38,516 bases of DNA from NCBI RefSeq assembly GCF_000337375.1, contig NZ_AOJG01000041.1, positions 227,071-265,586 of the forward strand, written 5' to 3'. Shown piece after piece: positions 1 through 38,516 of this stretch; positions within the stretch are counted from its first letter, which is position 1, and every line of letters starts with the position of its first letter. This stretch comes from Halorubrum lipolyticum DSM 21995. Lineage in GTDB: Archaea; Halobacteriota; Halobacteria; Halobacteriales; Haloferacaceae. The position numbers and the translations under genes were made by a program. The notes below the pieces were generated by a model, which searched no databases, had not been told where the DNA came from, and was given only the letters and a program-made list of their open reading frames with translations.

Positions 1-14
1 CAGTTCCCCGTCAT
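1..14 (-). CDS. Start of an unidentified gene (partial, runs off the left edge)
   Basis: Only the first four codons are visible (Met-Thr-Gly-Asn, reading leftwards from an ATG at 14-12). A GGAGG Shine-Dalgarno lies at 25-21, six bases before the ATG, which is good spacing for an archaeal ribosome binding site. It is on the same strand as tRNA-Pro and downstream of it, so the two may be co-transcribed. Nothing can be said about its function. Confidence 0.4.
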
Positions 15-76
15 GCCAAACCTCCGTAATAGCGGCTAAGCTGGCCGGTTTCAGACGTTTCGTGTAAAATTTCGTA

Positions 77-147
77 TGGGACCGCTGAGAGTCGAACTCA
101 GGTCATACGGACCCCATCCGCATAGGATACCACTACCCCACGGTCCC
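77..147 (-). tRNA. tRNA-Pro (anticodon GGG)
   Basis: Reading the minus strand, a seven-pair acceptor stem (GGGACCG with CGGTCCC) closes a complete cloverleaf. There is a D arm with the GG pair, an anticodon stem TGCGG/CCGTA with loop ATGGGGT giving anticodon GGG, a four-base variable loop, and a T arm with loop TTCGACT. The discriminator is A and CCA is not encoded. It decodes proline CCC and CCU. No intron is seen. Confidence 0.95.
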
Positions 148-174
148 CGTCTGCATCCTGAAAAATGAGAGTCC

Positions 175-185
175 GGTAATTAAGG
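175..185 (-). promoter_or_regulatory. Box A (TATA) of tRNA-Pro
   Basis: An AT-rich TTAATTA core stands out in GC-rich DNA about 33 bp upstream of the tRNA-Pro 5' end, the usual archaeal box A distance. Assignment is by position and composition only. Confidence 0.55.
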
Positions 186-222
186 ACTTCGTTTCATCCC
201 TCGCCGACCGACCACGGTGGCC

Positions 223-1200
223 TCAGACGAGGACGCGCTCCAGCGAGACGACGACGCCCGACTCCGCGTCGGGGTCACCGACCAGCCGCCCGAGACAGAC
301 CGCGGCGCCGTCGGGGGTGTGACAGGCGACCAGCGGGGGGTCGCCGTCCCCGTTCCGCCCCGGGCTCTCGTCGGCGCCGACACCGTCCGCGTCGATGACG
401 CCGGGCGCGTAGACGGGCGCGCCGGTGGCCACGTTGCGCGCGGCGGAGGGAGCGATCGTCACCGAGGGGAGGTGGACCAACGCGTCCTCGGCCGGGCGGA
501 CGACTTCGCGGAGGGAAGCCTCGTCGCCGTCTTCGGCCCACGCGAGCCCGTCGACGAGGTCCTGTAAGGGGTGCAGGTCGCCGTCGTCGAACGGGTCGGT
601 GGTGGTGCGGCGGAGGTGGCCCATATGCGCGCCGACACCGGTGGCGAGACCGATGTCGTGACACAGCTTCCGGACGTACGTCCCGGACTCACACCGGATC
701 CGGAGGAGCGCCTGCCAGTCGTCGACCTCCAGCAGGTCGAGGTCGTGGATCGTGCGGGTGCGGAGCCGGCGAGTCACCGCGCTCTTGCGCGGCGGCTTCT
801 GGTAGATCTCCGCCTCGAACTCGGCGACCACGTCGCGGAAGTCCGCCGGAGGCGACCCGTGAAGCTCCAGCACCGAGACGTACTCCTTGCTGCCCTCTAA
901 GAAGACCTGCGCGGCCCGGGTGGCGTCGCCGGTCAGCGTCGGGAGACAGCCGGTGACCTTGGGGTCGAGCGTCCCGGCGTGCGCGACCCCGGCGATCGGG
1001 GGGCCGTCCGGGTCCAGCGCCGCCAGCGTGTCGTTGATCGCGTCGCGAACCCACGCGGAGAGCTGGTGGGAGGAGGGGCCGGCGGGCTTGTCGACGTTGA
1101 CGACGCCGAACCGGAGCAGCTCCGGGACCGAGCGCTCGCCGGGCGGAGCTCGAAGGGGGTCGGCGGTATCGTCGTCGGTGTCGTCTGAATCTCGGGTCAT
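223..1200 (-). CDS. truB: Archaeal Cbf5/TruB-type tRNA/rRNA pseudouridine synthase
   Basis: The product is a 325-aa pseudouridine synthase of the TruB/Cbf5 family. In archaea this enzyme is the catalytic subunit of H/ACA guide RNPs (with Nop10, Gar1 and L7Ae) and also makes pseudouridine 55 in tRNA. The family motif HAGTLDPKVTGCL is present with the catalytic Asp at residue 79, followed by KEYVSVLELHG and a SGTYVRKLCHDIG stretch. The C-terminal part (from about residue 235) fits a PUA RNA-binding domain. The N-terminus has a short acidic extension typical of halophiles. It follows cmk on the same strand with 88 bp between them, occupied by a 33-bp tandem repeat. L7Ae, its RNP partner, is encoded at 22.8 kb. 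Confidence 0.93.
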   Translation of the reverse strand: MTRDSDDTDDDTADPLRAPPGERSVPELLRFGVVNVDKPAGPSSHQLSAWVRDAINDTLAALDPDGPPIAGVAHAGTLDPKVTGCLPTLTGDATRAAQVFLEGSKEYVSVLELHGSPPADFRDVVAEFEAEIYQKPPRKSAVTRRLRTRTIHDLDLLEVDDWQALLRIRCESGTYVRKLCHDIGLATGVGAHMGHLRRTTTDPFDDGDLHPLQDLVDGLAWAEDGDEASLREVVRPAEDALVHLPSVTIAPSAARNVATGAPVYAPGVIDADGVGADESPGRNGDGDPPLVACHTPDGAAVCLGRLVGDPDAESGVVVSLERVLV

Positions 1201-1213
1201 ACGGGGAATGTGA

Positions 1214-1279
1214 GTGTCGGAAGTGTGGGGAGTGTGGTGAGCGTGGGTGTCGGAAGTGCGGGGAGTGCGGTGAGTGTGG
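1214..1279. repeat. Two tandem 33-bp G/T-rich repeats
   Basis: Units 1214-1246 and 1247-1279 are the same length and differ at only three positions, all C/T changes. Each unit is itself built from GTG-type words (gtgtcggaagtg, gagtg, ggtgag). They lie between the end of cmk and the start of truB. The pattern fits slippage or unequal exchange in a gap; a role as a regulatory or binding site is possible but not shown. Confidence 0.85.
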
Positions 1280-1288
1280 ATTCAGCGG

Positions 1289-1867
1289 TCAGAAGTCGTA
1301 GCTCACGCCCTCGATCGGCGCCTTCCCCTCGTCGGTCGCGGGGTCGTACGCGTCGATGGTCGCGACGAGGACGTCGATGAACGGCTCCGGCCCCCACCGA
1401 GCGGTGTTGTACGCGGCGTCGTAGATCGAGAGGTCGTCGATGTCGATGTCGTAGTACCCGCGGTACCGCTTCTTCTCGGAGGCCTCGCGGCGTTCGGTCT
1501 CGGCCTTCGCGCGGTCGACGGGCTTCGCCTCGCGCTCGGCGATGCGCTCGGCGCGGATCGAGACCGGGGCGTCGAACCAGAACCGGAAGTCGGCGTGGTC
1601 CGCGGAGAGCCACCCGGCGAGCCGCGACTCCAACACGAGGTCGTCGCGGGTCGTGGCGATCTCGTGGAGCCGGCGGTCCAGGTCCCGGTCGATCTGGGGG
1701 TCCTCCTCCGCGAACTCGTTGAACTCGACGGGCGTCATGTCCCGTTCGGCCGCCATCTCGCGGAAGATGTCGCCGCCGGAGACGTGGTCGAGTCCGAGCC
1801 GATCGGCGAGCCCCGCGGCGTTCGTGCTCTTCCCGCTTCCCGGCGGGCCGGAGACGGTGATCAACAT
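1289..1867 (-). CDS. cmk: Cytidylate kinase (archaeal type)
   Basis: The 192-aa product is a P-loop nucleoside monophosphate kinase that phosphorylates CMP/dCMP with ATP. It opens [15 protein letters not shown], a Walker A loop at residues 7-14, followed by the family motif [11 protein letters not shown], and has a lid-type Arg-rich stretch in the second half. The reading frame stays open 20 codons further upstream, but the ATG at 1867 puts the P-loop at the normal distance and the extension is basic and unlike the family. A TTTTG element lies about 26-30 bp upstream of 1867. The truB neighbour is common in haloarchaea; the two are probably co-transcribed. Confidence 0.92.
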
Positions 1868-2005
1868 ATCGCTACTGCGCGGGTGTCGTTCAAAACGGTT
1901 GTCGTTCGCCGCGCGTGTGGTGAACAAAGCGCGTCGGCGAGGGGGTGCCGACCGCGTCGACGAGAGGCCGCCGACCGCCTCGCGGTTGGCGACCTCGGTG
2001 TCGTC

Positions 2006-2332
2006 CTACTGATCCCGCGTGGCACCGGTCATCGACCAGACCGCGACCGCCCCGAGCAGGACGGCCGGAATGAGCGGTAAGGCGAGGTACGTCGCGAAAA
2101 ACGAGAACCCGAGCGCCCCCGCCGCGTACGGGTAGACGTAGATGATCCCGGGGATGACGAGGATACAGGTGAACAGCACCGCCGTCAGCGCCCATCCCTT
2201 CCGCCCGAACCCGTCGGGCTCGGGTTCCGCCGTCGGGGCGGCCGGATCGGCGCCGTCGCTCCCGTCGCCGGGCGCGTGGACGTAGCCGCCGTCCGTGCTC
2301 TCGCGCGCGTCGCCGTCGGATTCAGAGCTCAC
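2006..2332 (-). CDS. Small haloarchaeal membrane protein, function unknown
   Basis: The 108-aa product has an acidic, probably disordered N-terminal tail (about residues 1-44) and two clear hydrophobic helices (about 46-72 and 78-103) joined by a short loop, so it is a hairpin-type integral membrane protein. I do not recognise the family. Its start overlaps the last 11 bases of the upstream dehydrogenase gene, which indicates co-transcription and translational coupling. The link to the dehydrogenase may be no more than operon sharing. Confidence 0.75.
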   Translation of the reverse strand: MSSESDGDARESTDGGYVHAPGDGSDGADPAAPTAEPEPDGFGRKGWALTAVLFTCILVIPGIIYVYPYAAGALGFSFFATYLALPLIPAVLLGAVAVWSMTGATRDQ

Positions 2333-3362
2333 TGTCGGGTTTTACGACCACTTTGCCAAAGCCCTCACGGTTCTCGATCATCTCGTGAGCGCGCGCGGCC
2401 TCGCTCATCGGCAGCGTCTCGCGGACGCGCGGCTCGAAGGTGCCGTCCCAGACGAGCTCCAGTACGTCGTCGACCTCGCCGGGGGTCGCCATCGTCGATC
2501 CGATGATCGATAGCTGGTTCCAGAAGATCCGGTTGAGCCCGGCGTCGGGATTCGGGCCGGTCGTCGCGCCGCAGGTGACGAGCCGGCCGCCCTTCGCCAT
2601 CGACTTCAGCGAGTCGGGGTAGGTGGCCTCCCCGATGTGGTCGACGACGACGTCGACGCCGCGTCGCCCGGTCAGTTCCGATATCTCCTCGGCGAAGTCG
2701 TTCGTCTCGTAGTCGATGACGTGGTCGGCCCCGCACGCCTCGGCGTGCGAGAGCTTCTCCTCGGTGGACGCGGTCGCGAACACCTCACAGCCCGCGTGGT
2801 CGGCGATCTGCACCGCCGCGTGACCGACGCCGCCGGAGGCGCCGAGCACGAGCACCTTCTCGCCGGCCTCGATGTCGGCGCGGGTCTGGAGCATCCGCCA
2901 CGCGGTCTGGAAGACGAGCGAGGCGGAACCGGCGACCTCCCAATCGACGCCCGAGGGAACGGGGACGAGGTTCTCGGCGGGGACGGCCGCGAGCTCGGAG
3001 TGGACGCCGCGGACGTGCTCGCCGATGATGTGGAACGACGGACAGAGCGACTCCTCGCCGTGCCGGCAGAACTCGCACTCGCCGCAGGAGACCCCGGCGC
3101 TCACCGCGACGCGGTCGCCGGGCTCGAAGCGCGTGACGCCCTCGCCGACCGCCTCGACGACGCCCGCCGCGTCGCTGCCGGGGATGTGCGGCATCTCGAG
3201 GTCGATACCGGGCATGCCGCGCCGCGTCCAGATGTCGAGGTGGTTCAGCGCTCCCGCCTTGACGTCGACGAGGACCTCGCCGCGGTCGGGTTCGGGATCC
3301 GGGAACTCGCCGTACTCGATCACGTCGCGGTCACCGTGGGCGTCGAACTGGACGGCCTTCAT
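2322..3362 (-). CDS. Zinc-binding MDR dehydrogenase / quinone oxidoreductase-like
   Basis: The 346-aa product is a medium-chain dehydrogenase/reductase. The N-terminal GroES-like domain carries the structural zinc lobe Cys93-x2-Cys96-x2-Cys99-x7-Cys107, and a Rossmann NAD(P) site GASGGVGHAAVQ follows. The usual catalytic zinc Cys of alcohol dehydrogenases is replaced (motif NHLDIW), as in the quinone-oxidoreductase side of the superfamily, so a zinc-alcohol dehydrogenase reaction is not assured. The start at MKAVQF (3362) is preferred over an ATG seven codons upstream because it matches the family and sits 23-29 bp from a TTTAGTG box. Confidence 0.88.
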   Translation of the reverse strand: MKAVQFDAHGDRDVIEYGEFPDPEPDRGEVLVDVKAGALNHLDIWTRRGMPGIDLEMPHIPGSDAAGVVEAVGEGVTRFEPGDRVAVSAGVSCGECEFCRHGEESLCPSFHIIGEHVRGVHSELAAVPAENLVPVPSGVDWEVAGSASLVFQTAWRMLQTRADIEAGEKVLVLGASGGVGHAAVQIADHAGCEVFATASTEEKLSHAEACGADHVIDYETNDFAEEISELTGRRGVDVVVDHIGEATYPDSLKSMAKGGRLVTCGATTGPNPDAGLNRIFWNQLSIIGSTMATPGEVDDVLELVWDGTFEPRVRETLPMSEAARAHEMIENREGFGKVVVKPDSEL

Positions 3363-3384
3363 ACTCGGACCCATCCGCGGCACC

Positions 3385-3391
3385 CACTAAA
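3385..3391 (-). promoter_or_regulatory. TATA box of the MDR dehydrogenase gene
   Basis: TTTAGTG read on the minus strand, centred about 26 bp before the ATG at 3362. This spacing predicts a leaderless mRNA. Confidence 0.5.
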
Positions 3392-3476
3392 CGGTATGGC
3401 AAACGGAACCCCGAACCGCGCACACGATTCCCGTGTCACCGCTCGGATAAAACACCCGTTCTGCCGTGACAAACGC

Positions 3477-3490
3477 TCACACTGGTGTGA
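3477..3490. promoter_or_regulatory. Dyad TCACAC-N2-GTGTGA upstream of the tRNA-Ser/S13 promoter
   Basis: A 6-bp perfect inverted repeat with a 2-bp centre, about 35 bp upstream of the TATA box of the tRNA-Ser/S13 operon and about 115 bp upstream of the divergent dehydrogenase. Size and placement fit a dimeric regulator site (for example an Lrp/AsnC or ArsR type), but no regulator can be assigned. Confidence 0.4.
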
Positions 3491-3523
3491 ACCGGGCACA
3501 CCCGACCCGAGCCTTTCGTGATG

Positions 3524-3530
3524 TTTAAGT
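3524..3530 (+). promoter_or_regulatory. TATA box of the tRNA-Ser/S13 operon
   Basis: TTTAAGT is the only strong AT-rich element ahead of the operon. Start of transcription would be near 3553, giving a leader of about 55 nt before tRNA-Ser. No separate TATA box is evident in the 57 bp between the tRNA and rps13, so read-through into the ribosomal genes is likely. Confidence 0.6.
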
Positions 3531-3609
3531 ACCGAAAGGGGGACCATACGGATGCACGAACTGCAGGGGCGCCGGGTCCCGAGTCCACGAGGGCGATGAT
3601 ACGACGCGA

Positions 3610-3695
3610 GTTGCGGTAGCCAAGCCTGGCCCAAGGCGCAGGGTTGCTAACTCTGTGGCGTCACTGCCTCCGGGGTTCGAATCCCCGCCGCAACG
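3610..3695 (+). tRNA. tRNA-Ser (anticodon GCU)
   Basis: An 86-nt class II tRNA: acceptor GTTGCGG/CCGCAAC, anticodon stem CAGGG/CTCTG around loop TTGCTAA (anticodon GCT), a long serine-type variable arm, T loop TTCGAAT and discriminator G. It decodes AGC/AGU. CCA is not encoded. It heads the S13 operon and would need RNase P and RNase Z cleavage to separate it from the ribosomal mRNA. Confidence 0.96.
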
Positions 3696-3752
3696 CTCGA
3701 ACGGACCGAGTACCGCCGGATTCGCGCCGGTAGGGCTCACCACAACCAACAC

Positions 3753-4277
3753 ATGAGCACGGAAGAATCACAGGACGACTCGCCGGAGGAGGAGGAAGAC
3801 CTCCAGTACTTCGTCCGGATCGGGGGCGCTGACCTCGACGGGACGAAGACGGTCGAGCGAAGCCTGTCCGAACTCGACGGCATCGGCACGCGCACGGCGC
3901 GGCTGGTCGCCGAGAAGGCCGACGTGGACAAGAACGCCACGTTCGGGCTCCTCGACGAGGGTGATCTCGACGCGGTGGTCGACATCGCCGAGAACCTCGA
4001 AGACCACGTCCCGTCGTGGATGACGAACAGACAGAACGACTTCTACTCCGGAGAGACGACGCACCTCGTCGGCACCGACGTCAACGAGAAGCGTCGCCAC
4101 GACATCAACCGGATGAAGATCATCGAATCGTACAAGGGCGTTCGACACAAGCGCGGCCAGAAGGTACGCGGCCAGCGCACGAAGTCCACGGGTCGCTCGG
4201 AGGGGACCATCGGGGTCAACGTCGAGGAGATCCGCGAGGAGATGGCCGAGGAAGAAGCGGCGGGTGACGAGGAATGA
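3753..4277 (+). CDS. rps13: 30S ribosomal protein uS13
   Basis: This 174-aa protein is uS13, the small-subunit head protein that contacts tRNA and the 50S subunit. The helix-hairpin-helix region ([12 protein letters not shown]) and the basic C-terminal RNA-binding stretch ([16 protein letters not shown]) are clear. Acidic extensions at both ends are typical of haloarchaea. It begins the protein-coding part of the S13-S4-S11-RpoD operon, 57 bp after tRNA-Ser, and its stop overlaps the rps4 start (ATGA), which implies translational coupling. Confidence 0.97.
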
Positions 4278-4801
4278 GCACCGGCAAGAACACCAAGGGC
4301 TACGAGACGCCGAACCACCCGTACCAGGGCGAGCGCATCGCCGAGGAGTCCGACCTCCTCTCGCGGTACGGCCTGAAGAACAAAGAGGAGTTCTGGCGCG
4401 CGCAGTCCGAGCTGCGCAGCATGCGACGCGAGGCGCGTCGCCTGCTCGGCGAGGCTCAGGGCGACGTCGACGCCGCCCAGGAGGCCGGCGCGGAGTTCGT
4501 TACGCGGCTCCGTCGCATCGGCATCCTCGGCGACAACGACGACATCTCCGCGGTCCTCTCGCTGGACGTGACCGACCTGCTCGAGCGCCGTCTCCAGACG
4601 GTCGCCTACCGGCAGGGGTTCGCGTCCTCGACCCAGCAGGCCCGCCAGTTCATCGTTCACGGCCACATCACCGTCAACGGCGCCCGCGTCACGCGCCCGT
4701 CGGTGAAGGTCGACGTGGACGACGAAGGCGCCATCGCCTTCGACGAGAACAGCCCGCTCGCGGACGATCTCCACCCCGAGCGCGCGGAGTCACAGGAGTA
4801 A
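4274..4801 (+). CDS. rps4: 30S ribosomal protein uS4
   Basis: The 175-aa product is uS4, a primary 16S rRNA binder and assembly nucleator. It shows the archaeal/eukaryotic type: an N-terminal helical part ([17 protein letters not shown]) and a central S4 RNA-binding domain ([22 protein letters not shown]). The start overlaps the rps13 stop by four bases (ATGA). A 6-bp gap separates it from rps11. Confidence 0.97.
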
Positions 4802-4807
4802 CCAACC

Positions 4808-5197
4808 ATGAGTGAATCCGAGGACGGAAAGTGGGGCATCGCCCACGTGTACGCGTCGTTCAACAACACGCTCATCACGGTCACCGACGAGACGGGCGCC
4901 GAGACGATCGCCAAGTCGTCCGGCGGCACCGTGGTGAAGCAGAACCGCGACGAGGCGTCGCCGTACGCCGCCATGCAGATGGCGGAGGTCGTCGCCGAGC
5001 GCGTCAAGGACGCCGGCTTAGAGGGCGTGCACGTTCGCGTGCGCGGCCCCGGCGGCAACCTGAACAAGTCCACCGGTCCCGGTGCGCAGGCGACGATCCG
5101 CGCGCTCTCGCGTGCGGGCGTCGAGATCGGCCGGATCGAGGACGTCACGCCCATCCCGCACGACGGGACGAAGGCGCCCAAGAACAAGCGAGTCTGA
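4808..5197 (+). CDS. rps11: 30S ribosomal protein uS11
   Basis: The 129-aa product is uS11, a platform protein near the E site. Hallmarks include [40 protein letters not shown] and the conserved basic tail [14 protein letters not shown]. The length is normal for archaea. It lies between rps4 (6-bp gap) and rpoD (1-bp gap), the usual archaeal order. Confidence 0.97.
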
Positions 5198-5198
5198 C

Positions 5199-5951
5199 AT
5201 GACGGAAGACGACTTCGACGTCCAGTACGTCGAACGGGACGAACGCAGCGCGCGGGTGCTGATCCGCGGGCTCACGCCGGCGTTCGCCAACGGCATCCGC
5301 CGCGCGATGATCGCCGACGTCCCGACGTTCTCGATCGACACCGTTCGGTTCGTCGAGAACTCCTCCGTCATGTTCGACGAGATGATCGGGCTTCGGCTGG
5401 GGCTCGTTCCCCTGACGACGCCGCTCGACGACTTCGAGGTCGGCGACGAGGTCACTCTCGCGCTCGACGTCGAAGGCCCGGCGACGGCGTACTCCGGCGA
5501 CATCGAGAGCGCCGACCCGCTCGTCGGGGTCGCCGACGACAACGTCCCGATCATCGAGCTGAAGGAGGGACAGCGGTTGGAGTTCGAGGCCACCGCGGTG
5601 CTCGACTCCGGCAAGGAGCACGCCAAACACCAGGGCGGCGTCTCCGTCGGGTATCGCCACCTTCAGCGCGTCTCCGTCGAGGGCGACCTCGGCGAGTTCG
5701 ACGACGACGAGCCGCGGATCCTCCGCGGGGTCATCGAGACGCCCGACGGGTCGATAGAGCTCACCGACGAGTTCGACAACGACCTCTCGGAGCGGTTCCC
5801 CGGGAAGGAAGTCAGCGTCGAGGATGTCCCCGGCGCCTTCGTGTTCCACATCGAGACGGACGGCTCGTTCAGCGTCGAGGAACTGCTGCTCCGCGCGATC
5901 GACTCCATCGAGGAGCGCGCGGACGAACTACAGACGAAAGTCGCAGTCTAA
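5199..5951 (+). CDS. rpoD: DNA-directed RNA polymerase subunit D (Rpo3)
   Basis: The 250-aa product is the archaeal equivalent of half of the bacterial alpha dimer; with subunits L, N and K it nucleates RNA polymerase assembly. The alpha-type motif [20 protein letters not shown] is at the N-terminus. The ATG at 5199 directly follows rps11; a longer open frame starting inside rps11 is rejected. There is no cysteine anywhere in the protein, so it cannot bind the Fe-S cluster that some archaeal D subunits carry in the inserted domain. Not to be confused with bacterial sigma-70, which shares the symbol. Confidence 0.95.
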
Positions 5952-6017
5952 CGTAATGACGGACCTTCGAACCACACGCTCGGCGCTCGCCCCTGCACGG
6001 AGCCGCGGCGCCGCGAT

Positions 6018-6042
6018 CCGCTCCGACACGGTGTCGGAGCGG
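6018..6042. promoter_or_regulatory. Perfect 12-bp inverted repeat between rpoD and tRNA-Leu
   Basis: Arms CCGCTCCGACAC and GTGTCGGAGCGG are perfectly complementary and separated by one base. It lies 66 bp after the rpoD stop and is followed by TTTACG. It could be the RNA hairpin ending the S13 operon (10-bp stem, 5-base loop) or a DNA operator ahead of the tRNA-Leu/S9 operon promoter. Confidence 0.6.
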
Positions 6043-6067
6043 TTTACGCCCGAATCGAATCCGGGCC

Positions 6068-6083
6068 GTCCCGACGACGGGAC
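6068..6083. promoter_or_regulatory. GTCCCG-ACGA-CGGGAC dyad next to the tRNA-Leu promoter
   Basis: A 6-bp perfect inverted repeat with a 4-base centre, ending eight bases before the TATA-like element of tRNA-Leu. Location at the upstream edge of the promoter would suit an activator or repressor site. Function not shown. Confidence 0.4.
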
Positions 6084-6090
6084 CGAAAGT

Positions 6091-6099
6091 GGTTTGAAG
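6091..6099 (+). promoter_or_regulatory. TATA-like box of the tRNA-Leu/S9 operon
   Basis: GGTTTGAAG preceded by CGAAAGT (a purine-rich BRE-like stretch), centred about 30 bp before the tRNA-Leu 5' end. Confidence 0.5.
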
Positions 6100-6124
6100 G
6101 GAGCCGGATTACGCAGGAGTGCAC

Positions 6125-6209
6125 GCAGGGATAGCCAAGTCAGGCCAACGGCGCAGCGTTCAGGGCGCTGTCCTGTAGAGGTCCGCAGGTTCAAATCCTG
6201 CTCCCTGCA
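6125..6209 (+). tRNA. tRNA-Leu (anticodon CAG)
   Basis: An 85-nt class II tRNA with acceptor GCAGGGA/TCCCTGC, anticodon stem CAGCG/CGCTG around loop TTCAGGG (anticodon CAG), a long variable arm and T loop TTCAAAT. The discriminator is A and CCA is not encoded. It decodes CUG. It precedes rpl18e by 39 bp, the same position a tRNA-Leu holds in the known S9 operon of Haloarcula marismortui, so it is expected to be processed from the operon transcript. Confidence 0.96.
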
Positions 6210-6248
6210 CTCCGTTTTCACTAACTCTCCACTTCAGGAGGGACAGCT

Positions 6249-6602
6249 ATGAGTAGCAAGACGAATCCGAAACTACAGAACCTCATCGCCGATCTGAAGT
6301 CGGTCTCGCGCGATTCCGGTGCCAACGTATGGCAGGACATCGCCGCCCGACTGGAGAAGCCACGGCGCACGCACGCTGAGGTCAACCTGGGTCGCATCGA
6401 GCGGTACGCTCAGGAAGACGAGACGGTCGTCGTCCCCGGCAAGGTGCTGGGCAGCGGTGTGCTCGAAAAGAACGTCACCGTCGCCGCCGTCGACTTCTCG
6501 GGCACCGCCCGTACGAAGATCGATCAGGCCGGCGAAGCGGTGTCGCTCGAACAGTTCATTGAACAGAATCCCGAAGGGAGCAACGTCCGGGTGATCCGAT
6601 GA
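6249..6602 (+). CDS. rpl18e: 50S ribosomal protein eL18
   Basis: The 117-aa product is the archaeal/eukaryotic large-subunit protein eL18 (L18e), related in fold to bacterial uL15. Recognisable segments are [19 protein letters not shown] and [20 protein letters not shown] strong GGAGGG Shine-Dalgarno precedes the ATG, unlike the leaderless genes nearby, as expected downstream of a tRNA in the same transcript. The stop overlaps the rpl13 start (ATGA). Confidence 0.95.
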
Positions 6603-7048
6603 GTCTCGCGAAGATCGACGCGGACGTCGTCGTCGACGCCCGAGACTGCATCCTCGGTCGCGTCTCGTCGAAGGTCGCCCAGCGCGTCCTCGACGGCGAG
6701 ACGGTCGCCGTTGTCAACGCCGAGCGCGCGGTCATCACCGGTAACGAGGAGGCGACGATGGAGACGTACCACACCCGCGCGGAGCTCGGCTCCGACAGCG
6801 GGCCGTACTACCCCAAGCGCCCCGACCGGATCTTCAAGCGTGCCATCCGCGGCATGCTGCCGTACAAGACGGAGGACGGCCGCGAGGCGTTCTCGAACGT
6901 GCGCGTGTACGTCGGGAACCCCTACGAGCGCGACGAGGACGTCGAGAGCGTCGTCCTCGACGGCACCTCGCTCGACCGCCTCTCGAACATCAAATTCACG
7001 ACGCTCGGGGATATCTCCGAGTCTCTGGGAGCCAACGTCACATGGTAA
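6599..7048 (+). CDS. rpl13: 50S ribosomal protein uL13
   Basis: The 149-aa product is uL13, an early-assembling 50S protein. Typical features are the opening [22 protein letters not shown] and the [18 protein letters not shown] core. It overlaps rpl18e by four bases and rps9 by seven, so the three are tightly coupled. Confidence 0.96.
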
Positions 7049-7440
7049 CTAACACCTCAGGCAAGAAGAAGACGGCCGTCGCCCGCGCCACCGTGCGCGA
7101 CGGCGCCGGTCGCGTTCGCATCAACTCCCAGCCAGTCGAGCTGGTCGAACCGGAGCAGGCGCGACTCAAGATGCTGGAGCCGTTCCGCATCGCGGGCGAG
7201 GAGCTCCGCGACGGCGTCGACATCGAGGTCAACGTCGAGGGCGGCGGCTTCAGCGGCCAGGCCGACGCGACGCGGACCGCCATCGCGCGCGGTCTCGTCC
7301 AGCACCTCGGCGACGCCGAGCTGCGCGACGCGTACATGAACTTCGACCGCACGCTGCTGGTCAACGACGTGCGCCAGTCCGAACCCAAGAAGTGGGGCGG
7401 ACCCGGCGCGCGTGCCCGCTACCAGAAGTCCTACCGCTGA
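7042..7440 (+). CDS. rps9: 30S ribosomal protein uS9
   Basis: The 132-aa product is uS9, whose basic C-terminal tail reaches the P-site tRNA. It opens with [18 protein letters not shown] and ends with the invariant [11 protein letters not shown]. It starts inside the end of rpl13 and is followed after 12 bp by rpoN; the intervening GAGGTGAT is a near-perfect Shine-Dalgarno for the next gene. Confidence 0.97.
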
Positions 7441-7452
7441 GGTGATCCAGTC

Positions 7453-7647
7453 ATGATGATCCCCGTCCGGTGTTTCACGTGCGGCAACGTCGTGGGTGAA
7501 CACTGGGAAGAATTCAAGGAGCGCGCCCGCGAGGGCGACGAGGACCCGGGCGAAGTGCTCGACGACCTCGGCGTCGACCGGCACTGCTGCCGCCGAATGC
7601 TGGTCAGCCACCGCGACCTCGTCGACGTCGTCTCACCGTACCAGTAA
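7453..7647 (+). CDS. rpoN: DNA-directed RNA polymerase subunit N (Rpo10)
   Basis: The 64-aa product is the zinc-bundle subunit that joins D and L in archaeal RNA polymerase. The full zinc set is present: Cys7-x2-Cys10 near the N-terminus (PVRCFTCG) and the adjacent pair Cys44-Cys45 (HCCRRM). Two Met codons begin the frame; 7453 is kept because of the Shine-Dalgarno GAGGTGAT just upstream. rpoK starts three bases after the stop. Confidence 0.97.
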
Positions 7648-7650
7648 ACC

Positions 7651-7830
7651 ATGTCAGGACAGCGATACAATCGATACGAGAAAGCACGGATCCTCGGCGC
7701 GCGAGCGCTGCAGGTGTCCTACGGGGCGCCCGTGCTGATCGAGACGGACCAGACGGAGCCGATCCTCGTCGCCGCCGAGGAGTACGACGCGGGGGCGCTT
7801 CCGTTCACCGTTCGGAGGGAATCCAACTAA
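7651..7830 (+). CDS. rpoK: DNA-directed RNA polymerase subunit K (Rpo6)
   Basis: A 59-aa gene that a 60-aa cut-off misses. The protein starts [19 protein letters not shown] and continues [13 protein letters not shown], the conserved core of the omega/RPB6/K family that clamps the polymerase large subunit. It lies between rpoN (3-bp gap) and eno, whose ATG shares the last base of the rpoK TAA stop. This is the usual halobacterial position. Confidence 0.95.
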
Positions 7831-9032
7831 TGACACGAATCACCAGCATCTCGCTGCGTCGCGTGCTCGACTCGCGCGGAAACCCCACCGTCGAGGCCGA
7901 CGTGCTCACCGAGTCCGGCGGCTTCGGCCGCGGGGCGGCCCCCAGCGGGGCCTCGACGGGCGAGTACGAGGCGATCGAACTGCCCGCGAACGAGTCCATC
8001 GCGAAGGCCCGCGAGCACGCGGTCCCTCGCCTCGAAGGCGTCTACGCCGGCGACCAGCGCGCCGTCGACAGCGCGCTGCGCGCCGCCGACGGCACGGACG
8101 ACTTCTCCGCGATCGGCGCCAACAGCGCGGTCGCCATCTCGATGGCGGCCGCGAAGGCCGCCGCCGACGTGCTCGGCGCGCCGCTCTACCAGCACCTCGG
8201 AGGCGCGTTCCGCGGCGAGAACTTCCCCGTTCCGCTCGGCAACGTCGTCGGCGGCGGGGAGCACGCCAAGGAGGCGACCCACATTCAGGAGTTCCTCGCG
8301 GCGCCCGTCGGCGCGCCCAGCGTCTCGGAGGCCGTCTTTGCGAACGCCGCGGTCCACGCGGCGGTCGCGGACGTGCTCGACGAGCGCGGCGTGCCGGCCG
8401 CGAAGGGCGACGAGGGCGCGTGGGCGCCCCCCATCTCGGACGCCGACGCGTTCGAGGTCGTCGACGAGGCGGTCGACCGCGTCGAAGACGACGTGGGCTT
8501 CGAGATCCGCTTCGGTCTCGACATGGCCGCAGCAGAGCTGTACGACGACGACAGCGAAGCGTACGTCTACGGCGACGAGACGAAGTCGACCGACGAGCAG
8601 GTGGAGTACGTCGCCGGCCTCGTCGACGAGTACGACCTCGCGTACGTCGAGGACCCGCTCGACGAGAACGATTACGAGGCGTTCGCGGAGCTGACCGACC
8701 GGGTCGGCGACCGGACGATGATCTGCGGCGACGACCTGTTCGTCACCAACGTCGAGCGGCTCCAGGAGGGGATCGACGTCGGCGCGGCCAACAGCATCCT
8801 CATCAAGCCGAACCAGATCGGGACGCTGTCGGACACGTTCGACGCGGTCGAACTCGCCGCCCGCAACGGCTACGAGACGGTCATCTCCCACCGTTCGGGC
8901 GAGACCGAGGACACCACCATCGCACACCTCGCCGTGGCGACCGACGCCGGGTTCATCAAGACCGGCACGGTCGGCGGCGAGCGCACCGCCAAGCTGAACG
9001 AACTGGTCCGCATCGCGGACGACGCGGTATGA
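7830..9032 (+). CDS. eno: Enolase (phosphopyruvate hydratase)
   Basis: The 400-aa product converts 2-phosphoglycerate to phosphoenolpyruvate in glycolysis and gluconeogenesis. The N-terminal [19 protein letters not shown], the [13 protein letters not shown] loop, the metal-site region [10 protein letters not shown], catalytic lysine region [11 protein letters not shown] and the signature [11 protein letters not shown] are all in order. The ATG overlaps the rpoK stop by one base. Enolase within this ribosomal/RNA polymerase operon is a known haloarchaeal arrangement. The preceding glycolytic enzyme, phosphoglycerate mutase, is also in the window (29.0 kb) but not in this operon. Confidence 0.97.
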
Positions 9033-9048
9033 CGGACCGACACCACGC

Positions 9049-9891
9049 ATGAGCGAAGACAACGACGCGGTCGAACTCGACGACGACGCGGAGACCGAGG
9101 CGGTCGACGCGGCGGTCGAGGAGGAGGCCGACACGACCGAGGAACCGACCGCCGACGCGGCCGCCGATGAGGCGTCCGCCGACGCCGAAACCGAGGCACC
9201 CGCCGACGCCGAGAGCGCGGCCGCCGACGCGGCCGCGGAGGAGACGACGGACGACGCCGCGGACGAGGAGGACGCCTCCCCGTTCGACGACGACGTCATG
9301 CCCGACGACGACGTCGACCTGCTGATCCCCGTCGAGGACTACCTCTCCGCCGGTGTCCACATCGGGACCCAGCAGAAGACGAAGGACATGGAGCGGTTCA
9401 TCCACCGCGTTCGCGACGACGGCCTGTACGTGCTCGACGTGAGCACGACGGACCAGCGGATCCGCACCGCCGCGGACTTCCTCGCGAACTACGACCCCGA
9501 GCAGATCCTCGTCACGTCCTCGCGGCAGTACGGCCGGTTCCCGGCCGAGAAGTTCGCGGACGCCATCGGCGCCCGCGCCCGCACGGGACGCTTCATCCCC
9601 GGCACGCTGACGAACCCCGACTACGCCGGCTACATCGAGCCGGACGTCGTCGTGGTCACTGACCCCATCGGCGACGCGCAGGCCGTCAAGGAGGCAATCA
9701 CCGTCGGTATCCCGGTGATCGCGATGTGCGACTCCAACAACCAGCTGTCGAACGTCGACCTCGTCATCCCGACGAACAACAAGGGCCGACGCGCGCTGTC
9801 GGTCGTCTACTGGCTCCTCGCCAACGAGACGCTTGACCGCCGCGGCGCCGACACCGTGTTCGCCCTCGACGACTTCGAGGACGAACTGTAG
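9049..9891 (+). CDS. rps2: 30S ribosomal protein uS2 with long acidic N-terminal extension
   Basis: The 280-aa product is uS2. The conserved domain starts near residue 87 ([18 protein letters not shown]) and includes [12 protein letters not shown] and the nucleotide-like [15 protein letters not shown] stretch. Before it lies an extension of about 85 residues made almost only of Ala, Asp, Glu and Thr, longer than in non-halophiles and probably disordered. It follows eno by 16 bp and is the last gene of the plus-strand operon; the next two genes are convergent to it. Confidence 0.96.
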
Positions 9892-9991
9892 GCCGTTTCG
9901 ACGTCGAGTTCGACTTTTCGCAAACGCTCTGATTGGTCCCGAGCGGCGGCGATCGCGCGAGATCGGCTCGAAAACGGACCGCGGCTACTGC

Positions 9992-10351
9992 CTACAACAG
10001 ATCGATCGTCAGCGGGTAGCTCCACACCTCGCCGTCGGCCGCCTTCACCGCGGCGATGACGACGAACACGAGGTCGATGAGGCCGAGCAGCGGGAGCAGC
10101 AGAATCCCGATCCCGACGAGGATCAGGATTCCGGCGATAATCGAGTAGATCGTGAGCCAGATCTGCCAGTTGATCGCTTTGCGCGCGTTCGACTTCACGA
10201 ACTCGTCGTCGGTGACGAGAAGGACCACGAGCGGCCCGATCAGCCACGTGAACAGCGCGAGAATATGCGTGATGGCCGCCATGGAGGTGTTTCCGTCGGT
10301 GTGACCGTCGCCTGCCGCGCCGGCGTCCGTCGTCTCCGGTGTGGAGGACAT
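9992..10351 (-). CDS. DUF4870 (Tic20-like) membrane protein
   Basis: The 119-aa product has a polar N-terminal tail, then the DUF4870 pattern: a first helix (about 27-46), the conserved linker DDEFVKSNARKAINWQ, and further hydrophobic helices to residue about 106. Members are small multi-pass membrane proteins of unknown function with resemblance to Tic20. A TTAACTACC box at 10372-10380 lies about 25 bp before the ATG, predicting a leaderless transcript. It ends convergently about 100 bp from rps2. Confidence 0.85.
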   Translation of the reverse strand: MSSTPETTDAGAAGDGHTDGNTSMAAITHILALFTWLIGPLVVLLVTDDEFVKSNARKAINWQIWLTIYSIIAGILILVGIGILLLPLLGLIDLVFVVIAAVKAADGEVWSYPLTIDLL

Positions 10352-10371
10352 GGGGCCGAGATCCGGCGCCC

Positions 10372-10380
10372 GGTAGTTAA
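10372..10380 (-). promoter_or_regulatory. TATA box of the DUF4870 gene
   Basis: TTAACTACC on the minus strand, centred about 25 bp upstream of the ATG at 10351, in the 45-bp gap after the MscS gene. Confidence 0.45.
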
Positions 10381-10396
10381 TTGTTTTCGCAGCTCT

Positions 10397-10999
10397 CTAC
10401 GCAGCCGGCGTCGATTCGCCGTCCGCGTCGTCCGCGTCTGTGTCGCCCGCGTCCTCTTCCGCCTCCGGTACGTCGTGGGTCCATCGAGACTCGATCTCCC
10501 GGTTCGCCAGCACGACCCGATCGCCGGCGTCCGTGTCGATTCTAGTCTTCCGGAGCTCGATGGCGGCAACCGTTCCGGTCACGCCCTTCGCCTCGACGCG
10601 GTACCCCGGGTTGAAGTCGGGGTCGCGGAGGAGGTAGACGCCCGCCACCGTGTCCTCGATCATCTCGGAGAGCGCGTAGGAGACGCCGAGCGCGATGAAG
10701 CCGACGGCGGTGCCCAGACTCGCCGCGATGTCGCCCATGCCGAGGATCTTGAGGAACGTCAGCGCGACGCCGAACCACAGGAAGATCGCCGCGAGCGTGA
10801 CGAGGAGGTCGCCAACGAGCTCGCGGTCGCCGACGTAGAGCCGGTTGATCGAGGTTCGAACCAGAGAGAGCACGATTCGCACGGTCACGTACGCCAGCGC
10901 GAGGAAGACCAGCCCCGAGAGCAGCCGCGGTATCGCGACGGCCACGCCGTCGACGAAGTTCGCGATCGACCGCGTCAGAAGCGACGGGAGCGTCGTCAT
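10397..10999 (-). CDS. Small MscS-family mechanosensitive channel
   Basis: The 200-aa product is a compact MscS-type channel. It has three membrane helices (about 25-47, 64-84 and 88-112), the last being the Gly/Ala-rich pore-type helix, then the beta domain (DPDFNPGYRVEAKGVTGTV, ending VVLANREIESR) and an acidic C-terminal tail. It lacks the large alpha/beta vestibule of E. coli MscS (286 aa). MscS channels release solutes on hypo-osmotic shock. The frame is open much further upstream (to 11644), but that part lies across the TnpB element and is not MscS-like; the ATG at 10999 follows a CTTTTCGG box by about 27 bp. Confidence 0.88.
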   Translation of the reverse strand: MTTLPSLLTRSIANFVDGVAVAIPRLLSGLVFLALAYVTVRIVLSLVRTSINRLYVGDRELVGDLLVTLAAIFLWFGVALTFLKILGMGDIAASLGTAVGFIALGVSYALSEMIEDTVAGVYLLRDPDFNPGYRVEAKGVTGTVAAIELRKTRIDTDAGDRVVLANREIESRWTHDVPEAEEDAGDTDADDADGESTPAA

Positions 11000-11134
11000 G
11001 GCGCGCACGACGGGGGCCGATACCGAAAAGCTGGCGGGGTCGGAGGGGCTTGCCGCTCCGAATACTCCTCTGCTCGCCCCGCCCACAAGCGCAACGCCTG
11101 TGAGCACGCGGAGAGAGGGAGTTCGTGTCACCTT

Positions 11135-11154
11135 CTCCGCCCTAAAAGGCAGAG
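11135..11154 (-). repeat. Hairpin near the tnpB-distal end of the element
   Basis: CTCCGCC and GGCAGAG pair over seven positions (one G-T) around the loop CTAAAA, about 30 bp past the tnpB stop. Position and form match the subterminal hairpin and omega-RNA end region of IS200/IS605 elements. If so, the guide segment would be copied from chromosomal DNA just left of this point. Confidence 0.45.
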
Positions 11155-11184
11155 CTTGTCGGTGGACTCCCGTTCTGGCCGACC

Positions 11185-12399
11185 CTACTGGGTGGCAGGC
11201 GAGTAGCCGCCGTTCACGTTCAGCGTCCCCGACTTTAGGGCGAGGTGAGTGATCGCCCCTCCGTGCGGAGACTTTTGCCCCGCACGGAGTAGTCGAAACC
11301 CGATGTTCTTCGCCGCGTTGTAATCCGCGTTGACCTCGTACCCACACTTCTGGCAACAGAACCGCGTTTGCGACGGACGATTCTCGTCCAGCGTCGTCCC
11401 GCACTTCGAGCACCGTTTGGACGTGTACGCCGGGTCTACCTGCATGGCGTCGATGTCTTCCGCTTCGGCCTTGTATGCGGTATAGTCGTACAAGCGGCGG
11501 AATGCCCACGCATGGAACTTCTTTGCGCCCGGCATCCGATCGCGGATGCCCGTCAACTCCTCGAACGCTATCTTGTCGCACCCGTGTGCGACCGCCTCTT
11601 GGACGATGGCTTTCGAGATTCGGTGGAGGTAATCCTCTACCCACCGCGTCTCTCGGTTGCCCATCTGATCAATAGTTCGATGGGCCGACTCCGTACCCGT
11701 CCGTTGCAGGTCGCCGCGCACGCGCTCGTGCTCCCGGCGACGGTGGGCGAGGTAGTCGCCGCTCCAGAACTGTCCGGTCGACGTGACGGCTATCTGTTCG
11801 ATACCGAGGTCCACGCCGAGGACTGTGCTGTTCTCGGCGTCGCCTTGGTCCGGTATCTCGGACTCCACGTCGGCCTTCGTTCCGATGTGGAGGAAAAAGG
11901 TGTCCGTCGCGTCGCGGTACTGAAGCGTCGCACCCGTGAGTTCGTACTCGTCGTTGCGGAGGTACTTGGTGTGCGGGTTGTCTCCCTCCGGCGGGAGGAC
12001 GTATTCGGCTTCGATACGTCCGTTCACCGTGGAGAGGGACACGTGATCATCGTGGAACGTCGCACTCCGTTTGTCGTACCGGATAGAGGGCGTCGTGAAG
12101 TGTGGTTGTGACGCCTTCTTGCCGCGCTTCCACCGAGCGACGACGCCCTTGATGGCTTCGGCGGCCTTGCTGCGTGCAGATTGAACGAGATTTGCTTGGA
12201 GGCGCGTCTGTTCGCGCACGTCCGAGTACGTTCGGTCATGAAGCTTGGTCTTGGAGGTGGGCTTGTAGTCGTCTTTCCATGCGTCTTTGACGACGTAGTT
12301 ACACGCCCACAGATACTCCTCGATGGTTTCGTGGAGGAGAGTCGCGTCGCTGTCGTCTACGTCGAGTTTGACGACGACCGTGCGACGCACCTCCGCCAT
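11185..12399 (-). CDS. tnpB: RNA-guided endonuclease TnpB (IS200/IS605 family)
   Basis: The 404-aa product looks intact. The RuvC-like active site is complete: Asp197 (LGVDLGIEQIA), Glu280 (IAFEELTGIR) and Asp359 (NADYNAAKNI). A zinc ribbon, Cys330-x2-Cys333 and Cys349-x2-Cys352, sits between the last two. TnpB proteins are nucleases guided by an RNA made from the end of their own element and are ancestral to Cas12. The ATG at 12399 lies about 27 bp from a TTATTATAAA box, so expression from its own promoter is likely. GC content and style are less extreme than in the flanking core genes, in line with mobility. Confidence 0.93.
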   Translation of the reverse strand: MAEVRRTVVVKLDVDDSDATLLHETIEEYLWACNYVVKDAWKDDYKPTSKTKLHDRTYSDVREQTRLQANLVQSARSKAAEAIKGVVARWKRGKKASQPHFTTPSIRYDKRSATFHDDHVSLSTVNGRIEAEYVLPPEGDNPHTKYLRNDEYELTGATLQYRDATDTFFLHIGTKADVESEIPDQGDAENSTVLGVDLGIEQIAVTSTGQFWSGDYLAHRRREHERVRGDLQRTGTESAHRTIDQMGNRETRWVEDYLHRISKAIVQEAVAHGCDKIAFEELTGIRDRMPGAKKFHAWAFRRLYDYTAYKAEAEDIDAMQVDPAYTSKRCSKCGTTLDENRPSQTRFCCQKCGYEVNADYNAAKNIGFRLLRAGQKSPHGGAITHLALKSGTLNVNGGYSPATQ

Positions 12400-12421
12400 A
12401 TTTCATATGTAGTGAAGTAGA

Positions 12422-12431
12422 TTTATAATAA
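12422..12431 (-). promoter_or_regulatory. AT-rich promoter of tnpB, also readable towards mvk
   Basis: TTTATAATAA forms a TATA box on both strands. On the minus strand it is centred about 27 bp before the tnpB ATG. On the plus strand it would start RNA near 12455, giving a leader of about 80 nt for mvk, so the element may supply a promoter to mvk. Confidence 0.5.
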
Positions 12432-12498
12432 TTCTGCTCGTAGTGGGGAGTATGTCAGCAACCGAGAGTAGCGTAGATTCGCACCGTGTCACGTTCCT

Positions 12499-12518
12499 CC
12501 CCGCCGTGAACGTCGGGG
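12499..12518. repeat. Hairpin at the tnpB-proximal end, next to mvk
   Basis: CCCCGCCG and CGTCGGGG pair (one internal mismatch) around TGAA. It resembles the GC-rich hairpins found at ends of haloarchaeal TnpB elements and ends 18 bp before the mvk ATG. Confidence 0.45.
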
Positions 12519-12536
12519 TTTCCCATTTGTAAAAAG

Positions 12537-13553
12537 ATGACCGTCTGTGAAGCGCCGGGGAAGGTGTACCTCTTCGGCGAACACGCCGTCGTCTACGGCG
12601 AGCCCGCCGTGCCGGCGGCGATCGAGCGACGCGCCACCGTGACCGCCGAACCCCGGGAGGACGACCACGTCCGCGTCGAGGCCGAGGACCTCTCGCTCGA
12701 CGGGTTCACGGTGGAGTACTCCGGCGGAACCGGGGACCGCCCCGACGTGGACGTGCCGACCCCGCTGGTCGAGGCCGCGATGGGGTACGTCGACGCCGCG
12801 GTCGAGCAGGCGCGGGACGCGGCGGACGCCCCCGACGCCGGCTTCGACATCACCGTCGAGAGCGACATCCCGCTCGGGGCCGGGCTCGGCTCCTCCGCGG
12901 CCGTCGTGGTCGCGGGGATCGACGCCGCAACGCGCGCGCTGGGCGATCCCCTCGACCGCCGGGAGCTGGCCGACCGCGCGTACCGCGCCGAACACGAGGT
13001 GCAGGACGGACAGGCCTCGCGCGCCGACACGTTCTGCTCGACGATGGGCGGCGCGGTCCGCGTCGAGGGCGACGACTGCGAGCCGATCGCGGCGCCGAAC
13101 CTCCCGTTCGTCGTCGGCTTCGACGGCGGCGCCGGCGACACCGGCGAGCTCGTGGCCGGCGTCGGTGAGCTGCGCGAGGAGTACGGGTTCGCGGCCGACA
13201 CCGTCGGGTCGGTCGGCGACCTGGTCCGGACCGGTGAGACCCTGCTCGCCGACGCCGCCCCCGAGGAAGAGACGTCGCCGGAGCTGCTCGCGGAGCTGGG
13301 CGAGCTGATGGACTTCAACCACGGCCTCCTTGCCGCGCTCGGCGTCTCCGCCCGCTCGCTCGACGCGATGGTGTGGGCCGCCCGCGACGCGGGCGCGCAC
13401 GGCGCGAAGCTCACCGGCGCGGGCGGCGGCGGCTGCATCGTCGCGCTCGACGCGAGCGACGCGACCGAGACCGCGCTCTCCTTCACGCAGGGCTGTGAGG
13501 AGGCGTTCCGCGCGGAGCTGGCGACCGAGGGCGTTCGGGTGGTTGAGCCGTGA
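12537..13553 (+). CDS. mvk: Mevalonate kinase
   Basis: The 338-aa product phosphorylates mevalonate to 5-phosphomevalonate, an early step in isoprenoid (archaeal lipid) synthesis. It is a GHMP kinase: N-terminal APGKVYLFGEHAVVYGEPA, the ATP loop IPLGAGLGSSAAVVVAG, and the C-terminal KLTGAGGGGCIVAL motif. Its GTG-started neighbour ipk overlaps the stop (GTGA), so the two are coupled. The TnpB element ends about 18 bp upstream of the ATG, where a leaderless promoter would be expected, so the present promoter may be inside the element. Confidence 0.96.
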   Translation: MTVCEAPGKVYLFGEHAVVYGEPAVPAAIERRATVTAEPREDDHVRVEAEDLSLDGFTVEYSGGTGDRPDVDVPTPLVEAAMGYVDAAVEQARDAADAPDAGFDITVESDIPLGAGLGSSAAVVVAGIDAATRALGDPLDRRELADRAYRAEHEVQDGQASRADTFCSTMGGAVRVEGDDCEPIAAPNLPFVVGFDGGAGDTGELVAGVGELREEYGFAADTVGSVGDLVRTGETLLADAAPEEETSPELLAELGELMDFNHGLLAALGVSARSLDAMVWAARDAGAHGAKLTGAGGGGCIVALDASDATETALSFTQGCEEAFRAELATEGVRVVEP

Positions 13554-14341
13554 CGGGAGACGGCACTGGTCCGGGCTCCGACGCGGACCCCCCGATCGTG
13601 CTCAAGCTCGGGGGGAGCCTGATCACGGAGAAGGACCGTCCCGAGACGCTCGACGGTGACGCCCTCGACGCGGCCTGCGACGCGGTCGCGGGCGCGCTCG
13701 CCGACGGCGCGGTCGAGCGGCTCGTCGTCGTCCACGGCGGCGGGAGCTTCGGCCACCACCACGCCAGCGAACACGGCGTGTCGACGACCACGGGAACCGA
13801 CGACGCCGTCGCGGTGACGGACATCCACGGCGCGATGGCCGAACTGAATCGGGCGGTCCTCGACCGGCTGCAGGAGCGGGGCGTCCCCGCCGTACCGGTC
13901 CATCCGCTCTCGCTCTCGGCCCGCCCGGACGGGGTCGACGGCGACCTCGACCTCCCGCTCTCCTCGACCGTGACGCTGCTCGGCGAGGGGTTCGTCCCCG
14001 TGCTCCACGGCGACGGCGTCGCGACCGCCGGCGAGGGGGTCACCGTCGTCTCCGGGGACGAGCTTGTGGTCGAACTCGCCGTCGGGCTCGGCGCGCGGCG
14101 GGTCGGCGTCTGCTCGACGGTCCCGGGCGTCCTCGACGGCGACGGCGCGGTGCTCCCGTCGATCGACTCGTTCGAGTCGGTCGCCGACGCGCTGGGCGCG
14201 AGCGACGCGACCGATGTGTCGGGCGGGATGGCCGCGAAGGTCCGGGAGCTACTGGCGCTCGACGCGCCCGCGTACGTGTTCGGCGCCGCGGGGCTGGCGC
14301 CGTTCCTGCGCGGCGAGGACGCCGGGACGCGGATCGACTAG
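13550..14341 (+). CDS. ipk: Isopentenyl phosphate kinase
   Basis: The 263-aa product is an amino-acid-kinase-fold enzyme that converts isopentenyl phosphate to isopentenyl diphosphate. In haloarchaea it works with mevalonate kinase and a phosphomevalonate decarboxylase in the archaeal mevalonate route. Motifs are VLKLGGSLITEKD near the N-terminus and HGGGSFGHHHA, which holds the His that separates IPK from other kinases of this fold. The start codon is GTG, four bases inside mvk. It ends convergently with the receiver-PAS gene; the two stop codons share bases. Confidence 0.94.
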   Translation: MTGDGTGPGSDADPPIVLKLGGSLITEKDRPETLDGDALDAACDAVAGALADGAVERLVVVHGGGSFGHHHASEHGVSTTTGTDDAVAVTDIHGAMAELNRAVLDRLQERGVPAVPVHPLSLSARPDGVDGDLDLPLSSTVTLLGEGFVPVLHGDGVATAGEGVTVVSGDELVVELAVGLGARRVGVCSTVPGVLDGDGAVLPSIDSFESVADALGASDATDVSGGMAAKVRELLALDAPAYVFGAAGLAPFLRGEDAGTRID

Positions 14342-15105
14342 GCCGGGCCGTCTCCGACCGGTTCGGCCCCGCGGACGATACACACGTGGCCCCCGTCGGT
14401 CGTGTGGGTGAGCACGAGCCGCTCGCGCACCCGTCCGCCGTCGACGCAGTCGACCGTCGCCTCCCCGGTCCAGTATCCCTCCTCGGTCACGATCGGCAGG
14501 ATCTCGTCGGTGAACCGCTCGATCTCGTCCTCGGGGTAGAACCGCTTCCAGTGCGTCCCGACCAGCGTCTCACGGTCGATCCCGTACACCGAGGCGTACG
14601 CCTCGTTGGCGAAGAGGTAGGTCCCCTCGGCGCCGAGGATTCCGATCGGCTCGCTGGCGGCCTCCAGCGCGGCGATGCTGCGTTCGACCTGTCGGCCGAG
14701 CCGATAGCGATCGACCGCGTTGCGGAGCCGGTTGACGAGCATCTCGAACTGGTCGGCGCCGCTCCCCTTCTGGAGGTAGTCGGTGACCCCGGCCGAGATC
14801 GCCTCGCTGGCGACCTCCTCGCTCCCCTTCCCGGTGAAGAGGACGAAGGGGAACTCGGGAGCGACCTCGCGGACGCGTTCGAGGAAGTCGATGCCGGTCC
14901 CGTCGGGGAGGTCGTAATCGCAGACGACGGCGTCGAACGCGTCCTCGTCGAACCGCTCCGTGGCCGCCGCCACCGTTCGGACGGCCTCGTGGTCGATATC
15001 TCGGTCGAGGCGATCGATATACGTCGCGGTGAGGTCGGCGAACGCGGGGTCGTCTTCGACGTGGAGCAGCCGGGTCGTCGCCGTCGGCTCCGTCCCGTCG
15101 TGCAT
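14338..15105 (-). CDS. Receiver-PAS domain response regulator
   Basis: The 255-aa product has an N-terminal receiver domain (about residues 11-130): acidic pocket Glu17-Asp18-Asp19, phospho-acceptor Asp63 in VCDYDLPDG, and the Thr/Lys switch residues in VLFTGKGSEE. A PAS domain follows (about 145-250: EPIGILGAEGTYLFANEAY). No histidine kinase or DNA-binding domain is present, so the output is unknown; the arrangement is common in haloarchaea, where such proteins talk to separate kinases. The ATG at 15105 sits about 27 bp from a GTGCTTATGG box. It is divergent from mrp. Confidence 0.9.
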   Translation of the reverse strand: MHDGTEPTATTRLLHVEDDPAFADLTATYIDRLDRDIDHEAVRTVAAATERFDEDAFDAVVCDYDLPDGTGIDFLERVREVAPEFPFVLFTGKGSEEVASEAISAGVTDYLQKGSGADQFEMLVNRLRNAVDRYRLGRQVERSIAALEAASEPIGILGAEGTYLFANEAYASVYGIDRETLVGTHWKRFYPEDEIERFTDEILPIVTEEGYWTGEATVDCVDGGRVRERLVLTHTTDGGHVCIVRGAEPVGDGPA

Positions 15106-15126
15106 ATCGGAACGCGACTCCGTCAC

Positions 15127-15136
15127 ACCATAAGCA
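15127..15136 (-). promoter_or_regulatory. TATA box of the receiver-PAS gene
   Basis: GTGCTTATGG on the minus strand, about 27 bp before the ATG at 15105; predicts a leaderless mRNA. Confidence 0.5.
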
Positions 15137-15203
15137 CTTCGAGGATCGGAACCGACTGGGAGCGTGACCCCCGGACGGCGACGCTCTCGGGTCCGTACAG
15201 AAC

Positions 15204-15210
15204 CCTTATT
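15204..15210 (+). promoter_or_regulatory. TATA box of mrp
   Basis: CCTTATT centred about 28 bp before the ATG at 15235; predicts a leaderless mRNA. Confidence 0.55.
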
Positions 15211-15234
15211 CGACCCACGACCGTCCCTTCGGAC

Positions 15235-16272
15235 ATGAACGAAGCGGACGTGCGGGAGCGGCTCGCGGACGTGGGAGATCCCGACCTCGGCGACGATATC
15301 GTCTCGCTCGGGCTGGTGAACGACGTCGAGGTGGACGATAGCGAGATTCGCGTCTCGCTCGCGCTCGGCGCCCCCTTCTCTCCGCACGAGTCCGCGATCG
15401 CTGAGGACGTGCGGGACGCGCTCGCGGACACCGGCCTCGACGTGGAGCTGTCGGCGTCGATCCCGAACAAGCTGGACGCGGACGAGCAGGTGCTCCCGGG
15501 CGTCAAGAACGTGATCGCGGTCGCCTCCGGGAAGGGCGGCGTCGGCAAGTCGACGATGGCCGTCAACATTGCGGCGGGGCTTTCGGCGCTCGGCGCCCGC
15601 GTCGGTCTCTTCGACGCCGACGTGTACGGCCCCAACGTGCCGCGGATGGTCTCGGCCGAGGAGCGCCCGCAGACCGACGGCGAGACGATCGTCCCGCCCG
15701 AGCGCTTCGGCGTGAAGCTGATGAGCATGGACTTCCTCACCGGGGAGGACGACCCCGTCATCTGGCGCGGCCCGATGGTCCACAAGATCATCACCCAGCT
15801 CGTCGAGGACGTGGAGTGGGGCGATCTCGACTACCTCGTGATGGACCTGCCGCCCGGCACCGGCGACACCCAGCTCACGATCCTCCAGACGCTCCCGCTG
15901 ACGGGCGCCGTGATCGTCACGACGCCCCAGGAGGTCGCGCTCGACGACGCGGTGAAGGGGCTCCGGATGTTCGGCAAACACGACACGAACGTGCTCGGGA
16001 TCGCCGAGAACATGGCCGGCTTTCGGTGTCCCGACTGCGGCGGCTTCCACGAGATATTCGGCTCCGGCGGCGGGAAGGCGTTGGCGCAGGAGCACGAGCT
16101 CCCCTTCCTGGGCGGCGTCCCGCTCGACCCCGCGGTCCGCACCGGCGGCGACGACGGCGAGCCGGTCGTCTTAGAGGAGGGCGAGACCGGGGACGCGTTC
16201 AGGGTGATAGTGGAGAACGTCGCGAACAACGCCGGCGTGGTGCGCCGACGCGGGGTGAGCGAGGGGCGATGA
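15235..16272 (+). CDS. Mrp/Nbp35 family Fe-S cluster carrier ATPase
   Basis: The 345-aa product (ApbC/Mrp type) assembles or carries Fe-S clusters in the cytoplasm. An N-terminal MIP18/DUF59 domain (about 1-85) is followed by the deviant Walker A GKGGVGKS at 99-106, the DADVYGPNVPRM switch, DLPPGTGD, and the cluster-binding Cys265-x2-Cys268 in RCPDCGG. The start at 15235 follows a TATA box at the leaderless distance; the frame is open further upstream but overlaps the opposite gene. The stop overlaps the next start (ATGA). Confidence 0.94.
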   Translation: MNEADVRERLADVGDPDLGDDIVSLGLVNDVEVDDSEIRVSLALGAPFSPHESAIAEDVRDALADTGLDVELSASIPNKLDADEQVLPGVKNVIAVASGKGGVGKSTMAVNIAAGLSALGARVGLFDADVYGPNVPRMVSAEERPQTDGETIVPPERFGVKLMSMDFLTGEDDPVIWRGPMVHKIITQLVEDVEWGDLDYLVMDLPPGTGDTQLTILQTLPLTGAVIVTTPQEVALDDAVKGLRMFGKHDTNVLGIAENMAGFRCPDCGGFHEIFGSGGGKALAQEHELPFLGGVPLDPAVRTGGDDGEPVVLEEGETGDAFRVIVENVANNAGVVRRRGVSEGR

Positions 16273-16616
16273 GCGGGGGGAATGGAGCAGACGAGGGCGG
16301 TGAGGAAGCCGAGCGCGCCGGGGACGAGGACGACCCCGCCGACCCCCTCGACGCCGCCGGCGTCGACCCGGTCGTCCCGGCGTCGGCCGCGGACGCGGCC
16401 GCCGGGGAGTTCCCCGACGACGACGAGATTAGAGAGTTCCTCCGCGACATCGCCGCCGACGTGCGCGGAGACAGCTCCGAGAGCCAGCAGCTCTCCGCGA
16501 TCCTCTACCGCGTCTCGGACCTGTACGACCCCGACGAGCAGACCTCGCCGGAGGAGATCTACCTGAACGTCCGGCACATCATGCGGATCAAAGAGCAGGG
16601 CGGGATCGAGCGATAA
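16269..16616 (+). CDS. Small acidic haloarchaeal protein downstream of mrp, function unknown
   Basis: The 115-aa product has a long acidic, low-complexity first half and a better conserved-looking second half (about residues 50-115, DDEIREFLRDIAADVRG and EEIYLNVRHIMRIKEQ) that should be helical. The start overlaps the mrp stop by four bases, so the two are translationally coupled and the protein may serve the Fe-S assembly step. I do not recognise the family. Confidence 0.8.
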   Translation: MSGGNGADEGGEEAERAGDEDDPADPLDAAGVDPVVPASAADAAAGEFPDDDEIREFLRDIAADVRGDSSESQQLSAILYRVSDLYDPDEQTSPEEIYLNVRHIMRIKEQGGIER

Positions 16617-17111
16617 GGCGGGGTTGGTAGTTAGGTAGCAGGCTGAGAGGTTTTCATCGATCGTTTTTAAATGGGTGCTACGGGTGCTGCGGTGAACATC
16701 TCCAAAGGCCCAGCCGCTCGCTTATAAGCGGCCGACAGTGGATCGGCGGTGAAGACCTCCAAAGTCCCAGCCGCGAGGACTCGCGCGGCTCGGTGCGCTT
16801 CTCAGTCGCTCGTTTCACTCGCTCCCTGCGGTGCTTCCGTCGCCGTGCTTCGCCCTCGCGGCAGCGAGGCGCTTCGCGCCTCTGGAAGCCGGCGGCGTTG
16901 CCGCCGGCGACTGCCCTTTTGAGTCCCACCCACCCGCAACCGCACCGCACCTCACCTCACGCCTCCCCAGCCTCGTCGATGGTCCTCCGCTTCGCTCCGG
17001 ACCACCGACTCCCTCGCGCGTGCGACTCGCGCCCGATGGGCGCTCATCGGCACGCGCCACCGCAGTTCATTTATAAAATCTTGAGTCATAATTTCGGCCT
17101 CACTCGCTTGT
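16617..17111. repeat. Non-coding palindrome-rich repeat region, possible structured RNA
   Basis: No convincing gene is found here. It holds two direct repeats of 27 bp (16691-16717 and 16748-16774, 24 identical positions), and a series of perfect or near-perfect hairpins: CGCTTATAAGCG at 16719-16730, GAGGCG/CGCCTC at 16866-16882, and GCCGGCGGC/GCCGCCGGC at 16888-16908. TATA-like elements flank it (TTTTTAAAT at 16663-16672 facing right; TTTATAAAA near 17070, readable both ways). From memory, similar sequence blocks occur between genes in Halorubrum genomes; this needs a search to confirm. Confidence 0.6.
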
Positions 17112-17579
17112 TCAAACCCGCTCATCGAGCACCGTCTCGTCGCCGTGGCGGACTTCGACGCGCTCCGGAACGGCCGCCTCCGTGAACGCGACGGCGATCT
17201 CGTAGGGATGCGTTTGACCGATATCGGAGCACGGACCGCCGTCCCAGTCCGGGTCGTCCTCGGTGGTCAGCCGGAGCAGCAGGCGGTCGGCGTCGAGGGT
17301 CGCCTCGATCAGGTCGACGCGGTAGCAGTCGCGCGAGCCGGCGAGCAGGCGTCCCCTGACGGTGAGGCGCGGCGGTTCGGCGTCGACCGCGCGAAGCAGG
17401 ACGGCGGCGTCCCACGGACTCGGCTCGCCGGAATCGAACTCGGCGGTGTGTTCGCGCCGGAGGGTTACCTCGGCGCCGTCGACGGTCTCGGGAATCTCGC
17501 CCCACGGCGGCGTGGGACAGCCGGCGAGCGAGGCGGTCGAGACGGCGGCCGCGGTCGCGAGGAGGGCCCTGCGTCGCAT
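17112..17579 (-). CDS. Predicted secreted lipoprotein, function unknown
   Basis: The 155-aa product starts [21 protein letters not shown]: a twin-arginine-like basic head, a hydrophobic stretch and a lipobox (LAGC) with the lipid-anchored Cys at residue 21, so it should be exported and attached outside the membrane. The mature part is a single small domain, probably beta-rich, with two further cysteines (DCYRVD and PCSDIG) that could form a disulfide. No family recognised. It is divergent from cobW with 97 bp between starts and ends next to the AT-rich edge of the repeat region. Confidence 0.82.
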
Positions 17580-17676
17580 GCGTGGAGGCGACTCGGCCGC
17601 GGAGGAATACTTTGTGGCGGCCGGAACCCCATTGATCGATCGTTTCATACTGATAGCACGTCTCACGGTGACACAC

Positions 17677-18804
17677 ATGAGCGACGACCGGATTCCCGTG
17701 ACCGTCCTCAGCGGGTACCTCGGCGCCGGGAAGACGACGCTGGTGAACCACCTGCTCGCGAACCCCGGCGACAGGCGGATCGCCGTCATCCTGAACGACA
17801 TGGGCGAGGTGAACGTCGACGCGGAGCTCGTCGCGCGCGAGAACGACGAGGAGGGGATCGTCGACCTCTCGAACGGCTGTATCTGCTGTCGGCTGCAGGA
17901 CGACCTGCTGAGTGAGGCCGCGGCGCTCGCCGAGTCCCGGGAGTTCGACTACCTCCTCGTGGAGTCGTCGGGCATCTCCGAGCCGATCCCGGTCGCGCGG
18001 GCGTTCACGGAGGGGACCGAGGACTCGGAGATCGACCCGACCGAGCGCTTCCGGCTCGACACGATGGTGACCGTCCTCGACACCTACGGGTTCTGGAAGG
18101 AGTTCGACGCCGGCGAGAGCCTGCCGGGAGACGGGGAGCCGGCCGCCGATCGTCCCCTCGCGGACGTGCTCGTCGAGGGGATCGAGTTCTGCGACGTGCT
18201 CGTGCTGAACAAGACGGACATGGTCCCCGACGACGTGCTCGACGAGATCGAGTCGGTCGCGGACCGGCTCGGCCCGCGCGCGAAGCGGATCCGGACCAGC
18301 TACTCTGAGGTCGACCCCGGCGACGTGCTCGACACGGGGCGGTTCGACTTCGAGACGGCCAAGCGGTCGCCGGGGTGGAAGCGCGAAATCGTCGAGAGCG
18401 AGGGCGGAGACGAGGGCGAGGAGGGAGAAGACGGTCACGCGCACGGCCACGACCACGCCGCGGGCGCCGCCGCGGCTCACGGGGTCGACTCGTTCGTCTA
18501 CCGCTCCGGCGACGCCCTCGACCCGGAGCCGTTCGCCGACTGGCTCGCCGACTGGGACGGCGCCATCGTGCGGGCGAAGGGCGTCGCGAACGTCGCGGGC
18601 ACGGACGAGGTGATCGGCGTGAGTCAGGCCGGGCCCTCGGTGCAGGCGGGTCCGATCGGCGAGTGGGGACCCGACGACGACCGCCGCACCCGACTCGTGT
18701 TCATCGGGAGCGAGATGGACGAGGCGCGGATCCGCGGGGAGCTCGACGAGTTGGCCGCGGCCGACGCGGAGGAGGCATCGGCGGTCGACGTCTTCCCCCT
18801 CTAA
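17677..18804 (+). CDS. CobW/COG0523 GTP-dependent metallochaperone
   Basis: The 375-aa product is a G3E-family GTPase of the CobW/ZNG1 group, which hand metal ions (zinc or cobalt) to client enzymes. The P-loop GYLGAGKTT is at residues 13-21, the metal-binding Cys68-x-Cys70-Cys71 (CICC) follows, the guanine motif NKTD is in the middle, and a His-rich insert (HAHGHDH, about residues 253-262) precedes the C-terminal CobW_C domain. A GTTTCATAC element lies about 30 bp upstream of the ATG. Which metal it serves cannot be read from sequence; the zinc-binding proteins downstream make zinc plausible. Confidence 0.9.
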
Positions 18805-18813
18805 GGCGGCGAG

Positions 18814-18966
18814 TCAGATCCCCAGCTCCGCCTGCAGATCGTCCCACTCCTCGTGGAACCCGTGGGCGGACTCGGTCTCGGCGCCGACCGCCGACTGGTA
18901 GACGTCGTCGTACTTCAACAGCTCCCCCCAGCCGTCGTGGAACGCCCAGTTGCAGTACTTACACAT
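18814..18966 (-). CDS. Small CxxC / HxxH protein, function unknown
   Basis: A 50-aa product beginning MCKYCNWAFHDGW. Cys2 and Cys5 form a zinc-knuckle-like pair and His35-x2-His38 near the C-terminus could complete a metal site, though the spacing is unusual. The rest is acidic. An upstream in-frame ATG at 18993 (MSLPHVGTR before this start) is possible; the shorter form is preferred because the extra codons fit local codon use less well. It is convergent with cobW (9 bp) and divergent from the C2H2 micro-protein. Confidence 0.7.
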   Translation of the reverse strand: MCKYCNWAFHDGWGELLKYDDVYQSAVGAETESAHGFHEEWDDLQAELGI

Positions 18967-19095
18967 GCGAGTGCCCACGTGAGGGAGCGACATACCGGTT
19001 TCGGCGATGCGGGCGGAGCGCGGCGCCCCGCGGCCGTCGGCGAGGTCGCACCTCCCGAGCGCCGACAGAGTGAACGTCGCTCGTGCCGTACGGTA

Positions 19096-19102
19096 CCTAT
19101 AG
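19096..19102 (+). promoter_or_regulatory. TATA box of the 55-aa zinc-finger gene
   Basis: CCTATAG about 28-34 bp before the ATG at 19130; predicts a leaderless or nearly leaderless mRNA. Confidence 0.45.
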
Positions 19103-19129
19103 ACGCGGATCGACCGCGACGAGACACTC

Positions 19130-19297
19130 ATGGTCACCTACAGGCGCGGCGGACACGTTCAGGGGAGCGACGAGGCGGTCGAACGCATCTGCGACCACTG
19201 CGATTGGCACTGCGTCGCCGACGGGTACCCGGAGCTGATCGGGCGGTACCAGTCGCACCTCCGCGACGAGCATCCGAAGGCGTGGCTCCGGGCCTGA
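19130..19297 (+). CDS. 55-aa C2H2 zinc-finger micro-protein
   Basis: Too short for a 60-aa cut-off. The protein has Cys21-x2-Cys24 (ICDHCDW), then His43-x4-His48 (SHLRDEH), a C2H2-type zinc finger, and a short N-terminal tail with an Arg/Gly-rich start. Codon use is strongly GC3-biased like the neighbours, and a TATA box lies at the right distance. Small single-finger proteins of this sort are abundant in haloarchaea and several affect growth or biofilm traits. Target unknown. Confidence 0.82.
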   Translation: MVTYRRGGHVQGSDEAVERICDHCDWHCVADGYPELIGRYQSHLRDEHPKAWLRA

Positions 19298-19362
19298 CTG
19301 TCGGAGCGATTTAAAAAGATCGGAACGGCGAGGGCGAGGCGGCGCCTCGGTATTTCGGCGAT

Positions 19363-20532
19363 TCAGGGCTCGAGCAGGACCTTCGTGACGCCCTCCTCGC
19401 GGGCGTCGAACGCCTCGTACATCTCCGGCGCCTCGTCGAGGTTGACGCGGTGCGAGACGACCCAGCTCGGGTCGGCGCGCCCCTCGATGATCATGTCGCG
19501 GAGGTACCGGTTGTACGCCTTCACGTTACACTGGCCCGTGCCGCACTTGAGCCCCTTCTCGAAGAACTTCCCGAAGTCGATGCCGAGCCGCCCCTGCGCG
19601 GCCATGTCGTCGGGCGCGCCCGGGTCCTCCGGCACGTACAGACCGGGAATTCCCAGCTCGCCCGTCGGTCGGACCACGCGGATGAGGTTGTTGATCACGA
19701 CCGCCGGGTTCTCCTTGGCCGGCTGGTAGGAGTAGTCCTCCGTCGCGGTGTCGACGTCGTCGGGGTCGGTCGCCTGGTACCCGACCGCGTCGACGCCCTT
19801 GTCGACCATTCCGCCGTGCTCCTCGAGGATCTGGTCGACCGGGTCGCCCTCGGAGAAGTCGATCGCGTGGGCGTCGCAGTGCTCCTCGGCCAACTCCAGC
19901 CGGCTCGGGACCTGGTCGACGACGTAGATCTCGGCGGCGCCCTTGATCTTCGCGCTGTAGGCGGCCATCAGGCCGACCGGTCCGGCGCCGAAGATGGCGA
20001 CGGACTCGCCCGACTCGAGGTTCGCCAGCTCGGTGCCGTGCCACCCGGTCGGGAAGATGTCCGCGAGCAGCGAGAACGCGTCCTCGTGTTCGCGTCCCTC
20101 GGGCAGCTTCAGGGCGTTGTGGTCCGCGTACGGGACGCGCAGTTTCTCGGCCTGTCCGCCCGGATACGGCCCCATCGCGACGTACCCGTACGCGCCGCCG
20201 GCGAAGCCGGGGTTGACGTTGGTACAGAAGCCGGTGTACCCCTCCTCGCAGTTCTGACAGAACCCGCAGGAGACGTTAAACGGCATCACGACGCGGTCTC
20301 CCTCCTCCAGCGTCGAGACCGCCTCGCCGACCTCGCTCACGATCCCCATGTTCTCGTGACCGAAGACGATCCCCTCCTCGGCCGCGGTTCGTCCCTCGTA
20401 CATGTGGAGGTCGGATCCACAGATACACGAGGTCGTGATGTCGACGACGACGTCGTTCGGGTGTTCGATCTCCGGGTCGTCTACCTCTTCGACGGCCACG
20501 TCGTACGGGCCTTGATATACAACAGCTCTCAT
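19363..20532 (-). CDS. Zinc-dependent dehydrogenase, glutathione-independent formaldehyde dehydrogenase type
   Basis: The 389-aa product is a medium-chain zinc dehydrogenase of the class that includes Pseudomonas glutathione-independent formaldehyde dehydrogenase. Catalytic zinc ligands are Cys38 (CICGSDLHMYEGR), His59 and Glu60 (FGHENMG); the structural zinc lobe is CGFCQNCEEGYTGFC; the NAD site is FGAGPVGLMAA. The long insert after the NAD fold (around EDYSYQPAKENP) is typical of this subgroup. Substrate could be formaldehyde or another alcohol/aldehyde. Upstream lie a 9-bp tandem direct repeat touching the ATG and a very AT-rich promoter region. Confidence 0.88.
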   Translation of the reverse strand: MRAVVYQGPYDVAVEEVDDPEIEHPNDVVVDITTSCICGSDLHMYEGRTAAEEGIVFGHENMGIVSEVGEAVSTLEEGDRVVMPFNVSCGFCQNCEEGYTGFCTNVNPGFAGGAYGYVAMGPYPGGQAEKLRVPYADHNALKLPEGREHEDAFSLLADIFPTGWHGTELANLESGESVAIFGAGPVGLMAAYSAKIKGAAEIYVVDQVPSRLELAEEHCDAHAIDFSEGDPVDQILEEHGGMVDKGVDAVGYQATDPDDVDTATEDYSYQPAKENPAVVINNLIRVVRPTGELGIPGLYVPEDPGAPDDMAAQGRLGIDFGKFFEKGLKCGTGQCNVKAYNRYLRDMIIEGRADPSWVVSHRVNLDEAPEMYEAFDAREEGVTKVLLEP

Positions 20533-20550
20533 GTGTGATCCGTGTGATCG
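20533..20550. promoter_or_regulatory. Tandem GTGTGATC repeats at the formaldehyde dehydrogenase start
   Basis: GTGTGATCC (20533-20541) and GTGTGATCG (20542-20550) are consecutive direct repeats touching the start codon, between it and a TATTCTAAATG-type promoter (about 20562-20573). The place fits a repressor site over the transcription start. Confidence 0.4.
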
Positions 20551-20559
20551 GTAGGCGTC

Positions 20560-20622
20560 TGGTATTCTAAATGTTTTTACATTATAGTATACTGTTAATA
20601 AATTGAGTCATAATTCAATTAC
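20560..20622. promoter_or_regulatory. AT-rich promoter region of the formaldehyde dehydrogenase gene
   Basis: About 60 bp of conspicuously AT-rich DNA with several TATA-like words (CATTTAGAA on the minus strand, TATAGTATAC, TTAATAAATT). It also holds TTGAGTCATAATT at 20603-20615, which recurs exactly at 17081-17093. Confidence 0.45.
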
Positions 20623-20754
20623 TAGCGAGTCGTTCTCGCGCTCCCGTGGGCGACGAGAAGGGGTCGGTCGCCTCCGTCGATCCCCGCGATCGAACCGCTC
20701 CAGTTCGGGCCATCTTCCGTAATGACTATGGCCGGCCCCGAGGAACCGAGAGGT

Positions 20755-21072
20755 ATGGACTGGCCACACGACCCCGACGGCGAACAGGGGAGCGAGGGCA
20801 TGCGGCAGTACGGGCACGCGGTGCTCGCGAAGAAGATCGACGAGGGCGAGGACTTCCCGCTGTCGGCCGCCGACTACGTCGAGCAGTACGGCGACCACCC
20901 GATCCGGATCGACTTCGAGACGGTCGTCTCCGTCGAGGAGATCTTCGAGAACGTCGAGAAAGCGGAGTTCGCTGACTTCGTCGAGTTCCACCAGGAGCTC
21001 GGGCGCGCGATGCGAGAGAACGGCTACTGGTTCTACGAGGGCGCCGAGCAGTTCGTCGACGGCAGCGCGTAG
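20755..21072 (+). CDS. DUF5785 family protein
   Basis: The 105-aa product matches the haloarchaeal DUF5785 pattern: opening MDWPHDPDGEQGSEGMRQYG, then AVLAKKIDEGEDFPL and a Glu/Phe-rich helical second half. It is acidic, soluble and has no known function. An upstream in-frame ATG (20722) adds eleven residues not typical of the family, so 20755 is used. It ends 14 bp from the convergent nucleotidase gene. Confidence 0.85.
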   Translation: MDWPHDPDGEQGSEGMRQYGHAVLAKKIDEGEDFPLSAADYVEQYGDHPIRIDFETVVSVEEIFENVEKAEFADFVEFHQELGRAMRENGYWFYEGAEQFVDGSA

Positions 21073-21086
21073 CGGTTTCCGTTCTC

Positions 21087-22532
21087 TCACCGACTCTCGC
21101 CGGCGGACTCCTCCCGATTCTCGATCTCGATCCGACCCTCGATCTCGGGATCGATCCCGCGTTCGCGGGCGTAGTCGGCGAGCACCTCGTACTGGATGCC
21201 GGCCTCGTCGATCCGGTGGCGCTGTGCGAGCGTCGGGAACTCGTGTTCGGAGTGGAGCAGGTACTCCGAGACGGCGACGGTGTAGCGCGTCTCCGGATCG
21301 ATCGGCTCGCCGCCGACGGTGGCTTCGAGGATCAGTTCGGCGTCGTCGTCCCAGACGACCCGCGCGTTCGAGACGTGACCGTGCCACCAGTCGTCCTCGC
21401 CGAAGTCAACGTCGGGGGCGGCCATCTCCCGGAGCACGTCGTGGAGTTCCGCACCCGTCACCGAGGTGAGCGTCACGGGCTCTTCGAACGGGATCAGGCT
21501 GATCAGGTCGGCCTTCGTCACGTCGCCCGCGAGGGGGTCGCCCTGTCGGAGCCCGCCCGCGTTCGAGAGCCCCACGTCGGCGTCGAGCGCCCAGCGGAAC
21601 GCGTCAGCGACGAAGTTGCCGACGCGGCACTCGCCGCCGTGGACCACGTCGCCCGCGCGCTCTATCGGCTCGTCGACGCGGCCGACGGCCTCGTCCAAGT
21701 CCGCGGCGGCCATCCGCTCCGCGAGCGCGTCCGCGAGCCCGGCGACCGGCTCGGCGCCGTCCGGCCCGTGGAGGGCCGCGGTGGGGGCGGCGCTTTCGCC
21801 GCCGCCGTCCCCCGCCTCGGCGTCCCCCGACCCGCCGAAGTCGACCTCGACGACGGCTTCGCCGTTGACTCCCGGGCGGACCAGCAGGGTGTCCGCGACG
21901 ACCTCGTTACGCGGGCTGTGGACGTGGCCGCCGAGGATCGCGTCGACGTCGAGCTCGCGGGCGAGGTCGTCGTCGCCGGCGCCGAGGTGCGAGAGGACGA
22001 CGGCGTAGTCCAACTCGTCGCCGCTCTCCGCGACATCGGCGCGCATCTCGGCGAGCGCGTCCCGCGCGGCGGCGACGGGCTCGTCGAACGTGAGGTCGGC
22101 CGCCATGGGGTTCAGCGAGTCGGTCGCGGGGTCGGTGACGCCGACGAAGCCGACGGTCGCGCCGTCGATCCGGCGGGCCGTCCACGGGACGACGCCCTCC
22201 TCGCGGCCGAAGGGGTCGCCGTTCTCGTCGCGGACGTTCGCGGAGACGAAGGTCGCGGGCGCGTCGGTGACGAGCCCGCGGAGCGAGTCCGGCCCGTAGT
22301 CGAACTCGTGGTTGCCGAACGTGTCGAGGATCGTGTCGGTCGCGGCGTAGAAGTCGAGTATCTGCCGGCCGGTCGCGACCAGCGAGAGGACGCCCGGCGC
22401 GGTCGTGTCGCCGGTGGCGACGACGGCGGCGTCGGGCCCGGAGAGGTCGCGGATCCGGCCGGCGAGGCGGGCCGCCCGCTCGGGGGCGTCGAAGACGTTC
22501 TCGATGTCGGAGTAGTGAACGAGACGGACCAT
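21087..22532 (-). CDS. Metallophosphatase / 5'-nucleotidase family protein, apparently cytoplasmic
   Basis: The 481-aa product has the two-domain layout of 5'-nucleotidases and UDP-sugar hydrolases. The N-terminal calcineurin-like metallophosphatase domain shows VHYSDIEN, ATGDTT, FGNHEFDYG, VLSHLGAG and GGHVHSP; the C-terminal domain begins about residue 290 (GGECRVGNFVADAFRW, then SNAGGLRQGD). Bacterial relatives are usually exported, but no signal peptide is present: the metal-binding motif starts at residue 6. It probably hydrolyses nucleotides or related phosphate esters inside the cell. A TTTTTTAAGC promoter lies about 30 bp upstream. Confidence 0.9.
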   Translation of the reverse strand: MVRLVHYSDIENVFDAPERAARLAGRIRDLSGPDAAVVATGDTTAPGVLSLVATGRQILDFYAATDTILDTFGNHEFDYGPDSLRGLVTDAPATFVSANVRDENGDPFGREEGVVPWTARRIDGATVGFVGVTDPATDSLNPMAADLTFDEPVAAARDALAEMRADVAESGDELDYAVVLSHLGAGDDDLARELDVDAILGGHVHSPRNEVVADTLLVRPGVNGEAVVEVDFGGSGDAEAGDGGGESAAPTAALHGPDGAEPVAGLADALAERMAAADLDEAVGRVDEPIERAGDVVHGGECRVGNFVADAFRWALDADVGLSNAGGLRQGDPLAGDVTKADLISLIPFEEPVTLTSVTGAELHDVLREMAAPDVDFGEDDWWHGHVSNARVVWDDDAELILEATVGGEPIDPETRYTVAVSEYLLHSEHEFPTLAQRHRIDEAGIQYEVLADYARERGIDPEIEGRIEIENREESAGESR

Positions 22533-22561
22533 TCGATGTGCGAGCGGAGGGGCGAGCGACG

Positions 22562-22571
22562 CTTAAAAAAC
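22562..22571 (-). promoter_or_regulatory. TATA box of the 5'-nucleotidase gene
   Basis: GTTTTTTAAG on the minus strand, about 30-35 bp before the ATG at 22532. Confidence 0.5.
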
Positions 22572-22586
22572 GCGGAGTCGCAGCGA

Positions 22587-22607
22587 CGGTCGACGCGGCG
22601 TCGACCG
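22587..22607. promoter_or_regulatory. Perfect 10-bp inverted repeat between the nucleotidase and L7Ae promoters
   Basis: Arms CGGTCGACGC and GCGTCGACCG flank a single G. The dyad sits about 16 bp upstream of the nucleotidase TATA box and about 90 bp upstream of that of the L7Ae operon. Form and place fit an operator for a dimeric regulator. Confidence 0.5.
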
Positions 22608-22696
22608 CGGTCGGATCGCCGGGAGTCCGGTGACGGGGCGCCGACCTGCGAGAGCCCCGTGATCCCCGCTCGCACACGCGCAGGACATTGAAAGCG

Positions 22697-22705
22697 CTTT
22701 TATGG
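22697..22705 (+). promoter_or_regulatory. TATA box of the L7Ae operon
   Basis: CTTTTATGG; transcription would begin near 22726, giving a leader of about 93 nt before rpl7ae, unlike the leaderless genes around it. Confidence 0.55.
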
Positions 22706-22725
22706 GTGTCCGGACTACGTCGGGT

Positions 22726-22818
22726 CACAGCCTCTGTGGGGTTGATGATGTGCCGTTCCGATAGGGACCGACCACGGGACGGACACGCGAGCCCGCACGG
22801 AGGATAGGTGAACAACAC
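22726..22818 (+). promoter_or_regulatory. Structured 5' leader of the L7Ae operon
   Basis: The leader can form a small hairpin CACAG-CCT-CTGTG (22726-22738) and a longer stem in which CCGTTCC pairs with GGGACGG, extended by GTG/CAC across one bulged base (about 22750-22786). A TGATGA word (22743-22748), identical to the core of a C box bound by L7Ae, lies just before that stem. GGAGGATAGGTGA near 22799-22811 supplies the Shine-Dalgarno. Control by L7Ae itself is a hypothesis. Confidence 0.4.
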
Positions 22819-23181
22819 ATGCCCGTTTACGTAGACTACGACACCCCAGCCGACCTCGCCGAGCGATCGCTCGAAGCGCTCGAGGTCGCCCGAGACACCG
22901 GTACCGTGAAGAAAGGAACCAACGAGACCACGAAGGCCGTCGAGCGCGGCAACGCCGACCTCGTTATCGTCGCCGAAGACGTCTCCCCCGAGGAGATCGT
23001 GATGCACCTCCCCGAACTCGCCGAGGAGAAGGGCATCCCGGTCGTCTTCGTCGACACCCAGGACGAAGTCGGCCACGCCGCCGGCCTCGAAGTCGGCTCG
23101 GCCGCCGCCGCCGTCGTCGACGCCGGCGACGCCGCCGACGACGTCGAGGACATCGGCGAGAAGGTCGCGGAGCTCCGATAA
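22819..23181 (+). CDS. rpl7ae: Ribosomal protein eL8 / L7Ae
   Basis: The 120-aa product binds kink-turns in 23S rRNA, box C/D and H/ACA guide RNAs, and RNase P RNA. The RNA-binding signature [19 protein letters not shown] and the following [13 protein letters not shown] are complete. Its C-terminal part is rich in Ala, Asp and Val, as usual in halophiles. First gene of the operon L7Ae-S28e-L24e-Ndk, preceded by a leader of about 90 nt. TruB/Cbf5, an RNP partner, is at the left end of the window. Confidence 0.97.
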
Positions 23182-23187
23182 CCACCC

Positions 23188-23412
23188 ATGAGCGCAGAAG
23201 AGGGCACCGGCGACTCGACGACCGCGGAGGTCATCGAGGTCGTCGGCAAGACCGGGATGCACGGCGAGGCCATGCAGGTCAAGTGCCGCATCCAGGAGGG
23301 ATCGAACCAGGGACGGATCATCACCCGGAACGTCCTGGGCCCCGTCCGCATGGGCGACGTGCTCCAGCTCCGGGAGACCCAGCGCGACGCCGACTCAATC
23401 GGAGGGCGATAA
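23188..23412 (+). CDS. rps28e: 30S ribosomal protein eS28
   Basis: The 74-aa product is eS28, an OB-fold small-subunit protein. It shows [22 protein letters not shown] and the invariant C-terminal [21 protein letters not shown]. It is six bases after rpl7ae and three bases before rpl24e. Confidence 0.96.
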
Positions 23413-23415
23413 CCA

Positions 23416-23604
23416 ATGGTCGAGACACGAACCTGCGACTACACCGGCGAGGAGATCGAGCCCGGCACGGGCACGATGTACGTGAAGACGAACGGACAGA
23501 TCCTCCACTTCGTCGACTCGAAGGCGGAGAAGAACTACTTCCTCGGCCGCGAGGCGCGCGACCTCGAGTGGACCGAGGAAGGGCGCAACCAGGGTGGCGA
23601 GTAG
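23416..23604 (+). CDS. rpl24e: 50S ribosomal protein eL24, zinc cysteines mostly lost
   Basis: The 62-aa product is eL24 (CDYTGEEIEPGTGTMYV and REARDLEWTEE). The family zinc ribbon needs four cysteines (CxxC and CxxxC). Here only Cys7 remains: CDYC has become CDYT and the second pair is replaced in FVDSKAEKN, so zinc cannot be held in the usual way. The remaining sequence is well conserved and in frame, so it is a functional gene. Ndk begins on the base after its stop. Confidence 0.95.
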   Translation: MVETRTCDYTGEEIEPGTGTMYVKTNGQILHFVDSKAEKNYFLGREARDLEWTEEGRNQGGE

Positions 23605-24084
23605 ATGAGTCACCACGACGAGCGCACCTTCGTGATGGTGAAGCCCGACGGCGTGCAGCGCGGTCTCATCGGCGAGATCGTCTCCCGCTTCGAGGAGCGC
23701 GGTCTGAAGCTCGTCGGCGGCAAGTTCATGCGGATCGACGAGGACATCGCGCACGACCACTACGGCGAGCACGAGGACAAGCCGTTCTTCGACGGCCTCG
23801 TCGAGTTCATCACCTCCGGCCCCGTCTTCGCGATGGTGTGGGAGGGCGCGGACGCGACCCGACAGGTCCGCGCGATGGTCGGCGAGACCGACCCCGCCGA
23901 GTCCGCCCCGGGCACGATCCGCGGCGACTTCGGCTTAGACCTCGGCCACAACGTGATCCACGCGTCGGACCACGAGGACGAGGGCGCCAACGAGCGCGAG
24001 ATCGACCTGTTCTTCGACGAGGACGAGCTCGTCGACTACGGCCTCGACACCGCCGCGTGGGTGTACGAGGACGAGCAGCACTGA
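23605..24084 (+). CDS. ndk: Nucleoside diphosphate kinase
   Basis: The 159-aa product exchanges gamma-phosphates between nucleoside di- and triphosphates. The opening [20 protein letters not shown], the R-x-MVGxTDP motif and the active-site [17 protein letters not shown] (catalytic His in IHASD) are intact. The C-terminal acidic tail is typical of halophiles. It follows rpl24e with no gap and ends the operon. Confidence 0.97.
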
Positions 24085-24243
24085 ACGTCGACGCGGTTTT
24101 CTGTTTCGCGTGTTCCGCGCCCGGGAGCGGTAGCTATTCCGACACACCTCGTTTCCGGTGAAATCACCGCTGAAATACGAGGACTGCGACGGGAAGCCGT
24201 TCCGTGTCCGCTTATAAATCCCCCCGCGAAGAGTCCCGGCTCT

Positions 24244-25506
24244 TCAGTCGGACAGCGCCACGATCCGACCGTCCTCGGTGACGACGAGCGCCTCGGCGCT
24301 CCCGTCTCCGGTCGCGTCCGCGAACAGCGGCCCCGCGTACACGACGGCGCCGCCGACGTCGCCGCGGGCGATCGCCTCTCCCTGCTGGTTGAGCGCGAGC
24401 ACGCCCCCGTTCCGGTTCACCGCCACCGGCCCGGGGGAGCCGTCGCCGTCGATGTCGGCGACTCCCGGCTCGTTCACTCGCGTATCGCCGCCGTACTGCT
24501 GTTTCCAGACGACTTCGCCGTCGAGCAGGTCGACCGCCCAGACGCTCCCGCTCCCGCCGACGTGGACCCGACCGGGGTCCGCGTCGCCGACGCTGACCGG
24601 GAGGTCCTGCAGGCCGACCTCGTACCGGGTCCCGCCGTCGGCGACGTCGATCGTCTCGAGGTTCCCGTTCGCGCCGCCGAGCGCGAGCACCGGGCCGCTC
24701 CGCGTGTCGGCCGCCGTCCAGCTCAGAGGCGTGACCGACGGGCTCGCCGTCCACTGGACCTCACCGACGGCGTCGAGCAGGCTGATCGAGTGCCCGCCGT
24801 CGGCTGCGGTCGCGACCGCGAGCCCTCGGGTGGTGTCGTCGCCGTCGCCCGCGTCACCCTCGGCGTCGTCGGACTCGTCGAAGTCGACCGCCAGCGGCCG
24901 CCGCTCTACCGGCGCGTCGAGGTCCGTCTCGAACACCGTCTCGCCGGCGTCGTCGACGGTGAGTACCCGCCCGTCGGTCGTGACCGCGGCGACCTCGCCG
25001 TCGCCGTCGTCGTCGAGATCGCCGATCGCCGGCCGGAGCCCGCTCGGCCCGCCGAGGTCGACGGCGAACCGTTCGGCGCCGTCGGTGGGGTCGAGGACGA
25101 CGAGGGAGCCGGATTCGGTCGTGAACGCGACCGCCTCGTCGCCGCCGAGTCGGCCGGATACCAGTCCGCTCGTCGCCGGGGGATCGGCGCCGTCGCCGCC
25201 GGTGTCATCGGTTTCGGCGGATCCCCCGTCGACGGTCGTCCGCCACTCCACGCCGCCGCCGACGGCGGTTGCGCGTACCGTCCGGTCCCCGTCCTCGACG
25301 GTCGACTGGAGGACGAGCGGGTCCCCGTCCATGGTGGCGACGACCGCGCCGGTGCCGTCGTCGCCGGCGACGGGCTCCGATTCCCAGACGACCTCGGCGT
25401 CGATCGTGGCGTCGTCGACGCCGACGAACGCGAAGAGCGCGACGCTGACGCCGGTCGCGCCGCCGGCCAACAGGATCAGACTCGCGAACAGAACGCGGCG
25501 GTCCAT
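24244..25506 (-). CDS. Membrane-anchored beta-propeller protein (PQQ/FG-GAP-like)
   Basis: The 420-aa product has an N-terminal membrane anchor (about residues 4-26) and an outside part of repeated beta-propeller blades. Several blades carry calcium-loop-like motifs: GDLDDDGDGEVAAV, ADIDGDGSPGPVAV and DATGDGSAEALVV, as in FG-GAP/VCBS and PQQ-like propellers. It may bind a ligand or partner at the cell surface; no catalytic site is seen. The ATG at 25506 puts the membrane helix at the N-terminus, so it is preferred over the longer open frame. It lies 72 bp after the carbonic anhydrase gene on the same strand and may be co-transcribed. Confidence 0.85.
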   Translation of the reverse strand: MDRRVLFASLILLAGGATGVSVALFAFVGVDDATIDAEVVWESEPVAGDDGTGAVVATMDGDPLVLQSTVEDGDRTVRATAVGGGVEWRTTVDGGSAETDDTGGDGADPPATSGLVSGRLGGDEAVAFTTESGSLVVLDPTDGAERFAVDLGGPSGLRPAIGDLDDDGDGEVAAVTTDGRVLTVDDAGETVFETDLDAPVERRPLAVDFDESDDAEGDAGDGDDTTRGLAVATAADGGHSISLLDAVGEVQWTASPSVTPLSWTAADTRSGPVLALGGANGNLETIDVADGGTRYEVGLQDLPVSVGDADPGRVHVGGSGSVWAVDLLDGEVVWKQQYGGDTRVNEPGVADIDGDGSPGPVAVNRNGGVLALNQQGEAIARGDVGGAVVYAGPLFADATGDGSAEALVVTEDGRIVALSD

Positions 25507-25578
25507 TACCGATCGGTTCGGTCGTCGGCGTGATACCGCTGTCGGATGCGGCGGGCGGCCGGACACGAAACGGCGGGC

Positions 25579-26292
25579 CTACAACAGCGTCGCGACGCGG
25601 TCCGCGTGCTCCGGCCCCACCCGTTCGCGGAGGGCGTCGAGGTCGCGCTCGCCGTCGATATTCACCAGGGAAACGGCGCCGTCCGGTCCCCCGTACGCGC
25701 CGTGGAAGTCGTAGACGAAGCCGTACACCTCGGCGCCGGCCGCCTCGTCGGCCTCTCGGGCGATCGCCACCTGCTCGTGGACGTTGTACTCGACGAGGCG
25801 GTTCCGGACGCTGGGGCGGTCCTCGCTGTCACTGCCGGCGCCGTCGGCGGCGTCACCGCGCTCAAGCGCGTCGAGGCCCGACTCGACGATCGGAACGAGC
25901 TCCTCCACGTCGGCCCTGACGCCCGGTTCGGCGGGGAACTCCCCGGTCCGGGCCGCGGAGAGGGCCGCGCCGACCGCGCCGCATCCGGTGTGCCCGACGA
26001 CCGCGAGCGCGTCCGTCTCGGTGTAGGCGAGCGGGTACGCGACGCTGCCGGCGAGCACGCGCTCGCCGTCGACGCGGTCGCTCACGCGGTTCCCGATGTT
26101 TCCGGCGGTAAAGAGGAATCCCGGTCGATCGACCGCCCACATGCCCTCCTGCGACACGCGGGAGTCCGAACAGCAGACGGAGACGACCGGGGGCCGCTGG
26201 CCGTCGCGCCGAGCGGCGAGGTCGGCGGCGGCCGCGGACGCGACGTGCTCGTCGTTGCCCTCGAGGAGCTCGGCCAAGAGATCTCGGCTCAT
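25579..26292 (-). CDS. Beta-class carbonic anhydrase
   Basis: The 237-aa product interconverts CO2 and bicarbonate. Zinc ligands are Cys41 (CSDSR, with the Asp43-Arg45 dyad), His101 and Cys104 (VGHTGCGAV). The family phrase FTAGNIGNRV is present. An acidic insert (about residues 143-160) lengthens it, a halophile trait. A CTTTTTAAAC promoter lies at the leaderless distance. The enzyme should be cytoplasmic, as no signal peptide is present. Confidence 0.93.
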   Translation of the reverse strand: MSRDLLAELLEGNDEHVASAAAADLAARRDGQRPPVVSVCCSDSRVSQEGMWAVDRPGFLFTAGNIGNRVSDRVDGERVLAGSVAYPLAYTETDALAVVGHTGCGAVGAALSAARTGEFPAEPGVRADVEELVPIVESGLDALERGDAADGAGSDSEDRPSVRNRLVEYNVHEQVAIAREADEAAGAEVYGFVYDFHGAYGGPDGAVSLVNIDGERDLDALRERVGPEHADRVATLL

Positions 26293-26310
26293 ACCCGTCG
26301 ACCCGCCCCC

Positions 26311-26321
26311 GTGTTTAAAAA
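26311..26321 (-). promoter_or_regulatory. TATA box of the carbonic anhydrase gene
   Basis: TTTTTAAACAC on the minus strand, about 25 bp before the ATG at 26292. Confidence 0.55.
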
Positions 26322-26377
26322 GGAGACGGACGGGGCGAGTATCGGGAGCGGAACGTCGTCGATCGGTCCGAGGGTGC

Positions 26378-26512
26378 TCAAGCCACCAGGCCGACGATCT
26401 GCACGAGGAACCCGACCACGAAGACGGCGAGGAGGGCGATCGTCGCCACCACCACCGCGGGCGCGAGGATCTCGTCGTCCTGATCGAGCACGATCGACTC
26501 CATGTCCTTCAT
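26378..26512 (-). CDS. 44-aa single-pass membrane micro-protein
   Basis: A gene below the usual length cut-off. The product has an acidic cytoplasmic head (MKDMESIVLDQDDEILAP) and one hydrophobic helix (about residues 19-43). Two ATGs lie close together (26512 and 26503); the first is used because a TTCAAAT box lies about 27 bp upstream. A perfect dyad sits between that box and the ATG. Function unknown; many haloarchaeal single-helix proteins of this size act on membrane complexes. Confidence 0.7.
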   Translation of the reverse strand: MKDMESIVLDQDDEILAPAVVVATIALLAVFVVGFLVQIVGLVA

Positions 26513-26518
26513 GCGAGA

Positions 26519-26535
26519 CCCGTCGTCGCGACGGG
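26519..26535. promoter_or_regulatory. Perfect 7-bp inverted repeat over the start of the 44-aa gene
   Basis: CCCGTCG-TCG-CGACGGG lies between the TATA-like TTCAAAT (26537-26543, minus strand) and the ATG at 26512, that is, over the expected transcription start. This is a classic repressor position. Confidence 0.45.
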
Positions 26536-26622
26536 ATTTGAACGCTTCGCTCGGCGGGGCTTCCGTCCGGTCGTGACGGCGACCGAGCCGACTCCGCGTC
26601 CCGGCCGGCGCTGAAGGGAAGC

Positions 26623-26632
26623 TTCATTTACC
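26623..26632 (+). promoter_or_regulatory. TATA box of the leader ORF / P-loop kinase transcript
   Basis: TTCATTTACC centred about 27 bp before the ATG at 26655, not before the kinase ATG at 26702, so the first codon of the mRNA would be that of the 16-codon ORF. Confidence 0.5.
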
Positions 26633-26654
26633 TCTCGACGGACTGTGCGGACGG

Positions 26655-26705
26655 ATGAGTGACGGAGGGGGACCGACGCCGAACGGGCGAAGGGGGCGGC
26701 GATGA
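26655..26705 (+). CDS. Possible 16-codon leaderless upstream ORF
   Basis: ATG at 26655 is at the leaderless distance from the TATA box, and the frame runs 16 codons ([16 protein letters not shown]) to a TGA that overlaps the kinase start as ATGA. No Shine-Dalgarno-dependent alternative is evident for the kinase. It may deliver ribosomes to the kinase gene by termination-reinitiation, or simply be a fortuitous short frame. Confidence 0.4.
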   Translation: MSDGGGPTPNGRRGRR

Positions 26706-27325
26706 CGAACCGCGACGCGACCGACAGCGGGCGATCTCGGGCGGCGCTCGCCGACCCGGCGAGCGAGGCGAGCGGAGCCTCGACCGAGGCGGCAACCGCC
26801 ACGGAGCCGTCGGCCGGCGCGCTGGTCGTCGTCTGCGGGCTGCCCGGCGTCGGGAAGACGACCGTGGCGGAGCGGGTCGCCGACCGCGTCGACGGCGAGA
26901 TCCTCCGGACCGACGTGATCCGGAAGGAGCTGTTCGACGAGCCCGCGTACACCGACGCCGAGACCGAGGCCGTCTACGCGGAACTGATCGACCGCGCCCG
27001 CGACCGCGTCGCAGACGGCTCCGCCGTCGTCCTCGACGCGACGTTCGCGGACGCCCGGTTCCGCGCCGACGCCCGCGAGGCGGGCGAGCGCGTCGCGGAC
27101 GGGTTCGCGCTCGTCGAGGTGGAGTGCGACGAGTCGGTCGTCGAGCGCCGGATCGAGCGCCGCGACGGGATCAGCGACGCCGACTTCGAGGTCCACCTCC
27201 ACTTCAAGGAGCTGTTCGACCGGATCGAGACCGACCACGTCGTCGTCGATAACTCGGACGATCAGGCGGCGACGTACGCGCAGGTCGACGCCGCGTTCGG
27301 CGGGGCGGCGCCCGACGGCGACTGA
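26702..27325 (+). CDS. P-loop kinase of the zeta-toxin/AAA_33-like group
   Basis: The 207-aa product has a disordered N-terminal 40 residues and then a Walker A site GLPGVGKTT (about residues 45-53), the substrate-side motif [10 protein letters not shown], and [16 protein letters not shown], the usual plan of small-molecule or polynucleotide kinases in the AAA_33/zeta family. Substrate is unknown. There is no antitoxin-like partner, so a toxin role has no support. Its ATG overlaps the stop of a 16-codon ORF. Confidence 0.83.
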
Positions 27326-27417
27326 GCGCGGGCGGCGGCCGCGGCTTCGCGAGAGACGGTCCACCCCCGTCCCGTGCCAACAATTTTCACGGGATACGCG
27401 CACACGCGTCTCCCATC

Positions 27418-27426
27418 ACTTATAGG
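27418..27426 (+). promoter_or_regulatory. TATA box of the aIF1A gene
   Basis: ACTTATAGG about 26 bp before the ATG at 27448; predicts a leaderless mRNA. Confidence 0.6.
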
Positions 27427-27447
27427 CGCGACGGTCGTACTCCCTGT

Positions 27448-27732
27448 ATGAGCGAAGAATCCGGGCGTCGGAACCTCCGAATGCCCAACGACGACGAAGT
27501 GTTCGCCGTGGTGACGGAACACCTCGGCGGGAACCACGTGCGACTGCGCTGCGTCGACGGCGAGACGCGGATGGGCCGGATTCCCGGCCGCATGAAGTAC
27601 CGGACGTGGATCAGCGAGGGCGACGTGGTCCTCGCGGAGCCGTGGTCCTGGCAAGACGAGAAGGCGAACGTCGAGTGGCGGTACGACGACGAGGACGCGG
27701 ACCAGCTCCGGCGCGAAGGCCACATCCAATAG
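27448..27732 (+). CDS. eif1a: Translation initiation factor aIF1A
   Basis: The 94-aa product is the archaeal homologue of eIF1A/IF1, an OB-fold factor that binds the A site of the small subunit during initiation. Conserved segments are [38 protein letters not shown] and the aromatic [16 protein letters not shown] tail. Length is normal. It is a single-gene unit between the kinase and the convergent thiolase. Confidence 0.96.
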
Positions 27733-27792
27733 CGCCGCAGTGCGGTGTCGACGGGACGTACTCTTGAACCCCCGAGCGGCGGCGCCGACCGC

Positions 27793-28935
27793 TTATCTAC
27801 TGAACTCGATCGCCGCGCCCTGTCCGAAGCCGACACAGAGCGTCGCGAGCCCGCGGTCGGCGTTGCGCTTCTGCATCTCGTGGATCAGCGTGACGGGGAG
27901 GCGCGCGCCGGAGGCGCCGAGCGGGTGGCCGATCGCGATGGCGCCGCCGTTGACGTTGTAGCTCTCCTCGTCGACGCCGAGTTCGCGCCGTGAGTACTCG
28001 CACTGGGAGGCGAACGCCTCGTTGAGCTCGACGAGGTCGTAGTCGTCGATGGTCCGCCCGGCGCGGTCGAGCAGGCCCCGCGTCGCGGGCACCGGGCCGA
28101 TCCCCATCACGGTGGGGTCGACGCCGGCGACGTTGTTCGTGCCGACCTCCGCGAGCACGTCGAGGCCGTGGTCCTCCGCGAACGCCTTGCTCGTGACGAG
28201 CGTGAGCGACGCGCCGTCGGAGATCTGCGAGGAGTTCCCCGCCGTCACCGTGCCGTCGCCCGTGAACGCGGGCGAGAGGCCGGCGAGCTTCTCGGCCGTC
28301 GTGTCCGGGCGGATCCCCTCGTCTTCCTCCACGAGCCCGTCGTCGGTCTCCACGGGGACGATCTCGTCGTCGAACCGCCCCGACTCCGTCGCCTCGGCGG
28401 CGCGCTGGTGGCTCCGGGCGGCGTACTCGTCTTGCGCCTCGCGGCTCACCTCGTACTCCTCGGCGACCTTCTCCGCGGTCATCCCCATCTGGAGCTGGAA
28501 GACGTTGTACTTCTCCGAGAGCTCGGGGTGGAGGTGCTGGTAGGAGTCGCCGTCCATCGGGACGCGGCTCATGTTCTCGACGCCCCCGGCGATGACGCAG
28601 TCGCGGTTCCCGGCCGCGACCGCGTCCGACGCGGAGATGATCGCCTGCATCGAGGAGGCGCACCAGCGGTTGATCGAGGTCGCGGGCACCGACTCGCCGA
28701 GCTCCGAGAGCAGCGCGATGACGCGCGCGACGTTGTTGTCCTGCTCGGTGCGCTGCTGGGCGACGCCCCACATCAGGTCGTCGACGTGGTCGCTCGTCAG
28801 CCCCGTCTCCGCGAGCGTGTGGTCGATGAGGCGCGTCGAGAGGTCCTCGCTGCGGACGTCCGCGTAGACGCCCCCGTCGCGTCCCTGCGGCGTTCGATAG
28901 GCGGCGGCGATAACCGGGGTGGTCTCGTCTGTCAT
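27793..28935 (-). CDS. Acetyl-CoA C-acetyltransferase / 3-ketoacyl-CoA thiolase
   Basis: The 380-aa product is a thiolase. The nucleophile is Cys92 ([11 protein letters not shown]), the catalytic His337 is in [10 protein letters not shown] and the second Cys367 is in CVGFGQG; NEAFA is also present. It either condenses two acetyl-CoA (supplying the mevalonate route or PHA) or cleaves 3-ketoacyl-CoA. The single-gene setting does not decide between them. The sequence is close to degradative-type bacterial thiolases, and no DUF35 partner is adjacent, unlike the archaeal mevalonate-pathway thiolases. A TTTTAAGTG box precedes it. Confidence 0.92.
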
Positions 28936-28957
28936 GAACGATCACTGGCCGGTGAGA

Positions 28958-28968
28958 CACTTAAAACG
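28958..28968 (-). promoter_or_regulatory. TATA box of the thiolase gene
   Basis: CGTTTTAAGTG on the minus strand, about 28 bp before the ATG at 28935. Confidence 0.5.
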
Positions 28969-29005
28969 GCGTGGAACCGGAGGGAATCCGACCGGAGTTT
29001 ATCGT

Positions 29006-30571
29006 TTATTCCTCGAGGAGGGTCTCCCCGGTCATCTCCGCGGGCCGGTCGACGCCGATCAGGTCCACGAGCGTCGGGGCGATGTCGCAGAGGGAGCCTC
29101 CCTCGCGGACCTCGCGTCCCCCGTCGTCGCCGTCGGGCGTCAGGTAGACGAACGGGACCGGGTTGAACGTGTGGGCGGTGTGGGGGTCTTCGAGAGTCCC
29201 CATGTCGTCGGCGTTGCCGTGGTCGGCCGTCACGACCGCGTGGCCGCCCGCGTCGGCGACCGCGCCGAGGAGCCGGTCGAGCTGGGCGTCCACCGCCTCG
29301 ACCGCCTCCACCGCGGCGTCGAAGTCGCCGGTGTGGCCCACCATGTCGGGGTTCGCGTAGTTCAACACCAGCAGGTCGGGGTCGTCGGCCTCGATGATCC
29401 CGACCGCCTCGTCCGTGAGCTCCGGCGCGGACATCTCCGGCTGGAGGTCGTAGGTCGGTACGTCCGGGCTCTCGACGATCTCGCGCATCTCGCCGGGAAA
29501 CTCCACCTCGCGACCGCCGTTGAGGAAGTAGGTCACGTGGGGGTACTTCTCCGACTCGGCGATCCGAAGCTGGGTCAGCCCGGCGTCGGAGACGACCTCG
29601 CCGATCGTGTTCTCGGGCATCTCGGGCGGGAACGCGACCGGGAAGTCGAACGTCTCGTCGTACTCGGTCATCGTGGTCATCCGGACCGACGGCTGGTCCA
29701 GATCGAACCCCCAGTCGGGCCGCGTGTCGGTGAGCATCCTGACCAGCTGTCGCGCGCGGTCCGCCCGGAAGTTGAAGAAGACGACCGCGTCGCCGTCATC
29801 GAGGGCGGGCTCGCCCTCGACCAGCGTCGGCTCGACGAACTCGTCGGTCTCGCCGCGGGCGTGGGCCTCGGTTGCGGCCTCGACCGCCGACTCGGCCTCG
29901 TGGGGCGCCTCGCGCTCGACGATGGCGTCGTACGCCTTCTTTGTCCGCTCCCAGTTCTCGTCGCGGTCCATGGCGTGATAGCGGCCCATCACCGTCGCGA
30001 CGTGGCCGGTCCCGCGCTCGTCGGCCTTCGCGGTCACGTCCGCGAGGAACCCGTCGGCGATCTCCGGGGCGGTGTCCCGTCCGTCCGTGAACGCGTGGCT
30101 CGTCGCGGACACGCCGGCGTCGGCGGCGGCGTCGATCAGCGCGAGCAGGTGCTCCACGTCGGAGTGGACGCCGCCGTCGGAGACGAGCCCCATGAAGTGG
30201 ACCCGTCCGCCGGTCGACTTCGCGTGCTCCAGCGCGTCGGCGATTGCGTCGTTGTCCGAGAGCGAGCCCTCCGCGAGCGCGTCCGTGATCCGGGTGTACG
30301 CCTGCTTGACGACCCGTCCGGCGCCGATGTTCAGGTGGCCGACCTCGGAGTTCCCCATCTGGCCCTCCGGGAGGCCCACGCGACGGCCGTGAACGACGAG
30401 CCGCCCCTCCGCGCCGCGATCGGTCGCGGCGTCGAACGCCGGCGTGTCGGCCGCCGCGACGGCGTCGCGGCCCGCCGGCCGACCCGAGGGGTCGACCGTC
30501 TCTCCGTCCTCGCGGTCGCCCGCTCCGCCGCCGAGACCCCATCCGTCGAGGATGATGAGCGCCGTTTCCAT
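29006..30571 (-). CDS. gpmI: 2,3-bisphosphoglycerate-independent phosphoglycerate mutase
   Basis: The 521-aa product interconverts 3- and 2-phosphoglycerate with two Mn ions. Metal and active-site motifs are ALIILDGWG, the phospho-serine Ser75 in MGNSEVGHLN, GRYHAMDRD, NYANPDMVGHTGD and VTADHGNAD. The length is close to the bacterial enzyme (about 510). A polar insert of about 18 residues follows DGWG (GDREDGETVDPSGRPAGRD region). The ATG at 30571 starts the family motif directly; a longer open frame is rejected. It is divergent from the ArsR-type regulator. Confidence 0.95.
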   Translation of the reverse strand: METALIILDGWGLGGGAGDREDGETVDPSGRPAGRDAVAAADTPAFDAATDRGAEGRLVVHGRRVGLPEGQMGNSEVGHLNIGAGRVVKQAYTRITDALAEGSLSDNDAIADALEHAKSTGGRVHFMGLVSDGGVHSDVEHLLALIDAAADAGVSATSHAFTDGRDTAPEIADGFLADVTAKADERGTGHVATVMGRYHAMDRDENWERTKKAYDAIVEREAPHEAESAVEAATEAHARGETDEFVEPTLVEGEPALDDGDAVVFFNFRADRARQLVRMLTDTRPDWGFDLDQPSVRMTTMTEYDETFDFPVAFPPEMPENTIGEVVSDAGLTQLRIAESEKYPHVTYFLNGGREVEFPGEMREIVESPDVPTYDLQPEMSAPELTDEAVGIIEADDPDLLVLNYANPDMVGHTGDFDAAVEAVEAVDAQLDRLLGAVADAGGHAVVTADHGNADDMGTLEDPHTAHTFNPVPFVYLTPDGDDGGREVREGGSLCDIAPTLVDLIGVDRPAEMTGETLLEE

Positions 30572-30732
30572 ACCGCCCGTTCCCGGCGCCGGGGTAACTA
30601 CCCTTCGCTCCGGGCGACCGCCGCGGGGGAGCGAAGCGGCGGCGAGACCGGTCACCCGATCGCCCGCAGGCGGGCGCCCGGTCCGCGGGCCGGAAGTCAG
30701 CCTTTTCACCTTCCGACGCTAACCATACGTTA

Positions 30733-31404
30733 ATGGACTCCGCGGTACTGCTCGATCTCCTCGGGAACGAGAACCGGCGGCGCATCCTCCGGCTGCTCGC
30801 GACCAAGCCCTGCTACGTCACGGAGATCTCGGAGTACCTCGACGTGAGCCCGAAGGCGGTGATCGACCACCTGCGGAAGCTGGAGGAGGCCGGCCTCATC
30901 GAGTCGACCACCGACGACCAGCGCCGCAAGTACTTCCGCATCGCGCGGAGCCTCCGGCTGGAGGTGAGCGTCTCCCCGTACGGCTTCGGCGCGAAGAGCG
31001 CGTACCCCGCGAAGAACAGCTTCGACATGGCGTCGCGGTGTCAACACCTCACGATAGAGGTCCCGGACGGCCCCGGCTCGACGAGCGATCTGGCCGACCT
31101 CGCCGGCGAGTACGGCCGGCTTCAGGACCTCGATCGGGAGCTCTCGCTGGCCCAACGGTGGGTGCAGGGCCGCGTCGACGACACGCTGTCGGAGATCGAC
31201 GAGCGGCTCGGAACCGAGTCGGACAGCCGCTTTTTCGCGGCGGTCCTCGCCGCGCTGGTCGAGAGCGACGGCACCCCCGCGGCGGTCGCCGACGAGGTCG
31301 GCGCCCGCGAGGAGACGGTCGCGGACGCCCTCCGTCGGCTCGCCGACGTGGGCGTCGTCGCCCGCGACGGCTCCGCCGACGTGGACCGCTATCGGATCCG
31401 GTAG
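30733..31404 (+). CDS. ArsR-type winged-helix transcription regulator
   Basis: The 223-aa product begins with an ArsR-like winged helix (about residues 1-80: LLGNENRRRILRLLATKP, then VSPKAVIDHLRKLEEAGLIES). A linker containing SVSPYGFGAKSAYPAKNSF follows. The second half is helical and ends in what looks like a second small helical/HTH unit (AAVADEVGAREETVADALRRLADVGVV). No metal-sensing Cys cluster is seen, so it is unlikely to be a metal sensor. Targets are unknown; it is divergent from gpmI (161 bp between starts), so control of gpmI is possible. Confidence 0.87.
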   Translation: MDSAVLLDLLGNENRRRILRLLATKPCYVTEISEYLDVSPKAVIDHLRKLEEAGLIESTTDDQRRKYFRIARSLRLEVSVSPYGFGAKSAYPAKNSFDMASRCQHLTIEVPDGPGSTSDLADLAGEYGRLQDLDRELSLAQRWVQGRVDDTLSEIDERLGTESDSRFFAAVLAALVESDGTPAAVADEVGAREETVADALRRLADVGVVARDGSADVDRYRIR

Positions 31405-31494
31405 GGTCGTGGCCCGAGCGCCCGCGGGAGGCGGATCCCCGCACGCCCGGCCGCTTTCGGAACCTTTTGGCGCGCTCCCGGGAGAGGTCGACGC

Positions 31495-32418
31495 GTGAGC
31501 AGAGCACGGAATCTCTCGTTGTTCCTCGTCCTCGCCGCGGTGTGGGGCTCCGCGTTCATGGCGATCAAGGCCGGACTGGCGTACTTCCCGCCCGTGTTGT
31601 TCGCCGCGCTCAGGTACGACGTCGCGGGCGTCGTCATGCTCGCGTACGCGGCGTACGTCGTCGACGACCCGATCCCGCGGGGGCGCGACGAGTGGGCCGT
31701 CGTCGCGGTCGGCGCGACGCTGGTCATCGCCGCCTACCACGCGTTCCTCTTCATCGGCGAGAGCGACCCGGCGGTGACGAGCGCGGTGGCCGCCGTCATC
31801 GTCAGCCTCTCGCCCGTCCTGACGACGGTCTTCGCGCGCGCCTTCCTCCCCTCGGAGCGGCTGACGGTCGTCGGCGTGATCGGTCTCGTCGTCGGCCTCG
31901 TCGGGGCGGTCGTGCTCGCCGCGCCGGACCCGAGCAACCTCGCCGGCGGCGGGACGGTCCCGAAGCTGCTCGTGCTGCTGGCGGCCGCGTCGTTCGCGCT
32001 GGGCTCGGTGCTGATGCGGGCCTCCGACGACGACGACCTCCCGATCGAGACGATGGAGGCGTGGTCGATGCTTCTGGGCGCCGCCCTGATGCACCTGCTG
32101 TCGCTCGGGCTCGGCGAGTCGATCGCCGACGTGGCGTGGACCGCCGAAGCGGTCCTCGCGCTCGGCTACCTCTCCATCGCCGCAAGCGGGCTCGGCTTCC
32201 TCATCTACTTCGACCTCCTCGACCGTCTCGGCCCGATCGAGATCAACCTCGTCTCGTACGTCGCCCCGGTGTTCGCCGCGGTCTCCGGGTGGCTGTTCCT
32301 GCGCGAGGCGATCACCGTCAACACCGTCGCCGGCTTCCTGATCATCTGCGCCGGCTTCGCGCTGGTGAAGCGGACGGCGTTCAGGGACGCGCTCCGCGAG
32401 TACGGCGTGCTCGGGTAG
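31495..32418 (+). CDS. EamA/DMT-superfamily transporter
   Basis: The 307-aa product is a ten-helix drug/metabolite transporter with two EamA repeats (about residues 5-140 and 155-292). Signature stretches are LAAVWGSAFMAIKAG at the first helix and the second-repeat end VAPVFAAVSGWLFLREA. Substrate is not readable; relatives export amino acids, purines or other metabolites. The start codon is GTG at 31495. It stands 90 bp after the ArsR-type gene and may share its transcript. Confidence 0.9.
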   Translation: MSRARNLSLFLVLAAVWGSAFMAIKAGLAYFPPVLFAALRYDVAGVVMLAYAAYVVDDPIPRGRDEWAVVAVGATLVIAAYHAFLFIGESDPAVTSAVAAVIVSLSPVLTTVFARAFLPSERLTVVGVIGLVVGLVGAVVLAAPDPSNLAGGGTVPKLLVLLAAASFALGSVLMRASDDDDLPIETMEAWSMLLGAALMHLLSLGLGESIADVAWTAEAVLALGYLSIAASGLGFLIYFDLLDRLGPIEINLVSYVAPVFAAVSGWLFLREAITVNTVAGFLIICAGFALVKRTAFRDALREYGVLG

Positions 32419-32430
32419 TCGACTCGCGAG

Positions 32431-32482
32431 ACACGTCAACGCGGCGCCCTCTCAAGGCGAGCAAAACACGTCAACGCGGCGC
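32431..32482. repeat. Pair of 17-bp direct repeats upstream of the GNAT promoter
   Basis: acacgtcaacgcggcgc occurs at 32431-32447 and again at 32466-32482, exactly 35 bp apart, both between the end of the EamA gene and the TATA box of the GNAT gene. The second copy ends 14 bp before that box. Could be binding sites on roughly the same face of the helix (35 bp is about 3.3 turns) or a duplication remnant. Confidence 0.6.
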
Positions 32483-32495
32483 ATACCCGAGGTGG

Positions 32496-32505
32496 TTTTT
32501 ATACG
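32496..32505 (+). promoter_or_regulatory. TATA box of the GNAT gene
   Basis: TTTTTATACG about 26 bp before the ATG at 32526; predicts a leaderless mRNA. Confidence 0.6.
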
Positions 32506-32525
32506 CACCCGCGAGACGAGCGGGT

Positions 32526-33119
32526 ATGTTCCCCGAGACGATCGAGACGGACCGGTTGCGGTTGGAACCCGGGTGGCCCGAACACGTCGACCTCGACGAG
32601 TGCTACCGGATCTGCTCGTCGGACCCCGGGATCGACGAGGTGACCGAGCACGTCACGTGGGACCCCCACGAGACGAAGAAGGAGACGCTCGAGTTCCTCG
32701 AGCGCGGCCGCGAGCGGTGGGAGGAGGGCGAGGCGGCGGGCTACGTCATCCGCCCCCGCGAGGGCGAGGACGGCGCCGGCGAGATCGCCGGCTTCGGCGG
32801 CCTCACGGTCGACTGGGAGAAGCGGACCGCCGTTCTGGGCACCTGGCTCCGCAAGCGGTTCTGGGGGCGCGGCTACTCGGGCGAGCGCGCCGCGGCGCTC
32901 GCCGAGGTCGCCTTCGCGGACCTCGATCTCGACCTCGTCGCCGTCAGCCACCTCCCCGAGAACGAGCAGTCGCAGCGAGCGATCGAGAAGTACGTCGACC
33001 GGCTCGGCGGCCGCCGCGAGGGGCTGTTGCGGAACCAAATAACCTTCATGGACGGGAGCGTCCACGACGAGGTCCGCTACTCGATCTCACAAGAGGAGTG
33101 GCGCGAGGCGACCGAGTAG
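32526..33119 (+). CDS. GNAT family N-acetyltransferase (RimJ/RimL-like)
   Basis: The 197-aa product opens ETIETDRLRLEPGWPEH, the usual RimJ/RimL beginning, and shows the acetyl-CoA-binding segment around LRKRFWGRGYSGERAAAL (R-x2-G-x-G/A type) and ENEQSQRAIEKYVDRLGG. It may acetylate a protein N-terminus or a small molecule; the substrate is unknown. The ATG at 32526 fits both the family start and the TATA box distance. Confidence 0.9.
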   Translation: MFPETIETDRLRLEPGWPEHVDLDECYRICSSDPGIDEVTEHVTWDPHETKKETLEFLERGRERWEEGEAAGYVIRPREGEDGAGEIAGFGGLTVDWEKRTAVLGTWLRKRFWGRGYSGERAAALAEVAFADLDLDLVAVSHLPENEQSQRAIEKYVDRLGGRREGLLRNQITFMDGSVHDEVRYSISQEEWREATE

Positions 33120-33227
33120 CCGGGAAGCGGTGGGAAGACCCGAGTCGGGACACGGAGATCGGACACGGTCGGCGGCGAGCGCGCCGACCCAACAGACACT
33201 TACCACGGCCGAAACGACTCCGAGCAC

Positions 33228-33788
33228 ATGTCTGTCCCCGACCAATCGAACAGCACGAGCGGACTCATCGGTGGCGCGGCGGGCGGCGCCGTCGCGTATC
33301 TCCTCGGCTATCTAGTCGTGTACGTGACGCAGGGCGACCGGATCGAGGAGGTGCTGTCGGGATTCAACTTCTTCGCCGACCTGTTCGGCGGCGATCCGAT
33401 TCCGACGTGGCAGGCCGCGGGGTGGGCCTTCTACAACACCCACTTCGTCGACACCGTGTTCCAGATCGGCGGCGGCTCGTCGCGGAACCTCCTCATGGAA
33501 GCAGACGGCGGGTCACTGCTCTTCGTCCTCCCGCCGCTCCTGCTCGTGGTGGCCGGGCTCGTCGCCGGCAGAGCCGCCGGCGCGTCCGACCCCACCGAGG
33601 GAGCGAGGGCCGGCGCGTTCGTCCTCGCCGGGTACCTCCCGCTCGCGGTGATCGGCGCGTTCCTGTTCCGGTACGGGGGCGGGGAGATCGCCCCCGACAT
33701 CGTCACCGCCGTGCTGCTCGCCGGCGCCGTCTACCCGGCGGTCTTCGGCGCGATCGGCGGGGCCGCCTCGTCGCTACTGAGCGACTGA
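33228..33788 (+). CDS. Four-helix haloarchaeal membrane protein, function unknown
   Basis: The 186-aa product has four hydrophobic helices (about 12-33, 97-118, 128-148 and 157-183) and a long polar, aromatic-rich loop between the first two (GFNFFADLFGGDPIPTWQA) that is probably outside the cell. The Gly/Ala-rich first helix could pack tightly in an oligomer. I cannot place it in a named family. A CACTTACC element about 28 bp before the ATG suggests its own leaderless promoter. Confidence 0.8.
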   Translation: MSVPDQSNSTSGLIGGAAGGAVAYLLGYLVVYVTQGDRIEEVLSGFNFFADLFGGDPIPTWQAAGWAFYNTHFVDTVFQIGGGSSRNLLMEADGGSLLFVLPPLLLVVAGLVAGRAAGASDPTEGARAGAFVLAGYLPLAVIGAFLFRYGGGEIAPDIVTAVLLAGAVYPAVFGAIGGAASSLLSD

Positions 33789-33834
33789 GTCGGCGGAGCG
33801 GCACCGCGCTTCGGCGACCCGTTCCGGAGAATCC

Positions 33835-34287
33835 TCAGTACCCGGCGTCCTCGGGGTCGATCCGGTCGCCGTACTCCCGCGCGGGGTCGACGGGGCGACC
33901 CTCGTCGGTCTCGGGCGCGACGTAGTCGATGAACGCCTCCACGTCCGGCTCTCGGACGCGGACCGCGACGTCGATCTCGCCGAGCTCGTCCGGCTCGCCG
34001 ACCGCGAAGTTGACGACGCCCTCGAACGCCGCCTGCTTTTTCAGCGAGAAGTCGAACCCCTCGTCGGTGCTGTTCTGTAAGAACACCCGCCGGGCCGTGT
34101 CGAGGATCTCCTGTTCGTGGAGCACGTCCGAGAAGGCGTCTAAGGTGTGCGCCTCGGCGACCAGCCGGCCGTCCTCGTGGATCGGTTCCGCGTCCGGGAA
34201 CACGTTCCGGACCGCGTCGGCGACCCGGTCGGTGGCCTCGGTGTCTCGGACGGGGACCTCGATGCGCACGTCGACGCTGTAGATCAC
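33835..34287 (-). CDS. COG1325 RNA-binding domain protein
   Basis: The 150-aa product matches the archaeal COG1325 family (exosome-associated-type RNA-binding domain): IYSVDVRIEVPVRDTE, VFLQNSTDEGFDFSLKKQAA and VNFAV. The family fold resembles ribosomal L5/L16-type RNA binders. The exact role is not known; RNA metabolism is inferred. The start overlaps the stop of the upstream kinase gene by four bases (ATGA), a common archaeal pairing. Confidence 0.88.
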   Translation of the reverse strand: MIYSVDVRIEVPVRDTEATDRVADAVRNVFPDAEPIHEDGRLVAEAHTLDAFSDVLHEQEILDTARRVFLQNSTDEGFDFSLKKQAAFEGVVNFAVGEPDELGEIDVAVRVREPDVEAFIDYVAPETDEGRPVDPAREYGDRIDPEDAGY

Positions 34288-34931
34288 GACCCGTCACCTC
34301 CGGCGTCGGCGGTCGCGGGACCGGCGTCGGCTTCCCGGTCGGCGTCGGCTTCCCGGTCGGCGCTGCCGCGCTCTCCTTCGCCGTCCGCGACGCCGAGCGC
34401 CTCCCGGACGCGGCGTCGGAACGCCGCCAGCGTCCCGGTGTTGTCGATCTCGACGTCGGCCCGTTCGAGCGTTTCGCCGAGGCCCAGTTCGATCTCTCGA
34501 GCGTCGCGCTCGCGGAGGGCCTCCAGGTCGGAGTCGGAGTCGTCGCGGCCGCGGTCGTCGAGCCGCTCCGCGCGGAGCTCGAAGGGGGCGCGGACCGCCA
34601 CCAGCGTGAAGTCGTCGCCGAACGCCTCGCGGAAGCGCTCAAGTTCGACGGTCGAGCGGAGCCCGTCGACGAGCACGGTGTCGCGCTCGCCGTCGGCCGC
34701 CGCCTCCCGGATCAGCGGGAGCGTCCGGACGGCGATCGCGTCGTCGCCCTCCTCCTCGCGGAGCGCGCCCGCGATCCGGCCGTGGTGTTCGGCCGGGTCG
34801 AGCCCGCGGCGGCGGCACTCGGCGCGGATCACGTCGCCCATGACGACGACCGGGATCCCCGCCTCTTCGGCCACGTTCGCCGCCTCTCCCTTCCCGCTGC
34901 CGGGGAGGCCGACGGTTCCGATGACGTTCAT
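34284..34931 (-). CDS. UPF0200 P-loop kinase (dephospho-CoA kinase-like)
   Basis: The 215-aa product begins MNVIGTVGLPGSGKGEAA (Walker A), followed by VVVMGDVIRAECRRRGLDP and TVLVDGLRSTVELERFREAFG, the UPF0200 pattern. The family is related to nucleotide and dephospho-CoA kinases but its substrate is not established. The C-terminal 25 or so residues form a low-complexity acidic tail containing a duplicated six-residue unit. An ACCTAAGTCC box lies about 30 bp before the ATG. Confidence 0.9.
   Translation of the reverse strand: MNVIGTVGLPGSGKGEAANVAEEAGIPVVVMGDVIRAECRRRGLDPAEHHGRIAGALREEEGDDAIAVRTLPLIREAAADGERDTVLVDGLRSTVELERFREAFGDDFTLVAVRAPFELRAERLDDRGRDDSDSDLEALRERDAREIELGLGETLERADVEIDNTGTLAAFRRRVREALGVADGEGERGSADREADADREADAGPATADAGGDGS
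34326..34361. repeat. Perfect 18-bp tandem duplication inside the UPF0200 gene
   Basis: gtcggcttcccggtcggc is present twice in succession (34326-34343, 34344-34361), in frame, coding for a repeated Ala-Asp-Arg-Glu-Ala-Asp unit in the disordered tail. A likely site of length variation between strains. Confidence 0.8.
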
Positions 34932-35203
34932 TAGCGGCGAGTAGTCCCGTGTCGGACTTAGGTCTGCTGTTGGGGTCCCGAACTCGCCCGCCCGAAAGTT
35001 GCGCTCGAACGGCCCGATATACCTGTGGAGTCGAATAGAAAACTCAATAGAGATAGTATAAAATTATATAAACTATTCGGGAAAGTCATTTAACGTGGCT
35101 GACGTGTGCCAGCAATCCTCTTGCATTCGCCCGCTTCCCTCCGACGGCGACCGGTTCTCGGACGGTGGACGACCGCGGCGACGCACGGCGGCCGCGGAGA
35201 TTC
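34932..35203. other. 272-bp intergenic region ahead of the secreted-protein cassette
   Basis: No gene is supported. The left part holds the UPF0200 promoter (minus strand). The centre (about 35030-35095) is the most AT-rich DNA in the window. The right part (35100-35203) is GC-rich and would be the 5' leader of the cassette; no clear Shine-Dalgarno or hairpin was recognised in it. Confidence 0.6.
35055..35075 (+). promoter_or_regulatory. AT-rich promoter of the secreted-protein cassette
   Basis: Overlapping TATA words (TATAAAATT, TATATAAAC) and a further CATTTAACG at about 35087-35095. The nearest good ATG is 35204, so the transcript would have a leader of roughly 80-120 nt. The concentration of AT is unusual here and hints at horizontal gain or strong regulation. 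Confidence 0.5.
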
Positions 35204-36505
35204 ATGCGACGACGAACACTCATCACGGGAGCGGCGGCCAGCGGTATCGGCGGGATAACACTCATCGGGAGCGGCGCGTTCGACACGGCGACGGCCGAGC
35301 GGACCGCGACGGTGAACTTCGCTGACGACGAGAACGCCTATCTCGGGCTGATCTCGGAGAGCGAGTACGCGGTCGAAGAGGAGGGCGAACTCGCCCTCGA
35401 CTTCACCGAGGTCTCGGCCGACAGCGACGGGATCGGCCGCAACTCGGAGTACTACTTCGACGCCGTGTTCGCGATCGCGAACCAGGGGACCCAGCCGGTT
35501 TCGGTCACCGCGTCGAGCGACGCGGAGTCGTTCGACGGCGACTTCCGGCTCTACCCCACCGACGACCGGAGCGGGACCCTCGACGACGCGGACAACGTGA
35601 TAGACATCGGCGTGGGCGACCAACGCTCGGTCGGTACGCATATCCAGACGGGAGACGTGGACACGAGCAACGACGTGGCCATCGACATTTCTATCGAGGC
35701 GGTCTTCGACGACGAGGGGGACGACGGCGGTGACGAGCCCGACGAGCCCGATCCGGAGCCGCCGGAGACGATCGATATGACGGAGTTTTTCTCCACGTCG
35801 AGTCTCGTCGCCGCAGACGGGAGCCCGCTCGACGACGACTCCGTCGTCGCGGTCCGCGCGGAGCCGACGGCGGAAAACGAGGATCCGGAAGAAGACGACG
35901 AATTCGTCTCGTACCCGGACGACACCGAAATCCCGTTGCTCGCGGTCGACGGCAACGTCCTCGGATTCGGATCGGACCTCGGTTCCGACGGAAGCGACGT
36001 TGATGCGAACCGAACGCTCATGGCGAACGCGTGGCAGACCGTCCTCGACGGTACCGGAACGGTCCTGTACGACGAGACGCACGGCCAGACACTCACGCTC
36101 GACGCCTTCTCCGCGCTCGAATCGGTCGCCGAGGACCGCGGATTCGACGTCGAGGCCATCGGATCGGAGTTCGTCGACGCCCTCAACGACGCGGACGCGG
36201 TGATGGTCGCCACCGACAACGACGACGTGGCGAGTGACGGTGGGTTCTCCGACGCGGAGCGGTCCGCGCTCGCCGACTTCGTCGACGACGGCGGCGCGGT
36301 GTTCCTCCACGGAACCGCCTCGTTCGACGGGACCTCGAACGGCGTACTGAACGCGGTACTCGACGAACTCGACGCCGGGTTCCGGTTCAACTTCGATCAG
36401 GTGACCGACGAAGAGAACTCCGGATTCGCGCCGTTCGTACCGCGCACGAGCAACTTCAACGACGACGAGTTTCCCGACTTCTTCCTCGCGGAGGGTGAGC
36501 TATGA
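35204..36505 (+). CDS. Tat-exported DUF1102-like plus GIFT/DUF4350-like protein
   Basis: The 433-aa product starts MRRRTLITGAAASGIGG, a twin-arginine signal, then GSGAFDTATAERTATVNFADD, typical of DUF1102-like archaeal surface proteins (about residues 25-170, ending before an acidic Pro-rich linker at about 173-190). The C-terminal domain (about 190-433) has the glutamine-amidotransferase-like GIFT/DUF4350 style: LLAVDGNVLGFG, the conserved YDETHGQ (Asp290 to Gln295), a regular alpha/beta alternation and DDGGAVFLHG. Function unknown. An upstream GTG at 35165 would add 13 residues; the ATG at 35204 starts the Tat signal cleanly. Its stop overlaps the next gene (ATGA). Confidence 0.82.
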   Translation: MRRRTLITGAAASGIGGITLIGSGAFDTATAERTATVNFADDENAYLGLISESEYAVEEEGELALDFTEVSADSDGIGRNSEYYFDAVFAIANQGTQPVSVTASSDAESFDGDFRLYPTDDRSGTLDDADNVIDIGVGDQRSVGTHIQTGDVDTSNDVAIDISIEAVFDDEGDDGGDEPDEPDPEPPETIDMTEFFSTSSLVAADGSPLDDDSVVAVRAEPTAENEDPEEDDEFVSYPDDTEIPLLAVDGNVLGFGSDLGSDGSDVDANRTLMANAWQTVLDGTGTVLYDETHGQTLTLDAFSALESVAEDRGFDVEAIGSEFVDALNDADAVMVATDNDDVASDGGFSDAERSALADFVDDGGAVFLHGTASFDGTSNGVLNAVLDELDAGFRFNFDQVTDEENSGFAPFVPRTSNFNDDEFPDFFLAEGEL

Positions 36506-38516
36506 GACGCCGCAGCGTCCTCATCGGCATCGGCGCGACGGCGGCCGGCGGCGGGGCGATCGCCACCGGCGCGTTCGACACGGCGACGGCCGAACGCGAC
36601 GCGACGATCGCGCTCTCCGACGACGCGAACGCCCTGCTCGCGCTCTCGCCGCTCGACGAGGAGTTCGCCACCGTCGACGACGAGGGCGAGCTGGCGCTCG
36701 TGTTCGACGGGGTCGAGGGAGGGGGAACCGGCTTCGGATCGAACACGGTGTACGAGCTCGACGACGTCTTCGAGGTCCGCAACCAGGGCACCGAGGACCT
36801 CGGACTGTTCGCGCAGGTCGATGACGGCGCGCTCGGCGACGCCGACTTCGAGTTGACCGTCGACGGCGAGGCGATCACCGAGGAGCCGAGCGTCGAACTC
36901 GACACCGGGGAGTCGGTCGCGGTCGGGATCCGGGTCGACGCCGGCGGTGATCCCACGGACGGCGAGGTCGCGATCACGCTGGGCGTCGGCGACGGACCGG
37001 TCGATGAACCGGGCGACGATCCCGGTGAGGAGCCGGGAGACGAGCCCGAGTTCGTCGACGAACTGGTGTTCGACTCGACCGCGAGCCTGCTGGCCGACGA
37101 CGGCTATCTCCCCGACGAGGCGATCGTCGTCGCCGCCGAGGACACCGCGGTCTCCGTCGACACGGACGGCAACGGCGACGACACCACCTACCCGGACGAC
37201 GAGCCGCTGCCGCTGATGGCGGTCGACCAGGACCGACCCATCGTCGCCTTCGGCGTCCCGTTCGCGACGAACGGCGTTCAGTTCGGCCAGTACGGCAACG
37301 AGGAGGTGCTGTTGAACGTGTTCGACGCGTACGCCGACTCCGACACGGTGCTGTGGGACGAGGGGCACGGCCAGTTCTACGACCTCGCCAGCCACGAGTC
37401 GTTCGCCGGCTACGCCGAGGATAACGGCTACGTCGTGGAGGCGACGACGGACCTCGAAGACGACCTCTTCGGGCCGGCGTCCGCGATCGTGATCACGTCG
37501 CCGACGGACTCGTTCAGCACCGACGAGCTCGACGCGCTCGCGTCCTTCTCCGACGCCGGAGGGCTCGTCGTGCTCATGGACCAGTCTGACTTCGACAACT
37601 TCGACGAGACGGACAACCTCAACGCGTTGGCGAACGGGATCGACTCGCAGATCCGGTTCAACGACAACCAGGTCGAGGACGGCGAGAGCAACGACGGCGC
37701 CGACTTCGCTCCGACGACGACTGCGCTCGACACGGGGACGTATCCCGACCTGCTCGCCGACCGCGACGGTCTCGGGCTCGAACTCGACCCGAGCGAGGAG
37801 TACGAGGTCGAGGTCGTCAGCGTCGCCGACGGCGACACGGTCGACGTCCAGTTCGACAACGAACTGGTCGAGACCGTTCGGACGCTGGGTCACGATTCGC
37901 CGGAGACCAGCGCCGGCCCGGAGCTCCCGGAGGAGTGGGAGGGGATCGACGACGTCGACACCCTCCTCGACTACGGCGACGAGGCGACGACGTACGCGCA
38001 AGACCAGCTTCCCGAGGGCGAGACGGTCACCATCTCGTTCGACGAGAACGAGGGACTCCGCGGGGACTTCGGACGGCTGCTCGGACTCGTCACGCTGGAC
38101 GACGGCACCCTGTACAACGAGGCGCTCGTCGCCGACGGGTACGGACGCGTGTACGACTCCGGGCTCGGACTCCACGACCAGCTCTGGAGCGCCGAGGCCG
38201 AGGCGCGCGCGAACGACCGCGGCGTCTGGGCGGAAAGCGACGTGAGCGCGACGCCAGTCGTGGGCGACGGCCCGGTCGACGAGCTGTTCGTCCCGTACGC
38301 GACCGCGGTCGCGGCCGCGGACGGCGGATCGGTCCCGGACGACCGCGTCCCGGTCGAATCCGAGGACGGCGACCCGCTCGTGGGCGTCGACGTCGACAGC
38401 AACGTCGCGCTGGTCGGCGGGCCGCTGCCCGACGAGAGCTTCGAGAGCGGCGAGGGCGGCCCCGGAACCGAGCCGTACGGCAACTACGTCTTCCTCGCGA
38501 ACCTGATCGACGCCGT
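36502..38516 (+). CDS. Tat-exported DUF1102-like / GIFT-like / thermonuclease multidomain protein (partial)
   Basis: Open to the window end, 671 codons visible. In order: Tat signal MRRRSVLIGIGATAAGGG; DUF1102-like region (about 20-165, again GAFDTATAERD); acidic Pro linker (168-182); GIFT/DUF4350-like domain (about 183-425) with WDEGHGQ at 285-291; a staphylococcal-nuclease-like domain (about 434-578); then the beginning of what looks like a second GIFT-like domain. The nuclease active site is complete when aligned to staphylococcal nuclease Asp21, Arg35, Asp40, Glu43, Arg87: Asp445, Arg460, Asp465, Glu468, Arg525. It should act outside the cell on DNA or RNA. Translation is coupled to the preceding gene by ATGA. 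Confidence 0.85.
   Translation, partial: MRRRSVLIGIGATAAGGGAIATGAFDTATAERDATIALSDDANALLALSPLDEEFATVDDEGELALVFDGVEGGGTGFGSNTVYELDDVFEVRNQGTEDLGLFAQVDDGALGDADFELTVDGEAITEEPSVELDTGESVAVGIRVDAGGDPTDGEVAITLGVGDGPVDEPGDDPGEEPGDEPEFVDELVFDSTASLLADDGYLPDEAIVVAAEDTAVSVDTDGNGDDTTYPDDEPLPLMAVDQDRPIVAFGVPFATNGVQFGQYGNEEVLLNVFDAYADSDTVLWDEGHGQFYDLASHESFAGYAEDNGYVVEATTDLEDDLFGPASAIVITSPTDSFSTDELDALASFSDAGGLVVLMDQSDFDNFDETDNLNALANGIDSQIRFNDNQVEDGESNDGADFAPTTTALDTGTYPDLLADRDGLGLELDPSEEYEVEVVSVADGDTVDVQFDNELVETVRTLGHDSPETSAGPELPEEWEGIDDVDTLLDYGDEATTYAQDQLPEGETVTISFDENEGLRGDFGRLLGLVTLDDGTLYNEALVADGYGRVYDSGLGLHDQLWSAEAEARANDRGVWAESDVSATPVVGDGPVDELFVPYATAVAAADGGSVPDDRVPVESEDGDPLVGVDVDSNVALVGGPLPDESFESGEGGPGTEPYGNYVFLANLIDA

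Follow-up and report, generated by a model that had tools for sequence, protein, structure and literature searches.

The analysed stretch of DNA (38,516 nucleotides, hereafter the window) comes from a haloarchaeal genome of 3.43 Mb that is 99.4% complete, and it ends within a nuclease gene whose reading frame of 671 codons (36502-38514, + strand) is open up to the window end. The initial annotation had read this gene as an exported protein with a Tat signal, a DUF1102-like surface region, a GIFT/DUF4350-like domain and a staphylococcal-nuclease (SNase) domain. Its observation was confirmed and its interpretation partly supported: the Tat signal, GIFT and SNase assignments stood, but the lamin-tail domain and a further GIFT module had been missed, as had the coupling of the nuclease gene, in second place, to a tandem partner (Table 1).

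The window stops at a single N (L009:6588), past which the nuclease frame is shifted by one and goes on at L009:6590-7411. Retrieval of this remainder, which the initial annotation had advised, added the rest of the second GIFT module and the lamin-tail domain (Pfam, 70.2 bits against a cut-off of 34.3, E 2.4e-19); the window itself holds only about 70% of the gene. The closest orthologues found in a pattern scan of GTDB genomes belong to Halorubrum, and orthologues carry the whole architecture in one unbroken frame of 935-966 aa. Because the frame break falls on the N and relatives read through unbroken, it is most likely an assembly artefact, and a pseudogene or genuine frameshift was ruled out on the same grounds. 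Downstream of the gene lies a tRNA-Arg(tct). A second lamin-tail protein is encoded in the same genome (G000:C1:88993-89319, within a 486-aa frame).

Table 1. Features of the tandem locus, in window positions, and loci with a divided SNase domain
Feature	Position	Strand	Remarks
Upstream tandem paralogue, 433 aa: Tat signal, DUF1102 pilin domain, GIFT/DUF4350	35204..36505	+	
Nuclease gene, 5' 671 codons within the window	36502..38516	+	continuation L009:6590-7411 after one ambiguous base
Tat signal peptide (MRRRSVLIG...), probable cleavage after ATA	36502..36591	+	from sequence; no lipobox Cys
Tafi-type pilin (DUF1102/TafE-like) domain, aa 31-165	36592..36996	+	directly behind the signal peptide
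First GIFT/DUF4350 domain, aa 186-430	37057..37791	+	conserved D-E-G-H-x-Q motif at 286-291
SNase domain, aa 434-578	37801..38235	+	D443/D445, R460, D465, E468, R525
Second GIFT module, beginning only (aa 592-671)	38275..38514	+	rest at L009:6590-7411
SNase split by inserted GIFT (other loci)	L089, L095, L097, L099, L100, L102, L103, L110, L112, also L090		

The stop codon of the upstream gene overlaps the nuclease start codon (ATGA), and both the pair and the overlap are kept in five Halorubrum loci with the same flanking genes. The upstream paralogue matches the Pfam families DUF1102 (E 2.9e-6, 28 bits, cut-off 22.2) and DUF4350 (E 1.8e-4) as well as the NCBIfam family TafE (E 7.5e-10), and the pilin domains of the two tandem genes form sister groups in a tree (99/91). 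At L051:6001-8835, a nuclease carries the pilin domain of the upstream paralogue, an arrangement that suggests a deletion fusion of the tandem pair.

The SNase domain with an intact active site, as initially proposed, was borne out by several methods. Pfam SNase (PF00565) matches residues 458-577 (41.8 bits, gathering cut-off 21, E 1.6e-10), and the NCBIfam EcnA nuclease matches residues 432-577 (E 4.4e-22), the latter with 78.7 bits and thus below the equivalog cut-off of 180; both fall on the stretch 434-578 to which the domain had been assigned. The catalytic residues lie where the initial annotation had put them (D443-G-D445-T446, R460, D465, E468 and R525), and a phmmer alignment pairs D443, D445, R460, D465, E468 and R525 with D19, D21, R35, D40, E43 and R87 of staphylococcal nuclease. 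Equivalents of this set are invariant in all 15 aligned relatives (44-77% identity). Modelling, likewise advised at the outset, was carried through on the 76%-identical orthologue L047, whose AlphaFold model (pLDDT 80.9) matches the OB-like SNase fold and superposes on SNase crystal structures with target-normalised TM scores of 0.81-0.87. The active-site assignment is no chance similarity, and SNase-type nuclease chemistry is well supported by alignment and model, with DNA or RNA as the predicted substrate. The window protein resembles EcnA and staphylococcal thermonuclease in its catalytic domain, in the spacing of the residues and in the predicted fold, and differs from them in its sub-cut-off EcnA score and its multidomain context. 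It is the only SNase match in the genome.

The first GIFT domain also held up, with a DUF4350 match above the cut-off (38.6 against 30.4 bits, E 1.8e-9) and IFT52_GIFT matches in 39/39 relatives (best E 1.4e-15). At about ten loci (Table 1), a complete GIFT domain is inserted in the SNase domain itself, at about profile position 57 and thus shortly after the D40/E43 segment. An insertion just behind this calcium-binding segment favours a role for GIFT beside the active site, and the probable task of the two GIFT domains that flank the nuclease is to bind substrate or matrix glycans or hold them in position.

The pattern scan gathered 71 haloarchaeal loci, 68 ORFs of which show the order GIFT-SNase-GIFT; the scan patterns lie in the first GIFT domain, meaning that proteins lacking it would escape. 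GIFT-SNase-GIFT is a widespread haloarchaeal family, and the domain order that had seemed unfamiliar proved common in its core. Among these ORFs, 30 carry one or two lamin-tail domains and 10 a pilin domain at the front, while in other relatives the C-terminal tail is of a PKD, dockerin-like, glycine-rich or PGF-CTERM-like kind (the dockerin-like and PGF-CTERM-like ones recognised by eye only). Since most relatives of the core come without the pilin domain, neither catalysis nor export requires it. Literature searches for pilin-nuclease fusions found no description. Domain-wise mosaicism is seen between Halorubrum orthologues: when L050 is compared with L048, the second GIFT module (window-protein residues 601-800) is about 42-71% identical and the preceding domains are mostly more than 72% identical.

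What sets the window protein apart is its N-terminal domain. The likeness to DUF1102 noted in the initial annotation is real but weak in the nuclease gene (17.2 bits, gathering cut-off 22.2, E 0.0059), and the description as a surface region missed the fimbrial identity. NCBIfam TafE, a fimbrial adapter, is matched with E 5e-11 over profile positions 1-157 of 176; the score of 42.6 bits stays below the cut-off of 155, which marks a homologous domain rather than a TafE orthologue, and the TafA score is also under its NCBIfam cut-off. Searched against 177,635 PDB sequences, a profile of the domain has one credible match, 9p0a_C (E 1.3e-13 with and 9.4e-5 without the signal peptide; next match E 0.13), from an entry entitled as the Tafi pilus of Natrinema sp. 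J7-2. The model of the mature domain is of moderate quality (pLDDT 75.7, pTM 0.69); Foldseek places FimA and the FimH pilin domain first and 9p0a (probability 0.98) and the Pyrobaculum bundling pilus 7ueg lower. The FimA-like and 9p0a matches have probabilities of 0.98-1.0 but E-values of only 3e-3 to 4e-2, and overall the E-values are weak (3e-3 to 7e-2) and the TM scores about 0.44-0.51. Given these modest structural scores, it is chiefly the sequence match that identifies the DUF1102-like region as a Tafi-type pilin domain. As in the Tafi pilus subunits (9p0a; TafA/TafC/TafE), a Tat signal is followed immediately by a pilin domain, here a predicted beta-sandwich, with sequence similarity over most of TafE; unlike them, the window protein scores below the TafA and TafE cut-offs, has a large enzymatic C-terminal part and lies outside a taf operon.

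Membership of a true taf operon was ruled out because TafA is absent: TafA proper was not found in this genome, and of the 9 genomes of the genus that carry the nuclease only 4 contain it. A dependence on TafA was likewise discarded, as the overlap of four genomes (9 with the nuclease, 8 with TafA, n=52; hypergeometric 0.023, uncorrected for kinship) is too weak. No stand-alone pilin gene adjoins the tandem pair; the nearest candidates sit on other contigs.

The same pilin domain fronts other cargo. It occurs in 98/167 genomes of the family at E 1e-6 and in 95/242 genomes and 38/74 genera of the class at E 1e-12. Many copies are stand-alone proteins of 180-250 aa, often in tandem, while large proteins carry behind it a GH97 hydrolase, a laminin-G lectin, a right-handed beta-helix, VWA or PKD arrays. 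In nearly all large proteins, the domain begins at residue 28-36, immediately behind the signal peptide, and at six loci (L174, L175, L176, L177, L178 and L182) one or two small pilin genes lie on the same strand ahead of the large gene. Cargo-bearing domains group in a tree (7 changes vs 25 when shuffled), a clustering to which near-copies contribute and which comes from regions chosen for long ORFs. At L172:453-4373 and L173:252-4151, the pilin domain is followed by a GH97 glycoside hydrolase and a glucodextranase C domain.

The reading we favour, with somewhat better than even confidence, is that the gene encodes a calcium-dependent nuclease of the SNase type, exported via Tat and positioned at the cell surface through its N-terminal Tafi-type pilin domain, whose identity would supply a specific mechanism for this placement. 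The nuclease would fold in the cytoplasm and leave via Tat—signal residues R3 and R4 are invariant in the alignment of relatives—and removal of the signal would expose the mature N-terminal strand (ERDATIAL...). As in donor-strand fimbriae, this strand would be expected to fill a groove in an adjacent pilin, so that the protein would hang on, or cap, a Tafi-like fibre with its nuclease and GIFT domains left exposed. Further attachment to the surface or matrix probably comes from the lamin-tail domain; anchoring as a lipoprotein was ruled out, as the visible 671 aa contain no Cys. In FimH-type two-domain tip adhesins, too, a pilin domain is joined to the functional part that the fibre displays, but this is an analogy only, as the window protein has the reversed order (pilin domain N-terminal), Tat export and an enzymatic cargo.

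On this fibre, cutting of extracellular nucleic acid might supply phosphate, nitrogen or carbon, or serve biofilm turnover. The initial suggestion that the protein is a DNase at the cell surface, acting on nutrient or biofilm DNA, is plausible and has a precedent that it had left unnamed: Hvo_1477 of Haloferax volcanii, an extracellular SNase with a C-terminal lamin-tail domain that takes part in surface DNA processing and whose deletion makes growth on eDNA deficient (PMC3929857). With about 330 aa and a lipobox, Hvo_1477 differs from the window protein, which lacks a lipobox and carries two GIFT domains as well as a pilin domain at its N-terminus, and the best reading is that the two may work alike without sharing an architecture. 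The nuclease is of a known type among archaeal surface enzymes, and what is new is the unexpected fimbrial domain by which it would dock.

That domain could also be read without a fibre, as a monomeric beta-sandwich spacer that holds an ordinary secreted or surface-attached nuclease on the S-layer or matrix. The lack of small pilin genes beside the locus, the absence of TafA and the existence of core homologues without a pilin domain all suit a spacer. Yet the domain matches a solved Tafi pilus in sequence, is strictly placed right behind the signal peptide and, as a type, sits in operons with small pilins, and we regard the spacer as a rather unlikely, if serious, alternative to fibre-borne display.

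Departures from a nutritional role seem less probable still. As a competition or defence effector, a surface-held nuclease would destroy incoming phage or plasmid DNA, or the DNA of neighbours; window positions 36502-38514 match the PADLOC model C3a212 (SNc+LTD), which describes a candidate defence protein, with E 1.4e-18, and the mosaicism between Halorubrum orthologues points the same way. A shallow search recognised no immunity or defence genes among the adjacent genes, however, dN is lower than dS in most domain comparisons (dN/dS <1), and the broad haloarchaeal spread suits a nutritional enzyme, which together make such a function improbable. That the polypeptide is enzymatically dead and serves as an adhesin is harder to believe than any of these: although the SNase domain is only one among several modules and the same pilin domain commonly fronts adhesin-like cargo, the catalytic residues are all invariant across the relatives.

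Beyond this locus, Tafi-type fibres may serve haloarchaea as a modular scaffold that receives hydrolases (the nuclease, GH97), lectins and adhesins via a shared N-terminal pilin domain, with this genome's only SNase being fibre-borne, a generalisation for which we see the balance as even. If fibre-borne display is right, archaeal Tat-fimbriae carry folded enzymes and are more than adhesion threads, and Tat export would be used because it can deliver folded multidomain cargo ready-made. This would join three literatures, on archaeal eDNA use, Tafi pili and donor-strand fimbriae, and would give a rule for haloarchaeal genomes whereby, when small DUF1102/Taf pilin genes are followed by a large one that shares their N-terminal domain, the latter encodes the functional cargo of the fibre. 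Many DUF1102-type proteins whose function is unknown would thereby gain a possible role. Candidate partner pilins in the present genome are a pair on contig C15, a pair on contig C38 and the upstream paralogue. On contig C15, an archaeal signal peptidase I gene lies near the tandem stand-alone Taf-like pilins (L126:1803-2990, L126:6717-8305).

Follow-up and report, generated by a model that had tools for sequence, protein, structure and literature searches.

The 38,516-nucleotide stretch of Halorubrum lipolyticum DSM 21995 DNA analyzed here (the window) has at its right end two overlapping genes on the forward strand. Gene 1 (35204..36505; coding span 35204-36502 plus stop) specifies a predicted exported protein of 433 aa, consisting of a head and a GIFT domain and having no nuclease. 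Gene 2 runs to the window edge (36502..38516), and the part inside the window encodes a head, a first GIFT domain (GIFT-A), a staphylococcal-nuclease (SNase) domain and the start of a second GIFT domain (GIFT-B). The initial annotation had the two genes overlapping by ATGA, and the stop-start overlap is indeed there, at 36502..36505 on the forward strand, and is the same in 8 unbroken pairs. Ahead of gene 1, 148 bp before its ATG, the sequence reads GTATAAAATTATATAAAC (35056..35073, forward strand), a probable TATA-type promoter. In 10/10 genomes compared, gene 1 (or the fusion gene in G164 described below) has a GTATAAA element upstream, at a distance of 148, 149, 168 or 169 bp, and this element probably serves as the promoter of the pair. 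Between it and gene 1 is a conserved leader block, GTGGCTGACGTGTGCCAG (35095..35112, forward strand), found at this locus in 8/8 of the searched genomes that have a pair or the fusion and in 0/4 others; G138 gives one extra match, with one mismatch. A 14-bp closing helix is predicted in the leader RNA, its pairs mostly invariant across the leaders compared; shuffled versions fold as well as the leaders themselves (z 0.25, -0.92, 0.11).

The two proteins are built on one plan: the N-terminus is of Tat type, a DUF1102 head follows, and an acidic linker leads on to a GIFT/DUF4350 domain bearing a DExHGQ motif. This had been proposed from the sequence alone and holds up well, since the domains align by profile-profile comparison over 411 columns (probability 100%, E 4e-92), and the end-to-end BLASTP alignment gives 36% identity over 438 columns (E 4e-46). 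The gene 1 head (residues 1-191; 35204..35776, forward strand like all the parts that follow) comprises the Tat-type signal, a DUF1102/Taf fimbrial-type domain and an acidic Pro linker, and the gene 2 head (residues 1-162; 36502..36987) is recognized by head profile, its Pfam DUF1102 match being weak and its TafE match below cut-off; the motifs SGAFDTATAER and TGAFDTATAER are present in the pair. GIFT-A of gene 2 (residues 183-430; 37048..37791) scores 38.6 bits (1.8e-9) with Pfam DUF4350, above the cut-off of 30.4, and the gene 1 GIFT domain, of type T1 (residues 192-433; 35777..36502), scores 22.3 bits, below it, its assignment coming from a GIFT profile, from the tree and from its alignment with the GIFT of gene 2 by profile comparison. 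The motifs sit exactly where they had been placed: DETHGQ at residues 290-295 of gene 1 (36071..36088), with D, E, H, G and Q invariant in 9 gene-1 proteins, and DEGHGQ at residues 286-291 of gene 2 (37357-37374), within GIFT-A. The models DUF4350, ABC_transp_aux and IFT52_GIFT match the same stretch, as in GIFT/DUF4350/IFT52-GldG proteins, and all score above cut-off in several relatives; unlike those proteins, the pair's GIFT carries an export-type N-terminus ahead of it, is repeated and is swapped between proteins. The SNase domain of gene 2 occupies residues 429-588 (37786..38265), and GIFT-B starts at 38284 and is truncated at the window edge (38284..38516), being complete in orthologues.

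Gene 2 continues past the window, and here a single N, at window position 38517 (L009:10588), directly past the window end, complicates the picture because the frame shifts after it. Translated separately, the sequence past the N yields the second GIFT domain (GGHGQF) and then a lamin-tail domain (LTD; Pfam E 1.1e-19); gene 2 ends at about window position 39340, and a tRNA-Arg is next. A full-length orthologue of 941 aa, in G140, has the identical domain order in a single frame. The intactness of gene 2 in this strain thus depends on one N.

The additional nuclease of gene 2 that had been noticed at the outset is confirmed by Pfam SNase (41.8 bits against a cut-off of 21; 1.6e-10), and the domain aligns to solved thermonucleases; EcnA matches it at 4e-22, far below cut-off. 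Residues D445, R460, D465, E468 and R525 of gene 2 are invariant in nine relatives and in register with the solved thermonucleases, and we take them to be the SNase catalytic residues D21, R35, D40, E43 and R87. The nuclease body occurs with varied ends (a Taf head and lamin tail, a dockerin below cut-off, or no head), and the GIFT and lamin-tail parts are more variable than the nuclease. Headless haloarchaeal GIFT-SNase-GIFT proteins, some with a lamin tail, share this body, with about 45-53% identity to gene 2 within the family, but are single genes and have no DUF1102 head; those on plasmids carry thermonuclease, lamin-tail or PKD annotations. Similar in layout is Hvo_1477, a predicted lipoprotein with SNase followed by a lamin tail that is required for growth on extracellular DNA (PMC3929857). 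Hvo_1477/YokF-type nucleases have the same order of SNase then lamin tail and the same predicted surface location (PMC3929857). The analogy is one of layout; neither GIFT nor a Taf head figures in the passages that describe Hvo_1477 (PMC3929857). Unlike nucleases of this type, gene 2 has a Taf head in place of a lipobox (its start, MRRRSVLIGIGATAAGGGAIATGAF, has no cysteine there), two GIFT domains flanking the SNase, and a nuclease-free partner in tandem.

The heads present a different relationship. Pfam DUF1102 matches gene 1 at 2.7e-6, above cut-off, and gene 2 at 17.2 bits, below the cut-off of 22.2. NCBIfam TafE gives 38.9 and 42.6 bits against a cut-off of 155 (E 7e-10 for gene 1, 5e-11 for gene 2), so that both fall short of a Taf equivalog; by sequence profile, each is a DUF1102/TasA-type head. 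The solved pilin 9p0a is matched by the profile of the pair proteins (E 6e-11, with residues 1-165 aligned) and by gene 2 (1.8e-7), and in a tree the pair's heads cluster with the heads of other Taf-type proteins. With Taf/TasA proteins and archaeal bundling pili (DUF1102; TafA, TafC, TafE; 9p0a), the pair shares an export signal whose last residues are GTGAF or GAF and a head of DUF1102 length after it; it differs in its large C-terminal GIFT and nuclease cargo, in scoring below Taf cut-offs and in lying outside any fimbrial operon. The initial annotation had suggested looking beyond the right edge for a SipW-type signal peptidase or S-layer gene: none was recognized by eye in the translations from the end of gene 2 to the contig end, and no fimbrial genes adjoin the pair. 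A SipW-type peptidase accompanied by Taf-like genes lies instead on a separate contig, C15. Structural models were poor (AlphaFold mean pLDDT 46.5 for gene 1 and 39.5 for a full-length gene-2 orthologue), and Foldseek with the gene 1 model returned generic, mostly flavodoxin-like matches, none at E <= 0.001.

A plainer possibility is that the head is just an export signal and spacer, that gene 2 acts alone as an exported, scavenging DNase, and that gene 1 is an accessory binder that never enters a filament. The missing fimbrial operon at the locus speaks for this, as do the headless homologues, which are far commoner, and the lack of a TafA above cut-off in the window's genome and in 46/52 Halorubrum genomes in all, from which it follows that a TafA filament is not required. 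Against it, the head is retained at full DUF1102 length and is more conserved than its own GIFT (92% against 43% identity between allele types, G000 left out), and it both clusters with Taf-type heads and matches a solved pilin. We consider this reading somewhat unlikely.

The idea that the two genes belong together called for finding them as neighbors elsewhere, and this was borne out among the 52 Halorubrum genomes searched: the pair is present in 9, 8 of them with the same 4-nt overlap and one, G100, with both genes disrupted, and is absent from 43. The insertion site lies between an AAA-kinase-like gene (34284..34931, reverse strand, hence divergent; named a kinase by eye), which is present in 52/52 of these genomes, and the tRNA-Arg; at pair-less sites only 100-111 bp separate the two (16/16 sampled). 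At the same site, G164 carries a fusion gene in which a gene-1 head precedes a gene-2 body, the head being 85-87% identical to 8/9 gene-1 heads. Among 72,556 plasmid records, gene 1 was matched in 3 and gene 2 in 30, none at 80% coverage. A viral origin was rejected, as a scan of viral_contigs confirmed no relative and PHROGs match the nuclease part only. Could gene 1 be a paralogue in decay, without a function of its own? Its nuclease was either lost or never present, it is broken along with gene 2 in 1/9 genomes, and it is missing with the rest of the pair from 43/52. This seems very improbable nonetheless, given that 8/9 copies are unbroken with the overlap retained, that the DExHGQ motif is kept in 9/9, and that dN/dS is well under 1 in both domains (within alleles, about 0.37 for T1 heads and 0.20 for T2 heads; 0.22 and 0.20 for the T1 and T2 GIFT domains). 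Gene 1 is under purifying selection.

How the pair arose is another matter. The initial annotation envisaged a tandem duplication after which gene 2 gained an effector domain, and on this point the distribution of single genes and the GIFT trees are against it. GIFT-nuclease-GIFT proteins are widespread single genes across the class, and headed versions occur in 8 genomes outside Halorubrum (one with a partial head); hence the nuclease layout is older than the pair, and a gain of the nuclease by gene 2 is rejected. The two heads are sisters in two trees, with incomplete support (SH-aLRT 93 and 93/90), and constraining gene 2 to group with the other headed nucleases in the head tree gave an AU p of 0.085, so that the originally drawn direction is not rejected by this comparison. 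The T1 GIFT of gene 1, found in five genomes including the window's, is nested in a clade of long multi-GIFT nucleases (SH-aLRT 100), relatives in which GIFT domains are nested one within another; duplication of the whole gene, present GIFT included, is therefore not supported. The other four genomes have a different GIFT allele (T2) on a head that is 92% identical (G000 left out), and the breakpoint between head and GIFT falls in the linker, after residue 191. Gene 1 is thus a gene-2-like head with a replaced GIFT domain. T1-type GIFT domains (52-59% identical) also lie within single open frames of 1,180-1,515 codons, and 6/6 of those examined also carry SNase, which we count as support, of the Rosetta-stone kind, for a putative link of gene 1 to a nuclease.

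Modules swapped beneath a constant head recall polymorphic effectors, and the nuclease matches the PADLOC candidate model SNc+LTD (E 1.4e-18). Hence one might suppose that GIFT selects target cells or virions, and that the nuclease destroys their DNA, with gene 1 serving as a decoy or a second specificity. Such an antagonistic or anti-viral device is quite improbable: the tRNA-Arg directly follows the pair, with no small partner gene and no immunity-like gene recognized beside it; SNase is conserved and not one toxin among many that are exchanged, so that the variable toxin with immunity gene of a polymorphic toxin system is not seen at the locus; the viral_contigs scan yielded no relative; and an exported nuclease has no shown entry route to cells.

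The reading we prefer, and hold about as readily as we doubt it, is that the pair is a modular extracellular DNase, tethered to the surface or to a fimbria, with a nuclease-free sister and exchangeable recognition modules. Both products would leave the cell by their Tat-type signals, and the TasA/Taf-type head would tether them to the cell surface, perhaps with donor strands at the N-terminus joining them to a TasA-like filament or to each other. The GIFT domains (the second one included) and the lamin tail may bind an outside target, be it glycan, envelope or nucleoprotein. Extracellular DNA would be cleaved by the SNase domain, for DNA feeding or biofilm remodeling. Gene 1 would add a second, exchangeable GIFT in trans, of a kind similar to the GIFT fused with nuclease in other archaea. 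A bolder version, which we regard as unlikely, is a two-subunit TasA-like filament displaying DNase and exchangeable GIFT recognition domains, in which the constant heads assemble together through donor strands, the strain-specific target is set by gene 1, and gene 2 cuts DNA there.

Haloarchaea are surrounded by large amounts of extracellular DNA, and, to our knowledge, little is known of how they bind and cut it beyond one nuclease gene. No account of Taf-headed nucleases, haloarchaeal DUF4350 proteins or 9p0a was recognizable in the open-access literature searched, which is weak evidence of absence. The pair brings TasA-like fimbriae together with surface nucleases, otherwise distinct fields, in one polypeptide. 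Moreover, nearly the same head with different GIFT domains constitutes a natural experiment on GIFT recognition, and since the head is near-constant, the GIFT target is testable by allele swaps between close strains. If the two-subunit filament proved true, recombination at the head-GIFT linker would amount to a diversifying surface recognition system, and archaea would have a fimbria-displayed nuclease.

The pair is a real, conserved and co-arranged unit. Gene 1 spans 35204-36505 (433 aa) and shares an ATGA with the start of gene 2, which begins at 36502; their proteins align at 36% identity over the shared length (E 4e-46), with a profile-comparison probability of 100%, which upholds the common plan proposed in the initial annotation. 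Both proteins have an N-terminus with MRRR and a hydrophobic stretch ending in GAFDTATAER, and then a head domain of DUF1102 type, an acidic, proline-containing linker and a domain matched to DUF4350 (here GIFT); the predicted DExHGQ motifs lie where they were annotated, at Asp290-Gln295 and Asp286-Gln291. Gene 2 adds an SNase domain C-terminal to its GIFT. Just beyond the window edge, the gene 2 frame moves past a single N (window 38517; position 10588 of fetched locus L009), and the piece after it, read separately, holds a second GIFT and a lamin-tail domain (lamin tail E 1.1e-19), ending at about 39340, 64 bp short of a tRNA-Arg(tct). The orthologue in genome G140 runs head-GIFT-SNase-GIFT-lamin tail in one frame of 941 aa. 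The intactness of gene 2 in the window's own strain depends on that N, which is either sequencing or assembly uncertainty or a genuine frameshift. Upstream, a leader of ~130-150 nt (35074-35203) separates a TATA element from gene 1; it has conserved blocks at both ends and two length alleles, independent of the GIFT alleles.

The left anchor gene, an AAA-kinase, is present in all 52 Halorubrum genomes searched, and the two genes recur as neighbours in 9 of these (G000, the window's genome, and G140, G126, G141, G157, G138, G150, G013 and G100, the last with both genes broken). The same site is occupied in G164 by a single gene and in G148 by a long multi-GIFT nuclease, which lies on the opposite strand; G146 also has a multi-GIFT nuclease. 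In all 7 occupied sites measured (the pairs of G000, G140, G013, G138 and G150, and the G164 and G148 genes), the cargo sits between the AAA-kinase gene and tRNA-Arg, a gap of only 100-111 bp in the 16 of 16 unoccupied sites fetched from the 40 genomes of the genus without a match. The 3′ side of the tRNA-Arg(tct) (~39405) is also variable between genomes, the next conserved gene shifting by hundreds to thousands of base pairs, and the site therefore looks like an insertion hotspot. Among the matches listed in searches of 148 genomes of the family and 391 of the class (class matches kept at E 1e-30), nuclease-free proteins of the gene 1 type occur in this genus only. Headed single-gene nucleases were found in G150 (a second copy), G009, G030, G002, G285, G323, G248, G213 and, with a partial head, G214; by rough ORF calls, no further headed gene is present in the neighbourhood of any of the nine.

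Both heads resemble the TasA-like subunits of fimbriae. The solved chain 9p0a, named Pilin, is matched over residues 1-165 by a profile built on eight pair proteins (E 6e-11; nine gene 1 proteins alone, E 0.0015; gene 2, E 1.8e-7); NCBIfam TafE scores are far under cut-off. Bacillus TasA is described as polymerising through an N-terminal donor strand, by which one subunit completes the next, with the accessory protein TapA proposed as donor of the first strand (PMC9674648). In the pair heads, the strand that follows the cleavage site could by analogy serve as a donor strand. A SipW-type peptidase lies within ~5 kb of Taf-like genes on another contig (C15) of the window's genome, where TafA was not found above cut-off. 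TafA passes that cut-off in 4 of the 9 genomes that carry the pair and in 2 of the 43 others (Fisher p 0.006, post hoc and uncorrected for relatedness), 6 of the 52 in all. Several haloarchaea carry DUF1102/Taf-head genes in arrays (L089, L090, L091, L087 and L095), with C-terminal parts that vary and frames of up to ~860 codons.

Gene 2 residues D445, R460, D465, E468 and R525, which we take to be catalytic, are kept in nine relatives and are in register with solved thermonucleases. GIFT domains, known from IFT52 and GldG, may have a role in sugar binding or envelope transport. In Haloferax, growth on extracellular DNA requires Hvo_1477, a predicted lipoprotein that combines SNase and lamin-tail domains (PMC3929857). 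The SNase of gene 2 (37786-38265) also matches the PADLOC candidate defence model SNc+LTD (E 1.4e-18). In the long nuclease of G148 (L131:6217-10098) and its relatives in G199, G316, G329 and G405, GIFT domains seem nested, Russian-doll fashion, with profile positions in the order ~1-140, 5-140, full domain, 144-236 and 142-250, then SNase; in L131 and L167 a large protein with CarboxypepD_reg repeats is encoded directly after the long nuclease. Other anchors are apparent in two GIFT-nucleases, a dockerin-like C-terminus below cut-off in L083 (G017) and, by eye, a C-terminal tail in L084, presumably PGF-type.

Gene 1 comes with two GIFT alleles, T1 and T2, between which heads are 87% identical and GIFTs 43%. 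Since the G000 head is an outlier (~67% identity to the others at lowest), the contrast is best judged in the other eight gene 1s, where the values are 92% and 43%. With G000 and G100 left out, a scan of 12 pairs puts the best single breakpoint after residue 191, where the linker ends; none of 2000 column shuffles equalled its contrast. The dS shifts along with protein identity (0.28 for heads, 1.22 for GIFT; 20 pairs), a change that rapid protein evolution would not bring about on its own. Gene 2 shows the same swapping: in G138 and G013 its second GIFT, GIFT-B, shares 80-82% identity with the GIFT-B of the G150 second copy and only 54-56% with the GIFT-B domains of five other gene 2s. Lamin tails within one group span 38-85% identity, a range inflated by G126, whose lamin-tail end looks frame-shifted. 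Moreover, the G164 protein is a gene 1 head (85-87% to eight gene 1 heads, 64% to that of G000, 42-46% to the pair's gene 2 heads) on a gene 2 body, as expected from deletion between tandem copies.

The initial annotation suggested that the pair arose by tandem duplication, followed by nuclease gain in gene 2. A quick tree of 93 heads, with other rows shorter than 140 aa omitted, joined gene 1 and gene 2 heads (support 93) and placed them with four headed nucleases of other loci (84). A slower tree of 34 rows (7 of 9 gene 1 heads, 7 of 8 gene 2 heads, 8 of 9 headed single nucleases and 12 hand-picked others), which drew a long-branch warning, joined them again (93/90); forcing either gene 2 (AU p 0.085) or gene 1 (AU p 0.26) with the other nucleases was not rejected. 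The GIFT domains give a clearer signal. Among 76 of them, pre-SNase and post-SNase domains form two deep clades (100/100), gene 1 GIFT falling in the pre-SNase clade. In a quick tree with more relatives (71 domains, each 185 aa or longer), T1 (G000, G140, G126, G141, G157) is nested within a clade (100) that includes the innermost GIFT from the long nucleases of G148 and other genera, T2 (G150, G138, G013, G100) is a separate lineage, and gene 2 GIFT-A, the pre-SNase domain, clusters with the G002 single-gene nuclease (99). From these placements, the nuclease layout predates the pair, contrary to the proposed gain, and the GIFT of gene 1 is a replacement, not a plain copy of the gene 2 domain.

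Parts of these kinds are already known; in the open-access literature searched, no description was found of their combination, of the tandem partner or of the swapping. The best reading of the pair is an extracellular DNase tethered to the surface or a fimbria, together with a nuclease-free partner bearing an exchangeable GIFT.
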